From Aplectana chamaeleonis (taxonomy: Eukaryota; Nematoda; Chromadorea; Rhabditida; Cosmocercidae): 64,000 bases of DNA. The notes below the pieces were generated by a model, which was not told the origin of the DNA, did not search any database, and worked only from the letters and a program-made list of their open reading frames with translations. The translations under genes and the position numbers were made by a program. Below are positions 1 through 64,000 of the stretch, in pieces. The DNA lies in the NCBI GenBank assembly GCA_029168955.1, contig JAPDOI010000106.1, forward strand, positions 953,001 to 1,017,000, written 5' to 3'. Position 1 is the stretch's first letter. The number at the start of each line of letters is the position of its first letter.

Positions 1-113
1 GCTTCGATTGGAATAGGCTTTCTCATTTCGTACGGGCGCTTGCGTTAGCCTACAAAATTTGAAACCATGCACCTGACCTCGTATGCAAATCCTCTATTGC
101 GTCGAACATCTGA

Positions 114-290
114 GGATGAGGATGGTGATCGTAATGCTTCCCAACCACCGAAGAGGCGGAGTAAAGGGGTAGGAGCGAGGTGCGTTACTGGACGATAGCG
201 GTGTTTTGTCCAATCACGCTCTTCGCTCCTCCCCCTGTTTCCCCAGCATCTTCTGCGGTTGGCAAGCATTAGTACCACCACCCGGAGGAA
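114..290. mobile_element. MULE-like foldback MITE (family F1, copy 1)
   Basis: An imperfect inverted repeat: 131-193 pairs with about 208-277. It is flanked by a near-identical 10-bp direct repeat, GAACATCTGA at 104-113 and GAACATCAGA at 291-300. A 9-11 bp target duplication is typical of Mutator-like elements. The arms share the GGGGGAGGAGCGA and GATTGGAC segments with the copy at 5351-5533, so the two form one family. There is no transposase frame. The open frames across it are palindrome by-products. Confidence 0.6.
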
Positions 291-300
291 GAACATCAGA

Positions 301-729
301 TTTGGGATCATCACCCCAAAAAACGCCCTGGGCGCAGGATCAAGCGACTACAGTCTCGCCACACAAAAAAAATTCTAGAGAATATAAATTGGGGAGTGAG
401 GTAACAACCTTGGGCTAAAAATAAAACACTCTACGATGCTTGTCAGTAGATTTGGGAGTGTAGTATTAATCGCAAAAACAAATAATTAGACTGAAACATT
501 CTTCTCCTTCAACATTTTTAGCCCGAAAATGTCAAAAAAATTACACCTACACGTGGGAATTTTTTTATGTAGAAATTTTCGACATTGTGTTAATTGTTTT
601 TCCATGAAGGTGGCGGCGTAGCTCCAGGGGGGGGGTTCATGGGGTCGGGGACTATGGTCTGCTTGATCCTGAATAGACGAAGCTGCAGCAATACCTAAAA
701 CCTTGAACTACCACGCTTATCCACCATTA
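301..729. other. Unassigned AT-rich stretch
   Basis: No gene or RNA recognised. It holds a run of G at about 629-637 and scattered A/T-rich sequence. Confidence 0.5.
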
Positions 730-1099
730 GGCGATATTCATACTACTCAACGCCCGCGCGGCACGCGCGTGCCACGTTGGTGTGGCGTTTGTGTATGAAT
801 CCTTTCTACGCGCATCACGCGCGTGCCGCGCTTGCGGAGACTATAAATACTCCAGCGGCGACGCCATGGCGGAGCGGTGGAGCTGGAATGAATGAGACGA
901 TCGATAAATAATATCAGTGGATGAAAACGCCAAGGCGTTCCGGGTGGCAGTATGAATACTGCAGCGGCGATGCCATGGCGGAGCGGGCGGAGCGTGACGC
1001 GCGTGCCGCGCGGGCGTGGCGTCAAGCCATTCATACACAAACGCCACGCCAGCGCGGCACGCGCGTGCCGCGCTGGCGTTGAGTAGTTTGAATAACGCC
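730..1099. mobile_element. 370-bp TIR element (Harbinger-like MITE)
   Basis: Terminal inverted repeats of about 71 bp (about 730-800 and 1029-1099) start with GGCG and match with few differences. The element is flanked by TTA on both sides (727-729 and 1100-1102), the target duplication expected of PIF/Harbinger elements. The arms carry the self-complementary motif GGCACGCGCGTGCC. Inside, a segment containing GCCATGGCGGAGCGG occurs twice (about 841-880 and 951-990). The 128-aa minus-strand open frame over it is a palindrome by-product, not a gene. Confidence 0.65.
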
Positions 1100-3126
1100 T
1101 TACCGACATAGAATTTTCGGATTCATCAAGCACCAGATTTTACTCCACCATCGTTTATAACTTCCCAAGGCGAAGTTCAGAAAAGTTTCTACCTGATCAC
1201 GAAAGTTCGGAAACTTAAATTGTGTCAATATAGGAGATGCTGATATAATAATTAGACACGCTTAAAATACTTGACCACTGTGATTGTAATTATGTTTCAT
1301 TACAAAGAACTTATTCGTATTTGAGAAAGAACTTTAAAAAATTATCGGACGTGTTATGACTTAGGTGGCACGCGGTGCAAGGGGCAAGACAACCATGGAT
1401 GCTCAGTGTGGAAAAGCGGTCTCATAAGTGTTAAAGCTGCTATCATACTTCCCTTGATCAACGAGGGCGACAGCGTATAACAATCACAATGATATTCGGT
1501 CGATATTGATGGAAAACATTGCGTCGCGTCGCTTCCCGCAGAAAGTATGATTTTTGTCTAAAGGACTGTGTACCAGCTGACTGGTCCCTGCTATTAGCTT
1601 TGGAGACTTCTGACGAGGCGAAGAAGCCGTTCTGTCTTAGCGGTTGCCTGTGAGGTGCTAACCACTCTAACTCCTACCTTTAGTCTTCCTTCCTTCCTTC
1701 CGTATCATTTAGACAGGCACGCCGTATCATTTATTGGAGTTGTGATGTAAATCCTGGTCTTCGGAGCATTGACAACCCAGCGCGCGGGGTGTCCGAGTCA
1801 GTATGATGAGCGCAGAGGACGAAAAGAAAGGCGCAGCCAGCCGGCCTGGCACTCTCTCGGCCGGCCAAAGTGCAAACTGGCTATCCCTGCGTCTCCCCGG
1901 AGAGAGATCATTTACTTTGCCTGTAAAGTATAGGACTGGGGCAATCCTAGTTTGGGAAAAGCAGGGGGCACTCAGCATTCCAAACAGGAGTGACAGATGC
2001 AGCTTTCAGATGTCTGAGGCTCAAAATAGAGTCTCTAGAAAGGCAATGTCTGATAACGCGATCAGTTATCTGATTTGAATGAATTTCTAGCGGACCCCCT
2101 AAAAAGGTTGGCACCCAGGAATGAATCTCTAGAGTACCCGATTCTTAAATTTATCCGCTGAAAGGCGTTGTAGGCTGTGCTTTTCCATGGGTTGGTACAG
2201 GAGATTCGGTTTGCATGTTGGTTACTTACTTATTACCAAATGAATCCAGAAGGTCGTTTTATAACAGTCGTAGATTTGAGGCGGACGTTTTTCAAAAAAA
2301 AATTCAGCTGTGAAAATGGTGGGAACATTCTCAAAGTAACCCAAGCAAAATCATTTTGACGGTTGCCGAAACGCTTCAACAAAAGGAACATCAGGTGAGT
2401 GGAGTGGGGGAGTCTATAAGGAATTGAACATATTTTTGAGGACGGTTTCCGTGAATACTACAATTTCCAAGTCTCCGAAATGAACCGTTGTGTTAGTCCA
2501 CATGGAAAGGCCCTAAGCTTTTCGAAGAAAGACTTCTACTTGGTTGTGAATGTTTGTGCGTTAGTAATTGCACTTGCCACTGCTTTTTCACTGGTTTACG
2601 TTTTTGAACAGCAAAATTAAACCTTTTGTGTGATTTTACTAGCATCATGTATTTTTTAAATTGTAAGTATTGAGTGCCTTTTTTTTGGTACTAGAATAGA
2701 ACCGAAGAAAGAGAAGTCATTTTTAAAATCAAAAAGTTCTTATCTCCGGAAGTCCTGTTCCAGATTCTTCACGGATGCCCTTGAGCACGTCTGGGTGACG
2801 TTATCCCCAGCGTCATCCGCTACTCGTATACTATATTTTGTATATGGTTCGCTTGTCTACATTAGTCCTGTTTCTAGTGCCTACGGTTCCGCGTCTGGTC
2901 AGCTTCGCATTGATTTTTGTTCTACGTGGATCTCAATAGCACGCACTATATGTTTGAGCCTACGAGAGTAGGGGTTCAGCTAGCTTCGCTTCAAATGAAT
3001 TTTGTTGGTTGGTTATGTTTAGAGTTCTTTTATTTCTGTTGTCATCATCTTTATTTTTTATTCACATTTACAGTGTATTCGTTTTGCTGCTTGGGCCATA
3101 TGGGCATAGAGCACCTTGCGTGCAGT
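1100..3126. other. Intergenic, no gene recognised
   Basis: Besides the small MITE at 1442-1552 there is a short (TTCC)n tract at about 1686-1701. An open frame at 1803-2078 has no recognisable motif and no supporting splice or promoter signals, so I do not call it. Sequence just before the (AATA)n tract at 3127 could be the 3' end of a LINE, but I see no coding trace. Confidence 0.5.
1442..1552. mobile_element. Short MITE, copy 1 (partner at 39248)
   Basis: It begins ATCATACTT and ends AAGTATGAT, a short terminal inverted repeat. The inside, TCGGTCGATATT..ATGG.AAACATTGCGTCG, is shared with 39248-39370 in the same order, so the two loci are copies of one small non-autonomous element. Confidence 0.5.
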
Positions 3127-3157
3127 TAATAAATAAATAAATAAATAAATAAGCAAA

Positions 3158-3202
<45 letters not shown>
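3127..3202. repeat. (AATA)n microsatellite
   Basis: About 18 AATA units with one interruption (AAGC). It reads TTTA/TTAT on the other strand, giving a spurious poly-Leu/Ile/Tyr open frame. It could be the tail of a LINE insertion. Confidence 0.9.
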
Positions 3203-4901
3203 ATGAAGAATAACAAAACGGTTTTATTTTGTATTTCGTGGACCATCCACTCCACTTCCCTATTCCTCTTCATTTTTGTTGGAACGTTCCCGTAAGCACC
3301 GAATCACATTTGCTTGGAGATCCTTTTTCTGAAAGAACTTACTTTGCTTTCTCTTTATCGCAAGTGTAATCAGGAGCGTTAGCAAAGAATTCAGTAATTT
3401 TGTTGAAGAAATTGCGCAGTGCATTAAAAAGTGAGTGTTTGGTAGAACACCGCGTGCATCCACATAGACGAAGTGTTCGTGGCTATTTACCAGAATATAC
3501 ATCAAAACCCCAATCATCCTAGATATACCCAGTCGATGGCATAGTAGTAGCATCTTTTTCTTTGTATCTCCGGCGCAAGAGGTGGAGTGGAGAGCGCAGC
3601 TAGCGCGAGGGAAAGTGGGCGCGGCATGCCTGATTGTCAATGGTACCGCAACCGTAAATCCTAGTCCGCGCAGCATGATGTCGCAGCGCGCGGCGTCTCA
3701 CCGTTTTGACGCCTCTCCGCCGGTCTGAAAGGAAGTTTTAGGCCATGAGAACAACTTAGTCTCTTCTCAATTTTGCTCCCGTCTTCCTGCCGTTCGAGTC
3801 GCCGTTCATATCTACACTGTCCGCAGAAAGAACTTTCCTCTCCTTGGGTTAGGTAGGACTTTTCAGACTAAGATCTGCCCCTTGTAAGGCTCCCCTCCGT
3901 TCTCTGTGTTCGATAGGTATAGGTCTTTTGGTTGAGTTTTTAGCACACATATCACGCATTGGATAGATTTAGTTCTTTTTCTGTAAATGTGTTTGTCTCT
4001 ATATGAATTTGGTAAGATTCGTGTGTAACTCGGGTGCAGAAGTGGTTGATTACCACTAAACTTTTTTAACCGTTGGCAGGAACAGCACAGTCGAGTAGAC
4101 AAAGAGGGAATATCTTTTGTACATAACATATGGGTTTATATATTCTGCGGATGATGAGAATTAGGAGACGGGGCTGGGAACTTGCAAGGCGAACCAATGG
4201 GCGCCGAGCTAACGGCGAGATTTGGATTTGAGTCAGAGTGAACGAGATTTTACGAACTAGGTGCAACGACAACATTGTGGAACGAAAGATGCTTTATAAA
4301 GAAATGGCAAATAAATATACTTAGAATGTAGGGGTGAACGGGGCTTATCGTGTACAACTGGTCCCATTGGCGAAATCAGTCTGCTGGGTGGTAATCGTAT
4401 TGTGTCCAAACTGCAGAAAGGGCAGGAAGGAGCGTAGGACTGTGATTGGTAGCCGATGTATCTTCCAATTACGAACTTCACTCCTACCCACTCCTTTCGC
4501 GGCTTGGACACGTTATGATCGCCACTCACTAGTGACCAGGAGTGAAGGGCAGCATTTGGATGGCACTTACGCCGGAGTTTGCAACAGTGATTGTCTGCAA
4601 CTGCGAATTTGAATCTTCAGCCGGAATCATCACAGCGTTGGCAGTGGGTTGGTCCACTTTGGGTTGGGTTCAGCGCAAAGACTTTCGCGCCTTTGCTCGA
4701 GCTAAACCCAGCCCAAATCGACACACTACGGGTTAGCTCAATGATGAAGCTGGCCCCTTATTCCGGAATGAAGTGCGCAATATCAATGATCACTCACTGT
4801 TTCCCATCTACAAAGTAGACCTCTAATTTGTCATGCACTCTGCATTAACTTGAAACCTCGAAAAATCGACAAGGTTGGCAGACAACCATGGTTTTGGAAA
4901 C
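3203..4901. other. Intergenic, no gene recognised
   Basis: Open frames of 60-140 codons exist on both strands (for example 3260-3676 minus) but show no domain, signal or splice structure that I can support. A segment around 3275-3345 weakly resembles 13985-14060. Confidence 0.4.
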
Positions 4902-5064
4902 TGTAATGGCTCGGCAGACGTAGACCAAAGTTTATTGGCCGAGACGAAAGCAGAACAGTAAAATGAACCTGTGCTGATGAATCAGGCTTTTATAGGCCCC
5001 TCACTGTGGTGGATGATACAGTGATACTGATAAGAGACTGTGATAGTCTTTGGCAACTCCAACA
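4902..5064 (-). repeat. 3' LTR of the gypsy element
   Basis: 163 bp, TG...CA ended, about 93% identical to 8255-8415. On the minus strand it carries a TATAAAA box and an AATAAA signal in the order expected for U3 and R. Confidence 0.9.
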
Positions 5065-5350
5065 CCTTCCCACTAAGATGGATGGATGTATAGATACAGA
5101 GACTGGTTACATTACTACATTCAACTGAAAAAATATAGGTGGTTCAACAATGTGTATCACGGATCATGTGTCTTCAATGACGGCTTGACTTGCAGTCGGT
5201 TTGGCTGATGGCGATTGCGCTGAGGGCGTCGTTTATTCATCCGAGACGATGCCAGCGTTGTAGTTGCCGGTGCGGCCAATCGATGTGTCGAAGTCGTCGT
5301 CTCGTCCATCGGTGTGCACATTATAGGCGCAGAGGGCGGGTTTCTCGGAG

Positions 5351-5533
5351 GGGAGGTGGCCAACGTGTATCAACGCCCCTGAGGAGGCGAGAGAAACGGG
5401 GGATGAGCGAGGTTCCTGATTGGACGCAACACGGGCTAGCCCCGACCCCCGGCTGTTCCGTCCAATCAGGAACCTCGCTCCTCCCCCGTTTCTCCCGCCT
5501 CCTCAGAGGTGTTGATACACGATGGCCATCACC
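5351..5533. mobile_element. MULE-like foldback MITE (family F1, copy 2)
   Basis: Arms 5365-5426 and 5459-5520 are 62-bp inverted repeats with about four mismatches, around a 32-bp loop. They extend more loosely to 5351 and 5533. The flanks are the exact 10-bp direct repeat TTTCTCGGAG (5341-5350 and 5534-5543), a Mutator-like target duplication. It sits between the integrase end and the 3' LTR of the gypsy element, so it inserted later. Same family as 114-290. Confidence 0.75.
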
Positions 5534-6180
5534 TTTCTCGGAGTAGCGCCAGCTGAGTCAGAAGGCAAGTCGAACAGATCCAGCCAGGCACGCATTTGAT
5601 TTGCGTGGCGTCGATGAAGACTTCCGTCAATCGATACTTCGTATATTGCATTTCCGAGGAGGGCTAAGACCTTTCCAGTGGTCCAGCTGCTTCGACCATG
5701 ACGGAAGTCTCGTACCCATACTGGATCATCGGGTTCAAAACTCTTGGAACGGGTGTCATGGTGACGGTTGAATTGGCGTTCCATTTCTTGGTTTCGGGAG
5801 TGGGATCTGCTGTGGGGGGTGACGAGCATCGTGAGGGGCGTCCGGATCATTCGTCCAAGAAATTCTCCGCTGGTGATTTTCCATTCGGGTATGCCGGGCA
5901 CGGTGTTCGACGATAAATATCAGAAAATTCTGAAGCGCAGCAGAAGTGGTTTCTGTGTTTTTAAACTTTTGTATGGCTCTTTTGAGAGCGCCCACGAACC
6001 GCTCTGCCTGTCCATTCGATTAAGGATGATAGGGTGGTGAGCGCATATGCGTTGTACCGTTTGTTCGGCAGAACTCGGCGAATTCGTGGGAAGTAAACTG
6101 GCTTCCATTGTCTTAAACCAGTATCTCGGGATTTCCAAACTGAACGAAGAGCTGGGTGAGCTCACGTATTGTAGCCATTG
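5503..6180 (-). pseudogene. gypsy integrase, C-terminal part (broken)
   Basis: Minus-strand integrase remnant spread over several frames. Visible in order are the core motif [11 protein letters not shown] (second catalytic Asp), the region RSPPYHP..SNGQAERFVG, the helix LKRAIQKF, and the C-terminal module with DPVWVRDFR and the HANQMR end. In-frame stops interrupt the stretch just before DNG and after YHP, and further frameshifts follow. The zinc-binding HHCC domain and the first catalytic Asp are absent: the reading goes directly from reverse-transcriptase thumb sequence (YGFRA) into the integrase core near 6180. The frame's last residues lie in the right arm of the foldback MITE. Confidence 0.85.
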
Positions 6181-7178
6181 TTGCTCGAAAACCGTAACTA
6201 GAAACTCTCACGAATAACCTTTCCAAGCTGTTGCGATGCTCTTCTGTCGTTCGACCGGTTACGATGACATCATCAAGTTAGGCGGCGACACCTGGGAGTT
6301 CGGCAATCAAAGAATCGAACAACTGTTGCAATATAACTAACGCAGATTTCACACAAAATGGGAGACGATTGTATTGAAATTTTCCGCGATGGGTATTGAT
6401 CGTGAGAAGTTCTTTCAATTCAGCATCTATTCCCACTTGTAGGTAAGCGTCTGCCAAATCGATTTGAGAGAAGAATTGACCATCGTTCAGCTTCGTGAAG
6501 GTTTCTTCTATTGTCGGCAGCGGATGCTGATGAAGCATCAAAGCATCATTCAATCCAGTATATAAATTGGCGTAGTCTAGTGATCCCATTGCTCTTCTTA
6601 ACAACAACAATGGGCGCGGCCCATTTTGAGTGCTCAACTGCTAGGATGACATTTTCTAGTAAAAGACGATCGAGTTCAGCGTTTACAGCTGATTGAGAGG
6701 CGAACGGGACCGGCCTCTTTTGACGATTTACCGGCCTAGCATGAGGCTTCAGGTAGAGCTTTGCCTTCATTTCTGTGCAGTGGCCCAATCCTGTTTGGAA
6801 TACTCCCGCAAATTTCGTTTTCAGACTCGTGACTGTGTCGCTGCGAACGCTCTCCAATGCGTTTGTTGCGATTCTGCAGTGATACTGTTCTTTGAGCTGT
6901 CTGTAGTTGGACATCTGGATGCACCATTCCAGTCCAAGGGCGTTGGTTGATTCCGTTACGTAGCAGCTTCCGTGTCCAGAAGTTTGTCGGCGATGTCGAT
7001 CGAATGTGGTGAAATCGGCGTTGAATATTGCAATTGCTGAACCATCAGCAGTCTTCACTAGAATCGTAGTTCGGTCAAGGTCTGGTGATCCCATTGTGTG
7101 CCATGTACGACGTAAAACCATCGTGATGTCGGCACCAGTGTCGAGCTGGAGACGAGTGGGATGACCATTGATGTGCAC
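6181..7178 (-). pseudogene. gypsy protease and reverse transcriptase (broken)
   Basis: Minus-strand pol. The aspartic protease motif LQLDTGADITMV is at residues 11-22 of the 7178-6546 frame, at about 7113-7148. The reverse transcriptase follows with the N-terminal motif WAAPIVVVKKSNG, then, after a frameshift near 6560, FSQIDLADAYLQV with the first catalytic Asp. The catalytic box reads stop-LDD at about 6273-6284, so the usual first residue is a stop codon. The thumb ends at YGFRA near 6185, where a deletion removed RNase H. The product would be inactive. Confidence 0.85.
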
Positions 7179-7199
7179 GCTCAGGTAGGTGCGTGTATC

Positions 7200-8202
7200 T
7201 TGGGTTGCCGTTGCAATCTTCTTACAGCGATTGTTTCGTCCATTATGTCTGCCTTTCTGTTTGTGACGTCTGGGTTGCGTCTTGTTGCAGTTGGGTTGGA
7301 ATAGAACCGTTCATTATCAGAGCGCCTACGGTTTGATGGGGTATGATGGTGTCAATCAGGGAAGGTACGGCGATTCCGGTTGCTTTGGTGACGAGTAGGA
7401 TAACTGGTTATCAGCGGTGCTTTGTGTTGATGAGCAGCACTCACATTTTTGTTTTCCATGTTTCGATTGTCGGTTCTCGGAGTTACGAACGTTTCGTTCT
7501 CGTTGATGAAATCGTCCAAAACTGGAATTGGCTCACCATCCTTCAATCGATTGATGTGGTTCAGCAGTCGTAGACGAATCTCGGAATGTGATGAATCAGC
7601 CAGACCAGTTACGAATACCAGATATTTCAGCGAGTCGCTATCAACATTCTTCATAGCAGCATCCTCGAACGTCTTCTTGATTGTGTTGCCGAAATGGCGG
7701 TAGAGCACGTGGGAATTGGACAAGGGAGGGCACCTGGATTGCTGGAACTCGAAACGACTGCGAATGAGTCTTCTTGGGACCAAACAATTTCTTAAGGTTC
7801 TGCACCGTCGTGTTGAGATCGATATCCTTAGGCTTCAGCGGTAGCACGTGGTCAGCATACGTCTTGAATGTGGCCGAGTCCAAGTGGTCCACGACCAGAT
7901 TCCTTTTCCGGTCTTCGTACAGTGCTGCTCCGCGGTCATCGATAACTGGACCATACCGCCTGTGCCATGCATCGGAGGTTATCTCTTCGTCCTTGCAGGT
8001 CGCGTACGAGATCTCCATACGGGTCAACTGCAGCAGTGGGCGGACAAGGGGCATGCGATGAGGGGGATCTGTCGCCATCGAAGACGCGAGTGACCAGCTG
8101 TTGAAGTAGCTGGAGCTGCTGTGCCTGGGCAGTCAGAATGTCGCCCAGCCAAGTCGGAGCATCAGTGCTCACAGTCGAAGGAGGGGCAGGGGAATCGGGC
8201 AT
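7200..8202 (-). pseudogene. gypsy gag (broken)
   Basis: Three overlapping minus-strand frames (8202-7936, 8078-7641, 7783-7352) form one frameshifted gag. It starts MPDSPAPPSTVSTDAP and has a glutamine-rich helix (QAQQLQLLQQLV), then TYADHVLPLKP and LKKLFGPKKT, then RLLNHINRL. This gag type goes with nematode gypsy elements (DUF7083-like; my recollection of the family, not searched). A zinc-knuckle-like remnant (C..K/H/C residues) lies at about 7205-7290, just before protease. Confidence 0.75.
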
Positions 8203-8254
8203 AGGGGCTTCAGTCGTGGCGTCGCTGGGGTTCTTCTGGAATCCTGATCGCCAA

Positions 8255-8415
8255 TGTAATGGCTAGGCAGGCGAAGACCAAAGTTTATTGGTCGAGACGA
8301 AAGCAGAACAGTAGAATGAACCTGTACTGATGAATCAGGCTTTTATAGGCCACACTGTGGTGGATGATACAGTGATACTGACGGGAGACTGTGATAGTCT
8401 TAGGCAACTCCAACA
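8255..8415 (-). repeat. 5' LTR of the gypsy element
   Basis: 161 bp, TG...CA ended, pairs with 4902-5064. The minus strand shows TATAAAA at about 8342-8348 and AATAAA at about 8284-8289. Confidence 0.9.
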
Positions 8416-10690
8416 GAAATGAGAACGACAAGCTACCATCTCGGGGAGAATAACTAGAAGGATACAAAGTGTTTTGCTAGGAAGACATTCTTCACTGGTC
8501 CGATCCCCGTTTTTCCCGTTGCTCTGTCAATTAGTGTTATGTGAATAGCCTTATGACTGATCGGGCCTGGAAGGTTATCTTGAAACGCCTTCGAGGAAAA
8601 TTCTTCAAAAGGGTAATTCTAATGAAAGTGCAGTCAACACGGACTGAAGTGTCGGTTTTGGTTGGACGGTGCGACCCGCTCAGGTTGGCTCAAATTCAGT
8701 GCACGTAGCATAAATTACGTGCTCTGAGTTTACGGCAAGGCTCTCGAGGGATGCTGTGATTCCTGAAATTGTAAAATTGAGTCTGAACAAGATGTAGCGC
8801 AGCTCAGGGTAACGCCGCAATTTTCACATAGGCATTACGGATGCCTAAGTGAAATTTTTACTTTGGTAAATCGCAAATTCTCGGGACTACTCGTAGACCA
8901 TGAGTTGTAATTACGCACAAAGTCACAGCTTCTTCTCCGTTGCAATCTGAAGGCATCGCAGCTGGAAGTTTTGTATTTGATTTTTCTGCATAACTGTAAT
9001 CTTCTTCCTATGTGTTTGTTATACTTAAGCGAAGTTTAGCGCTTCACGTTTCGTGAATGATGGAGAATCGGCCTTTTGATGAGTGGGACCGAGTGGGCTT
9101 CGAGAATGTCGCTCCTCAAACACTCCACCGATGGGCAGGGGGACCGAGGGGCAAGGGGACAACCACGAGCCTCTGATTGCTCTTCGTTCAACTCTTTAAA
9201 GTCAGTGTTCACGATGAAAAATATGTTTCAGTTTCAAGTAGGAATCGGTAGTGGAGGGGCACAGTGTAGCGTTGACGTCGAGAGAACGTATGAAAACGAG
9301 CCAGGAAGAACCCCAAAAGAGCCCGAAGTTGCCACTCCGAGCGCAAGGCAAACCCTAAAAGCGCATTGCCCGCCCTCCGACGTGAACAAATAAAAACTCT
9401 AGATCATAAGATGAGCGATGGTTTCCTATCAAAAGCCCCGTTCTTCCCTTCATTCTCAACTCCTCTCTTTGCTCAGGTAAGCTCGCATACATCGGCTGCA
9501 AAAAATGGAAGTTATAAGCCTTGGACAACTCGTCCGTCATGCTTCCTTAGCTCAATTTTTGAAGGACCATAACTCCGTTCCTAGAAGGTCTTGTACGATT
9601 TCAGAAACGTCATTGGATTCAGAATGGTCATTGAGTATCAGACTGAACCTTCCATCCATCTGGCTTAGGCTTCTCAATAACTTCAAAATCTACAAGAACT
9701 TTTGCACTCTCTAGAGTTCTCGAACGGTCCCAGCAAACTTTCTTTCCAACAAACCCGCCTCAATCTCCTCTCCTTCCGGAAACCTTTTTTCGTTTCCAAC
9801 AAAACCGTTCCTTCTCCTATGTTTCCAGGAACATTCCCACTTTCGTTTCTGAAAGCTCCTCTTGAGCTCTTCCCATAGCTGCTCAAATAGCGCGCGAGTG
9901 GGCTCCTGATCCTCACTTCTGCATTCCTGAGAATACGAGACCTGGGTCTCCTTATTACGATCCTTATTTCTCCAACAGCCGAGAGCTATCGAATCTCTGC
10001 TGAGAACTAAGGCTAGGGAATGAAGCAATTTATTGGTAGAATGTTGAACGAACACCAGATATACCAAGCATCAGACAAGAGTAGGGAAGCGCGGGGCATA
10101 ATGTACAACAAACGGACAAACATCCAAAAAATAAAATTCGAAAATCCAATTTTCAAGAAGGGACTACCAAGCTACAACCGCGCCCTAAATCAATAGAAAA
10201 GAATCACAGATAAAGAATTGAATATGCAAGCTCTGGTACATCCGTAATGACCTGTCGATTTTGATCATCACCAGCAGCGGAGCGGTGAGCCTCGGTGAGG
10301 TATAACTAGTGATAAGGAGGTTCCGACAAAAAGCCACCGCTCCGCGCTGTGGTAATTGAAAACAGGAGTTCACTTGAACTGAAACAGAGTCTACATCCAC
10401 CTATTTGCTGTAAAGGAATCTACAACTAGCGTTATGAAGCACTAAGAAGCAGTTTTGCTGCTCCATTCAGATTCCATGGTCTCGTATCAAGTGCTTGCGT
10501 TGCTCTTTCCCTACTGGTGACTCCGATGATCAGGTACTCCACGCTGATCGAGGGCTAGCCGATCAAGGATCGAGTGCCTCTAACATCATCGAGTTGTTTG
10601 TAGGGCTGAACAAAGGTAACTGCCTCGGCAGAACCGTTTGCTATGTTATTGGATTTCAAGGCACATTTTGCGCTACCGGCTGTAGAACTT
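8416..10690. other. Intergenic, no gene recognised
   Basis: No supported coding feature. The open frame 9076-9393 (+) starts MMSGTEW and lacks recognisable motifs. About 9725-9840 is pyrimidine-rich with several TTTCCAACAAA-like repeats. Confidence 0.4.
10246..10385. repeat. Dispersed repeat, copy 1 (partner at 48040)
   Basis: It shares an ordered block with 48040-48165: CTGTCGATTT, CACCAGCAGCGGAGCG, TATAACT.GTGATAAG and CGCTCC. GCGGAGCGGT at the start and ACCGCTCCGC later form a short inverted repeat. Type unknown. Confidence 0.5.
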
Positions 10691-11989
10691 GAGATGTTGA
10701 ACTAGGCACGGATTTAGAAGCATTCGGGTTTGGTAAGCGAGAATTTATGGGCAACCGCACTAGTTCCAACACGCTACGGAGGGAAAATTGCTGAGCACGA
10801 GAAGAGGAGTTAGCGTCGATTTATACTTTATTAGGAGGAGTTGTCCTTGCAGCAGCATTCGAGTCCCCTTGATTTGACACTGAGTGAGCAGAAAGGACCG
10901 GAGTCTGTCCACCTACTGTGGTAGACGAAAAAAAGTTGCTTGGTGGTGTTAAAGCAAACGCATTTTCGCTCTGCGATTCTCATCTAAAGTAGGATTTGTG
11001 GCAACTCTGCGATTAACTGGCTTCGCAGACGTTCTATTTGGAGACGCAGGCTTCGCAGTATGCGATACATACTCCAGGTGTAGTGAATGCCGCCTTTTGC
11101 AGAAGAGGGTCAAGTTGATCAGAAGGCGTCAAACGAATCGTTAGGTTCTGTGCTGGGCTGACACGATGGTTTGAGAAATTAGGCGCCTGAAAAGAATTGG
11201 CTGGTTCATTATTATTGCTCAAGTTGATTAGGTTCAACAATTTTCTTCGAAAGTTGCGGGCGAGGACGAGGGACAGATGCTGTTTTGCCTTTTACGTTTG
11301 GCATTTGTCGCTTTTCAACTAGTGCTGAATGGGGTTGAGCGGGCTGAACGTTCCAACAATTTTCCTCTCTAAAATGTTGTTATAGTGATCACTGTTTAAA
11401 GCTTTCTTGGCTGAATTCGAAATTTCGAACGGATCAGCTCTTGAAAAAGTTGAAACATATTTGGAAAATCCAACATTTGGTTGAGTAATAAGCAAAGCAA
11501 CGTTACCTGATTCTCTTCAAATTCCAGTATTCTGAGCTAGCTGCTCAACTACACTTGCTACAGAATTAGATGCTGGTTGAGCTCAGGTTTTGTTGTCAAC
11601 CTAGTTGATAACTCAAGAACGCTCCAATCTCGGAACCTCGTCGTTTTAGTGCTGAGATCTGTTAAAAACTGAAACAGGTGAAGTCAGAGGAACAATTGGT
11701 GGAGGGTGTAAGCCCAATGGTGACAATTGTTGAGTGGAAAAGGATATAGTCTTAACAGGTCAAACCTCAGACTTGATCACACGAGGCAGCCCGATCTTGT
11801 TTGAGGAAGAACTGTCATCAAGCATTGTCCAACGCCTCACTCCAATGAAATTTCAACGAATCTCTCGAGATCGCAGATGTGGAAGGACGATAGTTTAAAC
11901 TTGGTGGTAGGGACGAATTACTCACAGCAGTAACTGATGGGACGACAACGGAAAAACCGTTGACGGCTAAATCCATCAGTTCTCCACGA

Positions 11990-12330
11990 TTTTGTACAGC
12001 TTATTGGAGTGCATAATTATTTACGAGCTACTCAATCACCAGTGGAGAGCTTTCGTCGGTGAATCTGAATCTTCTTATTGTTTCTTTCGCTCCTTCTTCT
12101 AGTACATTTGACAAATAGTTGAACTTCATCAAACTTGTGATGGGGTGATAATCGAAGTTGGCCTCAAATATGCACCAGAAGTTTTCCCACACACTGCTGC
12201 AACCAACGCAATGGCGGGAGTGCCATTGGAACTTGTTTTTGGATTGGCATCGGCTGGAGTAGACGTCGGACCACATACTTCTAGTGTTCTTTTTGATACC
12301 TTTTATGGTTTGCTTCAATTCGAACTACAC
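11990..12330 (-). pseudogene. BEL/Pao-type gag remnant (DUF1759-like)
   Basis: The minus frame 12318-12028 reads WENFWCIFEANF, then MKFNYLSNVLEEGAKETIRRF and a TDES..LVIE end. This follows the DUF1759 gag pattern of BEL/Pao elements: a W..F...F segment, then KF.YL...L.G.A...I.GF. A stop follows at 12027. Weakly coding-like, asparagine/glutamine-rich sequence continues on the same strand to about 10.7 kb, with many breaks. No LTRs were found. Family assignment is by pattern only. Confidence 0.5.
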
Positions 12331-13525
12331 CCTTGAAATATAAATTGTTTCTCACATCCCCGCAAGCTGCAAGTTGAGGATGAAAAAAAAATACGAGCTG
12401 GATTTGAACCTAACATCAGAAAATTTTTCTTGTGCGAAGTTTCTTCAACAAAAAATTTTTCCTAGTCTTCGAAGAGAATCCCGAAATTTGTATGCCCCCC
12501 CCCCCCCCCCGAAAGTCTTTGATCGATTTTTTCCCGACCAATCGATCCTTGTGCTCAAAGCAACCCCGCAATTCAGAAAATGTGATTGTTGCCTCTCTCG
12601 AATTTCTGATATTGCTTTTCCTCTTTTATTCTTACCCTAGTTCGGGATCAAGATACTTGTTTTCGAATGCTCGGATTCCGAAAAGTGGTTTTACGGTGCA
12701 GCTTCTTCTTTTTTCTTATTAAAAGTTCGTTTGCTGCAGCCGGTACACGCTATCAAGCTGTGATAATTCTAGTAAGAACTTTAAATACTCACAAATTCGG
12801 TTGTTCCTTCTTTGGTCGTCCTCGTATCGCTGAATAGTGGTTCAGTGTGACGAATCTTCGAGGCGACGGCCTTCCAGAAACGTCTTCACAGTTCGAGCAG
12901 AAAACCTGAAACTTGGGTAATCAAACAATAAAGTTGTGTACGAGAACATTTATAGTAACAGTAAGAGAGGAGAGGATGTGGATGTGAGGTACCAGGGAGA
13001 CCAGCAGTTTTTTCGAAAAGAGACAACATGGTAGCGGGGTCGTAATGGGGACACGGCGAGTTTTCCTTGCAGTGAATAGACGTAGTGAGCAGCAGCGTGA
13101 TTTTGTTTGCAATACGTGTTATAGCAGGTTAAGACTCGTTCTTCTTCGAGCTCTTCAGGATCGCGCCAACGCCCAGCATTAGAATTACGAGGATAGCTAA
13201 CCAATCCAACCAACGAGCGCGACGATCCTGCGAAGAACACACACAAGACACCCAAAGGTACAAAAAATATCCCTAAAAACACCCTCAGCGGCTGAAGGGT
13301 TGCCAGAAGTACCCTAAAGTTTTGAAAGTGATTGCTAATGTTTTCAAAAACGCTCGCACCATATTTCCTGGTATGACACGTTAAGACAGTTATATGCATG
13401 TTAAACTCAACAAACGTGCCGAAAACATGCGAGGAACAGTGAACGTGGTGGACTCTATAGTAATTAACCGCGGTGGCAAAACACTAACATGTGAAATATA
13501 TAATCGGCTCTCCGGTGAACTCCTT
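12331..13525. other. Intergenic with a C-run
   Basis: A run of about 18 C lies at about 12496-12513. The open frames on both strands here have no recognised motif. Confidence 0.4.
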
Positions 13526-13526
13526 G

Positions 13527-13978
13527 AGTTGGACGCCGCCACTCTACAAAAAGTGAACAATAGTTTCTGAGACTGATTTTCCTGGCCGATGCTTCTTAAT
13601 AGCAAAAACAAACCGTTGCGGTGTTTTACACGGAAGCACTCTGTGGTTCCAAAACTCGTCTTGACTACACGGAAACCGTTAAAAAGTATGTGCATGTAAC
13701 CCTAATACTTACCACCAGAATAGAAGATGATGCCAAAAACACAGACGGACGGTTAGCTCCAGCTGCTACGAGAAGCGAAACCAAAGTGCAACATCTAATG
13801 AGAATATTTTTTTAAAATAATCTCGTCAACGAATAGAAGTCCATTCTGGAAACCATTGAACTCTTCCTTGTGAAGTACCACAACGGTTTGTTTCTGCTGT
13901 TAAGAAGTATCGGGCAGGAAAATCAGTCTCAGAAACTATTGTTCACTTTTTTGTAGACTCTCCTCATTCAACTTACCT
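13527..13978. repeat. Inverted repeat of about 110-150-bp arms
   Basis: 13536-13640 is the reverse complement of about 13872-13972 (shared CAGTCTCAGAAACTATTGTT and AACAAACCGTTG). The similarity continues loosely inward. The arm reads as part of an open frame on both strands (GLFLLLRSIGQENQSQK), so it may be a duplicated fragment of a gene or transposase. Not identified. Confidence 0.6.
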
Positions 13979-14164
13979 ATTGTTCCTTTGTTGGAACGTT
14001 TCTGACGCCAACCAAACCTCTTTGCTTGGAAGACCCTTTTTGATAGAATTGTTCACTTTTTATTGATATTACGAAGTAATATCCCTGAAAAAATCTTCAC
14101 ACTTTCGAATAGCATGGATTGCTATAATAATCAGTAAGCAACAAACTTGTTGCGCACGCTAAAA

Positions 14165-17100
14165 ATGCCGCTACTTCACTTTCCACGACGTCCTGATGAT
14201 GTCAGAAAATGCCCTATGCACTCGGCACCACCTTGGCACGACGTCCTGATGACGTCACCAGATGCTTTATGCACTTGGTACGACGTTCTGATGACGTCAT
14301 CAGATGCCCTGTGTACTTTACGTGAAATTCTGATGACGTCATCAGATGCCCTTATGTACTTTACATGACACCCTGATGACGTCATCAGATGCCCTATGTA
14401 CTTTGGTATGACACCCCGATGACGTCATCAGATGTCCTATGTACTTTACATGACACCCTGGATGACGTCATTAGATGCCCTATGTACTTTACATGACACC
14501 CTGATGACGTCATCTGATGCCCTATGTACTTTACATGACACCCTGATGACGTCATCAGATGCCCTATGTACTTTACAGGACACCCTGATGACGCCAACAG
14601 ATGTCTTATGTACTTTACATGACATCCTGATGACGTCATCAGATGCCCTATGTACTTTACATGACACCCTGATGACGCCAACAGATGCCCTATGTACTTT
14701 GATGACACCCTGATGACGTCATCAGATGCCCTATGTACTTTACATGACACCCTGATGACGTCATCAGACGCCCTATGTACTTTACATGACACCCTGATGA
14801 CGCGTCATCAGATGCCCTATGTACTTAAGATGACACTTCGATGACGTCATCAGATGCCTTATGTACTTTACATGACACCCTGATGACGTCATCAGATGCC
14901 CTATGTACTTTACATGACACCCTGATGACGTCATCAGATGCCCTATGTACTTTTACATGACACCCTGATGACGTCAATCAGATGCCCTATGTACTTTACA
15001 TGACATCTGATGACGTCAATCAGATGCCCTATAAATTTTACATGACACCCTGATGACGTCATCAGATGCCCTATAAATTTTATACGACATCCTGATGACG
15101 TTTCACCAGATGCCCTATGTACTTTACATGACACCCTGATGACGTCATCAGATGCCCTATGTACTTTTACATGATTGTTCCCGATGATGACGTCATCAGA
15201 TGCCCTATGTACTTTACATGACACCCTTGATGACGTCATCAGATGCCCTATGTACTTTACATGACACCTCTGATGACGTCATCAGATGCCCTATGTACTT
15301 TACATGACACCCTTGATGACGTCATCAGATGCCCTATGTACTTTGGCATGACACCCTGATGACGTAATCAGATGCCCTATGTACTTTAGCATGACACCCT
15401 GATGACGTCATCAGATGCCCTTATGTTTTTTACATGACACCCTGATGACGTCATCAGATGCCCTATGTACTTTACATGACATTTGATGACGTCATCAGAT
15501 TTATGTACTTTACAGCATGACACCCTGATGACGTCATCAGATGCTCCTATGTACTTTACATGACACCCTGATGATGTCATCAGATGCTCCATGTACTTTG
15601 CTATGACACCCTCATGACGTCATCAGATGCCCTATGTACTTTACATGACACCCTGATGACGTCATCAGACGCCCTATGTACTTTACATGACACCCTGATG
15701 ACGTCATCAGATGCCCTATGTACTTTACATGACATCCTGATGACGTCATCAGATGCTCCTATGTACTTTACATGACACCCTGATGACGTCATCAGATGCC
15801 CTATGTACTTTACATGACACCCTGATGACGCTTCATCAGATGCCTTATGTACTTTACATGACACCCTACGTGACGTCATCAGATGCCCTATGTACTTAGC
15901 ATGACACCCTGATGACGTCATCAGATGCCCTATGTACTTTACATGACACCCTGATGACGTCATCAGATGCCCTATGTACTTTACATGACACCCTGATGAC
16001 GTCATCAGATGCCTTATGTACTTTACATGACACCCCCGATGACGTCATCAGATGCCCTATGTAATTTTACATGACACCTTGATGACGTCATCAGATGCCT
16101 TATGTACTTTATACGACACCCCTGATGACGTCATCAGATGCCCTATGTACTTTACATGACACCCTTCTGATGACGTCATCAGATGCCCTATGTACTTTAT
16201 ATGACACCCTGATGACGTCAATAGATGCCCTATGTACTTTACATGACACCCTGATGACGTCATCAGATGCCCTATGTACTTTACATGACACCCCGATGAC
16301 AATCAGATGCCCTATGTATTTTAAGATGACATCCTGATGACGTCATCAGATGCCCTATACTTCTTTACATGACACCCTGATGACGTCATCAGATGCCCTA
16401 TGTACTTTACATGACACCCTGATGACGTCATCAGATGCCCTATGTACTTTTAAGGACACCCTGATGACGTCATCAGATGCCCTATGTACTTTACATGACA
16501 CCCCGATGACGTCATCAGATGCTCCTATGCACTTTACATGACACCCTGATGACGTCATCAGATGCCCTATGTACTTTTTACATGACACCCTGATGACGTC
16601 ATCAGATGCCCTATGTACTTTACATGACACCCTGATGACGTCATCAGATGCCCTATGTACTTTACATGACACCCCTGATGACGTCATCAGATGCCCTATG
16701 TACTTTACATGACACCCTGATGACGCTATCAGATGCCCTATGTACTTTACATGACAGCCTGATGACGTCATCAGATGCCTTATGTACTTTACATGACACC
16801 CTGATGACGTCATCAGATGCCTTATGTACTTTACATGACATCCTGACACGCCATCAGATGCCCTATGTACTTTACATGAGCCACCCTGATGACGTCATCA
16901 GATGCCCTATGAGAATTTACATGACACCCTGATGACGTCATCAGATGCCCTATGTACTTTACATGACACCCTGATGATGTCATCAGATGCCCTATGTACT
17001 TTTACATGACACCCTGATGACGTCATCAGATGCCCTATGTACTTTATATGACATCCTGATGACGTCATCAGATGCCCTATGTGGCCTTTACATGACACCC

Positions 17101-17440
17101 TGATGACGTCATCAGATGCCTTATGTACTTTACATGACACCCTGATGACGTCAACAGATGCCCTATGTACTTTACATGATTATTTCCTGATGACGTCATC
17201 AGATGCCCTATGTACTTTACATGACACCCCGATGACGTCATCAGATGCTCCTATGTACTTTACATGACACCCTGATGACGTCATCAGATGCCCTATGTAC
17301 TTTTTTTTTTTTTGCATGACACCCTGATGACGTCATCAGATGCCCTATGTACTTTATATGACACCCTGACAGACGTCATCAGATGCCCTATGTACTTTAC
17401 ATGACATCCTGATGACGTCATCAGATGTCTTATGTACTGA
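14165..17440. repeat. 42-bp CRE-palindrome satellite, about 77 units
   Basis: The tandem array has a 42-bp period. Each unit contains the perfect 16-bp palindrome CTGATGACGTCATCAG, followed by GCCCTATG and a second small dyad, TGTACTTTACA. TGACGTCA in the palindrome is the consensus cAMP-response element bound by CREB/ATF-type bZIP factors. Units are very uniform in the middle, with scattered indels and variants such as GCCAACAG, while the first three or four units on the left are diverged. One unit carries an insertion of about 12 T (about 17302-17313). Because 42 is 14 codons, open frames of 60-164 codons run through it on both strands. They are by-products. Confidence 0.97.
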
Positions 17441-17471
17441 TAGCCTGCGACCACTGGCAGTGGCTAGCGGT

Positions 17472-17556
17472 GAACGAGGAACGAGGGACGAGGAACGAGG
17501 GACGAGGAACGAGGGACGAGGAACAGAGGGACGAGGAACAGGACACGAGGGACGCG
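17472..17556. repeat. 14-bp tandem repeat at the satellite edge
   Basis: Repeats of GAACGAGGGACGAG, about six units, decaying on the right. It directly follows the satellite and a short unique piece with CCACTGGCAGTGG. Confidence 0.85.
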
Positions 17557-17757
17557 TTACAAGAAAACGCGAATTTTAGCTAAGCTTCCGCCGATCTAAC
17601 TTTGTTAATTTTCAATCGATTTGGCCCAAATTTTGTCAGCGGGTGTCTTCTATACTCTCTCACCTATATCCAGAAGGAAATCTCTAGAAAATTTGTTTTA
17701 CAGGTTTTATTAACTACTTTACCAAAATCTAAGCGATCACAAGTCTGTGCTGTTATG

Positions 17758-20700
17758 AAACATGCAGTACCGCGTACTAAAACATCTTGTCAGAGGAAGT
17801 AACCGCGAGCTCGGAAATACCTGATGAAAATTAGTATCAAGCAGGCCGGGCAGTATCGACTGAAATCACCTCGACTCAGACAGTCTATTGATACTGAAAT
17901 GTTTATAATGATGATTCAAATGACGATGCACAACCAATACGGTCACCCTGGCAAACGGCATTTCTTGAAAAACTGAAAATAGCGCCTTAGAAACTGTACC
18001 ATCCCCAACAAATCCGCTAAGCCTGCTCTTTGTCTTGATTTGGCGATTTCTCTAGAATCCAGAGCATGCATCACCACACAGCGAGTTATCCGCCATTTTC
18101 GATAGCTTCAGTGACCACATTCTTCCAAGTTGCCATCATTCACTTAACATTGTATCCGCTCATGATGAAAAACGACTATAGTTGCAATGTTATAGAAAGT
18201 AAACCCTGAGTGTACCTGCGTCCTGCTTACGTGCAAAGAGATTCTGCGTCTCGAGTTAGCTACGCATATTATTATTAGCTCCATTTCTGAGCACCAGCGC
18301 AGAGTTCGTGCTGATCTACGCAAGCATCAGCGTACAGCAGAATAGCAAATGTTTGAATTAAACACGAAATATCAAGAAAACCTGGCGTAACCTTAGGTCT
18401 CGAATTTTCCCATTTTCGTTGTCTTCTGTTGTGTTTCAGCACCTTATTAAAAAGCTTTACTGTGCAATGCAGCGACGATAACTCCCGTGCTTAATCCGAT
18501 GAGGACACCCATTTCTACATTATAAATCAGTTTGAGGCCAAAGATAGAGAAAAATGGGTGAGAAATCTGTTTTCAAAACCGACTGCTTCGCGCTCACTTT
18601 AGTGGCATTTCTTTCATATCCAGATTTATCTGGATTTATGAGAAAAATGAGTTATGATACTCCAGCAAAAGTTTATTCGCGTTTCAGTGAACATTTCTGA
18701 AACCCATGTAGAAGTTTTCATAGAAAACGATTCAACTTCGGTTTTGCAAAAGATAATGATATCAAAAGTTCAATATTTGCACCGATGTCAAACAATTTGC
18801 GTTTAAGCTTTGCAAACGCGCTTGTCACATATAAAGAAAAAGATTGCGATTGAACCTCCTGTGGACGCGACAGGTAACCCTAAGTGGTCATGAAAAAAAA
18901 AACAGGAACCAAACACAGCTGGTCATGCTCAAAACTATTTTCTTCAGAGTATATTGATCCCAAATCAGTCTATATCGTGATAATGAAGCGAAACGCTCAC
19001 ACACAGAATAGTAATGAGCCGAGTCTCTAAATAGGCAACAAAGAAAATCTCAAAAGTGGATGTGAAAATTTTAGATTTTTTCGTTGATGGAATTATGAGC
19101 CCAGGGTCCGATCTGGGCTCACTATTGACAGATGGCTGTCATTAAAATGAAATCGGCAGAATCTGTGCTCGCTCACAAAAACACCCAAGCAACATTCATA
19201 TACATAGAAAAAGCTCATACGCCAAATTTTTTTTTGAAAAGTGATTCGGAGAGGTAAGTTGTGCGTAGCTTTTTCACAGAAAGCAAAATTTGGAAAAATA
19301 TGAATCCGCCGATCCAGCAACGATTCTTTCACGCTAGTGTACAGATGCGAAGAAGTAGATTGGCGAATATCATAGCCTTTGAATGCCCTAGATTCACTCC
19401 TGGCATCGGGTTGTAGTGCCCTGACACGTCCAAACTGGAGATGCAGAAGTTCATGTAATTACCCGGACGAGGGGCATATCGATGCCAGCAGGAATCTAGG
19501 GCACATTCAGAGGAGTTTATGATATTTGGCCACAACCTATATTCGCATCTGTACGCTAGCGTGAAAGAATCGTTGCTGGATAGGCGGATTCATACTTTTT
19601 CAAATTTAGTTTTCTGTAAAAACGTTGGTCGTTTTCTGTGCAAATCTTCCCTCTCCGAAGCACTTTTCTAACAAAATTTGGCGTGTGAGTTGTTTCTATG
19701 GATATGAATGTTATTCGGGTGGTTCTGTGAGAGAGCTCGAATTTCGTCGATTTCACTCTAATGACAGTCATTTGTCAATAGTGAGCCCAGATAGGACCCT
19801 GAGCTCAGAACTCCATCAACGAAAAAATCAAATATTTTCGCATCCACTCTTGAGATTTTCTTTGTTGCCCATTTAGAGGCTTGGCTCATTACTATTCTGT
19901 GTGTGAGCAATTCCTTCATTATCACGATATAGACTGATTTGGGATCAATATACTGAAGAAAATAGGGTTTTCAGCATGACCAGCTGTGTTTGGTTCCTGT
20001 TTTTCATTTACCGCCAGGTAAACTCGTCCACACTGTGAGGTTCAATCAGTAATCCTTTTTCTCTTTTACATGTGACAAAGCGCGTTTGTAAAGCTTGGAC
20101 AAAGTCGTTTGACATCATAATATTGAACTTTTGATATCATTATTTTTGCAAAACCGAAAGTTGAATCGTTTTCTCTATGAAAACTTCTACATGGGTTTCA
20201 GGAATGTTCACTGAAACGCGAGTAAACTTTTTGCTGAGTATCATAACCCATTTCTTCTCATAAATCCAGATAAATCTGGATATGAAAGAAATGCTACCAA
20301 GTGAGAGCGAAGCAGTTTTGAAACAGATTTCACCCATTTTTCTATCTTTTGGCCTCAAACTGATTTATAATGTAGAAATGGGTGCCATCCAGAAAGCGAA
20401 GTTATCGTCGCTGCATTGCACAGTGAAGCTTTTTAATAAGTAGCTGAAACACAACAGAAAACAACGAAAATGGGGAAAGGAATCTCAAGAAAAATAAATT
20501 TTTTCGTTTTCGTGTTTCTTATATTCTGCTATTTTTTACTGATGCTTATGGACTTTTTCATAGCTAACTTCTTCGAAAAATCTTTTTTACAGGAGCTATA
20601 CACCTCGAGGACCTCCATAAAAACTGGTCACGTCTCGCGGAAATAAATGTTGAGTGAATGATAATTTGGGAAATCAGCTATCGAAAATGGCCAGATAACT

Positions 20701-21354
20701 CACCTGGTGGTGTCACATGCCCAGATCTAAAGAAATCCGCATCAATCAAAAGCAAAGCAGTAGATTTGTTGGGGTCTTTAAATGAGACCTGAATTTCCTA
20801 AAAATACTATTTTCGAATTTTTTTCAAAAATGCCGTTCGTTCAAACCAGAAAATTTTGGGTGTATTCGTGGTTGTGCATATAAATCATTTGAATCATCAT
20901 TATAACATTTCAATCAGCATAGGCCTGTCTGAGCCCAGAAAATTGATTTCCAATCGAGCTCTCTGCATTGCTGTATTGTAATTTCTCTATCCAGATTATT
21001 TTTATTTCCAGCTCGCAGTTTTCTGACAAAATGTTTTATACACGGTATACTGCATGTTTTGTATCACTTACAAATTTCTTTGATCATAAGCCGTCGTTTT
21101 GGAAATGTTTATGAGCTTCTGAAGACCTCGTCATCCTTCCAGTTCAATTTATCGGAAAAATTTCAAACTTTTCGAAATTTCTTCAAACTCTATTTGGCAG
21201 AATCGCAGCAGGCTGCCCTGAAAGTGTCTGAAACAGAATCAACCGGGGAAGTCGTTGAACACGGTAAACCGTTCCTGAATTGGACGCCGCACAAAAACGG
21301 CGGACGCCGCCGCCCGCCGCCGCCTTTTTACCCTTGGCAGCCGACCGCACTGTA
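17758..21354. mobile_element. Giant inverted-repeat element A
   Basis: A large imperfect palindrome. Left arm about 17758-19420 reads in reverse complement in about 19480-21354, centred near 19450 on a spacer with GTAATTACCCGGACGAGG. For example 18600-18800 matches 20070-20300 inverted. The right end carries a CCGCC-rich segment (21280-21330) and stops near GCAGCCGACCGCACTGTA, which is shared with element B. The left arm lacks the outermost part of about 310 bp and is diverged at about 18100-18400. There is no transposase frame. The class is unknown; it is a foldback-like non-autonomous element by structure. Confidence 0.8.
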
Positions 21355-23308
21355 CAACATCATTCACTCCACGCCAAAATTTGAATTTCGTCGATTTCAA
21401 AATTTCGTATTTAATTTCCCTGCTCATTTCAATGTGTTCTTTGGATTCACCATGAAACCATACACAGAAATTCCCGGTTGTCACCTGGAGCCCACAAGTC
21501 CTTCCTGTTGTGACATGGAGGGCAAATGAGCCTTCCCTTGTCACCTCGAGGCCATGTTTCGTCACGTTTCGCACTTTCTGATGTGACCTGGAAGTGAGGT
21601 GAATTTTTCGCAACATTTAACATTTTAATTTGATTCCGAATCTGTTGTTTCCATATATATATATTTCAATATATTATATTTGTCTGCTGACTTTTTGGGG
21701 CAAAACTAGTTGGGGGGGATGTGGTGAGACGGCGACGAGCCAATCGTAGGCGTCGCAGATGGCGAGAGTCAGGCAGACTGTCAGAGGGCGCACACATTCA
21801 GACCTCGATCCCGCACCTTCGTTATCATCCAGCGCTCCGTTTTGCTCTTAGTCAGATTTGATTCCGAATCTGTTGTTTCCATATATATATTTTAATATAT
21901 TATATTTTTGTCTGCTGACTTGTCGGTGCAAAACTAGTTGGGGGGGCACCCAAGAATTACCCATAGAAATGGAATGATTAATTCATGAAAAAATAAAAAT
22001 TTCTTTCGTTATATGATATACGATAGCGTTATCACTCGTATTTTCCTAAAAATTTCATAGAATCGATCTAATACGCGTGGTAGATCGGCTGCTGGAAGCA
22101 GTATTATCCATGTATCCATTGAATTCTAGGTGGTCCCCCTGAACTAGTTTTGCACCTCTTTTTTTGGTGTTCTGAGAAATGAATCCGGATTTTGCGTGGT
22201 TACGGGAAGGATGGTACGCCGCGCGCGGCGAGGACATGCGACGCGTGTTGCGTCGCGGCGTACCACTATCGATCTATCGTTACACCGTACAGTCAGCTTG
22301 AATAAAGTGACTGCATTATAGCTCGAGAACAGTCTTTGGATGCCAGGGGATTCGATCATATTGTGTATAAGCCAGAAATATAGAATTCTTAGCGATCTCC
22401 ATTAGAACTTATCAAATTCACAGAAATCAGGTGACAAAATAAGTCATTCTCAAGTTACCGATAGACGTTGGCTCCTGTGAACCCTATTTCTGTTAACTTC
22501 TTGCACTGATCTTATCATCTGAATGGTAGGCGAATTTCCAAGCGTCTCGTTGAGGGGAAATGGCCCAATCAACGCGTGGTAGTACGCCGCGACGCGGCAC
22601 GCAGCGCATACTTCCGGCCGCAAGCGGCGTAGCATCTGGCCGCCGCCCATTTTGCGTTTGTCAAAATTTTTAGGTTCACTGTTGATTGAGGTAGGTAATA
22701 CGCCATATATAGGGCAAAACATACCTTAGTAGTTCGGAAAGCGGGCATTAAATTCGTATTCACCACCCCGAATAGCCCCCGCATAAAAATTTTGAGTCTA
22801 ATCTGAGACTTCGATCAAACTACCGTATTTCCCACCGTAATCTGCCGTAACCTGTAGAAAATCGGCAAACGGACCTCAGATTCGTGTTGAGCACATCAAA
22901 CTGTTCTCAGAGACGGATCTTGTAATCTATCTCAAAGAAAAAAATCTATATCTTGTAATCTGTATCGAAGAAATCCGAAAATCTTGAAAGTGGCGTTTTG
23001 CCTTCCAAATTTCGCTCGCTGGGATGCTTTGAGCGAAGTAAGCCGAAAACATCGGAAAATCAACAAATAAACCACAGATTCGTGGGCAGCGCTCCAAATA
23101 GCCTACCTGGGGTGACTTTAAGTCGAATCTGAAACATTTTTGAAGCGCTTTTAGAGCCACTAATTGATAAAAAATACCTCTCAACCGAAAATTCGTAGGA
23201 GCCCAGGGGTTCGTGCCAAGAATGTTCCCATGACACCGAGAGAGGGCAAATAGCATTTCTATGGCGGAACTTGTTCCCCATGGCCACGAATTTTCCCATG
23301 GCAGCTTC
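21355..23308. other. Spacer between the two giant palindromes
   Basis: It holds a direct repeat of about 88 bp: 21630-21718 and 21857-21945, each with CCGAATCTGTTGTTTCC, a TATATA run and GCAAAACTAGTTGGGGGG. An inverted short copy of the last motif is at about 22132-22157. 21470-21600 resembles the hairpin at 27349 (CCCGGTTGTCACCTGGAG). GC-rich TACGCCGCG hairpins lie at 22212-22262 and about 22575-22632. No gene recognised. Confidence 0.6.
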
Positions 23309-26300
23309 TACAGTGCGGTCGGCTGCCAAGGGTAAAAAGGCGGTGGTGGGCGGCGGCCGCCGCCGTTTTTGTGCGGCGTCCAATTCAGGAACGGTTTACC
23401 GTGTTTAACGACTTCCCCGGTTGATTCTGTTTCTGTGACACTTTCGAGGCAGCCGTGCGATTCTGCCAGAGAAGTTTGAAGAAATTTCGAAAAGTTTGAA
23501 ATTTTTTCGAGAAATTGAACTGAATGGATGACGAGTCTTTAGAAGCTTATAAACATTTTCAAAACGACGGCTTATGATCAAAGAAATTTGTAAGTGATAC
23601 AAAACATGCAGTATACCGTGCATAAAACATTCTGTCAGAAAACTGCGAGCTGGAAATAAAAATACTCTGGATGAAAATTACAATACAGCATTGCAGAGCC
23701 CGATTAAAATCAATTTTCGGCTCAGACAGGCCTATGCTGATTGAATTGTTATAATGATGATTCAAATGATTTATATGCACAACCACGAATACACCGGAAA
23801 ATTTTCTGGTTGAACGGGCATTTTTGAAAAAAAAATTCAAAAACTAGTGTTTTTTTTCCGGAAATTCAATGTCTATTTAAAGACCCTAACAAATCTGCTG
23901 CTTTGTTTTGATTTATGATTCTTTAGAGCTAGGTATGTGACACCACCAGTTAGTTATCTGGTCATTTTTGATAACTGATTTCCAAATTATCATTTACTCA
24001 ACATTGTTCCGCGAGACGTGACCAGTTTTTATGAGGTCCTCGAGTGTATAGCTCCTGCAAAAAAGATTTTACGAAGAAGTTAGCTATGAAAAAGTCCATG
24101 TGGGCATCAGTAAAAATAGCAGAATATAAGAAACACGAAAACGAGAAAAATTGTTTTTTTTTTTCGAAATTTCCCATTTTTTGTTGTTTTTCTGTTGTGT
24201 TTCAGCACTTATTAAAAAGCTTCACTGTGCAATGCAGCGACGATAACTCTGTTTTCTGATGAGGGCACCCATTTCTACATTATAAATCAGTTTGAGGCCA
24301 AAAGATAGAGAAATGGGTGAGAAATTTGTTTTCAAAAACTGCTTCGCGCTCACTTTAGTGGCATTTCTTTCATATCCAGGTTTATCTGGATATATGAGAA
24401 GAAATGGGTTATGATACTGCAGCAAAAGTTTACTCGCGTTTCAGTGAACATTTCTGAAACCCATGTAGAAGTTTTCATAGAAAACGATTAAACTTCGGTT
24501 TTGCAAAAACTAATGATAACAAAAGTTCAATATTTGCACCGACGTCAAACAATTTGTATTCAAACTTTAACAACGCGCTTGTCAAATATGAAAGAGAAAA
24601 AGGATGGCGATTAAACCTCACAGTGTGGACGAGTTTATCTAAGTGGTTATGAAAAAAAAACAGGAACCAAACACAGTTGGTCATGCTCAAAACTATTTTC
24701 CTCAGAGTAAATTGATCCCAAATCAGTCTATATCGTGATAATGAAGCGAATTGCTCACACACAGAATAGTAATGAGCCAAGCCTCTAAATAGGCAAGAAG
24801 GAAAATGTCAAGAGTGGATGCGAAAATATTTGATTTTTTCATGATGGAATTCTGAGCTCAGGGTCTGATCTGGGCTCACTATTGACAAATGACTGTCATT
24901 AGAGTGAAATCGACTAAATTCGTGCTCGCTAACAAAAACACCCGAATAACATTCATATCCATAGAAAAAACTCATACGCCAAATTTTGTTCGAAATGTAA
25001 TTCGGAGAGGGAAGATTTGCACAGAAAACGACCAACGTTTTTACAGAAAAGTAAATTTGAAAAAGTATGAATCCGCCTATCCAGCAACGATTCTTTGACG
25101 CTAGTGTACAGATGCGAATATGTAGGTTGTGGCAAATATCATTTGCTCAACTTGAATAATGCCCTAGATTCCTCCTGGCATTGGGTTGTAGTGCCCTGAC
25201 ACGTCCAACTGGAGGTGCGAGTCCGTAATTACCCGGACGAGGGCATATCGATGCCAGCAGGAATCTAGGGACATTTGAAAGAGCTATGATATTTGCCACA
25301 GCTCTGTAGATATTCGCAACTGTACACTAGCGTGAAAGAATCGTTGCTGGATTAGCGGATTCATATTTTTAAAATTTTGTTTTCTATGAAAACGCTGGTC
25401 GTTTATGCGCATATCTTGCCTCTCCGAATTACATTTCGAAAAAATTGGCGTATGAAGCTTTTTCTATGTATATGAATGTTGCTTGGGTGTTTTTGTGAGC
25501 GAGCACACAGAGTTTCGTCTTTCATTCTAATGACAGCCATCTGTCAATAGTGAGCCCAGATCGAATTCCCTGGAAGCTCAGAATTCCATCAACGAAAAAA
25601 TCTATTTCACATCCACTTTTGAGATTTTCTTTGTTGCCTATTTAGAAGACTCGGCTCATTACTGTTCTGTGTGTGAGCGTTTCGCTTCATTATGCGATAT
25701 AGACTGATTTGGGATCAATATACTCTGAAGAAAATAGTTTTGAGCATGACCAGCTGTGTTTGGTTCCTGTTTTTTTTTCATGACCACTTAGGTTTACTCG
25801 TCCACAGTGTGAGGTTTAATCGCCATCCTTTTTCCCTTTCATATTTGACAAGCGCGTTGGTAAAATTTGAATACAAATTGTTTGACGTCGGTGCAAATAT
25901 TGAACTTTTGTTATCATTAGTTTTTGCAAAACCGAAGTTGAATCGTTTTTTATGAAAACTTCTACATGGGTTTCAGAAATGTTCACTAAAACGCGAATAA
26001 ACTTTTGCTGCAGTATCATAACCCATTTCTTCTCATAAATCCAGATAAACCTGGATATGAAAGAAATGCCACTAAAGTGAGCGCGAAGCAGTTTTTGAAA
26101 ACATATTCTCACCCATTTTTCTATCTTTTGGCCTCAAACTGATTTATAATGTAGAGTGCCCTCATCAGAAAACAGAGTTATCGTCGCTGCATTGCACAGT
26201 GAAGCTTTTTAATAAGTGCTGAAACACAACAGAAAAACAACAAAAAATGGGAAATTTCGAAAAAAAAACAAATTTTCTCGTTTTCGTGTTTCTTATATTC

Positions 26301-27088
26301 TGCTATTTTTACTGATAGCCCACATGGACTTTTTCATAGCTAACTTCGTAAATCTTTTTGCAGGAGCTATACACTCGAGGACCTCATAAAACTGGTCACG
26401 TCTCGCGGAACAATGTTGAGTAAATGATAATTGGAAATCAGTTATCAAGAAATGACCGGATAACTAACTGGTGGTGTCACATACCTAGCTCTAAAGAATC
26501 ATAAATCAAAGACAAAGCGGCAGATTTGTTAGGTCTTTAAATAGACATTGAATTTCGGAAAAAAACACTAGTTTTTGAATTTTTTCAAAAATGCCCGTTC
26601 AACCAGAAAATTTTCCGGTGTATTCGTGGTTGTGCATATAAATCATTTGAATCATCATTATAACAATTCAATCGGCATAGGCCTGTCTGAGCCGAAAATT
26701 GATTTTAATCGGGCTCTGCATTGTATTGTAATTTTCATCCAGAGTATTTTTATTTCAGCTCGCAGTTTTCTGACAGAATGTTTTATGCACGGTATACTGC
26801 ATGTTTTGTATCGCTACAAATTTCTTTGATCATAAGCCGTCGTTTTGAAAATGTTTATAGCTTCAAGGATCGTCATCCATTCAGTTCAATTTCTCGAAAA
26901 TTTCAAACTTTTCGAAATTTCTTCAAACTTCTCTGGCAGAATCGCACGGCTGCCTCGAAAGTGTCAGCACGAAAACAGAATCAACCGGGGAAGTCGTTAA
27001 ACAGTAAACCGTTCCTGAATTGGACGCCGCACAAACGGCGGCCGCCGCCCACCACCGCCTTTACCCTTTGGCAGCCGACCGCTCTGTA
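23309..27088. mobile_element. Giant inverted-repeat element B (3.8 kb)
   Basis: A nearly complete palindrome: left arm about 23309-25180, right arm about 25245-27088. The arms appear about 90-95% identical in the stretches I compared by eye (for example 24255-24620 against 25800-26170). Ends are symmetrical: TACAGTGCGGTCGGCTGCC on the left and GGCAGCCGACCGCTCTGTA on the right, followed inward by a CCG-rich segment. The centre matches the centre of element A. Open frames within it have no recognisable domain. Confidence 0.85.
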
Positions 27089-27348
27089 CGTCGCCGTGTC
27101 TACGTTTCCATGAAAAACTTTAGCCGCGGAAATGTTCTTGGAACGCACCCCCAGAACGCTATCAGTTTGTACAATGTTTGAAAATAGTGACTTCACCCAA
27201 ACTTTGCCGAAGGGGTTGTTTTGGGCGCTGAAAACGATTGTGAGGTCCGCTGACAGATTCTCAGACATTTAATGAGCGTTTTGGAAGGCACAAAATACGA
27301 CGTTTTGAGCGTTTTGAGGAAGACGCGAAAATACGGGGAGGGCATTGG

Positions 27349-27557
27349 TTGTTGTCACCTGGAGGTCTCCAGCAGGTCGTGGGGCGGAGTCATGTCCCAC
27401 CACATCCTCACGACCTCCAGGTGACATGCCAGTGACCCCCAGGTGACATGGTCTTTCATGTCACCCCGAGGTCTCTGGCATGTCACTTGGAGGTCGTGAG
27501 GATGTGGTGCGGCATGACTCCGCCCTACGACCTGCTGGAGACTTCCAGGTGACAACC
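27349..27557. repeat. 209-bp long hairpin
   Basis: Arms of about 100 bp fold on each other with a 6-base loop (27451-27456, GTCTTT). The outer ends are GGTTGTTGTCACCTGG and CCAGGTGACAACC. The motif AGGTGACATG recurs four times in alternate orientation, so the arms are themselves built from smaller repeats. A related, partial copy is at about 21470-21600. Confidence 0.85.
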
Positions 27558-27939
27558 GGGAATTCTGAGTAGTTGAACAGAATTTTGAATCTTAAGGACG
27601 CCAGAATTTAAAAGTTTCTCAAAAATAGCTAAACTTCTCCGTGTTTTTGGAAGATTTTCGTCATTAAAAAAAATCGAAATATACGCTCTCAAAAACGGAA
27701 AACATAAAATCTAGCAGCAACGTTAATTTGGAATTTCTCGTGAGAGTCAATATTATCCCACAGAAAGTGTAAACTGAAATAAAATTAATTATTTCGGGAG
27801 TGAAATAGATTGGATCACATGAACAAGCGAACAAACGAAAAACCCAAGTGTTTCTGGAAACGTGCGATCAATACCTCAAATCAGAATAAAACTAGGAAAA
27901 GTTTGCGTGGATAACTGAACAATGGAAAAATACATTGCA

Positions 27940-28158
27940 AGGATCGATGGCGGCGCTCCTCGCCGACGATGAATGTGGTCCAGAACTTTCATCGCAGCCG
28001 CTCACTGGCGGCGTCTCTCTGGGAGCCGCTGCTGTCGCGGCGGCGAAAACACTGCGAGGTACCCACGTCGCTGCTCTCGCGCGGCACGTCGCCGCCCTCG
28101 CCCACTGCGTGGCGCCCCCCACTCTCCAGCACTGCCGTGTCGCAGCACTCTGCAGACC
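27940..28158. other. GC-rich segment, unassigned
   Basis: Strongly GC-rich, with open frames in several phases on both strands (up to 131 codons). The translations are Ala/Arg-rich and contain no recognised motif. I read this as composition rather than coding. Confidence 0.4.
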
Positions 28159-30297
28159 CCTTAAGACGGCTTCCCGGGAAAACGACGACCGCGGAGTCAA
28201 GAAGAAATGGATGGGGAATTGAAGTAGGAATTAGTCGTGATAGCCTACATCTAGTGTATCAAAATCTCCGGCTGACATTCAGTTTTAAAGAATTCAGCAA
28301 AAATAACCGCTATAAGGACAGGTACACTGGGGATGGGGCGGAGAAAAACGACTGGTGTGGATAGTGAAGCTTCGCTTAAATTCTGAGAAGATATTAATAG
28401 AGTTGTTGTCCATATGTGGACACTATTGCGGCAAAGTTTCGATTTCAGAGCAAGTTTTGTCGTAATAATTTTTTGTTAGTAAATTTACTATTGAATTTTC
28501 GCGACCCGCCTCTTTAAAACGGTCACAAAATCATTTCTAGCGAAGTGATTTCGACGTTTAAAGTCTCAAATGAAAGATGAAAAGCCGCAAATATCATCTG
28601 CAATAAGCTCTGCTGATCGCGCCATGCGTTCGTCTGTAAATTTCAAACGCAGACTCCATTGACACCTAAAATTCTAATGCTCAATCATTTCTGGCTAGAT
28701 TCGGATCACAGAGGTAATATTTGATTTTATTTTTACATCAGTTCTGTGATTTCATAAAAATATAAAGGTGAGAGAATGGGTAAAATGGATGTGGGTGAGA
28801 AAAATCGCCGCGATAAATGAGCGAATGGCGCTAAAATTCTCAAAGAATTATGGATGATTTTCCAATAGTTATGGGAGTATTATCGCGGCCTAATTGTGTG
28901 TTTTAATGGACTTATTTCCTTTTGAAGAAATCACAATTGTTTTTTTTTTCTGTGTGTGCGTGTCTTTTGTGCGTAGAAGTAGCTCAGTTGTGGTGATATC
29001 TAAGACATTTCGCCCTGGAAACTGAAGAAAGCATTAAACGAGCCTTAAAATGCTTAATTCGGCTATTAGAGTCGTTTTCCTTTTTTTTTTGCAAATTCTA
29101 ATAACGGCGCGTTCATTAGGATCTGCGCGTTAAATTCGCTGTTTCGTGGTGCCGACTGCAGGCAGTATTTTTTGACGCCTAGTTTACTCGCGGACAAATA
29201 CGACGTGCTCGTTAATATATTTTTTCTGTTTCTCTGACTTTTTGTTTCTCTTCTTCCTTTCATTTTCTGTAATATTCCTGCATAGTGGAGAGTTGAGGTT
29301 GATTGGCAGTGTGTTTGGGGGGAAAGCACGGCGCTTTCAAACGTCTCTGGTGCTCTCTTAGCAAAAACTGTGGTAAAAAGTAGAAAACTGCCGTCGATTA
29401 GGGCGGGACCCCGGCAGAGACGTAGAGTACTGTAGTCGATGCCAAAGTGTTCTTTACTTCAAATTTGAAGGAAAAACATTGGAAACATTGAGGAACGGGA
29501 AAGTTTGTCAAACGAGATTTTTTTCAGATTTCGTTCGTTTCAGATGTGATTTTTTGAATTTTTTTCTTGAAAATTTCTTCGATATTCAAAACGCTTCTCA
29601 AACCGTAGGGCACGTTGATTTGTTATTCTTCAGGCCGAGGTGTCGTGGGTAGAACTAACGATTTTCCAAACCAATCGTAACTGCGATTTTTTTTAATTTG
29701 TGCTTTTCTGAATTCGTTCGAAATCTTTGGTTTCAAACGAGTTTTGAAAAAAATCTGAAATTCGCACTGTGGCGCGCAACTGCGTGCCACAGCGCGCAAT
29801 TACTCACTCTTCACGAAATATCACTTTTGGGTATGCATGTGCGTGTTTCAGCTCGCAGTGTACTACTTCTGCCTTTTCTTCCATTTTTTCAGACACTTTT
29901 TCTAATATGAGTTCCGATTCATGTAGCTACTTCGACGTGCTCTAGATAGAGCTCTCTGCCCTCAACATTTGAGCCTCCTAGTCCCAAGGACTTGAAAGTT
30001 ACAATCAGTGAATCTCAAAATCGAGCAAATCATCGATTTCGTTGTCCGTAGAACGACAAACGTTGAAGAAATGTAGCCCAACATGCATCAAAAATAACTG
30101 ACGAGGCTATACCTTGATTACGATTTTGAAAAGAAGGTTAATTGATCAGTCTTCCCATTCCTTCAGCGCTTTTTCGCGAAAAAAAGTGGGTGCCAGTAGC
30201 TCAATGTGGCAACTTTCGATTTTTTCATTGAAAATCAAAAAAGTAGCTAAACAAAGTGAACATTCCATGATCAGCTCAACGAGTCAAATCGAATCAT
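28159..30297. repeat. 2-kb duplicated block, copy 1
   Basis: A direct repeat of 36245-38273, matching along its whole length with small indels. Both start at CCTTAAGACGGCTTCCCGGG and end at CGAGTCAAATCGAATCAT. Copy 1 has about 110 bp (about 28433-28545) absent from copy 2. No terminal repeats or target duplication were seen, so it may be a segmental duplication or an unclassified transposon. No supported gene inside. Confidence 0.9.
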
Positions 30298-30938
30298 TCT
30301 AAATCTGAACATTTAGCTAGGAGGAATACTAACGATACCAGTCGTTTGCGCAGATGCGTTTGACACTATAAACACTTCCAATGTTAGTAGAAATACCAAC
30401 CGAACAGCCGCCTTGTTCCGTCAGCGTGAACTGTACGAAGATCAAATTTTTTTCGAGTTTTCCGCCCTACATTTCTGGAAATAAGGTTGATAATATGTGG
30501 GAAAAATATCAGTGAGAACACTCTGATCTTACTCATAAAAAAATTCGGTGCCTCAAATCTTCTCAAGAGAGAAACGTGTACAAGTTTTGAAGGGAAGCTG
30601 TGTTCGTCTCATCGCGAGACTCAAGTTTTTGAGTTGTCATCTATACCTTTTTCTCTTTTTTCGCCGAGAAAACTTAGATTCGGTGATATTACGTGAAATT
30701 GAAAAGTGATGCTGAGGTGGAGCTCCAAGGATTTCTGCTTGTAACTTCGGATGGACGAGAAAACGCGCTTCAAACTTTTCACTGTGCACTGGTGAATGTT
30801 GCTCATAACCCGTGGAGGGAAAAATCCAACAACCGCTTGTCAATTCCGTATTCAACCCTGTAAAATACTGCATGCGATGTTGCAGGGTCGTGGAAACAGT
30901 GAAAGCTCCGGTGAGCTGGAAACGGGCGCTCCTCCGAC
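30298..30938. other. Upstream region of the SET-domain gene
   Basis: No clear promoter element. An in-frame TGA at 30912-30914 precedes the chosen start. A possible acceptor (GATGTTGCAG, ending about 30885) could mark a trans-splice site or an unseen upstream exon. Confidence 0.4.
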
Positions 30939-33900
30939 ATGGAGTCGAGCAATGCCCCGCTTTTCATTCTTTTCAACGGACGGCCGCTCAAGAAGTCAAA
31001 CTTGCGGCGCATCCTGGAAAACTCCTACTCAAAGGGTGCCGGCCGCAATCTGCACTCTGGCTGCAATATTGTGAGTAAACCTTTTTCCTCATAGCGAGGC
31101 AAAAGTAAGGAGAGTAGATAGCAAAGAAAGGTTTGTCTTCTAGATCGGGAGAGCACTAGCGCAATCGATGCACCGAGAGAGCATGCGTTTGATATCAGAA
31201 CGCCTTGACGAGGATGCTACTAATGTGGCAGCGTTGCAAGGTATTAGCTAGCGACATAAATTAGAAATCGCTGCGTCCAAAGTATCATGGCTGTTTTTAG
31301 AACACTCGGTACGAACGCAACAGCGTCTGCATCAAATTCGCTATCTCGACAGCACTGTCTTCGCATACAAGTCTATTGAAGGGCTGTATCGCGACGTATG
31401 TGAGGAGTTTCCGGATATATTTGCTATCATAAATGAGAACGTGAACGTTAATGAGTGAGTTGAGACATTTTGCGTAGGTAGAACACATCTTGCCCAATAA
31501 TCACTTATTATTCGAATTCTTCTTCAGTCTGACAGCAGAGACTCAGCAGTATGACGCCGAGGGCGACGACGGCATTGAAGGTAATGATAAAAATTTCTTG
31601 TATCCAGCGACCGCGACAAGTGCTGCAGAGTGTTTACATAGCAGCAAATTTATATTGTGCTGACGTGACACACGCGGCTGGCAACAGTTGAACGAACCTG
31701 TCACAATCGCAAATTTTTAGTGTAATAGTGGCTTTAGGCAAGAAGCGACGATAGCAGTTTAATGATATCTTTCTAATTAACGCACACCCTGGCAGCCAGA
31801 GTGCAAAATGAATTTGTTGACTTCAGAGGACCAATCCTTGCTGAGGAAAACTACAAGGATCTGCTCAGTAATTCGACTGAGAACGATGCCCGAATTGTGA
31901 ATGTCTACGAAGTATTGTGTGAGTTTTCTCTATCTCATGTTACACATGTCAACACTTCATGACTTAGATAATATATTATTTCCAGTTGACTTGCAAGAGT
32001 TCGACAAAAGCCGCCAGCGTTTCGTCATTCTGGCTCATGAGCCCAATTATGAGGGGGCGGTTACGATTGGACGCTTGTTCAATCACAGCCGCCACCCCAA
32101 TATTAAGGTCTTACCTTACTATGAGCAGAAGAAAGGCTGCAAACCGGAGATGTTTGCCTACTTCAAAGCAAGGAGAGATATTGAGGTGATTCTAATGCTT
32201 AATTAAGGCAGCAGACATGCTCAAGAAGGATATCGATTTTATGACATGAACCTGTGGTTTGGAGCTGGTGGTATATGGAAATAACAGAAAACCAACATAT
32301 GCAAAAACTGTATGCAAATAGAGGAATAACGTTTGTTTTTGATACGGGGTGAAAGTGGACGACCTACACTACAGCTTGCCCGCGCAGTTGAAATCGCAAC
32401 TATCACCGTCAGATCGGTTGTGATTGCAGAGGCGGTAGACTCGAGCAACCTCTACTAGAGCATTCATCTTGTTGGAAGCATCAAAAACCGGTCAAAGTGA
32501 ACGTATTCAAAAGACCAATCTAAACGTGCTTGTATCTGGAGACGGAGTTGTCGAAGGTCGTGGGTGGGGTTATCAAAATTTTACGACTTGCGCTGCTCAA
32601 GTTTAGTGGTTTTGACTCGATTTTCACGCTTCCAACGGCGTGAGCGCTCTACCGGGAGTCATACTACCCCGGTAACGTTGTTATCTTATAAACTTTTCGA
32701 GCATGTCTAATGCCTTTAATCACCGAATACTATAATCTATGGATACTACATAAACTGACTCGACGAAAATTTTATTAACGTCTCAACCTTTTTCATTTTG
32801 AATTTAAGGCAGTGGTTGCGATAAAATATGCCTGTTTTCTTTTGCTCTCTATACCCTTTTCTGCGTTTAGAGTAGTAGGACCACCGAGAAAAAGTCGCGA
32901 TTAACCCGCTGTTTCGGGCCAAATTTGAAGCCTGAACTTTCTTGTCTTTGATGGTGGACGAACCCACTCAACATCATCGGCAGCGATGATCTCTGATATC
33001 AAGAACATCAGCTGGCTTGAAATTAAAGTTCAATAAATGAACATTATCCTTCGAGCTCATCTAGTCAAAAACATTGACTGAAGCGCTTGCTTTCATTGTT
33101 CAACTCTTTTCATTACGTAAACTTGAATTTATTTCTTTCTCAAAATGTCCGTGATTTTTGACTGCTCGGGATGAGGCTGCGATCTGTTTTTGCGGCGCTG
33201 TGCACGTGTGCGCGAACTAGCACCTTTGGGCCCTAAAAACTCTACTTATAGCCCGTTTTTCACCGCGCTACCTTCATAGTTGTTCAGCTGTTTTCCATCT
33301 AAGCTGATTTTTATAGTTTTTTAGATAACGTTTTAATCGTGACCACTGCCTTTAAGGCCTACTAACAATACGGCAAGTACAAAACTAGGTGACAACAAAA
33401 ATCACGGAAGTTCTTTCTTCAGAACGGGGAACAGCTGCTCTGGGATTACGACGGAGAATATCGTAAAGAAGTGCTCAAGGCGCCCTGCATGTGCTCATCG
33501 TGCCGCAAAAACTTTGGTTAGTTAAATTCTGACTGGTCTTACTAATTTGTGTTTTTATCCGTCCGTGAGCTTTAAGAGTACCGAGTTTTGACAGTAATAG
33601 GTTTTGGACACAGCAATGATATTCCGTTTTCCATATCCCTCAAAAGTATTCCGAAAAAGAAAATACAAACGAAGCCAAAACTCCCCAGCCAACCAGAAGT
33701 ACTCAGACAAACCATCGCGCGGAGCGGGACCGGCTCGTCCTAATTCTGACGTAATCGCCAGGACAGCAGCCGAGGGGTCAACTGCTCAGGCAAACGATCG
33801 CTTCGAGCGGGACCGGCTCCTCCCAATTATGACGTCATCGCCCGGACAGCAGCCGAGGAGCCAACTGGCACCGCGGTCCCTGTCCGGTGCCAGTTCGCCC

Positions 33901-35068
33901 CTCGGTCGCTCTCCGGTCGCTCTCGGGGCCACAGCGGTGCCATCGCCAGAGATAGAGAGACGCGGGATTGGCTGTTCTTTGAGTGATATTGTGCGAGCCA
34001 CGTTATCACTCAAAGAACAACCAATCCTGCGGGTATAAAAGGCGGCTCGCCTCGTGTAGACGAGTAGTTGGCCTTTCGAGGCCACTCTTGAGATGTGACC
34101 TCGGATCACTCTCAGGATGACAATTTTTGGCGGCCGAGGGGATCCTCCATGGCCCGCGGTGGGGAATGCTTCCTCATTGCGGATCATGCTGGGATGGTAT
34201 CCTTGTTGCGGCCTGTGGCAGGATTAACCTCCTGACCCACAGGCTGTAACAGGTGCCTTATCCTCTTAACAGGCTTAATCCTCTCCAGAAGAGGCGGAAA
34301 TAAAGAAAATTTAGCAATTAGGAAATTTTTGAAAATCGCCCGAACAGAGACCGCAGTGCCAGTTGGGACCGAAGATCGCTCCGAGCGATACTGCTGTGGC
34401 CCGGAGAGCGGCTGCTGTGGCCCGAGTAGATGGCTAATTTTCGCTCGGAGCAGAGAGGCAGCGCCGCTCGAGTAGCTCTCCGGTACCGCTCGGAGCGATG
34501 GTTTGCCTGAGTGGCACCACGGTCCCTGTCCGGTTTTACTAGCAGCTTCGGGCACTGTCCGGTCGCTCTCGGGGCGACAGCAATGCAGGGTAAGGCGTAG
34601 CGGTGTGATCGGCCCATGAGAAGTGCGCCCCCCCCCCAGCTTTGAATCCTGTGCGGCCCCCCACCCCCATGAAAATTGTGCTTTTGAGCCTTGTCAGAAC
34701 CAAGTTTCTTATGCAATTTTTGAAAACTTTCCCACTAAAAAATAAAAAATTGCTTTTGATTTTTTCTCGAAAATTCAGAAAACCCCTGGAGAGAAGTTTT
34801 GTGAACCAAATTTCCTGTGAAATTGTTCGAATTTTTTTATAAAAAGTAAAACAAATTTTTAATTAATTGTTTCCGTCAGAAATTTCAGAAAAACACAGGG
34901 TAGATCAAAAAACCGATAAATGAGAAATCAGGAGTAGTTCGTTTCGATTTGAACCCTTAACTTTAAGAGGTGGAAAAAATGGAGCTGTTGTTTTAACAAA
35001 ATATTCGTTTTTCAGGTATATCTCTGTTGCTGGCTAGAAGAACTTGGAAAACAAGAAGGAAGGAATGA
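30939..35068 (+). CDS. SET-domain protein (putative histone-lysine methyltransferase), 8 exons
   Basis: Exons read as 30939-31070, 31144-31240, 31301-31454, 31528-31580, 31796-31918, 31986-32185, 33423-33516 and 35016-35068. Every junction is GT-AG and all phases agree, giving 301 residues. The SET half is clear: EFVDFRGPIL (about 150-159), RFVILAHEPN (198-207), GRLFNHSRHPN (215-225) and NGEQLLWDYDGEY (254-266), then a post-SET-like CMCSSC (275-280). SET enzymes transfer methyl groups to histone lysines, and this pattern resembles the H3K9 type. Two oddities: the normal NHSC cysteine is Arg222, and the post-SET spacing is CxCx2C rather than CxCx4C, so zinc binding and activity are doubtful. 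No pre-SET cysteines and no GWGV motif are seen. Residues 1-145 are unrecognised. If exon 7 is not spliced, translation ends at TAG 33519-33521 (285 residues). AATAAA at 35107 favours exon 8. Introns 6 and 7 exceed 1.2 kb; intron 7 holds repeats. Confidence 0.8.
33700..34590. repeat. GC-rich repeat cluster in the last intron, possible solo LTR
   Basis: A 64-bp segment starting GAGCGGGACCGGCTC occurs at about 33722-33784 and 33806-33868. Parts recur at 34490-34580 (CGGTCCCTGTCCGG, CCGGTCGCTCTCGGGG), and the GCAAACGATCG region recurs inverted. A 28-bp hairpin (33961-33988 and 34004-34031) is followed by TATAAAAGG at 34034 and AATAAA at 34299. This TATA-to-polyA spacing of about 265 bp would suit an LTR, but I could not define the ends. 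Confidence 0.5.
34622..34636. repeat. Poly-C run in the intron
   Basis: A short run of C's, a likely slippage site. Confidence 0.7.
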
Positions 35069-35106
35069 GCATATTCAAATGCCTATTTAACACGATTTCA
35101 ACGATC

Positions 35107-35112
35107 AATAAA
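35107..35112 (+). terminator. Polyadenylation signal AATAAA
   Basis: Canonical AATAAA 38 bp after the proposed stop (35066-35068) of the SET-domain gene, followed by a GT/T-rich stretch. It supports the eighth exon. Confidence 0.6.
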
Positions 35113-35364
35113 GTTTTGATTTGTGCTCCCAGTGGATTGTATAGAAAGAATTGTGTATAAAAATGTTCAAACTACTATGCATAACACATTTATGGCATAC
35201 GAAATCGGTCAGAAAAAAAAACTATATTACATCACGAACTCAGAGTCTTCTCCGTACGCGGTGTGGCGGATCTCCGCGCAACTAGCCGCGTTCCTTATCT
35301 GAAACGAGCAAATATTAGTAAGTAAAAATGTGAGCATTTAAGTGAAAATGTGAGCAAAAAAAAG

Positions 35365-35442
35365 TTGATTGCAGTGTAGAAAGTGGCGGTCTGGCGAACA
35401 CTGCAGTGTTCGCCAGACCGTCACTTGCTACACTGCAATCAA
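35365..35442. repeat. 78-bp near-perfect palindrome without loop
   Basis: Arms of 39 bp meet at CTGCAG (centre between 35403 and 35404), with about two mismatches. Shared arm: TTGATTGCAGTGTAG and GGTCTGGCGAACA. It lies about 250 bp downstream of the SET gene's polyadenylation signal. Confidence 0.9.
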
Positions 35443-35817
35443 GAACCCAGCATAGAATTCCTTGGTAAAGGTTTGGTTCTGCCTAGGCCTTGTGATCACT
35501 TAGAATTTTATAAAATAGTTTATAGAATCTTTGAAACAAAATTTCTGAAGATTTTCTTCTGGGTGCAAGTGAAGGGGTCCAAAAGACACCCGATGACAAA
35601 ATTTTAGCCAAATCGGTTCACAAATAACAAAGTTGTGAGCCCGAAAGCTTAAGAAAATTTCATGGTGTGCGCCGTGGGCCGTGGGCCGTCACGCTTTTCA
35701 GTCCTAACTGTTAACAGCCACTGCCAATGGCCGCAGGCAATCAACTTGACAGATAGGTAAGTTGGTAGGGGGTACTTAGGCTGGTGAGTAATCGATTTCT
35801 AGGTCCGTGGGGATTCA

Positions 35818-36030
35818 GATGGCGTCATAGGTACGTCTTGAAAAGTGCTTCGGGCTTCCGATGGCGTCATCGGGACGTCGTGAAAAGTGCCTCGGACATT
35901 TGTATCTTAAGGTAGCATTTCTGAGCACCAAGGCAAAAGTTCGTGCTAGTGTCCGCAATGCGTAGCAGAATGTTTGACATTAAGAAAAATATCAAGAAAA
36001 CGTAGGTAATTTTAGACCCCGATTTCGCGT
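35818..36030. repeat. Two-unit relic of the 42-bp satellite plus its flank
   Basis: Two tandem units of about 42 bp (GATGGCGTCAT..G.ACGTC.TGAAAAGTGC) start at about 35819 and 35861. They match the diverged left-edge satellite units (14185-14300) in reverse complement. Just downstream, 35912-36000 (CATTTCTGAGCACCA, AGTTCGTGCT, AAATATCAAGAAAAC) matches about 18275-18385 next to the main array. The remaining spacer to 36244 has no recognised gene. Confidence 0.6.
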
Positions 36031-36244
36031 TATTGTGCGCATCAAAGTGATCAATCGTGGTCATGTCTGCACTCGAACCTAGAAGAAAAGACTTAAAATC
36101 ACTTGAAACCTTTAAATATCTTTTCCCCGGCTTTGGAGCGCTAATTAAATTTTGCGCGTAAAGTTGGTGTGTGGTGTGTGTGACTGCACAACACTCCTAA
36201 TCCGACCCCATAGGCCTGTTATTTTGTGGCGCCGCCACCACCGT

Positions 36245-38273
36245 CCTTAAGACGGCTTCCCGGGAAAACGACGACCACGGAGTAGAAAAGAAATGGATGG
36301 GGAATTGAAGTAGGAATTAAATTAGTCGTGATAGCTTACATCTAGTGTATGAAAATCTCCGGATGACATTCAGTTTTGAAGAATTCAGCAAAAATAACCG
36401 TTATAAGGACAGGTACACTGGGGATGGGGTGGAGAAAAACGACTGGTATGAATAGGGGAGCGTCGCTAAAACTCTGAGAAATTATAAATAGAGTTGTTGT
36501 TCATACATATGTGGACACTATGCGGCAAACGGAGCTATTTTGACGTTTAAGGTCTTAAATGAAGGAGGCAAAAGCCGCAAATCTTATCTGCAATAAGCCC
36601 TGCAGACCGCGCCATGCGCTCGTCTGTAAATTTCGAACGCAGACTCGATTGACACCTAAAATTCTAAGTGCTTAATCATTTCTGACTAGATTCGGATTAC
36701 AGTATTTGATGGTATTTTTACATCAGTTCTGTGATTTCATAAAAATATAAAGGTGAGAGAACGGGTAAAATGGATGTGGGTGAGAAAAATCGCCGCGATA
36801 AATGAGCGAATGGCGCTAAAATTCTCAAAGAATTATGGATGATTTTCCAATAGTTATGGGAGCATTATCGCGGCCTGATTGTGTGTTTCAATGAAGTTAT
36901 TTCCTCCTGAAGAAAACACAATTTGTTTTTTTTTCTGTGTGTGCGTGTCTTTTGTGCGTAGAAATAGCTCAATTCTGGTGATATCTGAGACATTTCGCCC
37001 TGAAAACTAACGAAAGCATTGAACGAGCCTTAAAATTCTTAGTTTAGCTTTTAGAGTCGTTTTCCTTTAATTTGCAAATCTTAATAACGGCGCGTTTATT
37101 AGGTCAATTTCGGTGTTTCGTGGTGCCGACAGCAGACAGTATTTTTTGAGGCCTTGTTTTCTCGCGGACAAATGCGATGTGCCCGTTATTATGGTTTTTT
37201 CTGTTTCTCTGACTTTTTGTTTCTCTTCTTCCTTTCATTCTCCGTGTTATTCCTGCATAGTGGAGAGTTGAGGTTGATTGGCAGTGTGTTTGGGGGGAAA
37301 GCACGGCGCTTTCAAACGTCTCTGGTGCTCTCCTAGCAAAAACTGTGGTAAAAAGTAGAAAACTGCCGTCGATTATGGCGGGACCCCGGCAGAGTTGTAG
37401 AGTACTGTAGTCGATGACAAAGTGTTTTCTACTTCAAATTTCGAGGAAAAACATTGGACACATTGAGGAACGGGGAAATTTGTCGAACGAGAATTTTTTT
37501 CAGATTTCGTTCGTTTGAGATGTGAATTTAAATTTTTTTTCAAATTTCTTCGATATTAAAACGCTTCTCAAACCGTAGGGCACGTTGATTTGTTATTCTT
37601 CAGGCCGAGGTGTCGTGGGTAGAACTAACGATTTTCCAAACTAATCGTAACTGCGATTTTTTTAATTTGTGCTTTTCTGAATTCGTTCGAAATCTTTGGT
37701 TTCAAATGAGTTTTGAAAAAAAAATCTGAAATTCGCACTGTGGCGCGCAACTGCGTGCTACAGCTCGCAATTACTCACTTCTCACGAAATATCACTTTTG
37801 GGTATGCATGTGAGTGTTTCGGCACGCACATGCAGTGTACTACTTCTACCTTTTCTTCCATTTTTTGACACATTTTTTTCTTACCAGTTCCGATTCATGT
37901 AGCTACTTCGACGTGCTCTAGATATAGCTCTCTGCTCTCAACATTTCAGCCTCCTAGTCCCAAAGGACTTAAAAGTTACAATCAGTGAAGCTTAAGATTG
38001 AGCATACCTTCGACTCCGTTGTCCGTAGAACGACAAACGTTGAAGAAATGTAGCCCAACCTGCATCAGAAATAACTGGCGATGCTATACCTTGACTACGA
38101 TTTTTAAAAGAAGGTTAATTGATTTGTCTTTTCATTGCTTCAGCGCTTCTTCGTGAAAAAAGTAGTTGCCAATAGCTTAAAGTGGGAACTTTCGATTTTT
38201 TCATTGAAAATCAAAAAAGTAGCTAACCCAAGTGAACTTTCCATGATCAGCTCAACGAGTCAAATCGAATCAT
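36245..38273. repeat. 2-kb duplicated block, copy 2
   Basis: Same orientation as 28159-30297; see that entry. The two copies bracket the SET-domain gene and differ by scattered substitutions and small indels. Confidence 0.9.
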
Positions 38274-38495
38274 ACAAATGACGTCATTGATCTGCTAAGT
38301 TTGAAAATTGACTTGCTCAACATAGGGTATGAACACGTCAAAGGATTTCGAAATCACTTGGCGCCTCGCTGCGTGCGCCGCAATTCAAAAATTGTCGCCT
38401 TCTTCGTAGCGTGGCGGCACGATCTCGAAACATTTCGACGTCCATTCCGACAGCGAGTGGTGGGTTCCTTCCCAATAATTTCAGTGAGGGCATTG

Positions 38496-38648
38496 GTATA
38501 TCGTCCATCACTGGATGAGGGATCACCGCGACGCTGCTTGGCGGGAAAAATTGAGCGCGGGAAAAGAAAGGGAGAGTGGCTATTGATCGCGCAATTTTTC
38601 CCGCCAAGCAGCGTCGCGGCGATCCCTTATCCAGTGATGGACGATACC
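38496..38648. repeat. GC-rich foldback element
   Basis: 38501-38560 pairs with 38588-38646 (ATCACTGGAT, CGCGACGCTGCTTGGCGGG), about 52 bp nearly perfect, around a short A/G-rich loop. The 149-codon plus ORF (38301-38750) and the 89-codon minus ORF crossing it are not supported as genes. Confidence 0.8.
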
Positions 38649-39247
38649 TCAGCGACGGACACGGCGATGGAGTTGTCGCCGTTTCTGAATTTCAACGCGC
38701 TTTTGCGTACTTGCATTTCTGCATGGTCGCATTTGCAGACCGATAAATAGATACCGATTTTGTTCTTCATAAAGTTTTCCTGAGTGAAATTGCATGAGGG
38801 ACACTTTTTTATGACAAAATATCACAATGAAGTGTATGAATCACATATCTGCAAAAAATATCCATTCCAGATTTAGAGAAAAAGGTTCCGGTTTCACATG
38901 GTACTCCAATATAATTTTTCATTTCATGAATATCAAAAAGATTTAAGCAAGACGGAAAATGTGCCCCTGTGAGAAAATATTATGCAACGAGAACTGTACG
39001 ACCTGGAAATATGTCTAGTAATGATAGAAGCGGTGTATAAAATGCTGATTAAGTAACTGCTGGCATAATTCATCATTTATTGACGCTACCTCCTTAGAAA
39101 TGTTGAAAACGTCTGAGAGGGAACAAAAAATAGGGTTCTCAGGGAAATAATCGGGGCCCAGCGACATCACGTCGCTGTGCTGCGCTTGGCGCCGGCTGTT
39201 CCCACGGCCACGGAATATACCAGGGCTACGCCAGTCAAAACTATCAG
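38649..39247. other. Intergenic, no gene recognised
   Basis: AT-rich up to about 39140, then a GC-rich stretch with repeated GCGACA/GTCGC words. Nothing codable recognised. Confidence 0.4.
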
Positions 39248-39370
39248 GCCGGGATCATACTTCCCGCGAACAGCGACAGCGACCCTGCATCGCAGGCGTG
39301 TCGATCTTCGGTCGATATTAATGGTAAACATTGCGTCGAGTGACTCGTCGTCAGAAGTATGATCCCGGCC
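39248..39370. mobile_element. Short MITE, copy 2 (partner at 1442)
   Basis: Ends GGCCGGGATCATACTTCCC and GAAGTATGATCCCGGCC form an inverted repeat of about 17 bp. The inside shares GGTCGATATTAATGGTAAAC and GCGTCG with the copy at 1442-1552. Confidence 0.6.
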
Positions 39371-39764
39371 CAACACCCCTCAGCGACCCGCCGCAGCGAC
39401 GGGCGCCTGCAGACTGCTCTCACGGTCGACCCTGCCATAGGGGGTAACCTTACTTACATCGCGCCACGAAAATTCTGCGCGAGGTGATTTCCTCTGCGAT
39501 GTGCATCGCGCCAACACGTCGCATCGCGCTAAAGAGAAACCATACTTCGACGCCATATTGCGTCCTCACCCAAACATGCACACATCTGAAAGAGCAGGGT
39601 TCTAGAATTTGTCAAGCTTATTTTCGCTGTTGTTTCGTTTTAGCAGATGTTTATCCTTGCAGAGTTTTCCTTTTATGTAATTCACTGAATTTTGGTGCAT
39701 TTCGATTGGGGGACACGTTCAAATTGAGGAAAAACTATGTTTGGAGGTCATAGTAGGTGTAGTC

Positions 39765-40065
39765 ACGGTCGTGGCACGTTTCCAGATGAACAGATTGTGA
39801 TTCGAATTAAGGTTTCCTGCTAAGGGAGCTCAGAAATGGCAGTGAAATGGAAAATAACTCATAACGTGCTCGAGAAAATGTTTTCGCAACGATTTTTTCC
39901 GATTGAGCCTCAGCTATTTTCACAAAAATTTGAGGATTGTGTTATAGTGGAGCTGCCAACGGACCACGGCTTCCGTAAAAAACACTTTGAACGTGAGAAA
40001 GTTCGGAAGTTCGTTGTAGTGGCAGAGAATCAGATTTTTGAAAAGCGTGCGGTCGGAATCGGTAG
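39765..40065. repeat. Dispersed repeat, copy 1 (partner at 53345)
   Basis: An ordered, diverged match to 53345-53655: TAAGGTTTCCTGC, CTCATAA.GTGCTCGA, ATTTTCACAAAA, AGTGGAGCTGCC and TCGGAAGTTCGT. The 84-codon ORF inside (39836-40090) is not conserved as a frame in the other copy. Confidence 0.55.
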
Positions 40066-40555
40066 GGGTAGTGGTAGCGTGCGGTCGTGAACGGGTTTAC
40101 AGAGCATAATGAGACACATAGAAAAGAAGGAATACAAATAACGAAGAAGGAAAAAAATAAAATAAACGGAGGAAACTGCGAAACATCAGAAAAAAGCTCC
40201 CGCGATGTTCTCACATCGCAGTTCAGGGCGCTGCGATGCGATGAAATCGCGAACCACGCTAAACAGCAGGCATTCGCGCAAAAAAAAACTAAGGTTTAGA
40301 CGCGATGTGGGCGCGATGCCGTCGCGCGTAGCAGCTGCCACGCAAACGCCGCGCGCGACGGCTGACCTCACCACGACTCCTCGATTCCTTTGTCGCGCGC
40401 GGCGACCAGTGCTAGATCACCCTTCTGACTGCGATAACATCGCTCCAAGTAAGGTTCCCCCCGTAAGGTTTGCGCCGGTGCTGGTCCTAACACGATGATT
40501 GATAGTTGGCGAAACCTGTCGCTGCAGCGACGAGGAAGTATAGTCTTGCCCTTAA
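40066..40555. other. Intergenic, no gene recognised
   Basis: The middle is rich in GCGATG/CATCGC words on both strands (40195-40330). No coding support. Confidence 0.4.
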
Positions 40556-41010
40556 CATCTTGCCTTCTGAGATCTAGACACCAGTAGCCTTTTGCAAACG
40601 CACAGATACTCCAATCCCCTCGGATTCTCAAAAAAGTTACGCCTTATTATCCGAGTGCGAGACCCAGGAAAGCTGAGTTTGAACCCCTGCCCTCTAGTGT
40701 TAGAACGTCTCAAGGTGAAGAATTCATATAGTTCAAGTCCCACTAAACCGTTCGTCATTAATCAAAAATGAATAATTTCTTCTCTTACGGAGAGCAAGTG
40801 TGTCCAGTTGTACTCTTTTATTTCCGAGATAACTCTCAGGAATGTTCGCAAACGTGAATCCAAGTGCCCGAACAGAGACTTTCCGCGTGAAAATATTTTG
40901 CACCCTTTCCGAAATATCTACATTCTGCCGTTTGCAGGGCGCAAAAATGCAGGTACCATACTCCAACATTGAGCGAACGTAAATTTTATAGGCCTTGGTC
41001 AGCAACTGTG
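40556..41010 (-). pseudogene. CR1-like LINE, reverse transcriptase C-terminus (5' truncated)
   Basis: The minus frame 41005-40733 reads KAYKIYVRSMLEYG, then ISERVQNIFTRKV. After a frameshift near 40750 it continues in 40758-40556 with YEFFTLRRSNTRG..FKL and TRIIRRNFFENP. This is the stereotyped C-terminus of CR1/jockey-type LINE polyproteins, which lies beyond the catalytic domain. The element is truncated at its 5' side near 41010, directly next to the minisatellite at 41040. No endonuclease or catalytic motif remains. Confidence 0.8.
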
Positions 41011-41039
41011 GATCTTTTGATCTGAAAGGCAGGGTCCGA

Positions 41040-41870
41040 CTCAGACAATGGGGTGGACCGACCGCGGGCGAGAAATCGCGTTTCGTACCGACCGCGTGCC
41101 ACTATCGTACTGACCGCGGGCAAAAAATGCATTTCGTGCCGAACGCGCGCATTTGCGTACTGACCGCGGAAACGAGATAGTGCACGCGGTCGATACGCCT
41201 GAGCTCCGTACCAACCGCTCGCAAAATTTCATAGAGGCGTACTGACAGCGCGCATTCATTTTCGCGCGCGGTAAGTACGAAATATGACTTTTTGCTGCGG
41301 TCGGTACGTGAGCACACGCAGTCAGTACCCAAGAGCTCACGTTCGGTACGCAACCGCCCGCGTTCAGCACGCAAGAAAACTGGTCGTTGAGGTCCTTATT
41401 ATCAGTCCGCGTCGTCGGCACGGATGTGCTCGCGTTCAGTACGCAATCGCCCGCGTTCAGCACGCAGGCAAACTGGTGAGGGAGATAGGTTTGTCAGTGT
41501 GTGCACGGTCGGTACGCAAGTGTTTGCGTTCAGTACGCAGGAAAACTGGTGAGTGAGGTCAGTTTGTCAGTCCGTGCGTCGGGACGGATGTGCTCGCGTT
41601 CAGTACGCAATCGCCCGCGTTGAGTACGCAAGCAATTTTGTAGGCGAGGTCAGTTTTTCAGTCCGCGCGGTAGGCACGGATGTGTTCGCTGCGTACAAGC
41701 GTGCAGTGCGCAATCGTCCGCAGTTCAGTACGCAAGCCATTGGGTAGGCGAGGTCGTTTTGTAAGTTTGTGCCTCCGGCACGCAATGACACGCGTTCAGT
41801 ACGCAATCGCACGCATTCTGTACGCAAGCGAACCCGTGAGTGTGGTACATACGCAAATGCACGTGCTTAG
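41040..41870. repeat. Minisatellite with higher-order structure (locus M1)
   Basis: Built from degenerate units of about 21 bp (TACCGACCGCG, TTCAGTACGCAATCGCCCGCG). In the right half they are organised into a higher-order repeat of about 93 bp: the segment GAGGTCAGTTTGTCAGTCCG and variants recur at about 41387, 41479, 41552, 41645 and 41747. The spacings are about 92, 73, 93 and 102, the short one differing by about one 21-bp unit. The left edge (41040-41062) is an exact inverted copy of 46034-46056. Open frames on both strands are by-products of the 3n period. Confidence 0.85.
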
Positions 41871-43140
41871 TAAACAACGAAATTTCGAGCGTTTGCACAT
41901 TTAGCCTACCGGTTATTCAGAGGCAGGGTATTCCCTGAAAAGTTTTGACCTTGTTGTTGCGGTAGAGAGTCAGATGAATTGGTCTCTGTGACAGCTGCGC
42001 TTTTAAAACTGAGAATCCGACGAGAACCACTGAAATAGAGCAACACAATTGTATTCACTCATCTGACTTCCTCTATCTCAAGCCTATAACTCGTTCTCTT
42101 CAAAACAGTTAGTGCTCGTGAAGAACTCGTTATGCGAGGATGGAGCAACAACATGAACGGGCGTAGTGATCCTAATTATAGTCGGTTTTAAGCTGTTTTG
42201 TGTGTTTTTGTCCTGGGCTCTTGCCGACTTCCGCCATAATGAGGGTAAAATACCAATCTTGAGTTATCTGCGCACCACAAAATTTTTGAGCCATGAGGAA
42301 AATATAAATTTAAAAAAATTCTAAAAAAAAAGAAAATCGAAATCGAAAATCTAAACATTTTTCCATGTTTTTGTATAGCTTGGTCTCTCTAGTGAACGGA
42401 TTTGTCGAAAGGGCCTCTGACAAACCTTCATTTGTGAAGAAAAACCAGTTTGAATACATTGTTAAATTTGATTTGAACTTCGCGCCAAAATAGTTTTTGG
42501 CGTTTTTCTGCATTTGGAGACCTCGTCACTGTCATTTCTGAAGAATTTTTGTGCCAAAATGTTCTCCATGTTGTTTGACGGTTGCATCAAAAATCAATGA
42601 AAAAGTGTAAGATGATCGACCCAGAAGTGCTAGTTGATCGACCCACAGCAGTCCTCAGGTGGCCATAACTTGTAAGATGCACATATTTAGAGGCTCAAAT
42701 TTCGTGGGTGATGTCACCTAGCCCGAATGGCTCAATTGTACACAAAAAAATTGAAAAGGATGCTAGCAAAGTTGATAACACGGGAGAGGCTGCCTTGACC
42801 ACAATCACGCACGATTCAAAGAAATGCTAGAATCTCCACTGGCCAGAATTGATATCCCTAACGAGTTCTTCGTCACCCGAAACCTATATGACCTCCTTGA
42901 TCACCTCACTATCGAACACGCTAGTGGCGACCCCATAAACTTTTTCTTCCTTCTCCACCGGAGTGCCCAAAAAAGTCAACTAAAATGGCGATTTCCTTCA
43001 AATCGCAGGGCGTTTTCTTCATACATTCCGATTTCTCCTATTTCTCTCTCTCTTAATCTTCTCCACTCTCTTCTGATTCTTTGCAACCCCAGATACTTTT
43101 TTCCTCTCCTCGTTTTCATCTCTTTTTTAATATGATACTT
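41871..43140. other. Intergenic, no gene recognised
   Basis: An ORF at 42824-43135 (+, 103 codons, start MLESPLARIDIPNEFF) ends in a hydrophobic, Ser/Leu-rich tail because of a pyrimidine-rich stretch before the (TTTA)n tract. I cannot assign it. Confidence 0.4.
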
Positions 43141-43143
43141 TCC

Positions 43144-43213
43144 TTCGGTATAACTACTTATTTATTTATTTACCATTTTACTTATTTATTTATTAACATT
43201 TTCGTTTGATTAC

Positions 43214-43256
<43 letters not shown>

Positions 43257-43290
43257 TTAACTTATTTGTTAATCGATTTGTTTACTAAAT
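43144..43290. repeat. (TTTA)n microsatellite, interrupted
   Basis: TATT/TTTA units in two blocks, the main one at about 43210-43262. Read on the minus strand it is (TAAA)n, and the sequence to about 43565 upstream of it on that strand could be the 3' end of a LINE (inference). Confidence 0.85.
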
Positions 43291-44045
43291 ATTTTTTATT
43301 TACTGTCGTTCTCTGGGTCAGATTCCGGGCCTCATTTATCACTACGGTTTTGCATCATACGACACGTGTTAGTCCTGCTGGGACCGTTTTTCCCGACACA
43401 ATTACCCTTTCTCCCAGCACGATTACAATTGTGCTGCGTGCTGAAACAGCGACTCGTCGCACTCGTGGAGCGGAATTTCATCCCGATAACGACAGTACAA
43501 TCAGTTTCAACAGCTGGCGTATGCCATTGAAAAGGGTCCACAATCACTCTCAACGAGAACGTTCGATCCCATGAGAATTCGTTAAATAGAACACACGAGT
43601 ACTAAGCTCACAACGCGATTAACACATTGAATTTCTTATAGAAGGATAAGGAAATAGACAAAGGAAGGAAATGCAAGAATAGAAACGGAATATTGTAAAA
43701 TACATACAAGAAATGTCATCTTAGGCTGAGGAAAAGTAGTAAAATGCCTCCTAACACGAAAGTTTTATTTGAAAAGTGACACGCAGCAGGTATGCATTGC
43801 TCCCATTAGAATGGCGCGCATTGATGCCTAAAAGAAGCGTTCGTGATGAGAAGGCTACTGAGTTTTCATCATGAAGGTGAATATCTGGACACCAATGGAT
43901 TAAAAATAGGTGATTTTAACCAGAGAAAAGAAGTGGAAGCAAGGCAAAACGATTTGCCGCGGCTGACCTCCCAACGCCAAGTATAGTTATCATACACATT
44001 AATGAACGGCTAAGAGTTGACCAGTGACCATTTACCGTTGACCAC
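43291..44045. other. Intergenic, no gene recognised
   Basis: Open frames at 43206-43574 (+) and 43332-43553 (-) overlap the microsatellite flank. No domain is visible. Confidence 0.4.
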
Positions 44046-44046
44046 A

Positions 44047-44515
44047 GAATGTGCGGGACTCAGAAGAGCGCCAAGCGCCGGGAGGGTGTACGGGACCCAA
44101 CTGAGGAGTTCGCCAGGCGCCGGGGAACGTGTGCGGGACCCGACTAGGTGCTTAGCGCCGGGGAACGTGTGTTGGACCCAACTTAAAGTGTGCTGAGCGC
44201 CGGGAAAGTGTGGGACCCAAATGTGAGCGCGCTGAGCGCCAAGAATTGGGTGTTGGACCCAAATGGGAGTGCGTCGAGAGCCGAGAAATGAGTGTTGGAC
44301 CCAAATGGGAGTGCGCCGAGAGCCGAGAAATGGGTGTTTGATCTAACTGGGCGCCGAGCGCCGGGAAAAGTATATTGGGCCCCAAATTTGGTGTGCTGAG
44401 CGCAGGGAAAGTGTGCGGACACAACTGAACGTGCGCTGAGCGCCGCGAAGAGTGTGGGACTCAACTGAGGGTGCGCCATGCGCGGGGAAAGTGTGTGGAT
44501 TGGACTGGTATTCGA
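44047..44515. repeat. 42-bp minisatellite
   Basis: About 10-11 degenerate units carrying GGACCCAA.TG.GAGTGCG and GAGCGCCGGGAAA. The two cleanest adjacent units (starting about 44292 and 44334 region) are 42 bp long; others vary with indels. It gives an apparent 14-residue repeat (FGSNTHFSALGALP-like) on the minus strand, which is not evidence of a protein. Confidence 0.85.
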
Positions 44516-45475
44516 GGAACGATAATACCTAAGTACTCATTTGGCAGTGATTCGATTATTCGATGCGTCATAATACACGGTTACAAGTACGCCACAAAGC
44601 GGAGTGTGTGTGCACCTTGTTTTTCATTAACATGAAATTAACAAAACCAAACCTCCAGCTAGATTGCGGCTGTGGCGATTTTGAGATAAACGCGCGGTAG
44701 GCATGAAACGGCTAGGTCATAGATTGCCGATCGCCGTAGCCAGCCCGGTCGATAACCACGAAAGACATGAATGAGGTGGGGTGGAAAAAACGTATTCGCT
44801 AACATCCCGCCGAGGGAAGTCGAAGGGAGACGAAAGGGTTGATACCGCGCGCGCCAGAGGAACAGATCAACCCATCTTACACTGTGTAATATGGAAATTC
44901 AAAGTCTGTTACGTAGTGATATCACTGCGAAAGATAAAGGTTCTATCGGGAAGCGAGAGTATTCTCCAGCGATCCTATGAGAGAAAACTCCGGCGGCCGC
45001 GAGGGAAGCCAAGGGAGGCGAGAGGTGGCAGTGGAGCGCGCATTTTGTACTGAAATTTCGCCTCATATCCCTTCCACTTCCCGGCGAGTTGATGGCGAAT
45101 ACGACCCCTGGTGTTTTTTGCAACCTCCACCATCCATTTTTTCATACGTTTCGACTGGGTCGGCCACGGCGGGTTACGGCGAAGTTTGGCGTATTGGGTT
45201 TATAATGTCAAGATTTCCTTATTTTGCCATGACCGACCGCTCTTCTGCTTGCTTCGCCCAGGCTCATCTAAGCAAACTAGACTTTAGATGTTGTTGATTG
45301 AAAACTCCCAACGTTTGCTTATTTCCAATTATTTGGGACCAGATACTGACCTTCGTAATGAAAACCGTTTTTTTTTCTTGTCGCAAACCCTACATTAATG
45401 CGTTTCGAAAGATCGCCATTTGACTGGAAGCAATAATGACCTGCCGCACATGCATGCGTACTAATAGCGGCCGTC
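44516..45475. other. Intergenic, possible TIR element at about 44787-45110
   Basis: GTATTCGCTAACATCCCGCC and, inverted, GGCGAGTTGATGGCGAATAC suggest weak terminal repeats. GATATCACTGCGAAAG lies near the middle. No gene recognised. Confidence 0.35.
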
Positions 45476-45479
45476 TTCA

Positions 45480-46056
45480 AAAACGTAACGTATTGACCGC
45501 GTGATAAAATCGGGCCTTCCGCGTTTGAGTGCGTACTAACCGTAGTCAAAATTACGCACAACATTTGTACCGACCGCGTGGCAATGCGTTCCGACAGCGT
45601 GTCCATGCGTGTCGACAGCGTGACTATGCGTACCGACCCCGTGACAATGCGTATCAACGGCGGGACAAGACGTACTGACCGCGCGGCGATGCGTACTAAC
45701 CGCGTACCATTGCGTATTGACCGCGCGACAGTACGTATCGACCGCGTGGAGGTGCGTACCAATCGCGTGACAGTGCGCACCAACACCGTGGCAATGCGTA
45801 CCGACGGCGTGGCAAGACGTACTGATCGCGTGGCAGTGCGTACCGACCGCGTGACAATTCGTGCCGACCGCATGGCAAGACGTACCGACCGCGCCGCGAT
45901 ACGTACTGACCGCGTGGCATTCAGTACTGACCGCGTGACAGTGCGTATCGACCGCGCAATTTTTCGTGCCGACCGCGTGCAAATTGCGTTCCAAACGTCG
46001 CCCATCCCGCTGTCGGTACGCAACTTCTCCGCCGTCGGTCCACCCCATTGTCTGAG
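45480..46056. repeat. 21-bp minisatellite (locus M2)
   Basis: About 22 units of consensus CGTACCGACCGCGTGGCAAT plus one base, running about 45550-46010. With a 21-bp period the plus strand encodes an apparent heptapeptide repeat (RTDRVAV) over 150 residues and the minus strand another. These are by-products. The right flank (46034-46056) is the exact reverse complement of 41040-41062. Confidence 0.9.
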
Positions 46057-46295
46057 GAGCAGAATTTTGGTTTCGAAATTTCACGCTGAATCGAAGCATA
46101 TGGTACAGAGGGAGCGGGCATTGCTCACCCGTGCGTTCTGCGTCGCGGTCGAAGATCGTCGCGCACCACGCATGGGGCGGCGACGCGACATCTTAGCTTT
46201 TTTTTGTAAACTGGCATGTCCTGAAGCATCATTTACTTTGCTGCATTAATTTTATGTCACTAACGATGACCGTTTCGCCGTCTCAGGCGAAAAAA

Positions 46296-46371
46296 GTTGT
46301 CGAGAATCCGGCGAGAAGTTGTCCAGAATTCGTACGAATTCAGGACAACTTCTCGCCGGATTCTCGACAAC
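46296..46371. repeat. 76-bp palindrome, one mismatch, no loop
   Basis: Centre at GAATTCGTACGAATTC. Arms of 38 bp (GTTGTCGAGAATCCGGCGAG and on) match with a single mismatched pair. It is made from the same GTTGTCGAG word as the tandem repeat that follows. Confidence 0.95.
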
Positions 46372-46520
46372 TCCTCGGCTGCTCCTCGACAACTTTTCGC
46401 CTAATTCTCGACAACTCCTCGACTCATTCTCGACAACTTTTCGCCTAATTCTCGACAACTCCTCGTCTTATTCTCGACAAATTTTCGTTTTATTCTCCAC
46501 AGCTGCTTTTCGCCTCATTT
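46356..46520. repeat. 22-bp tandem repeat
   Basis: About seven units of 22 bp (CTCGACAACTTTTCGCCTAA plus TT), alternating with a CTCCTCG variant so that the true period looks like 44 bp. It abuts and partly forms the palindrome at 46296. Confidence 0.85.
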
Positions 46521-46600
46521 CTCCTCTCGAGACTCCGTCACATTTTCGCAAGCAAATAGTTTAAAATGAAATAAGTAAACAAGAAAAAGAATGTGCCGAT

Positions 46601-46866
46601 TCCGCAGGAATAGGCACCTCGCAGGACAGGAAGGAGTAGAAGTTGGCGAGAAGAGAGGAGATTCCGCACCCCGTTCGAAAGATCGGGAGCGGGCGGTTGC
46701 GAGGCGGCAGGCAAAATCATCAGCGCCGCCGCCGACGCCACCGCCGTCGCGCCTGATCTTTAGGCAAGGAATCTCCCGCCAACCCGCCCCCATTGTCGTG
46801 TCGAATTCAAATGTATTCCCTATTCAGTCTGCTGCGCCTGGCCCACGAGGGGCCTATTCCGCTGGT
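46601..46866. repeat. Short TIR-bounded element
   Basis: CCGCAGGAATAGGCACCTCG (about 46602-46621) is matched inverted by CGAGGGGCCTATTCCGC (46847-46863). The inside is Arg/Pro-rich in translation (CGCCGCC runs) with no recognised domain. Type uncertain. Confidence 0.45.
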
Positions 46867-47204
46867 TTTCGGGTCGACAATGATCCAATTTTTTGTAGGT
46901 TCATAAATTGATTGCCTCAGTGCCCATCTCTTGCCACTGCCACCTGCCAGTTCCTCAGCACAGCCCGGTATCTGGTCGTGTCAGCGGCCGAAGTGCCGTT
47001 TCCTGTCGCGGGCGTCAAGCCGACAATTTTTGCCTCCTCGATGTAGATCGGTTAAGGAGGACATCAACTACGGGTACGGGAGGTGTGTCGAAGAGAAACG
47101 GAGAGAACCAATCGTGTTCTCGACCACCGCTGAAGCGCAGATCAGCCTAATTATGGGGTGACTCCCCGTGATCGTGCGCCGGTAATCGATCTAGCGGGAG
47201 AAGA

Positions 47205-47736
47205 GGGTCGATGTGAGGAGGCGGTGTCTCCTATTGGTCATTCTTTCCTTTTCTTTTCGTCCCCGTTTGGTGTTCGGGTCCTGTGTGGACACGAACACGA
47301 GTCTGAAATCCTTGATACATCCTGTCTATACGGCATCTCATCCAGTCCGCACCTAGCGCCCATCCGTTAAGTAGGGCGTGAGTTTTAGCTGCCTGCTCGC
47401 TCGAAAACTCTGGTCTGCGGTTTGTGTTGTGGACGACCCCTCAACTCTACTCCACGTGTTTCTCAGGTATCTATAAGTTTATCGCGTTTATCGTGTTATA
47501 CACTTAATTTAATAAATTGTTACAATTTTATTGTGTGCCTGGTTCTTAATCTTGAAAATCCGGTTAAATACTGCTTCACGTTTTTCACAATTTCTTGCAA
47601 TCGGCCAACTGTATAGTATATTTCGTGATACCCGTTCTACAGTCTCGAAATGTGTTGATTAGTCCAGGGGAGTCCAAGTTGGTGACACCTAGGTGTCAGT
47701 GCTAGCCAGGTGGTATTATCGTTATTATACCTTATT
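47205..47736. repeat. Dispersed repeat, long copy (partner at 60925)
   Basis: Direct match to 60925-61292: GTCGATGTGAGGAGGCGGTG, GTGTGGACACGAACACG, CTGCCTGCTCGCTCGAAAAC, GGTGACACCTAGGTGTCA and GGTATTATCGTTATTATACC. This copy has about 167 bp (about 47505-47671) missing from the other. It contains the 14-bp palindrome GACACCTAGGTGTC. It could be a solo LTR or another non-coding element; ends not defined. Confidence 0.75.
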
Positions 47737-48039
47737 ACAGTTTACAGCTTGCAGGGGTAGTTAGTACAGTCGGTTATATCATCAGTAGGGAGTCTGTAGG
47801 TCGGATTCCTTGGGATTGACGTCCGGTGTAGACTTGGGAGAAAAAGCCACTGATTCGCAACAATACTTGGAGAATGCATTCTTTCTCATCTGGCAGCAAA
47901 CAACCTTCTTGGTCTGGTGCGGTATGACTTTTAGCCTGATAGATAGACACTGTCTTCGTTGGTATCCCCACAACTGGTGTTGAGCTTTCAACGAATATTG
48001 AAAGACTGACATTGTGTAAGCTCGGGGGAGTCTGTAGTG

Positions 48040-48165
48040 AGCTGTCGATTTCGACTACCACCAGCAGCGGAGCGTTCGGCTTACGTGAAATATAACTGGT
48101 GATAAGAATGTTTCGACGAAAAGGCTTCCGCTCCAAGCCGCGATAATAAAAATTAAGAGCTGACC
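48040..48165. repeat. Dispersed repeat, copy 2 (partner at 10246)
   Basis: See 10246-10385. Translated in the minus frame both copies read a similar peptide (LITSY.S...APLLV), so the block may be an old coding fragment of an unidentified element. Confidence 0.5.
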
Positions 48166-50117
48166 ATAAGTGCCCCAGAACTTACATCGACTTGGCTAAA
48201 GTTTCGACAGGGTTAGCCATCACGAATTACTTGCTAAACATGGAAGCTACGGAATTTGCAACCACATTCTAATGTGAATATATCTATAATTTACAACGGA
48301 CTAGAATATAGTGTAGTCAAACGGGTTTTACAGTTGACATTGCAACCCTCGACGCACAAGGATCCTGTCTCATTGCGCTCCACGAGAACTGCTCTTCTTG
48401 CAACGTCGCTGCAACGCTTGCAACGTGCAGCGTGCAACGCGCTCCAATTTCGGCTAGTATTTGTCAAAAAAGGAAGCACCAATATGTTACAACACTCAAC
48501 AAAATAATCAGCCTGCTCAGAGGTTCTCCACAAGGACCGTACAAGGTGTATTCAGCTTTGCAGTGACAGACGCATTTCGTCAAGACAAACCACCTGAAAT
48601 CGCACGGCTTTCCAAGTCTCTGAAATCGAATTGTGGGATTTCAAACCAGTTGTCGGTGCCTTCGTCACCGACACAATGTACATGGCAGAATATTCTCTAT
48701 AGTTGGCAACCATACAGAACTTCTTTATATAAACGCCCAGGAACGTTCCAAATTAGAACTGGTTTCTCAATAGGGTCAACCACTGAGTGCTTTCCGGAAA
48801 GACTTCACAATGGATTCCAGTTGTTTCTGACTCCCCCAGATTTGCTTTGTCTGAAAAAAAAACCGATAGCCAATGATTTGATCAGCTGGTGACTAAACTG
48901 GACTAGTAACGATTTTCCCTCCCACGAGAAATGCAGAGTTCGCGCGATAATTTTAATCTAATGAATTGAAGGGGCTGTGACGGTAGATCACCCCACGCGA
49001 ATCGAAACTTCATTCTCCAGGGAAGCCGCCAACCCAGCACGGCCAGCCGCCTGGTCCATGCGTCAGACTAATTCGAAAACGGAAGCCATACAAACTCAGA
49101 TAAAAACAGCCCACTTCCCGCCGGCCAAGTCGGGCTAGTCGACTTCGCGCGGCTCCAATTTTGTGGGCGTGGCACAGCGCCCCACTTCCCGCTGACAGAG
49201 AGGCTTTCCCGTCTTTCCGCGGAGTGTCGGCTGGCAGTCGGCTATCCCTGGGGGTCATCGAACACTCATTCATCGATTCCCACTTTGATATCATCATTGC
49301 ACCACCCACTAGAGTGGAGCCAATGAACAATTGCTGAGCAGAGAACGCTGTGTTGAGACTCTTTCCGAAACCCGCGCTGTGTGCGACGCTGGCCTTGGGC
49401 AGGTGAACCACTGTCCGTTAATGGCATCTGCGAACCGGAAGGCTGCGAGAACTAGTGAGTGTAGGAAGCTTCCCTGTAGAAGCTCACTCCTTACTTGTCA
49501 AGAGCAGTTCAAGATGAAATCACCAGGAGCGGATTTTTCGAATTTTGTTAGGAGAGACCTTCACTTAAAGGGTGATTTTTAAATGTGCCGCAAACTGTTT
49601 TAGGACTGTCTTCTGTCCGTCATCAGATTAGCCGTAAGGCGGTGGCAGAAGGGCCGCAGAGTGCTTGTTCAGTGTGTACGGGCAGTCAACGAAACAGCGC
49701 TGCCGACTTCCCGCGACCGATCTATTGGTCTTCCGCGGGAGGGGTTACGGGACGTCGGCTAGTGGTACCGCGGGAAGTGTGATGTCTCTATCTGAGAAAC
49801 ATATCGCGAGAATACATAGAACCGAGTGCTGGCTCAATGACGATCGCTTTTGGTGAGCGGTTTATTCTGAGAACTCACGCGATTGCTACGACTAGGGCAG
49901 AGTAGGATCTAGATATCACGAGCATGTCCTGAATCGAATTCAGGTGAAATTCTAGAACAAGATTGCGTTGATTCGATGTGTTAATCATTTTGTCTCATGG
50001 AAATGAAAGTGCACACTGCTGCCAAGATGACCAAGAATGCAACTGAAGGTTCAATATATACTTCGTCTTCGTGTTTTACTCGAAGACAATGGTGATAGCC
50101 TTCAAAAGCAGAACAGC
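48166..50117. other. Mostly unassigned, with one 143-codon ORF
   Basis: The plus ORF 48461-48892 starts MSKKEAPICYNTQQNN and is the longest repeat-free frame here, but it has no recognised domain and no clear splice context. About 48400-48450 is rich in GCAACG. 49060-49260 and 49680-49790 carry scattered CCCACTTCCCGC words. No other gene supported. Confidence 0.35.
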
Positions 50118-50537
50118 GTTGATGAAACGGATCTAAACGCATTCTCAGAGGCGAAAAACGGGTGGAAAAGTACTCCATTGGGCAGGGTCGGATTCTTTGT
50201 GTTCAGCTATTGTCAACAACACCGACACGGCTCTGTCACTGCTACGCTTTGACCTACGATTACTAGGTGTGGTTTTTATTGAATTGTACAATGGATTGGA
50301 CAGTTTCTTGCCTGGAGAAAATTTTCGATTGTTTTCGAATTTTTTTTCTCATATCTAATATCTATTTCAATGAAAGGCGACTGCTGATTATCGCAGGTCA
50401 AAGCGTGGCAGTGGTGGAGCCGTGTCTGCGGTGAAGACAAAATCTGATCCGAAGGAGCCGACCCTGCCCAGTGGAATAACTCTCGTAGCCGTTTTTTTGC
50501 CTCGGAAAATGCGTTTAGATTCATTTTCTCAACGCTA
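50118..50537. repeat. Inverted repeat with about 145-bp arms
   Basis: 50118-50262 pairs with 50390-50537, sharing TCTAAACGCATT, TGGGCAGGGTCGG, GACACGGCTC and CACGCTTTGACCT. Both arms read LNAFSEAK when translated outward-in, so the arm may derive from a coding fragment. The spacer is about 127 bp. Confidence 0.75.
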
Positions 50538-50900
50538 CTTTATACCGATAGGAAGCGTTTTTAAATTGCAAGATAAAGAAGCGTAATCAAGAGTATGAAT
50601 AAAAATGCGAGTGTGAGCGTACGCCATATACAGCTCAGCAACTATTCAAAAAAGTGTTCAGCAATTATTTAGAAAGCATAACGAAAGATGGCAAATCACG
50701 AATTTCAGAAATCTCGTTAATTTTGAAAAAGCGGACGCTCAGCAATAACTTACTCCTGAGAGTTTTTTCTGCGACTTTTGGCTTATTTTACTTTTGTGGC
50801 GGCCAAATCTGCCTTTCCTGAAGATTACACGATAACCCTTTTTCCACGAACCCTGCCTTTAATTTGATAGCTAATTGAGCAGGAAAACTATAAAAGCTAG

Positions 50901-51326
50901 TTATTATTCAACTTCACTGTTCGTAGCTCCGAGACTAGTGAGATTTTGGGTCAGCCAAATGCGTTTTTCTACGCATGGATTCTGAGCGTTGGCTGTGGCT
51001 TCAGCATACTTGCGGCTCTTCTGAGGATTTCGACAAAAAAGTTGAAGTAGAAGTGGTTTCTGCTTAATTCAGAGCTTCCTCTTCAGGGCACTATGATCCT
51101 ATTGGCGGTGTCTTGTACCCTCAGGGTAACCAACAACCTGTGGAAAATACTGCAGAAAGTCCTTTGTAAGTCAGCAACCGATTTCGTCCAAGATCTTGTC
51201 ACAGCTCGGAAGAGGCTGAGCAAGCAAGCCTGGTACAAAACGTATTCTCTAGCGTTTTGACGAAATCGTCATCCCAAATCATCGTATTGGTAAACGACTG
51301 CTTCAAGATTCCGAAACAATAAATGA
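50901..51326 (+). other. Possible exons of a membrane protein (tentative)
   Basis: The frame 50901-51050 contains a hydrophobic segment (FFYAWILSVGCGFSILAALL) bounded by charged residues. 51087-51165 is an exon-like piece between a good acceptor (CCTCTTCAG) and a good donor (GTAAGT), reading HYDPIGGVLYPQGNQQ. After a 142-bp intron a last exon at 51308 would end ESPLFRNNK-stop at 51326. The last two pieces join in phase. I could not find an in-phase donor linking the hydrophobic frame to them, so this may be a pseudogene or a missed exon. Confidence 0.3.
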
Positions 51327-51559
51327 GATAGCTTTAGAACACGGAAGTTCCAGAGCAGTTTACCTCCGCCATTCGCACGACTAGCAGAATGCAGATATAT
51401 GCCTTTATTGTAAACATGAAAGCTTTACATTGCACATGAACGAGGAAGGATAATTCCTCTTTCCTCATCTACAGTTTTGTATATTCAGTGAACAGAATTG
51501 ATGAGCATCCTATTGTGTTAGCACAGTCAGCCACCCTTTAGAGGGCAGACGATGTTCAG

Positions 51560-51566
51560 TATAAAA
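51560..51566 (+). promoter_or_regulatory. TATA box
   Basis: TATAAAA 33 bp before the ATG at 51599, preceded by CAG and followed by a GC-rich stretch. The distance suits a start site almost at the ATG. Confidence 0.5.
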
Positions 51567-51598
51567 CGGCGCTTAGAGCACAAGGCATCATTCGCAAG

Positions 51599-51880
51599 AT
51601 GTTCTTATACTTTGTTGTGAGTTCTTTTCTGTCTCTTCTCTGCTCTACTTGTGTTGCTTTGATCGAAAACTCCGGATTACAGGTATCGTGCCTTCTTCTA
51701 CTCAATATCAACGCCCAAGGTACAGTTTTGAAGCTGTCTTCAGTGTTAGTGATTCGGTGTGAATGGAACGGTTTGTCGGGACAAACACAGATTTTCACTG
51801 AAGGGAAACTTGTTCCTACTATTTCAACAGTAACGGTAGCGCGAAAGCACTGCTGGCTTGAAAGCGAGGCTCGGTCATAA
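51599..51880 (+). CDS. Putative secreted 93-residue protein
   Basis: Begins MFLYFVVSSFLSLLCSTCVA, a clear signal-peptide pattern (short n-region, about 14-residue hydrophobic core, small residues before a likely cut after Ala20), followed by LIENSG. The frame stays open to TAA 51878-51880. The start is chosen because it is the first ATG after a TATA box. After the signal peptide, residues such as RCEWNG and ARKHCW show cysteines but no family I recognise. An alternative is that GGATTACAG/GTATCG at about 51682 is a splice donor and the remainder is intronic; then only the first 28 residues are real. It lies 256 bp upstream of the next gene on the same strand. Confidence 0.45.
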   Translation: MFLYFVVSSFLSLLCSTCVALIENSGLQVSCLLLLNINAQGTVLKLSSVLVIRCEWNGLSGQTQIFTEGKLVPTISTVTVARKHCWLESEARS

Positions 51881-52135
51881 TTTGACTTTTTCAAAATTTG
51901 GAGTAGATAGGTCGCCCTGGACTAGGTGAACCCCATCTACAAGTTTTGTGAGCTATCAGCCGCTGTTTCTGAAGGAAATGGTCTCTAATTTTAAGTGAGG
52001 AGAAACGCTATTCACAGCATGACCGGGCCGTGAAAGTCTAAGTTTGTATTTCTAAGGCGTGTAGATGGTCGCGTCGCCGTCACGCGGTGGAGTCAGCGCT
52101 TAAGGCATTCGGGGCTCTACTGAAAGACGATTTTC

Positions 52136-53246
52136 ATGAGCGCTGTAAAGAAAGCGAAGGCGAAGGCTGAGAACACGAACGACCGGCTTACTTTTGTGAT
52201 GAGAATGACTTTTTTGTGTGCTAGAATAACTCAAAAGTTACCGTTTTTCCTGCGGTTTCGTAGGTTCATTGGGAATACCAGTGGCCTGCACTCCGATTTA
52301 GCGGATAATCCCGAAACTGTAATTTTGGCAGGACCCTACCTTTAAAGAAGACCAGCATCGCTCCTGCCTACAGTACTTGAGCCGAGCAAATGCATGTTCG
52401 CTATCTTTCAGTGCCTTACCCTCAGTTCACCCGGAATACATTCAATAATAGGTCTGAGCACTCTGCAACAACGAGAACTTTCTATCACATTGCGATTCGA
52501 ATAGATGGTTTTTCACCAAGAGAATTTTATAGAATGTGAGGACAAGACCCGCGACGTGAAGAATGTGGTTACTAAAGCAGTTACTGATGTCAACGTCGGA
52601 CTGGTTTGTTTCACATTAACAAACAACCTTCTTACCCGTTTCCTCCTTCACGATCTGTCATCATGGTGCTAGAAGAAAATTAAGAATAACTCTAATCTTA
52701 TCCACAAATACTAGTATTCCTTGTTTGGAAAAAATATGCAGGTTTGGAGTGGAGACATGGCAAACTTCTTGAAGAAGCAGTCTACAATCGATATGCTCAG
52801 AAAGACCGGCAAATTCATTTTCTTAAACAAAGAGGGGTATGTCCTTGTACCAGCTATTGCATCCCCATGGGTTTACCCTAGCTTCCAGAGAGTTCGACAA
52901 TTCAGTAGCACTAACGGATGCCACAATCGCTGTCCTAGAGAGCGTCACGGAGAAGACTAAAACTCTGGTGAATTCTCTTTCACGAAGCCACAATTTCTTC
53001 TCTAGATAACGATATGCTTCTCCATGTTAATCTGCTCTTTAGTTAAGAAATTTCAGCTTAGGAACAGACCCGGCACGAGAAAGTATGGATGTCGTGTAAA
53101 GTCTTGTGGCAATGGCTCTGGCTACACAGTAAAAATCAACTGCATCGCCACGTATGATTTACTTGACAACTTCTGATGTTTCATGCAGCTTTGACATCAA
53201 TTTTGCCCTGAAATTCCAGTTTGGCAACGACCGAGTACAATCCTGA
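52136..53246 (+). CDS. Six-exon gene, 161-residue protein of unknown function
   Basis: Exons read as 52136-52195, 52505-52603, 52742-52836, 52889-52967, 53057-53151 and 53189-53246. All introns are GT-AG (37, 52, 89, 138 and 309 bp) and all phases agree, ending at TGA 53244-53246. The product starts MSAVKKAKAKAENTNDRL (basic and helical). It continues with FIECEDKTRDVKNVVTKA, FLKKQSTIDMLRK and DATIAVLESVTEKTKTL (amphipathic helices), then a KYGCRVKSCGNGSGY stretch with two Cys. The N-terminal half loosely recalls the first helices of BAR-domain proteins. That is a guess, not an assignment. The joins of exons 2-5 are well supported. Exon 1 is weaker: the start of exon 2 (ATG 52505, after an in-frame TAG) could itself be the initiator. 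The 37-bp last intron is unusually short. Confidence 0.55.
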
Positions 53247-53313
53247 AGCATGAAGATGAGGCATACTATATCAGTCTGTCTTCGCCTCACATTCGTAGTT
53301 TTTTTTATTATGC

Positions 53314-53319
53314 AATAAA
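53314..53319 (+). terminator. Polyadenylation signal AATAAA
   Basis: Canonical AATAAA 67 bp after the stop of the six-exon gene, followed by TCATTTT. It supports the chosen last exon. Confidence 0.65.
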
Positions 53320-53344
53320 GTCATTTTAACACGATTACACTGCT

Positions 53345-53655
53345 CTCACGGCGAGATGTGGCAATTGTTTCCAGGTGAGCAGAACGTGATTTCAACTAAG
53401 GTTTCCTGCCGGTAAAGCTAAGAAACCTCAACAAAAGAAAAAAGGACTCATAATGCGCTCGAAAACTTGATTTGCAGTAATTTTTTTCTCTTATTGAGCC
53501 CCGGATATTTTCACAAAAGCTTGAACATTATGCTATACATAGTGGAGCTGCCGAGGCCACGACTTTCTTAATCGAGTCTGGGATAGATTATTACATTGAA
53601 CACGAGGAAATTCGGAAATTCGTCTTGTGGAAAGAAAATCGATTTTTGAAATACG
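53345..53655. repeat. Dispersed repeat, copy 2 (partner at 39765)
   Basis: See 39765-40065. It begins about 25 bp after the polyadenylation signal of the six-exon gene. Confidence 0.55.
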
Positions 53656-53765
53656 TGGCCCACCGGTTGAAAACTGAGCACCAGTGATGAAGATACTAAC
53701 TAAGACAGTGTTTATCTATCACGCGAAAAGCCATGCGGTACCTGATTAAGAAGATTGCTTGCTGT

Positions 53766-54056
53766 TAGGTGTGCCCGAATGAGAATGGCGGCCCACGCGG
53801 CCGGCGTGCTTGGCAGGCGGCCGTCGCATGTGCCGCCCTCGGACGAGTGTTGGATTTCAACGACGGCCGTCCCCTCTCCCATCGTCTGCAGAGCTGATTC
53901 ATCAAATCAGTGCTTGCTGCCAGCCGGTGCCGGCCCCGTTCGTAGTCGATGGCGGTGGGGACTTTTTGCATGCTCGTCGAGGAGCGGCGAACGCGACGGC
54001 CGCCTGCCAAGCACGCCGGCCGCATGGGTCGCCATTCTCATTCGGACGCACTTTAA
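53766..54056. repeat. GC-rich foldback element, about 290 bp
   Basis: Outer arms 53775-53830 and about 53994-54045 are near-perfect inverted repeats (CCGAATGAGAATGGCG, CGGCCGGCGTGCTTGGCAGG). The pairing continues loosely inward to a centre near 53910. No target duplication was found. Open frames of 60-116 codons on both strands are by-products. Confidence 0.85.
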
Positions 54057-54739
54057 GGTGACAAAGAATACATTCTTTAGGTGTGATTTCAAGGGCATTA
54101 GATAATGAAGAGGTTGAGCCGAGTCAAAGGATCCGAAAGCAGAGGTATCTTTCGCACGTCGTTGTTAAATATCCGCTGCAGAACTTTCATCGTACTTTAG
54201 CAAACAGCACAAATAACAGAAATCATCCACAAGTTCGGTAAGTCGTCCCTCTACACGAATTCCTGTTGAAGGCCTCTGATAGGCACACACCTGCTTGCGT
54301 TTGTCTTGACGAAGACGGAGTCCATCGCCTGCGGCAAACTTTAAAACGAGGTGCACAATCTTCTGTAGTTCTGTGCTATTTCAAGGACCTTATTTATAAA
54401 CCTACTCTTTGAACCCATTCAGGCTAGAGGATTCGTTGCCTCGGAGACCTTTTCTGTGACGCCTCTGTCTAAGTAATGAAAATGTCCCACAATCTTTTCT
54501 GAATACGGATTATTAGTTATTATTATTAATGGGCCGAAATTACATCCGGATATGTTTATAGAAGGCTTCTGTGCCATTCTGACATGACAAGAGGAGCAAC
54601 AATGCGATTCAATCACGAAGAAAATAGAGGAGCACTTATGAAGAAACACGATTCCGGCACAAAATGGAGTGTGTCTAATCGGAAAACCCTGCTTTGTTAG
54701 TTGACCCAAAGTCGGTGCATTAGTGTTTCTTACGTGCGT

Positions 54740-55548
54740 TGTTAAAGGGGGCACAAGACACCCGAAAATCGTCAGATTTTATGGGGGAACACCATCGCTC
54801 ATCTCGCCACTGTTGAGCTCGAAAGATAGCAAGAGGGGCGCGCCAAAGTGGCTTCCTGATGTAGGCGCCCCAGGGTGGCTTCCTCTTATGTCTTGCTTAT
54901 TCGTTGGAATTGAGAGCTCACACTTGGCAGGTGTTATATAGGGTGTGTTTACTTCACATTCGTGTTGAAATTTCAGATTTCGTCCCTGAGGTTGGACTGT
55001 GCCTTTGAGAGACAGTAAAGTAGTAGATACATAAAAGGCAATGAAGTTAAAGTCAAAAACTTCATGCATCTAGCCGCTATTGAGTTCGAAAATTAAGAAA
55101 AGGGGCGTGGCCCGTGGTGATAACCGGCTTGTTGATCGAATCCACGCCGCAGGTGTGGCTATGGAGCAGTTCGGCTGGCACACACGCCGTGCGCGACTGA
55201 AAAACGCTGCGCGATTCATCGTCCTAGGAGCGCGTGAACTGAGCGCCAACTAGTTTTTTGAGAATCCAGGTTAACGCGCCCTAAGGACGACGGCGCGCAG
55301 AGCGTTTCTCCGTCGCGCGTGGCGCATGTGTCAGTCGAACTGCTCCTTAGCCACCCGAGATGTGGATTCGATCCACATGTCGTGATAACCGATGGGGATC
55401 GGGCCTGTGTTGGCTGTTTATATTTCGCTTATTTGGAGGAACTGAGAACTCGCACTCCGCACGTGCTATACAGGAGGGCCCTAATTCAAAACTACCTGGA
55501 AATCCCAAAATTTATGTTTGAGGGTGCACTGTGCCTTCAAAACGCAAG
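54740..55548. repeat. Cluster of family R1 repeats with a nested foldback
   Basis: Two R1 repeats occur here, recognised by the end motif CACTGTGCCTTT/ACTGTGCCTTTGAG (55000 and 55526) and the inner motif GGAATTGAGAGCTC/GGAACTGAGAACTCGCAC (54906 and 55437). They flank a foldback at 55131-55385 whose arms of about 110 bp pair (GATCGAATCCAC, GGAGCAGTTCG, AAACGCT.GCGCG). Related R1 sequence occurs at 57175-57475 (inverted) and 60138-60530. Confidence 0.6.
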
Positions 55549-56300
55549 CTGGCGCAAAACGTAGCGAGGGAGAAAATGATTATGAGTCGACTGTCAAATC
55601 TGAAGCAGCAAGGGCGAAGGAGTGAGACTACATTGCGGTTGGGCCCACACAGCAAATACTGGCCACGGAAGAAACAGGTGGTCTGCGCGACAGAGAAAAT
55701 CTCACGTAAGATTTCTAATAGCCGAATTGGCAGGGCATGGTCGAAAACTTACTCAACCGAAAATTTGAGACGCTTAAACTTTTCGCCTGGCCCCCTGCAA
55801 TGCGCGCCATGTACCCCAATGAAAAATCATCATAAATTTGTATACATGTACATATCTCAATGATAAAACCATGAAAGTATACTAAATCGGAGGTGTTGTA
55901 CAGGGATGTGTGGCAAAGGATTTTAAGAAGTCTGCAAACGAAATTCGGCAAATGGTAGAAGTAAAAAAATTCGCCTCACATGGAAAGGTCACTCTGGCTA
56001 TTCCGACCAAAATACAACTTTCTAGCATAAATTTTTGTGGAGAATTTCGAATTTGACTTTTCTAGCTGTGCTCCGTTTCTCTTAGGGAGTTATAAGATGC
56101 GGAGGGTAAGTGCCTTTAACCGAGCTGAACCATTCACATTGCTCGCAAGGAACAATTTTACTCGAGTGTACCATCTCAAACCAAACGGAAATTCTTTTTT
56201 TTTTCTAGACGGCGTGCGATTTGATGATCAATAAAGTACCAGATTTTTTTTGGAAGACTTGATGCAACGAAAATGTGAATTTTGCATAAGATTATCACCT
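55549..56300. other. Intergenic, no gene recognised
   Basis: The ORF 55531-55863 (+) begins inside the R1 repeat end and has no recognised motif. Confidence 0.4.
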
Positions 56301-56402
56301 TTGAGGTGGCCGAACAGGTAAATCGCTCACGCTTGGAACTGAAAAATGTACATTCAAGACCCCAGACTCAGACCGTGCCAAAAACTCAGCGTGTCCGCCT
56401 CC
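56301..56402 (+). repeat. tRNA-like A/B-box sequence (SINE head or tRNA relic)
   Basis: GGTGGCCGAACAGGTAAATCG resembles a class II (Leu/Ser-type) tRNA A box, and TACATTCAAGACCCC about 45 bp later resembles a B box. I cannot fold a proper acceptor stem or anticodon loop, so it is not an intact tRNA. A tRNA-derived SINE is possible. Confidence 0.3.
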
Positions 56403-57174
56403 CGCCGAGCGCATATTGCGGCGCCCCACCCTGCTTATCCGATCCGAAAGCTCACTTGAATGCATTCTTCCTGGATTTTGATGGAAATGATTAAAAATCA
56501 CCAAAGCATGTTTGGTAATATACAGATTTCCTAGTTTGCTACAGATTTAATGTTTTATATGTTCTCTATTTTTAGTCTAATGTGAACGACCTAATCTTTG
56601 GGGTGCTTCTATAGAGCTCAGGATTTCTATTATCAAAAACAGCGTAATGCTGAGGGATGGAAAAATATAGCGGTGCACTTCCAATCATTTAATGATCTGC
56701 TTACCGATTAAAAAGGCAGTTTCGCCCTAATTCCTTGCGATGGCATACTGTCTCATAAAAAAGGACGTTTTTGGTGGATCTTAGAATAGATTTCGAGCAG
56801 AGTATTGGTGGTTAAAGTTTAGCAAGTAGGAGTAGGCACGCATCCCCCAAAATCTACATACGCGTACAATACTTATGAAGCAGTCCTCACACTTTCTTTG
56901 CTTACAAAACTATTCCCCAATTTCATATCCGTTCTGTGTCTTTTCTGGAAGATGGCTGCAAAGATACTCGACTTCATCTGTGGCTTGCTTTCCCTCCATA
57001 CAGGCTTCTGGCAAGCTTTCTCATATATGACAGTACACTCTATACGAATTCGACATGGATAATTCGTAATGCGTCGTCTCAGAAAACGCGGTGAGAACAC
57101 CTAACCCCCCCCCACACCCCCCACTAAACAAGCGGTTGTGTACCTTGAAGTCACACTACACCCTCAGATATGAA
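56403..57174. other. Intergenic, no gene recognised
   Basis: It contains a C-rich run at about 57103-57122 (CCCCCCCCCACACCCCCC). No coding support. Confidence 0.4.
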
Positions 57175-57478
57175 TTTTGTGATTTTTATTTGATTGTCTA
57201 GTAGACCCCTCTTTTATAAGACGTGCCAAGTGCGAGATCTCAATTCCTCCAAATAAGCGAGATATAGGCGACCACCTTAGGCCCGACCTCCTTCGCTCTC
57301 CACCACGGGCCACACCCCTCACCAGATTTCCAAATTCTGTAGCGGCTAGATGAATGACTGAATTCTCAACAATTCGTCGTTCTTCAGACCATAGCCAGAC
57401 TGTCTCCTTATCCTGGCTCGCTCTCGGGCAACGATTGCAAATGAAGAGAAGAGATAACCCATCCGCCAATTTTCACCC
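57175..57478. repeat. Family R1 repeat, inverted copy
   Basis: GTGCGAGATCTCAATTCCTCC and AATAAGCGAGATATA match, in reverse complement, the inner motif at 55425-55460. GGGCCACACCCCTC and TAGCGGCTAGATGA match 55070-55115 inverted. The 101-codon minus ORF is not supported. Confidence 0.55.
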
Positions 57479-58250
57479 TTTAAATATAGGCATCTTTAAT
57501 AAGCCATAACTCTGTTCATAGGGGGTCTTGAACGAAAAAAAAAGAGATACCAGTGTGATCAGAGTGTGACCCTCCTTAAGACCAGCATAAAAACTAAAAA
57601 ATCATTTTCTGGGTGTTCGGTGCTTTTAAAGGCAGCTTCCTTTTTTTAAGGCGGAAATCCGCATTTGGGGTTTTCTTTTCACGCCAATGGTTGAAGCAAG
57701 TGCAGATAGCGAAACTTGAGACCTCAATGTCGCGCATTTATAATGCTATAAGCTCGTCAAAACTGCTCCGTGGTCTGAAAAGGCGTCATCTGACTTGAGG
57801 AACAGAAGCGCCACGACAGGCTCCGACAGGCCGCGAAACTCTAAAAGTCTATTTTCTTTATTCCGAGAAATCCTCGTTCAAGCCTCTGTATTTAGAGCTT
57901 CTTGTTTTAGAGAATTTTCGGCAACAGAGAGGCGAAAAGAATTGCGGAACCTAAAAAGTTATGGGGCTAAACCAATTCAGACGTTCAAATTTTCGACATT
58001 GGTGTATTATACAATACACACCGGACAGACGTATTTAATGGAAACTTTTAATGCTACGGAATACGAGTTTTTCTCCGAAGCTTGCGTATTTTGGGTGGCC
58101 TCTTTGCGATATATCACAACCTGGTAGGCCTACCTTGTAAAAAAGAATACGGTTTTTTGCGCGTACGCTACCTTCGAGGTAGCCCTTGTGATATGGCTGG
58201 AGATCGATTGGTTGTGTGAACTCTAACTCTAAGTTGTACGGGAGTAGCGC
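57479..58250. other. Intergenic, no gene recognised
   Basis: Two open frames (57613-57798 and 57795-58127, +) lack motifs. Nothing else seen. Confidence 0.35.
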
Positions 58251-58251
58251 A

Positions 58252-58490
58252 TGTGCACGCTTAGAAGCGAAGACTCTTCATGCTGATTATGACTGTGCTT
58301 GTAGCTACCCGAGTGGACTGCTTTAAGAAATGTTACCACACGGTGCTGGCCACAAGAGAGAGCAGCAGCTGAGGAGACGAATGGAGAACGAGGGCAGCAC
58401 GTGCTCCTCAAGCAGGAGCTCGTCCACTTCTGCTGCTCTCGTTGTTCTCGAGGAGCTGAGTGCGCCCCATTACAACGTTTAAGATGACGA
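58252..58490. repeat. Dispersed repeat, copy 1 (partner at 60650)
   Basis: Matches 60650-60925: ACTCTTCA..CTGATTATGA, CTTGTAGCT.CCC, GTTACCACAC, GAGGACGAGGGCAGCACGTG-like words and CCATTACAAC. It contains an inverted repeat of CAGCAGC/GCTGCTG words. Confidence 0.7.
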
Positions 58491-58573
58491 CCGATTGTTT
58501 TGCTTAAACTCTGCACACATTGCTTAGGAGAAAAACACAAGATGTCAATTGATCCTACTAATTATGTTTGGCT

Positions 58574-58708
<135 letters not shown>

Positions 58709-59177
58709 AACGGAAATTCGTCATCGTCACCCGTCGTTAACAATTGACACCCGGCTATCACACCCACTGTCCACGTGTGCAGCGGTGGTCATTGGCCTCG
58801 CATCGTGTCAATGGGCAAACAAGAGAACAATCAGTTCTGAGTACTGTTCTACTGCTCATTTGTGCCTATTGCTTCAAATGTTCATTCATAATCACTTTCT
58901 GGAGAGACAGCTCTCTGGGATGAGCTCAAGAACTGAGCAGGACATCAATGTACCCCGAAAAGTTCACCAAACCATGGAGAAGTGTGGCATAACTTTCTCC
59001 GCAGATTCTCTTCTTTAAAATCTGTTTCAGACTGGGAAGGGTTATGCATTGCAATGCATGAGTACCCTGTGTAAGCTTGATTGAGAACAGTGTAACTGAT
59101 TTCCTTATAAACATACAGGAGTGCGCAAGTTTTTTTTATCGCAAAAAAGCTTTTTGTGATGTTTTTTGCTCATACAA
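58709..59177. other. Intergenic, no gene recognised
   Basis: No supported coding or RNA feature. Confidence 0.4.
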
Positions 59178-59470
59178 CTCTGAGATATATTGCCGCGACT
59201 TCGCCGCAACTCCTCCGGTTTGACGCCTGCCGGAGGAGATGCGGGGGAGATGAGAGGCAGGACCGCGGACGATTCTTTATTGACCGAATCGCGGTGGGGT
59301 CGCGGAAGAGTTCCGGGGGAGTCCCAGTAGAGTAGCGAAAGCGTGATCCACAAGGAAGCCGCGGCAAAGCCGCGGAAGAGTCCAGGGTCGCTTGGGAGTC
59401 GCGAGATGGTTCGGGATCGCGAAGGAGTCGTTGGGCAGCAGCGGAAGAGTCACGGCAATATTTCTCAGAG
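59178..59470. mobile_element. TIR element of about 293 bp
   Basis: CTCTGAGATATATTGCCGCG at the left end and CACGGCAATATTTCTCAGAG at the right end are inverted repeats of about 22 bp. The inside is GC-rich with repeated CGGAAGAGTC-type words. No target duplication was recognised and there is no transposase. Confidence 0.65.
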
Positions 59471-59521
59471 AAAGCGCCTTATCGCCATATCTCGCTTCAA
59501 AATTGACGAAATGAAATTTTG

Positions 59522-59761
59522 AGGTACAGGCCATAAAACGGCCAAAGTCTCACCGTCGACTGCGTACCACGCGCTGCGCGACCGCACGCGCGCCGGAAGC
59601 AGACGAGTTTTAGCCGCCGCGCGGAGGCCGAAACGTCGCGCGGCGGCCGGAACTCGTCGCGCGGCGGCCAAAACTCGTCTGCTTCCGACGCGCGTGCCGT
59701 CGCGCAGCGCGGGGGACGCAGGCGGCGGTGAGACTTTGGCCGTTTTATGGCTGCCTGTAGT
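59522..59761. repeat. GC-rich foldback element, about 240 bp
   Basis: Arms of about 110 bp pair nearly perfectly: CCATAAAACGGCCAAAGTCT, CGCGCTGCGCGAC, GGAAGCAGACGAGTTTT. The centre carries three copies of a CGCGCGGCGGCC word. It lies 51 bp from the TIR element on its left. Minus ORFs across it are by-products. Confidence 0.85.
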
Positions 59762-60137
59762 TGTCGTGTTCCTCTCAGTGAGGCAAATGTAGAGAGTGAT
59801 TGCAACTCCGGTATCCTGTTGAAAAGATGTATTTCCTTCTAAAATTCATGTCGACCACAGATCAGAAAATGAAAGATTTCTGATATCATGATCATCTGAC
59901 CAATTCATAGTGAGGGATTTTTTGGTGCAAATATGCATTTTTCGATGCACTTTTTGCGTTCAATCTAATGTTTTCTAATACTATCGTATAGGACTCAATG
60001 AAAGTAATTTAGAAATTACTTCAAAATTGAAATCGGACCACTTTGAATCAAGTTATAGCGATGCAGCGCTGTGTGCGCGCAAAAAAAACGCCGCAAAATG
60101 TTTTTTCTGCGAAAAATTGTGCGGAACTGTACCTCAA

Positions 60138-60530
60138 GGGTAAAATTTGATATTATAGTCCGCCCACTATGTATAGCAGATCTCAATTCGATCAAATAAG
60201 TGAGAAACTACGCGGAAAAAGTCGACCCCGCTCACAACACCCTAAAAGCATAATCAAGCGTTTCGACCCCGAAAAGGTAACCCAATTTTTTGCAAACGGA
60301 AAAATTAGTTTGTGTGGCGATGCTGAAAGGCAAAAAGTATAATAGCAGAGCTCTTGGTTCCCTTTCCGGGGCGATGCAGCTAGGCTTTTGGGGCGGGCCG
60401 ACTTTTTCCTTGAAGTTTCTCACTTATTACAGCGAATTGAAATTCCGCGCTTGGCAGGGTTGCTATTCACGGTGGGCAGGCTATAATATCAAATTTTACT
60501 CCTGATGTTGCACTGTGCCTTTAAAGCTGT
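60138..60530. repeat. Family R1 repeat with long TIRs
   Basis: 60138-60215 pairs with about 60405-60502: GTAAAATTTGATATTATAG, AATAAGTGAGAAACT and GGAAAAAGTCG. The right end carries GCACTGTGCCTTTAAAG as in the 54.7-55.5 kb copies. No gene inside. Confidence 0.65.
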
Positions 60531-60649
60531 TTAGCGCAGTGAGGCACTGCTCTGTGATTCAAATAATCCATAGATCATAAAGCACGCCCACAAGTACGCC
60601 ACGAAGCGACGTGGGTGTGCACCTTGTATACAGATATCCAGAAGTCTAA

Positions 60650-60924
60650 ATGTACACGCTCAAAAGGAACAACTCTTCAAACTGATTATGAAGGTCCTTG
60701 TAGCTGCCCAAATGAACCACTTTGAGCAAAGTTACCACACTGCGCTGGCCAAAACGGGGAGCAACAGCTGAGGCGACGAAAGGAGGACGAGGGCAGCACG
60801 TGCTGCTAAGAGCAGCACAAAGGCAGCACGTGCTTCTTGAGCAGCAGCTCTTCCCCTCGTGCTGCCCTCGCTATCCTCATCGAGGTGAAGGCCTATTGTG
60901 CTCCATTACGACTTCGCGATCCTC
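60650..60924. repeat. Dispersed repeat, copy 2 (partner at 58252)
   Basis: See 58252-58490. This copy carries an extra duplication of the GGCAGCACGTGCT word (60794, 60831). Confidence 0.7.
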
Positions 60925-61292
60925 TGAGTCGATGTGAGGAGGCGGTGTCTCCTCTTCATCATTCTTTCCATTTCTTTTCGTCCCCTTTTGGTGTTCGCGT
61001 CCTGTGTGGACACGAACACGGGTCTGAAATCCTTGATGCATCCTGTCTATAAGGCATTTCCTTCAGTCCGCACCTAACACCCATCCGTTGCGTAGGGTGT
61101 GAGTTTTAGCTGCCTGCTCGCTCGAAAACTCTGGTCTGCAGTTTGTGTTGTGGACGACCCCTCAACTCTACTCCACGTGTTTCTCAGTTATCTTTAAATT
61201 TATCGCGTTTATCGTGTTATACTCGTCCAAGTTGGTGACACCTAGGTGTCAATGCTAGCCATGTGGTATTATCGTTATTATACCTTATTGCT
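60925..61292. repeat. Dispersed repeat, short copy (partner at 47205)
   Basis: See 47205-47736. It ends where the RTE LINE begins, so the LINE inserted at or beside its end. Confidence 0.75.
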
Positions 61293-61570
61293 GCTACAGG
61301 GATCTACCTCCTCGTTGGTGTACGGTGGAAGCGTCCACAGACCCTGTAGGGTTGCCTGGCAAGCCTTGGTGTGAACGACGAACAGATCCAAACTGTCTCC
61401 CCCCTAGAATGTCAGCGTCAAGCCAGCGCTGAAGCGTTCATGGGGCTCATCCCACGCCCTTGCCCGGCTAAGGATGAGATCTAGGAGACGAATGCCTTTA
61501 CGCAGCGACATCCAATCAGCTGCCCCAGTCCTCCGCACACCGCGCCCAGCCGTCTACGACGTCGGAAGGT

Positions 61571-62977
61571 ATGGCAACCGGTGAGGGGCGATCAAATCTC
61601 GGAGTACGCAGGACGTTTTATGGAAACGGACAAACTGGACCGGACAAACACAGGCATCACGACTGTGTACGATTTTGCTCCTTCAACGCCCGAACTCTTT
61701 CAACTGAAGCGGATCAGGACGTCTTTCTGAGAGCTGCGGATCGAATACTTTACGATGTTATAGCAGTACAGGAGACAAAGACGAACAAAGATTCCGTGCA
61801 GAAATTGAAAGATGGAAGATTGTTGATTCTCGGAAAAAAAGTGGAGGGACGGAATGTTGGCGGTGTTGGCTTCTTACTCAACAGCACCATGGCACATACT
61901 ATGGATTCGCACTTCATCTACTCCCCGCGCCTGGCCGTTTTACGAATCAAGCCCAAAGGACACCCAGCAATCTCTATCATCAACGCATATGCACCAACAT
62001 CAGCTGCTGCGGATGATGAGCTCGATGAGTTCTACGGACAACTCGAGGATGTAGTAGCTAAAGAAAGAGGCTTTTACAAGATTTGTCTGGGCGACTTCAA
62101 TGCTGTCCTCGGAAGAGAAGTAGATGGAGAAGGAAGAATCGGATCGTATAGAGGCAACATCAGAAACGATAACGGTTCTCGCCTGGCAGACTTTTTGTGT
62201 AGCGCACGTATGTTCCACGGTAATTCGTTTTACAAGAAGCCCGAAAGTCGAAGATGGACCTGGAAGTCACCGAACGGAACGACGACCAATGAGATTGATC
62301 ATATTCTCGTTAATCGGCGATGGGCCCTCCTAGACGTCGGCACTGTTCCATCATTCGTGACAGGCTCTGACCACAGAATGCTTCGTGCAAAGCTTCGACT
62401 TCACAACAACTTTACGAGGAAACATCTTAGTCAGAGATTTTGCAGCAAAATCCGAACCGTGGATTCAGAAGTGATGCAGCGCAGTGTAGCCGATACGCAA
62501 TGGAATGTTTTTGATGATCCCACAGACGATTACGAGGACCTGTGTCGCAAGATAAAGGACGCCAAAAAAAATTCATTGGTTGGAGCAGTGGAACCAATTG
62601 ATAGGCTGCGCAAGGAGACTAAACTGTTGCTGGAAAAACGCCGCCTGGTACATCTCGATCCGAACACCAGTTACTTGGAGCGTGTTACGATCAGCAAAGT
62701 TTGCAGAGCTGAGGTATCGAGCGATTTGAAGCAATATCGAGCGCGGAAGTTGTTGGACCCCGTGAACCAGAGGAAAAGCATCAGGTTTTGTCGGAGAGAG
62801 CTGTCAGATCGCAGAGAACAAGTGTCAGCACTTCGGGATTCCTCGGGTTGCATTTGCACGTCCCGCGCTGGTATGGAAAAAATTGTGGTGGATTTCTACA
62901 GCACTCTCTTCAACTCAACACTGTCCGTGCCGCGTAGCCCACTACCTGCAATAGCAGATGACCCGCCCAATCCTTGA
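61571..62977 (+). CDS. LINE endonuclease and linker (N-terminal part of polyprotein)
   Basis: A 468-residue frame. AP-endonuclease motifs in order: FNART (Asn39), VQETK (Glu68), GGVGF (98-101), INAYAPT (137-143), LGDFNAVLG (Asp175, Asn177), EIDHIL (Asp243) and GSDHRML (Asp267, His268). All the catalytic positions I know for this fold are present. The enzyme nicks target DNA to prime reverse transcription. After about residue 280 comes a basic linker. The frame ends at TGA 62975-62977, just where reverse transcriptase starts in another phase, so the stop comes from a frameshift. The start is the first ATG in the frame. Confidence 0.9.
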   Translation: MATGEGRSNLGVRRTFYGNGQTGPDKHRHHDCVRFCSFNARTLSTEADQDVFLRAADRILYDVIAVQETKTNKDSVQKLKDGRLLILGKKVEGRNVGGVGFLLNSTMAHTMDSHFIYSPRLAVLRIKPKGHPAISIINAYAPTSAAADDELDEFYGQLEDVVAKERGFYKICLGDFNAVLGREVDGEGRIGSYRGNIRNDNGSRLADFLCSARMFHGNSFYKKPESRRWTWKSPNGTTTNEIDHILVNRRWALLDVGTVPSFVTGSDHRMLRAKLRLHNNFTRKHLSQRFCSKIRTVDSEVMQRSVADTQWNVFDDPTDDYEDLCRKIKDAKKNSLVGAVEPIDRLRKETKLLLEKRRLVHLDPNTSYLERVTISKVCRAEVSSDLKQYRARKLLDPVNQRKSIRFCRRELSDRREQVSALRDSSGCICTSRAGMEKIVVDFYSTLFNSTLSVPRSPLPAIADDPPNP

Positions 62978-63225
62978 GAGTGAAGTTGCTTTTGCTGTCA
63001 GAGGGATGAAGGAAAACACAGCTACTGGACCAGATGGCATTTCAACCGAGTCCCTCAGAGCGGGTGGTTCACCTTTATGGAAAGTTCTTGCGGAACACTT
63101 CTCCAGATACCTCGCGCAAGGATTGGTTCCCGCGCAGTGGAAATCGTCAAGAACGATTCTCCTATTCAAAAAGGGTGATCGGGATGACATCAACAACTAC
63201 AAGCCAATCGCTCTACTCAGTGCCG
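62958..63225 (+). pseudogene. LINE reverse transcriptase, first fragment
   Basis: A frame shifted relative to the endonuclease. It reads ENTATGPDGIS, then VPAQWKSSRTILLFKKGD and NNYKPIALLS, the N-terminal fingers of LINE reverse transcriptase. A second frameshift at about 63226 throws it out of phase. It would be continuous with both neighbours but for the two shifts. Confidence 0.85.
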
Positions 63226-64000
63226 TACAAGGTCTGTACGAAGATTCTGCTGAACAGGATAGAGAAGGCTCTGGACGACTTCCAGCCCAGAGAACAGGCA
63301 GGCTTCCGTAAGGGTTACTGCTGTCTTGATCACATTCAGGCGCTATCGCAAGTCATTGAACGGACAAGGGAGTACCATCTACCTCTAGCGCTCGTCTTCG
63401 TGGACTATACCAAGGTATTCGATTCGGTTGAAGTCCCGGCTGTTCTTAACGCTCTCATCCACGCTGGTGTTGACGCTCAGTACATCAGAATATTGGAAGA
63501 GTGCAACAACGGAAGCAACACCATTATTCAACTATTCGAGAGGAAACTGAAGGTGTCGATTGGAAAGGGTGTCAGACAGGGAGATACCATCTCGCCGAAG
63601 CTGTTCACGACCGCGTTACAAGACGTAATGCGCCAAATCGACTGGGAGGGCAAAGGTATCCTCATAGACGGGTGCAGACTATCCAACTTGCGCTTCGCTG
63701 ACGACATTGTGCTGCTGGGTTCGTCTTCCGCAGAAGTCGAAGGAATGCTTAACGAGCTGGACGCTGCAGGAAAAGCGATTGGCCTTACAATGAATCTAAG
63801 GAAAACCCAAGTGATGCGCAACCAGTGGTGTGACGACAGCCCCATTCGTCTCTCTGGCACTCCCCTACTCACTACGAACAGCTACGTCTATCTCGGAAGA
63901 GAGGTGAACATGCAAAACGACTTGTCTACGGAGGTCGGATGGAGACGACGAGCGGCCTGGTCTGCACTTGGATCGATAGTGGAAGTGACAGACAAATTGC
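63226..64000 (+). pseudogene. LINE reverse transcriptase, palm fragment (open to window end)
   Basis: The third phase is open to the end. Visible are REQAGFRKGYC, VFVDYTKVFDSV (first catalytic Asp), GVRQGDTISPKLF, RFADDIVLLG (catalytic Asp pair at 63700-63705), GLTMNLRKTQVM and YVYLGREV. All core palm motifs are present, so the protein was recently functional apart from the frameshifts. Confidence 0.85.

Follow-up and report, generated by a model that had tools for sequence, protein, structure and literature searches.

The CRE-bearing 42-bp tandem array of Aplectana chamaeleonis as the expandable centre of a Helitron/HINE-like transposon

Introduction

What is a tandem array in which the CREB/ATF consensus recurs about once in every 42 bp doing in a nematode genome, and is the site kept by a host factor that binds it or merely by the array that copies it? 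The array in question lies in a stretch of 64,000 nucleotides of Aplectana chamaeleonis (GenBank assembly GCA_029168955.1, contig JAPDOI010000106.1, forward-strand positions 953,001 to 1,017,000), which in its entirety is called the window here. The original prediction took the array for a satellite of about 77 tandem units, nearly every one of them with a perfect 16-bp palindrome built around the CREB/ATF site and with a second conserved dyad. Below we describe the array, the element of which it forms a part and the distribution of that element in the genome, and then consider what is conserved in its repeat unit.

The array in the window

The array is real and close to the size first claimed for it: Tandem Repeats Finder reports a period of 42 with 74.7 copies at 14245-17438, and wrap-around alignment resolves 76 units of 42 bp at 14192-17440, the first two degenerate and the last partial. 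A 20-bp probe, TGATGACGTCATCAGATGCC, with up to three mismatches allowed, has 70 matches in the window on both strands versus 0.00 expected in shuffles. The unit does contain the exact CREB/ATF consensus, TGACGTCA (the 8-bp CRE), with 63 occurrences in 14165-17440. The perfect palindrome CTGATGACGTCATCAG in nearly every unit was too strong a claim, the same interval having 44 exact 16-mers among the 76 units (and 46 copies of TGTACTTTACA); the CRE is present in most units, and the perfect 16-mer falls well short of nearly all. The array is flanked by further sequence that recurs elsewhere in the genome, and the parts of the window copy are as follows:

13543..14191, plus strand: left module, truncated at the 5' side, without the outermost ~100 bp and the TCTATCAAAAAGGGG terminus
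13548..13951, strand not applicable: long inverted repeat in the left module, arms 13548-13662 and 13837-13951
14192..17440, plus strand: central array, 76 units of 42 bp, consensus CCTGATGACGTCATCAGATGCCCTATGTACTTTACATGACAC (Tandem Repeats Finder, wrap-around alignment)
17441..17744, plus strand: right module, truncated at the 3' side, without the subterminal repeat and hairpin of other copies
17472..17554, plus strand: 7-bp minisatellite (GAACGAG/GGACGAG) in the right module (Tandem Repeats Finder)

At 0.71 indels per unit, as against 0.01-0.06 in three other arrays, the window array is noisy, suggesting that it has decayed or that the assembly consensus is poor at this place. Because these indels break the 42-bp register, the helical phasing of the CREs is weak in this copy (best mean vector 0.40 at 10.6 bp, with seven periods tried); in the array on contig C1 the CRE spacing is almost always exactly 42. 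At gathering thresholds, Rfam yields no structured-RNA match in the window.

The window holds several other repeats and mobile-element remains. At 33702-33867 lie two copies of an 83-bp unit with CTGACGTAATCG and ATGACGTCATCG (a near-CRE and a CRE), which is otherwise a different repeat; a 21-bp minisatellite of 18.6 copies at 45567-45956 is spanned by three open frames of 218-253 codons; and four similar repeats of about 1 kb occupy 18400-19500, 19480-20478, 24164-25269 and 25249-26260 in both orientations. Retroelement fragments with a DUF7083 domain and a gag-type aspartyl protease (PF23309, PF13975) are found on the minus strand at 6549-8132, and an RTE-type LINE ORF with an endonuclease domain (PF03372) at 61478-62977, with its best hits in strongyles (Necator, Ancylostoma and Haemonchus), the top one aligning over 93% of the query at 47% identity.

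A non-autonomous element with an expandable centre

The array is no free satellite; it forms the expandable centre of a non-autonomous transposon of Helitron/HINE-like type. Three arrays, namely that of the window and two on contig C1 (L001, with a handful of units, and L002+L009, with 175), have a left and a right module in common. The left module, of about 0.8 kb, contains a long inverted repeat (in L001, arms of 209 nt that are 89% complementary), and the right module, of about 0.34 kb, has at its end a 12-bp subterminal inverted repeat, followed by a hairpin. Between the two, the copies that we read have arrays of as few as a handful of units and as many as 175. In L001, a second tandem repeat of about 145 bp (by eye) lies between the 42-bp units and the right module (L001:1532-2410, which also holds an inverted repeat with 59-nt arms), and the element centre can thus hold other satellites.

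Judged by homology, which extends over 13543-17744, the window copy lacks both element ends. Its left module is homologous to L001 621-1332 (with the inverted arm reaching back to 518) and to L009 on the minus strand, and in the alignment diverges from these two upstream of about column 157; the larger part of its right module is 95.3% identical to L001 (235 bp) and 94.5% identical to L002 (256 bp). The private changes in units 2-4 of the window array are nearly those with which the array of a copy on contig C1470 opens, in its units 1-3; this implies that an array moves together with its element and changes its length afterwards.

The ends of the element are sharply defined in other copies. 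Of the young right ends, 20 were fetched, and every one breaks off at a single shared position beyond the hairpin, with GAGCGA(T) as the 3' end, and continues into unrelated sequence; the hairpin, CTCCAGCCGCTTCGCGGCTGGAG, with a 10-bp stem in the predicted fold, is unchanged in 18 of them and altered in L024 and L025, and the same 3' hairpin region recurs in 13 of 14 pieces from a sister subfamily. On the other side, 13 of 20 fetched 5' pieces begin exactly at TCTATCAAAAAGG (TCTATC), after A or AT; among the remainder, two have small end changes (L051, L065), three lie inside the element (L056, L061, L063) and two hold other sequence (L048, L062). An A precedes (T)TCTATC in all 13 exact 5' ends among the 20 pieces fetched, and a T follows GAGCGA in 20 of 20 young right ends, giving an apparent A|T insertion site with a variable boundary T.

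A complete copy, C1470:31159-33799, measures 2,641 bp and contains 34 palindromes. Its 12-bp subterminal inverted repeat is formed by AGAGGTTTGGTT, which begins 30 bp from the 5' end, and AACCAAACCTCT, which begins 37 nt before the 3' end; a search of the outermost 120 bp at each end of this copy found no terminal inverted repeat and the one subterminal pair. Target-site duplications are absent from all four copies with both flanks, one of which (C1431) has ends 4.2 kb apart and was taken as a single copy from its ends alone. These four are flanked by A on the 5' side, with a further T that may be part of the element, and by T on the 3' side. We rejected a cut-and-paste (TIR) transposon or MITE on these two counts, the missing terminal inverted repeat and the missing duplications.

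Distribution in the genome and the share of CREs

When the whole assembly (1,036,593,504 bases in 2,087 contigs) was searched for other arrays, as the original prediction had suggested, thousands of dispersed copies of the element came to light. The exact 16-bp palindrome occurs 125,605 times (its reversed control, 0) and a non-palindromic 16-mer of the unit 109,308 times; the exact 36-bp 3' end occurs 2,294 times (control, 0). A 181-bp right-module probe returned 1,930 candidates, and the 40 that were scored, on 36 contigs, all match at 98-100% (the 39 besides that of the window at 98-99% over 17550-17730). A left-module probe returned 1,677 candidates, with the 40 scored at 93-100%.

This distribution bears on the possibility of an ordinary centromeric or pericentromeric satellite. 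The long, homogeneous 42-bp arrays would be in keeping with one, but they sit inside a dispersed transposon with coinciding ends, and the first 100 listed of the 2,294 exact 3' ends are spread over the whole of contigs C1-C11. We therefore set aside a classical satellite or centromere repeat as scarcely credible.

The CRE, TGACGTCA, itself occurs 349,376 times in the genome versus 20,142 times for its reversed control, ACTGCAGT; the fetched loci L010-L022 (130 kb) contain four, or about 31 per Mb, a small count. Within the arrays the density is one per ~42 bp over 1.4-7 kb. Given the 2,294 exact 3' ends and the excess over the control, most perfect CREs of the genome probably lie in these arrays; by either yardstick the share would exceed 90%, as an estimate and not as a count made copy by copy.

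Conservation within young arrays

If the palindrome were the conserved core of the unit, as was originally proposed, it should stand out when the units are aligned, and it does not. In window units 3-75 its columns are 97.1% intact versus 95.8% for the other columns, and the 16-bp window ranks only seventh among the 42 circular windows. The second dyad fares no better than its surroundings: it is 95.5% intact in these units, below average, and it is absent from the unit of the sister subfamily, in which several dyad columns differ. Maintenance of the palindrome by compensation was likewise rejected, with zero paired changes and 34 one-sided ones among 584 pair cells of window units 3-75.

The same picture emerges from a larger pool of 397 young units, in which those of the window were joined by units from three other arrays and from L001, and by the terminal units next to the right ends that had been fetched (a unit was dropped if its identity to the consensus was below 75%, or below 60% in L001). 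Here the 16-bp palindrome is unremarkable, with 24 of 42 circular shifts having equally few array-level variants; the 8-bp CRE is among the three lowest of the 42 shifts, and when assessed by distinct variant types in young arrays is not significantly depleted (Fisher test, P=0.35). Of the 370 units that make up the four main arrays, 341 have the exact CRE. In the 175-unit array (L002+L009), the same variants recur in repeated blocks. Homogenisation explains much of the uniformity within arrays, and an array by itself gives no sign of special conservation of the palindrome.

These observations furnish the case for the main rival to a bound site, namely that the CRE has no role: a founder unit that by chance contained TGACGTCA was copied by transposition bursts and homogenisation, and the apparent constraint is shared ancestry. 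In keeping with this, the palindrome is not conserved in excess in young arrays, the 175-unit array is built of homogenised blocks, and the non-palindromic 16-mer is almost as common in the genome as the palindrome. We regard such a passenger CRE as possible, if rather doubtful, in light of the sister elements considered next.

The CRE in a sister subfamily

A second, more diverged copy in the window opens a comparison between subfamilies:

35465..35895, minus strand: sister-subfamily relic, with the right module at 35489-35634 and two 42-bp units at 35810-35895

Its right module matches that of the window copy at 79% over 146 bp, the start of the 3' subterminal repeat region lies at 35465-35483, and the two units (42 bp x 2 by Tandem Repeats Finder; pattern match with three mismatches) read TGACGCCA at the CRE. 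A probe from this right module returned 2,186 candidates, a list that may overlap with that of the young probe; the 40 that were scored comprise the relic itself and 39 others at 92-94%. We infer that this subfamily is the older of the two, since its identity is lower.

Of those 39 places, 14 were fetched, and 42-bp arrays are present in all 14 pieces, their unit being CCCGATGACGTCATCAGAAGCCCGAAGCACTTTTCACGACGT or a variant that departs from it in at most three columns; they derive from the best 40 of the 2,186 candidates and are related to one another. The young and sister units differ in nine columns, none of them in TGACGTCA (P=0.12) and one inside the 16-bp palindrome (P=0.06). At the consensus level, across the 14 sister units and the young one, none of the eight CRE columns varies as against 14 of the 34 others (one-sided P=0.026).

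The individual units, 292 from the 14 elements after dropping incomplete ones and those with fewer than 30 of 42 matches, point the same way. Mismatch amounts to 0.027 per column per unit in the CRE versus 0.078 elsewhere, and the CRE has the lowest raw mismatch of all 42 circular 8-column windows; the palindrome arms, at 0.087, are no better retained than the remaining columns, at 0.076. When each distinct variant is counted once per element, the CRE has 31 as against the 51.5 expected from columns with the same bases, i.e., about 40% fewer; random 8-column sets match this count with P=0.005, and the CRE ranks second among the 42 windows. By variants seen in a single unit, it ranks first of 42 (P=0.016). 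In L069, the most degenerate array, 10 of 22 CREs are exact and the difference is weak (1.75 changes in CRE columns versus 2.41 elsewhere). These P values are modest, and several tests were run before they were reached. As for confounding by CpG decay, the observed/expected ratio of 0.97-1.08 indicates no depletion, and such decay is thus unlikely to explain the difference in CRE conservation in either direction.

There is hence moderate evidence, from comparison of the sister arrays, that it is the 8-bp CRE, rather than the palindrome, that they retain, which moderately favours a putative bZIP site. Two parts of the original prediction come out of this comparison divided. The exact factor site as conserved core holds for the 8-bp CRE in the sister elements and fails for the 16-bp palindrome and the second dyad; and preservation by homogenisation alone agrees with the repeated variant blocks of the 175-unit array and is at odds with the CRE having the lowest mismatch in the sister elements. 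For the passenger reading, the exact CRE has indeed been lost from 53 of the 292 sister units, being retained in 239, but the low raw mismatch, the deficit of distinct variants and the lack of CpG depletion all tell against it.

The retention of the CRE without its arms also bears on another alternative, in which the palindrome serves the element and no host bZIP site is involved, either by binding the Rep/helicase or by forming hairpins that drive array expansion during rolling-circle replication. Each 42-bp unit can fold into two small hairpins (z -3.16), and palindromes have been suggested to favour satellite expansion (in the part of PMC4595182 that deals with them). Yet the outer arms are no better retained than other columns, the young units show only one-sided changes at paired positions, and the second dyad is missing from the sister unit; we deem this alternative improbable.

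A proposed mechanism and its alternatives

Taking the above together, we consider it moderately likely that the array belongs, as its central repeat, to a non-autonomous rolling-circle transposon and that TGACGTCA is retained via putative binding of a host bZIP factor, the latter part being the less sure. Briefly, the element would be copied by a Rep/helicase supplied in trans by a partner, and its array would travel with it and then expand or homogenise, growing by unequal exchange or replication slippage. A host CREB/ATF-type bZIP factor might bind TGACGTCA, which would account for its retention. If the Caenorhabditis Helitrons described below are a guide, the CRE may permit expression or opening of the element wherever CREB/ATF is active; binding would aid expression, opening or copying in such places, e.g., the germ line. 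As a by-product, the genome would be flooded with CREs that could respond to the factor or titrate it.

A bolder form of this mechanism is that the transposon has captured the host CREB/ATF pathway: selection for bZIP binding would act on TGACGTCA, the transposon would contain more than 90% of perfect CREs, and thousands of dispersed arrays would serve to read out, rewire or buffer cAMP/CREB (or ATF) signalling. We advance this version tentatively, as a possibility that we hold to be doubtful. The converse, in which the satellite serves the host as a bZIP sponge, enhancer or boundary, overlaps with the transposon mechanism if the CRE is bound. The extreme density speaks for it, with hundreds of thousands of sites at about one per 42 bp over 1.4-7 kb; but the copies are scattered insertions with no locus maintained for host use, and the window copy is truncated at both ends with a noisy array (0.71 indels per unit), which makes a dedicated host function improbable.

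Comparison with known systems

We class the element as Helitron/HINE-like by its ends and structure. Canonical Helitrons have a 5' TC, insert between A and T, and carry a hairpin near a 3' end that reads CTRR. The element has the 5' TC, an apparent insertion between A and T and the hairpin near the 3' end, and differs in its 3' terminus, GAGCGA(T) in place of CTRR.

HINEs, such as DINE-1 and the mite HINEs, are described in excerpts of PMC4067079 as two modules with central satellite-like repeats, subterminal repeats of 11-15 bp and a 3' palindrome. The element resembles these non-autonomous Helentrons in several respects: the 12-bp subterminal inverted repeats fall within the 11-15 bp range; a 3' stem-loop lies downstream of the subterminal repeat in young and sister copies; target-site duplications are absent from four of four copies; and central tandem repeats lie between two modules, one of which contains a short repeat, in a family of high copy number. 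There are also differences. The element inserts at an apparent A|T, whereas HINEs and Helentrons insert into TT; its 5' subterminal repeat lies 30 bp from the end, as against 2-4 nt in the mite HINE (PMC4067079, in part); its short repeat is in the right module, whereas that of the oyster Cg_HINE, a comparable system, is in the left one (PMC7492417, in part); and its left module has an inverted repeat of about 200 bp, which sets it apart from HINEs.

The genome has 42 matches to Helitron_like_N (PF14214), several of them within open frames that exceed 1,000 codons. Around one of these 42 loci, a Helitron ORF at C65, 8 kb were fetched; these pieces, which may not reach that Helitron's own ends, have no ends in common with the element, and the locus was set aside as a candidate for the autonomous partner. 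The Helitron/HINE-like label thus derives from the matching HINE features, and is qualified by the A|T, CTRR and C65 mismatches. Upstream of the PF14214 ORF at C65 lies a 79-bp tandem repeat of 12 copies (L080:1-945, C65:351300-352244), which suggests that other Helitrons of this genome may also carry internal satellites.

Both transposon-borne satellites and transposon-borne factor sites are already known. In the open-licence PMC literature we found no Helitron-like family with CREs in such numbers (which does not establish its absence from print), no instance of the 16-bp palindrome string, no paper that brings Helitrons and CREB together in nematodes and, by title and abstract start among the matches listed, no CRE satellite. 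The one paper there in which TGACGTCA occurs alongside satellites and tandem repeats deals with zebrafish models of muscle disease, and among the best 10 of 771 matches on transposon tandem repeats none contains 'cAMP response element'.

The closest precedent comes from Caenorhabditis, in which Helitrons carry tandem heat-shock elements (HSEs) that are bound by HSF-1, with adjacent genes responding to heat; almost two-thirds of the HSEs of C. elegans lie in Helitrons, and the authors raise, as speculation, an original role of the motif in the transposon itself (all from excerpts of PMC6927752). Named carriers include Helitron1_CE, HelitronY1_CE, HelitronY4_CE and others (PMC6927752; PMC4595182, both in excerpt), and a palindromic Helitron repeat, AGAANNTTCT, is noted in the latter source; in our own reading of its sequence, this repeat appears to resemble a heat-shock element.

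If the CRE is bound, the Aplectana element would be a further nematode rolling-circle transposon that has multiplied one host factor site, after the Caenorhabditis HSEs, and has done so in very large numbers; the adoption of a stress or signalling factor would then look like a recurrent part of how such elements live. It would also offer a natural setting in which individuals may differ, through insertions, in their CREB/ATF targets, and in which titration of the factor by hundreds of thousands of sites would be measurable. Even with a neutral CRE, a transposon can supply most genomic copies of a regulatory motif, and motif-based target prediction would be misled by the copies so supplied.

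The parallel itself may be stated simply. In both cases a nematode rolling-circle transposon has internal repeats with the motif of a host transcription factor, and in both a large share of the genome's copies of that motif is in the transposon, a share that for the CRE is an inferred one. The CRE recurs in tandem and, at 349,376 occurrences genome-wide versus 20,142 for the control, is strongly enriched, as is the motif of HSE-type arrays. In Caenorhabditis the pair is the HSE and HSF-1, for which binding has been shown, whereas here it is the CRE, TGACGTCA, the very numerous copies of which (349,376) are putative binding sites.
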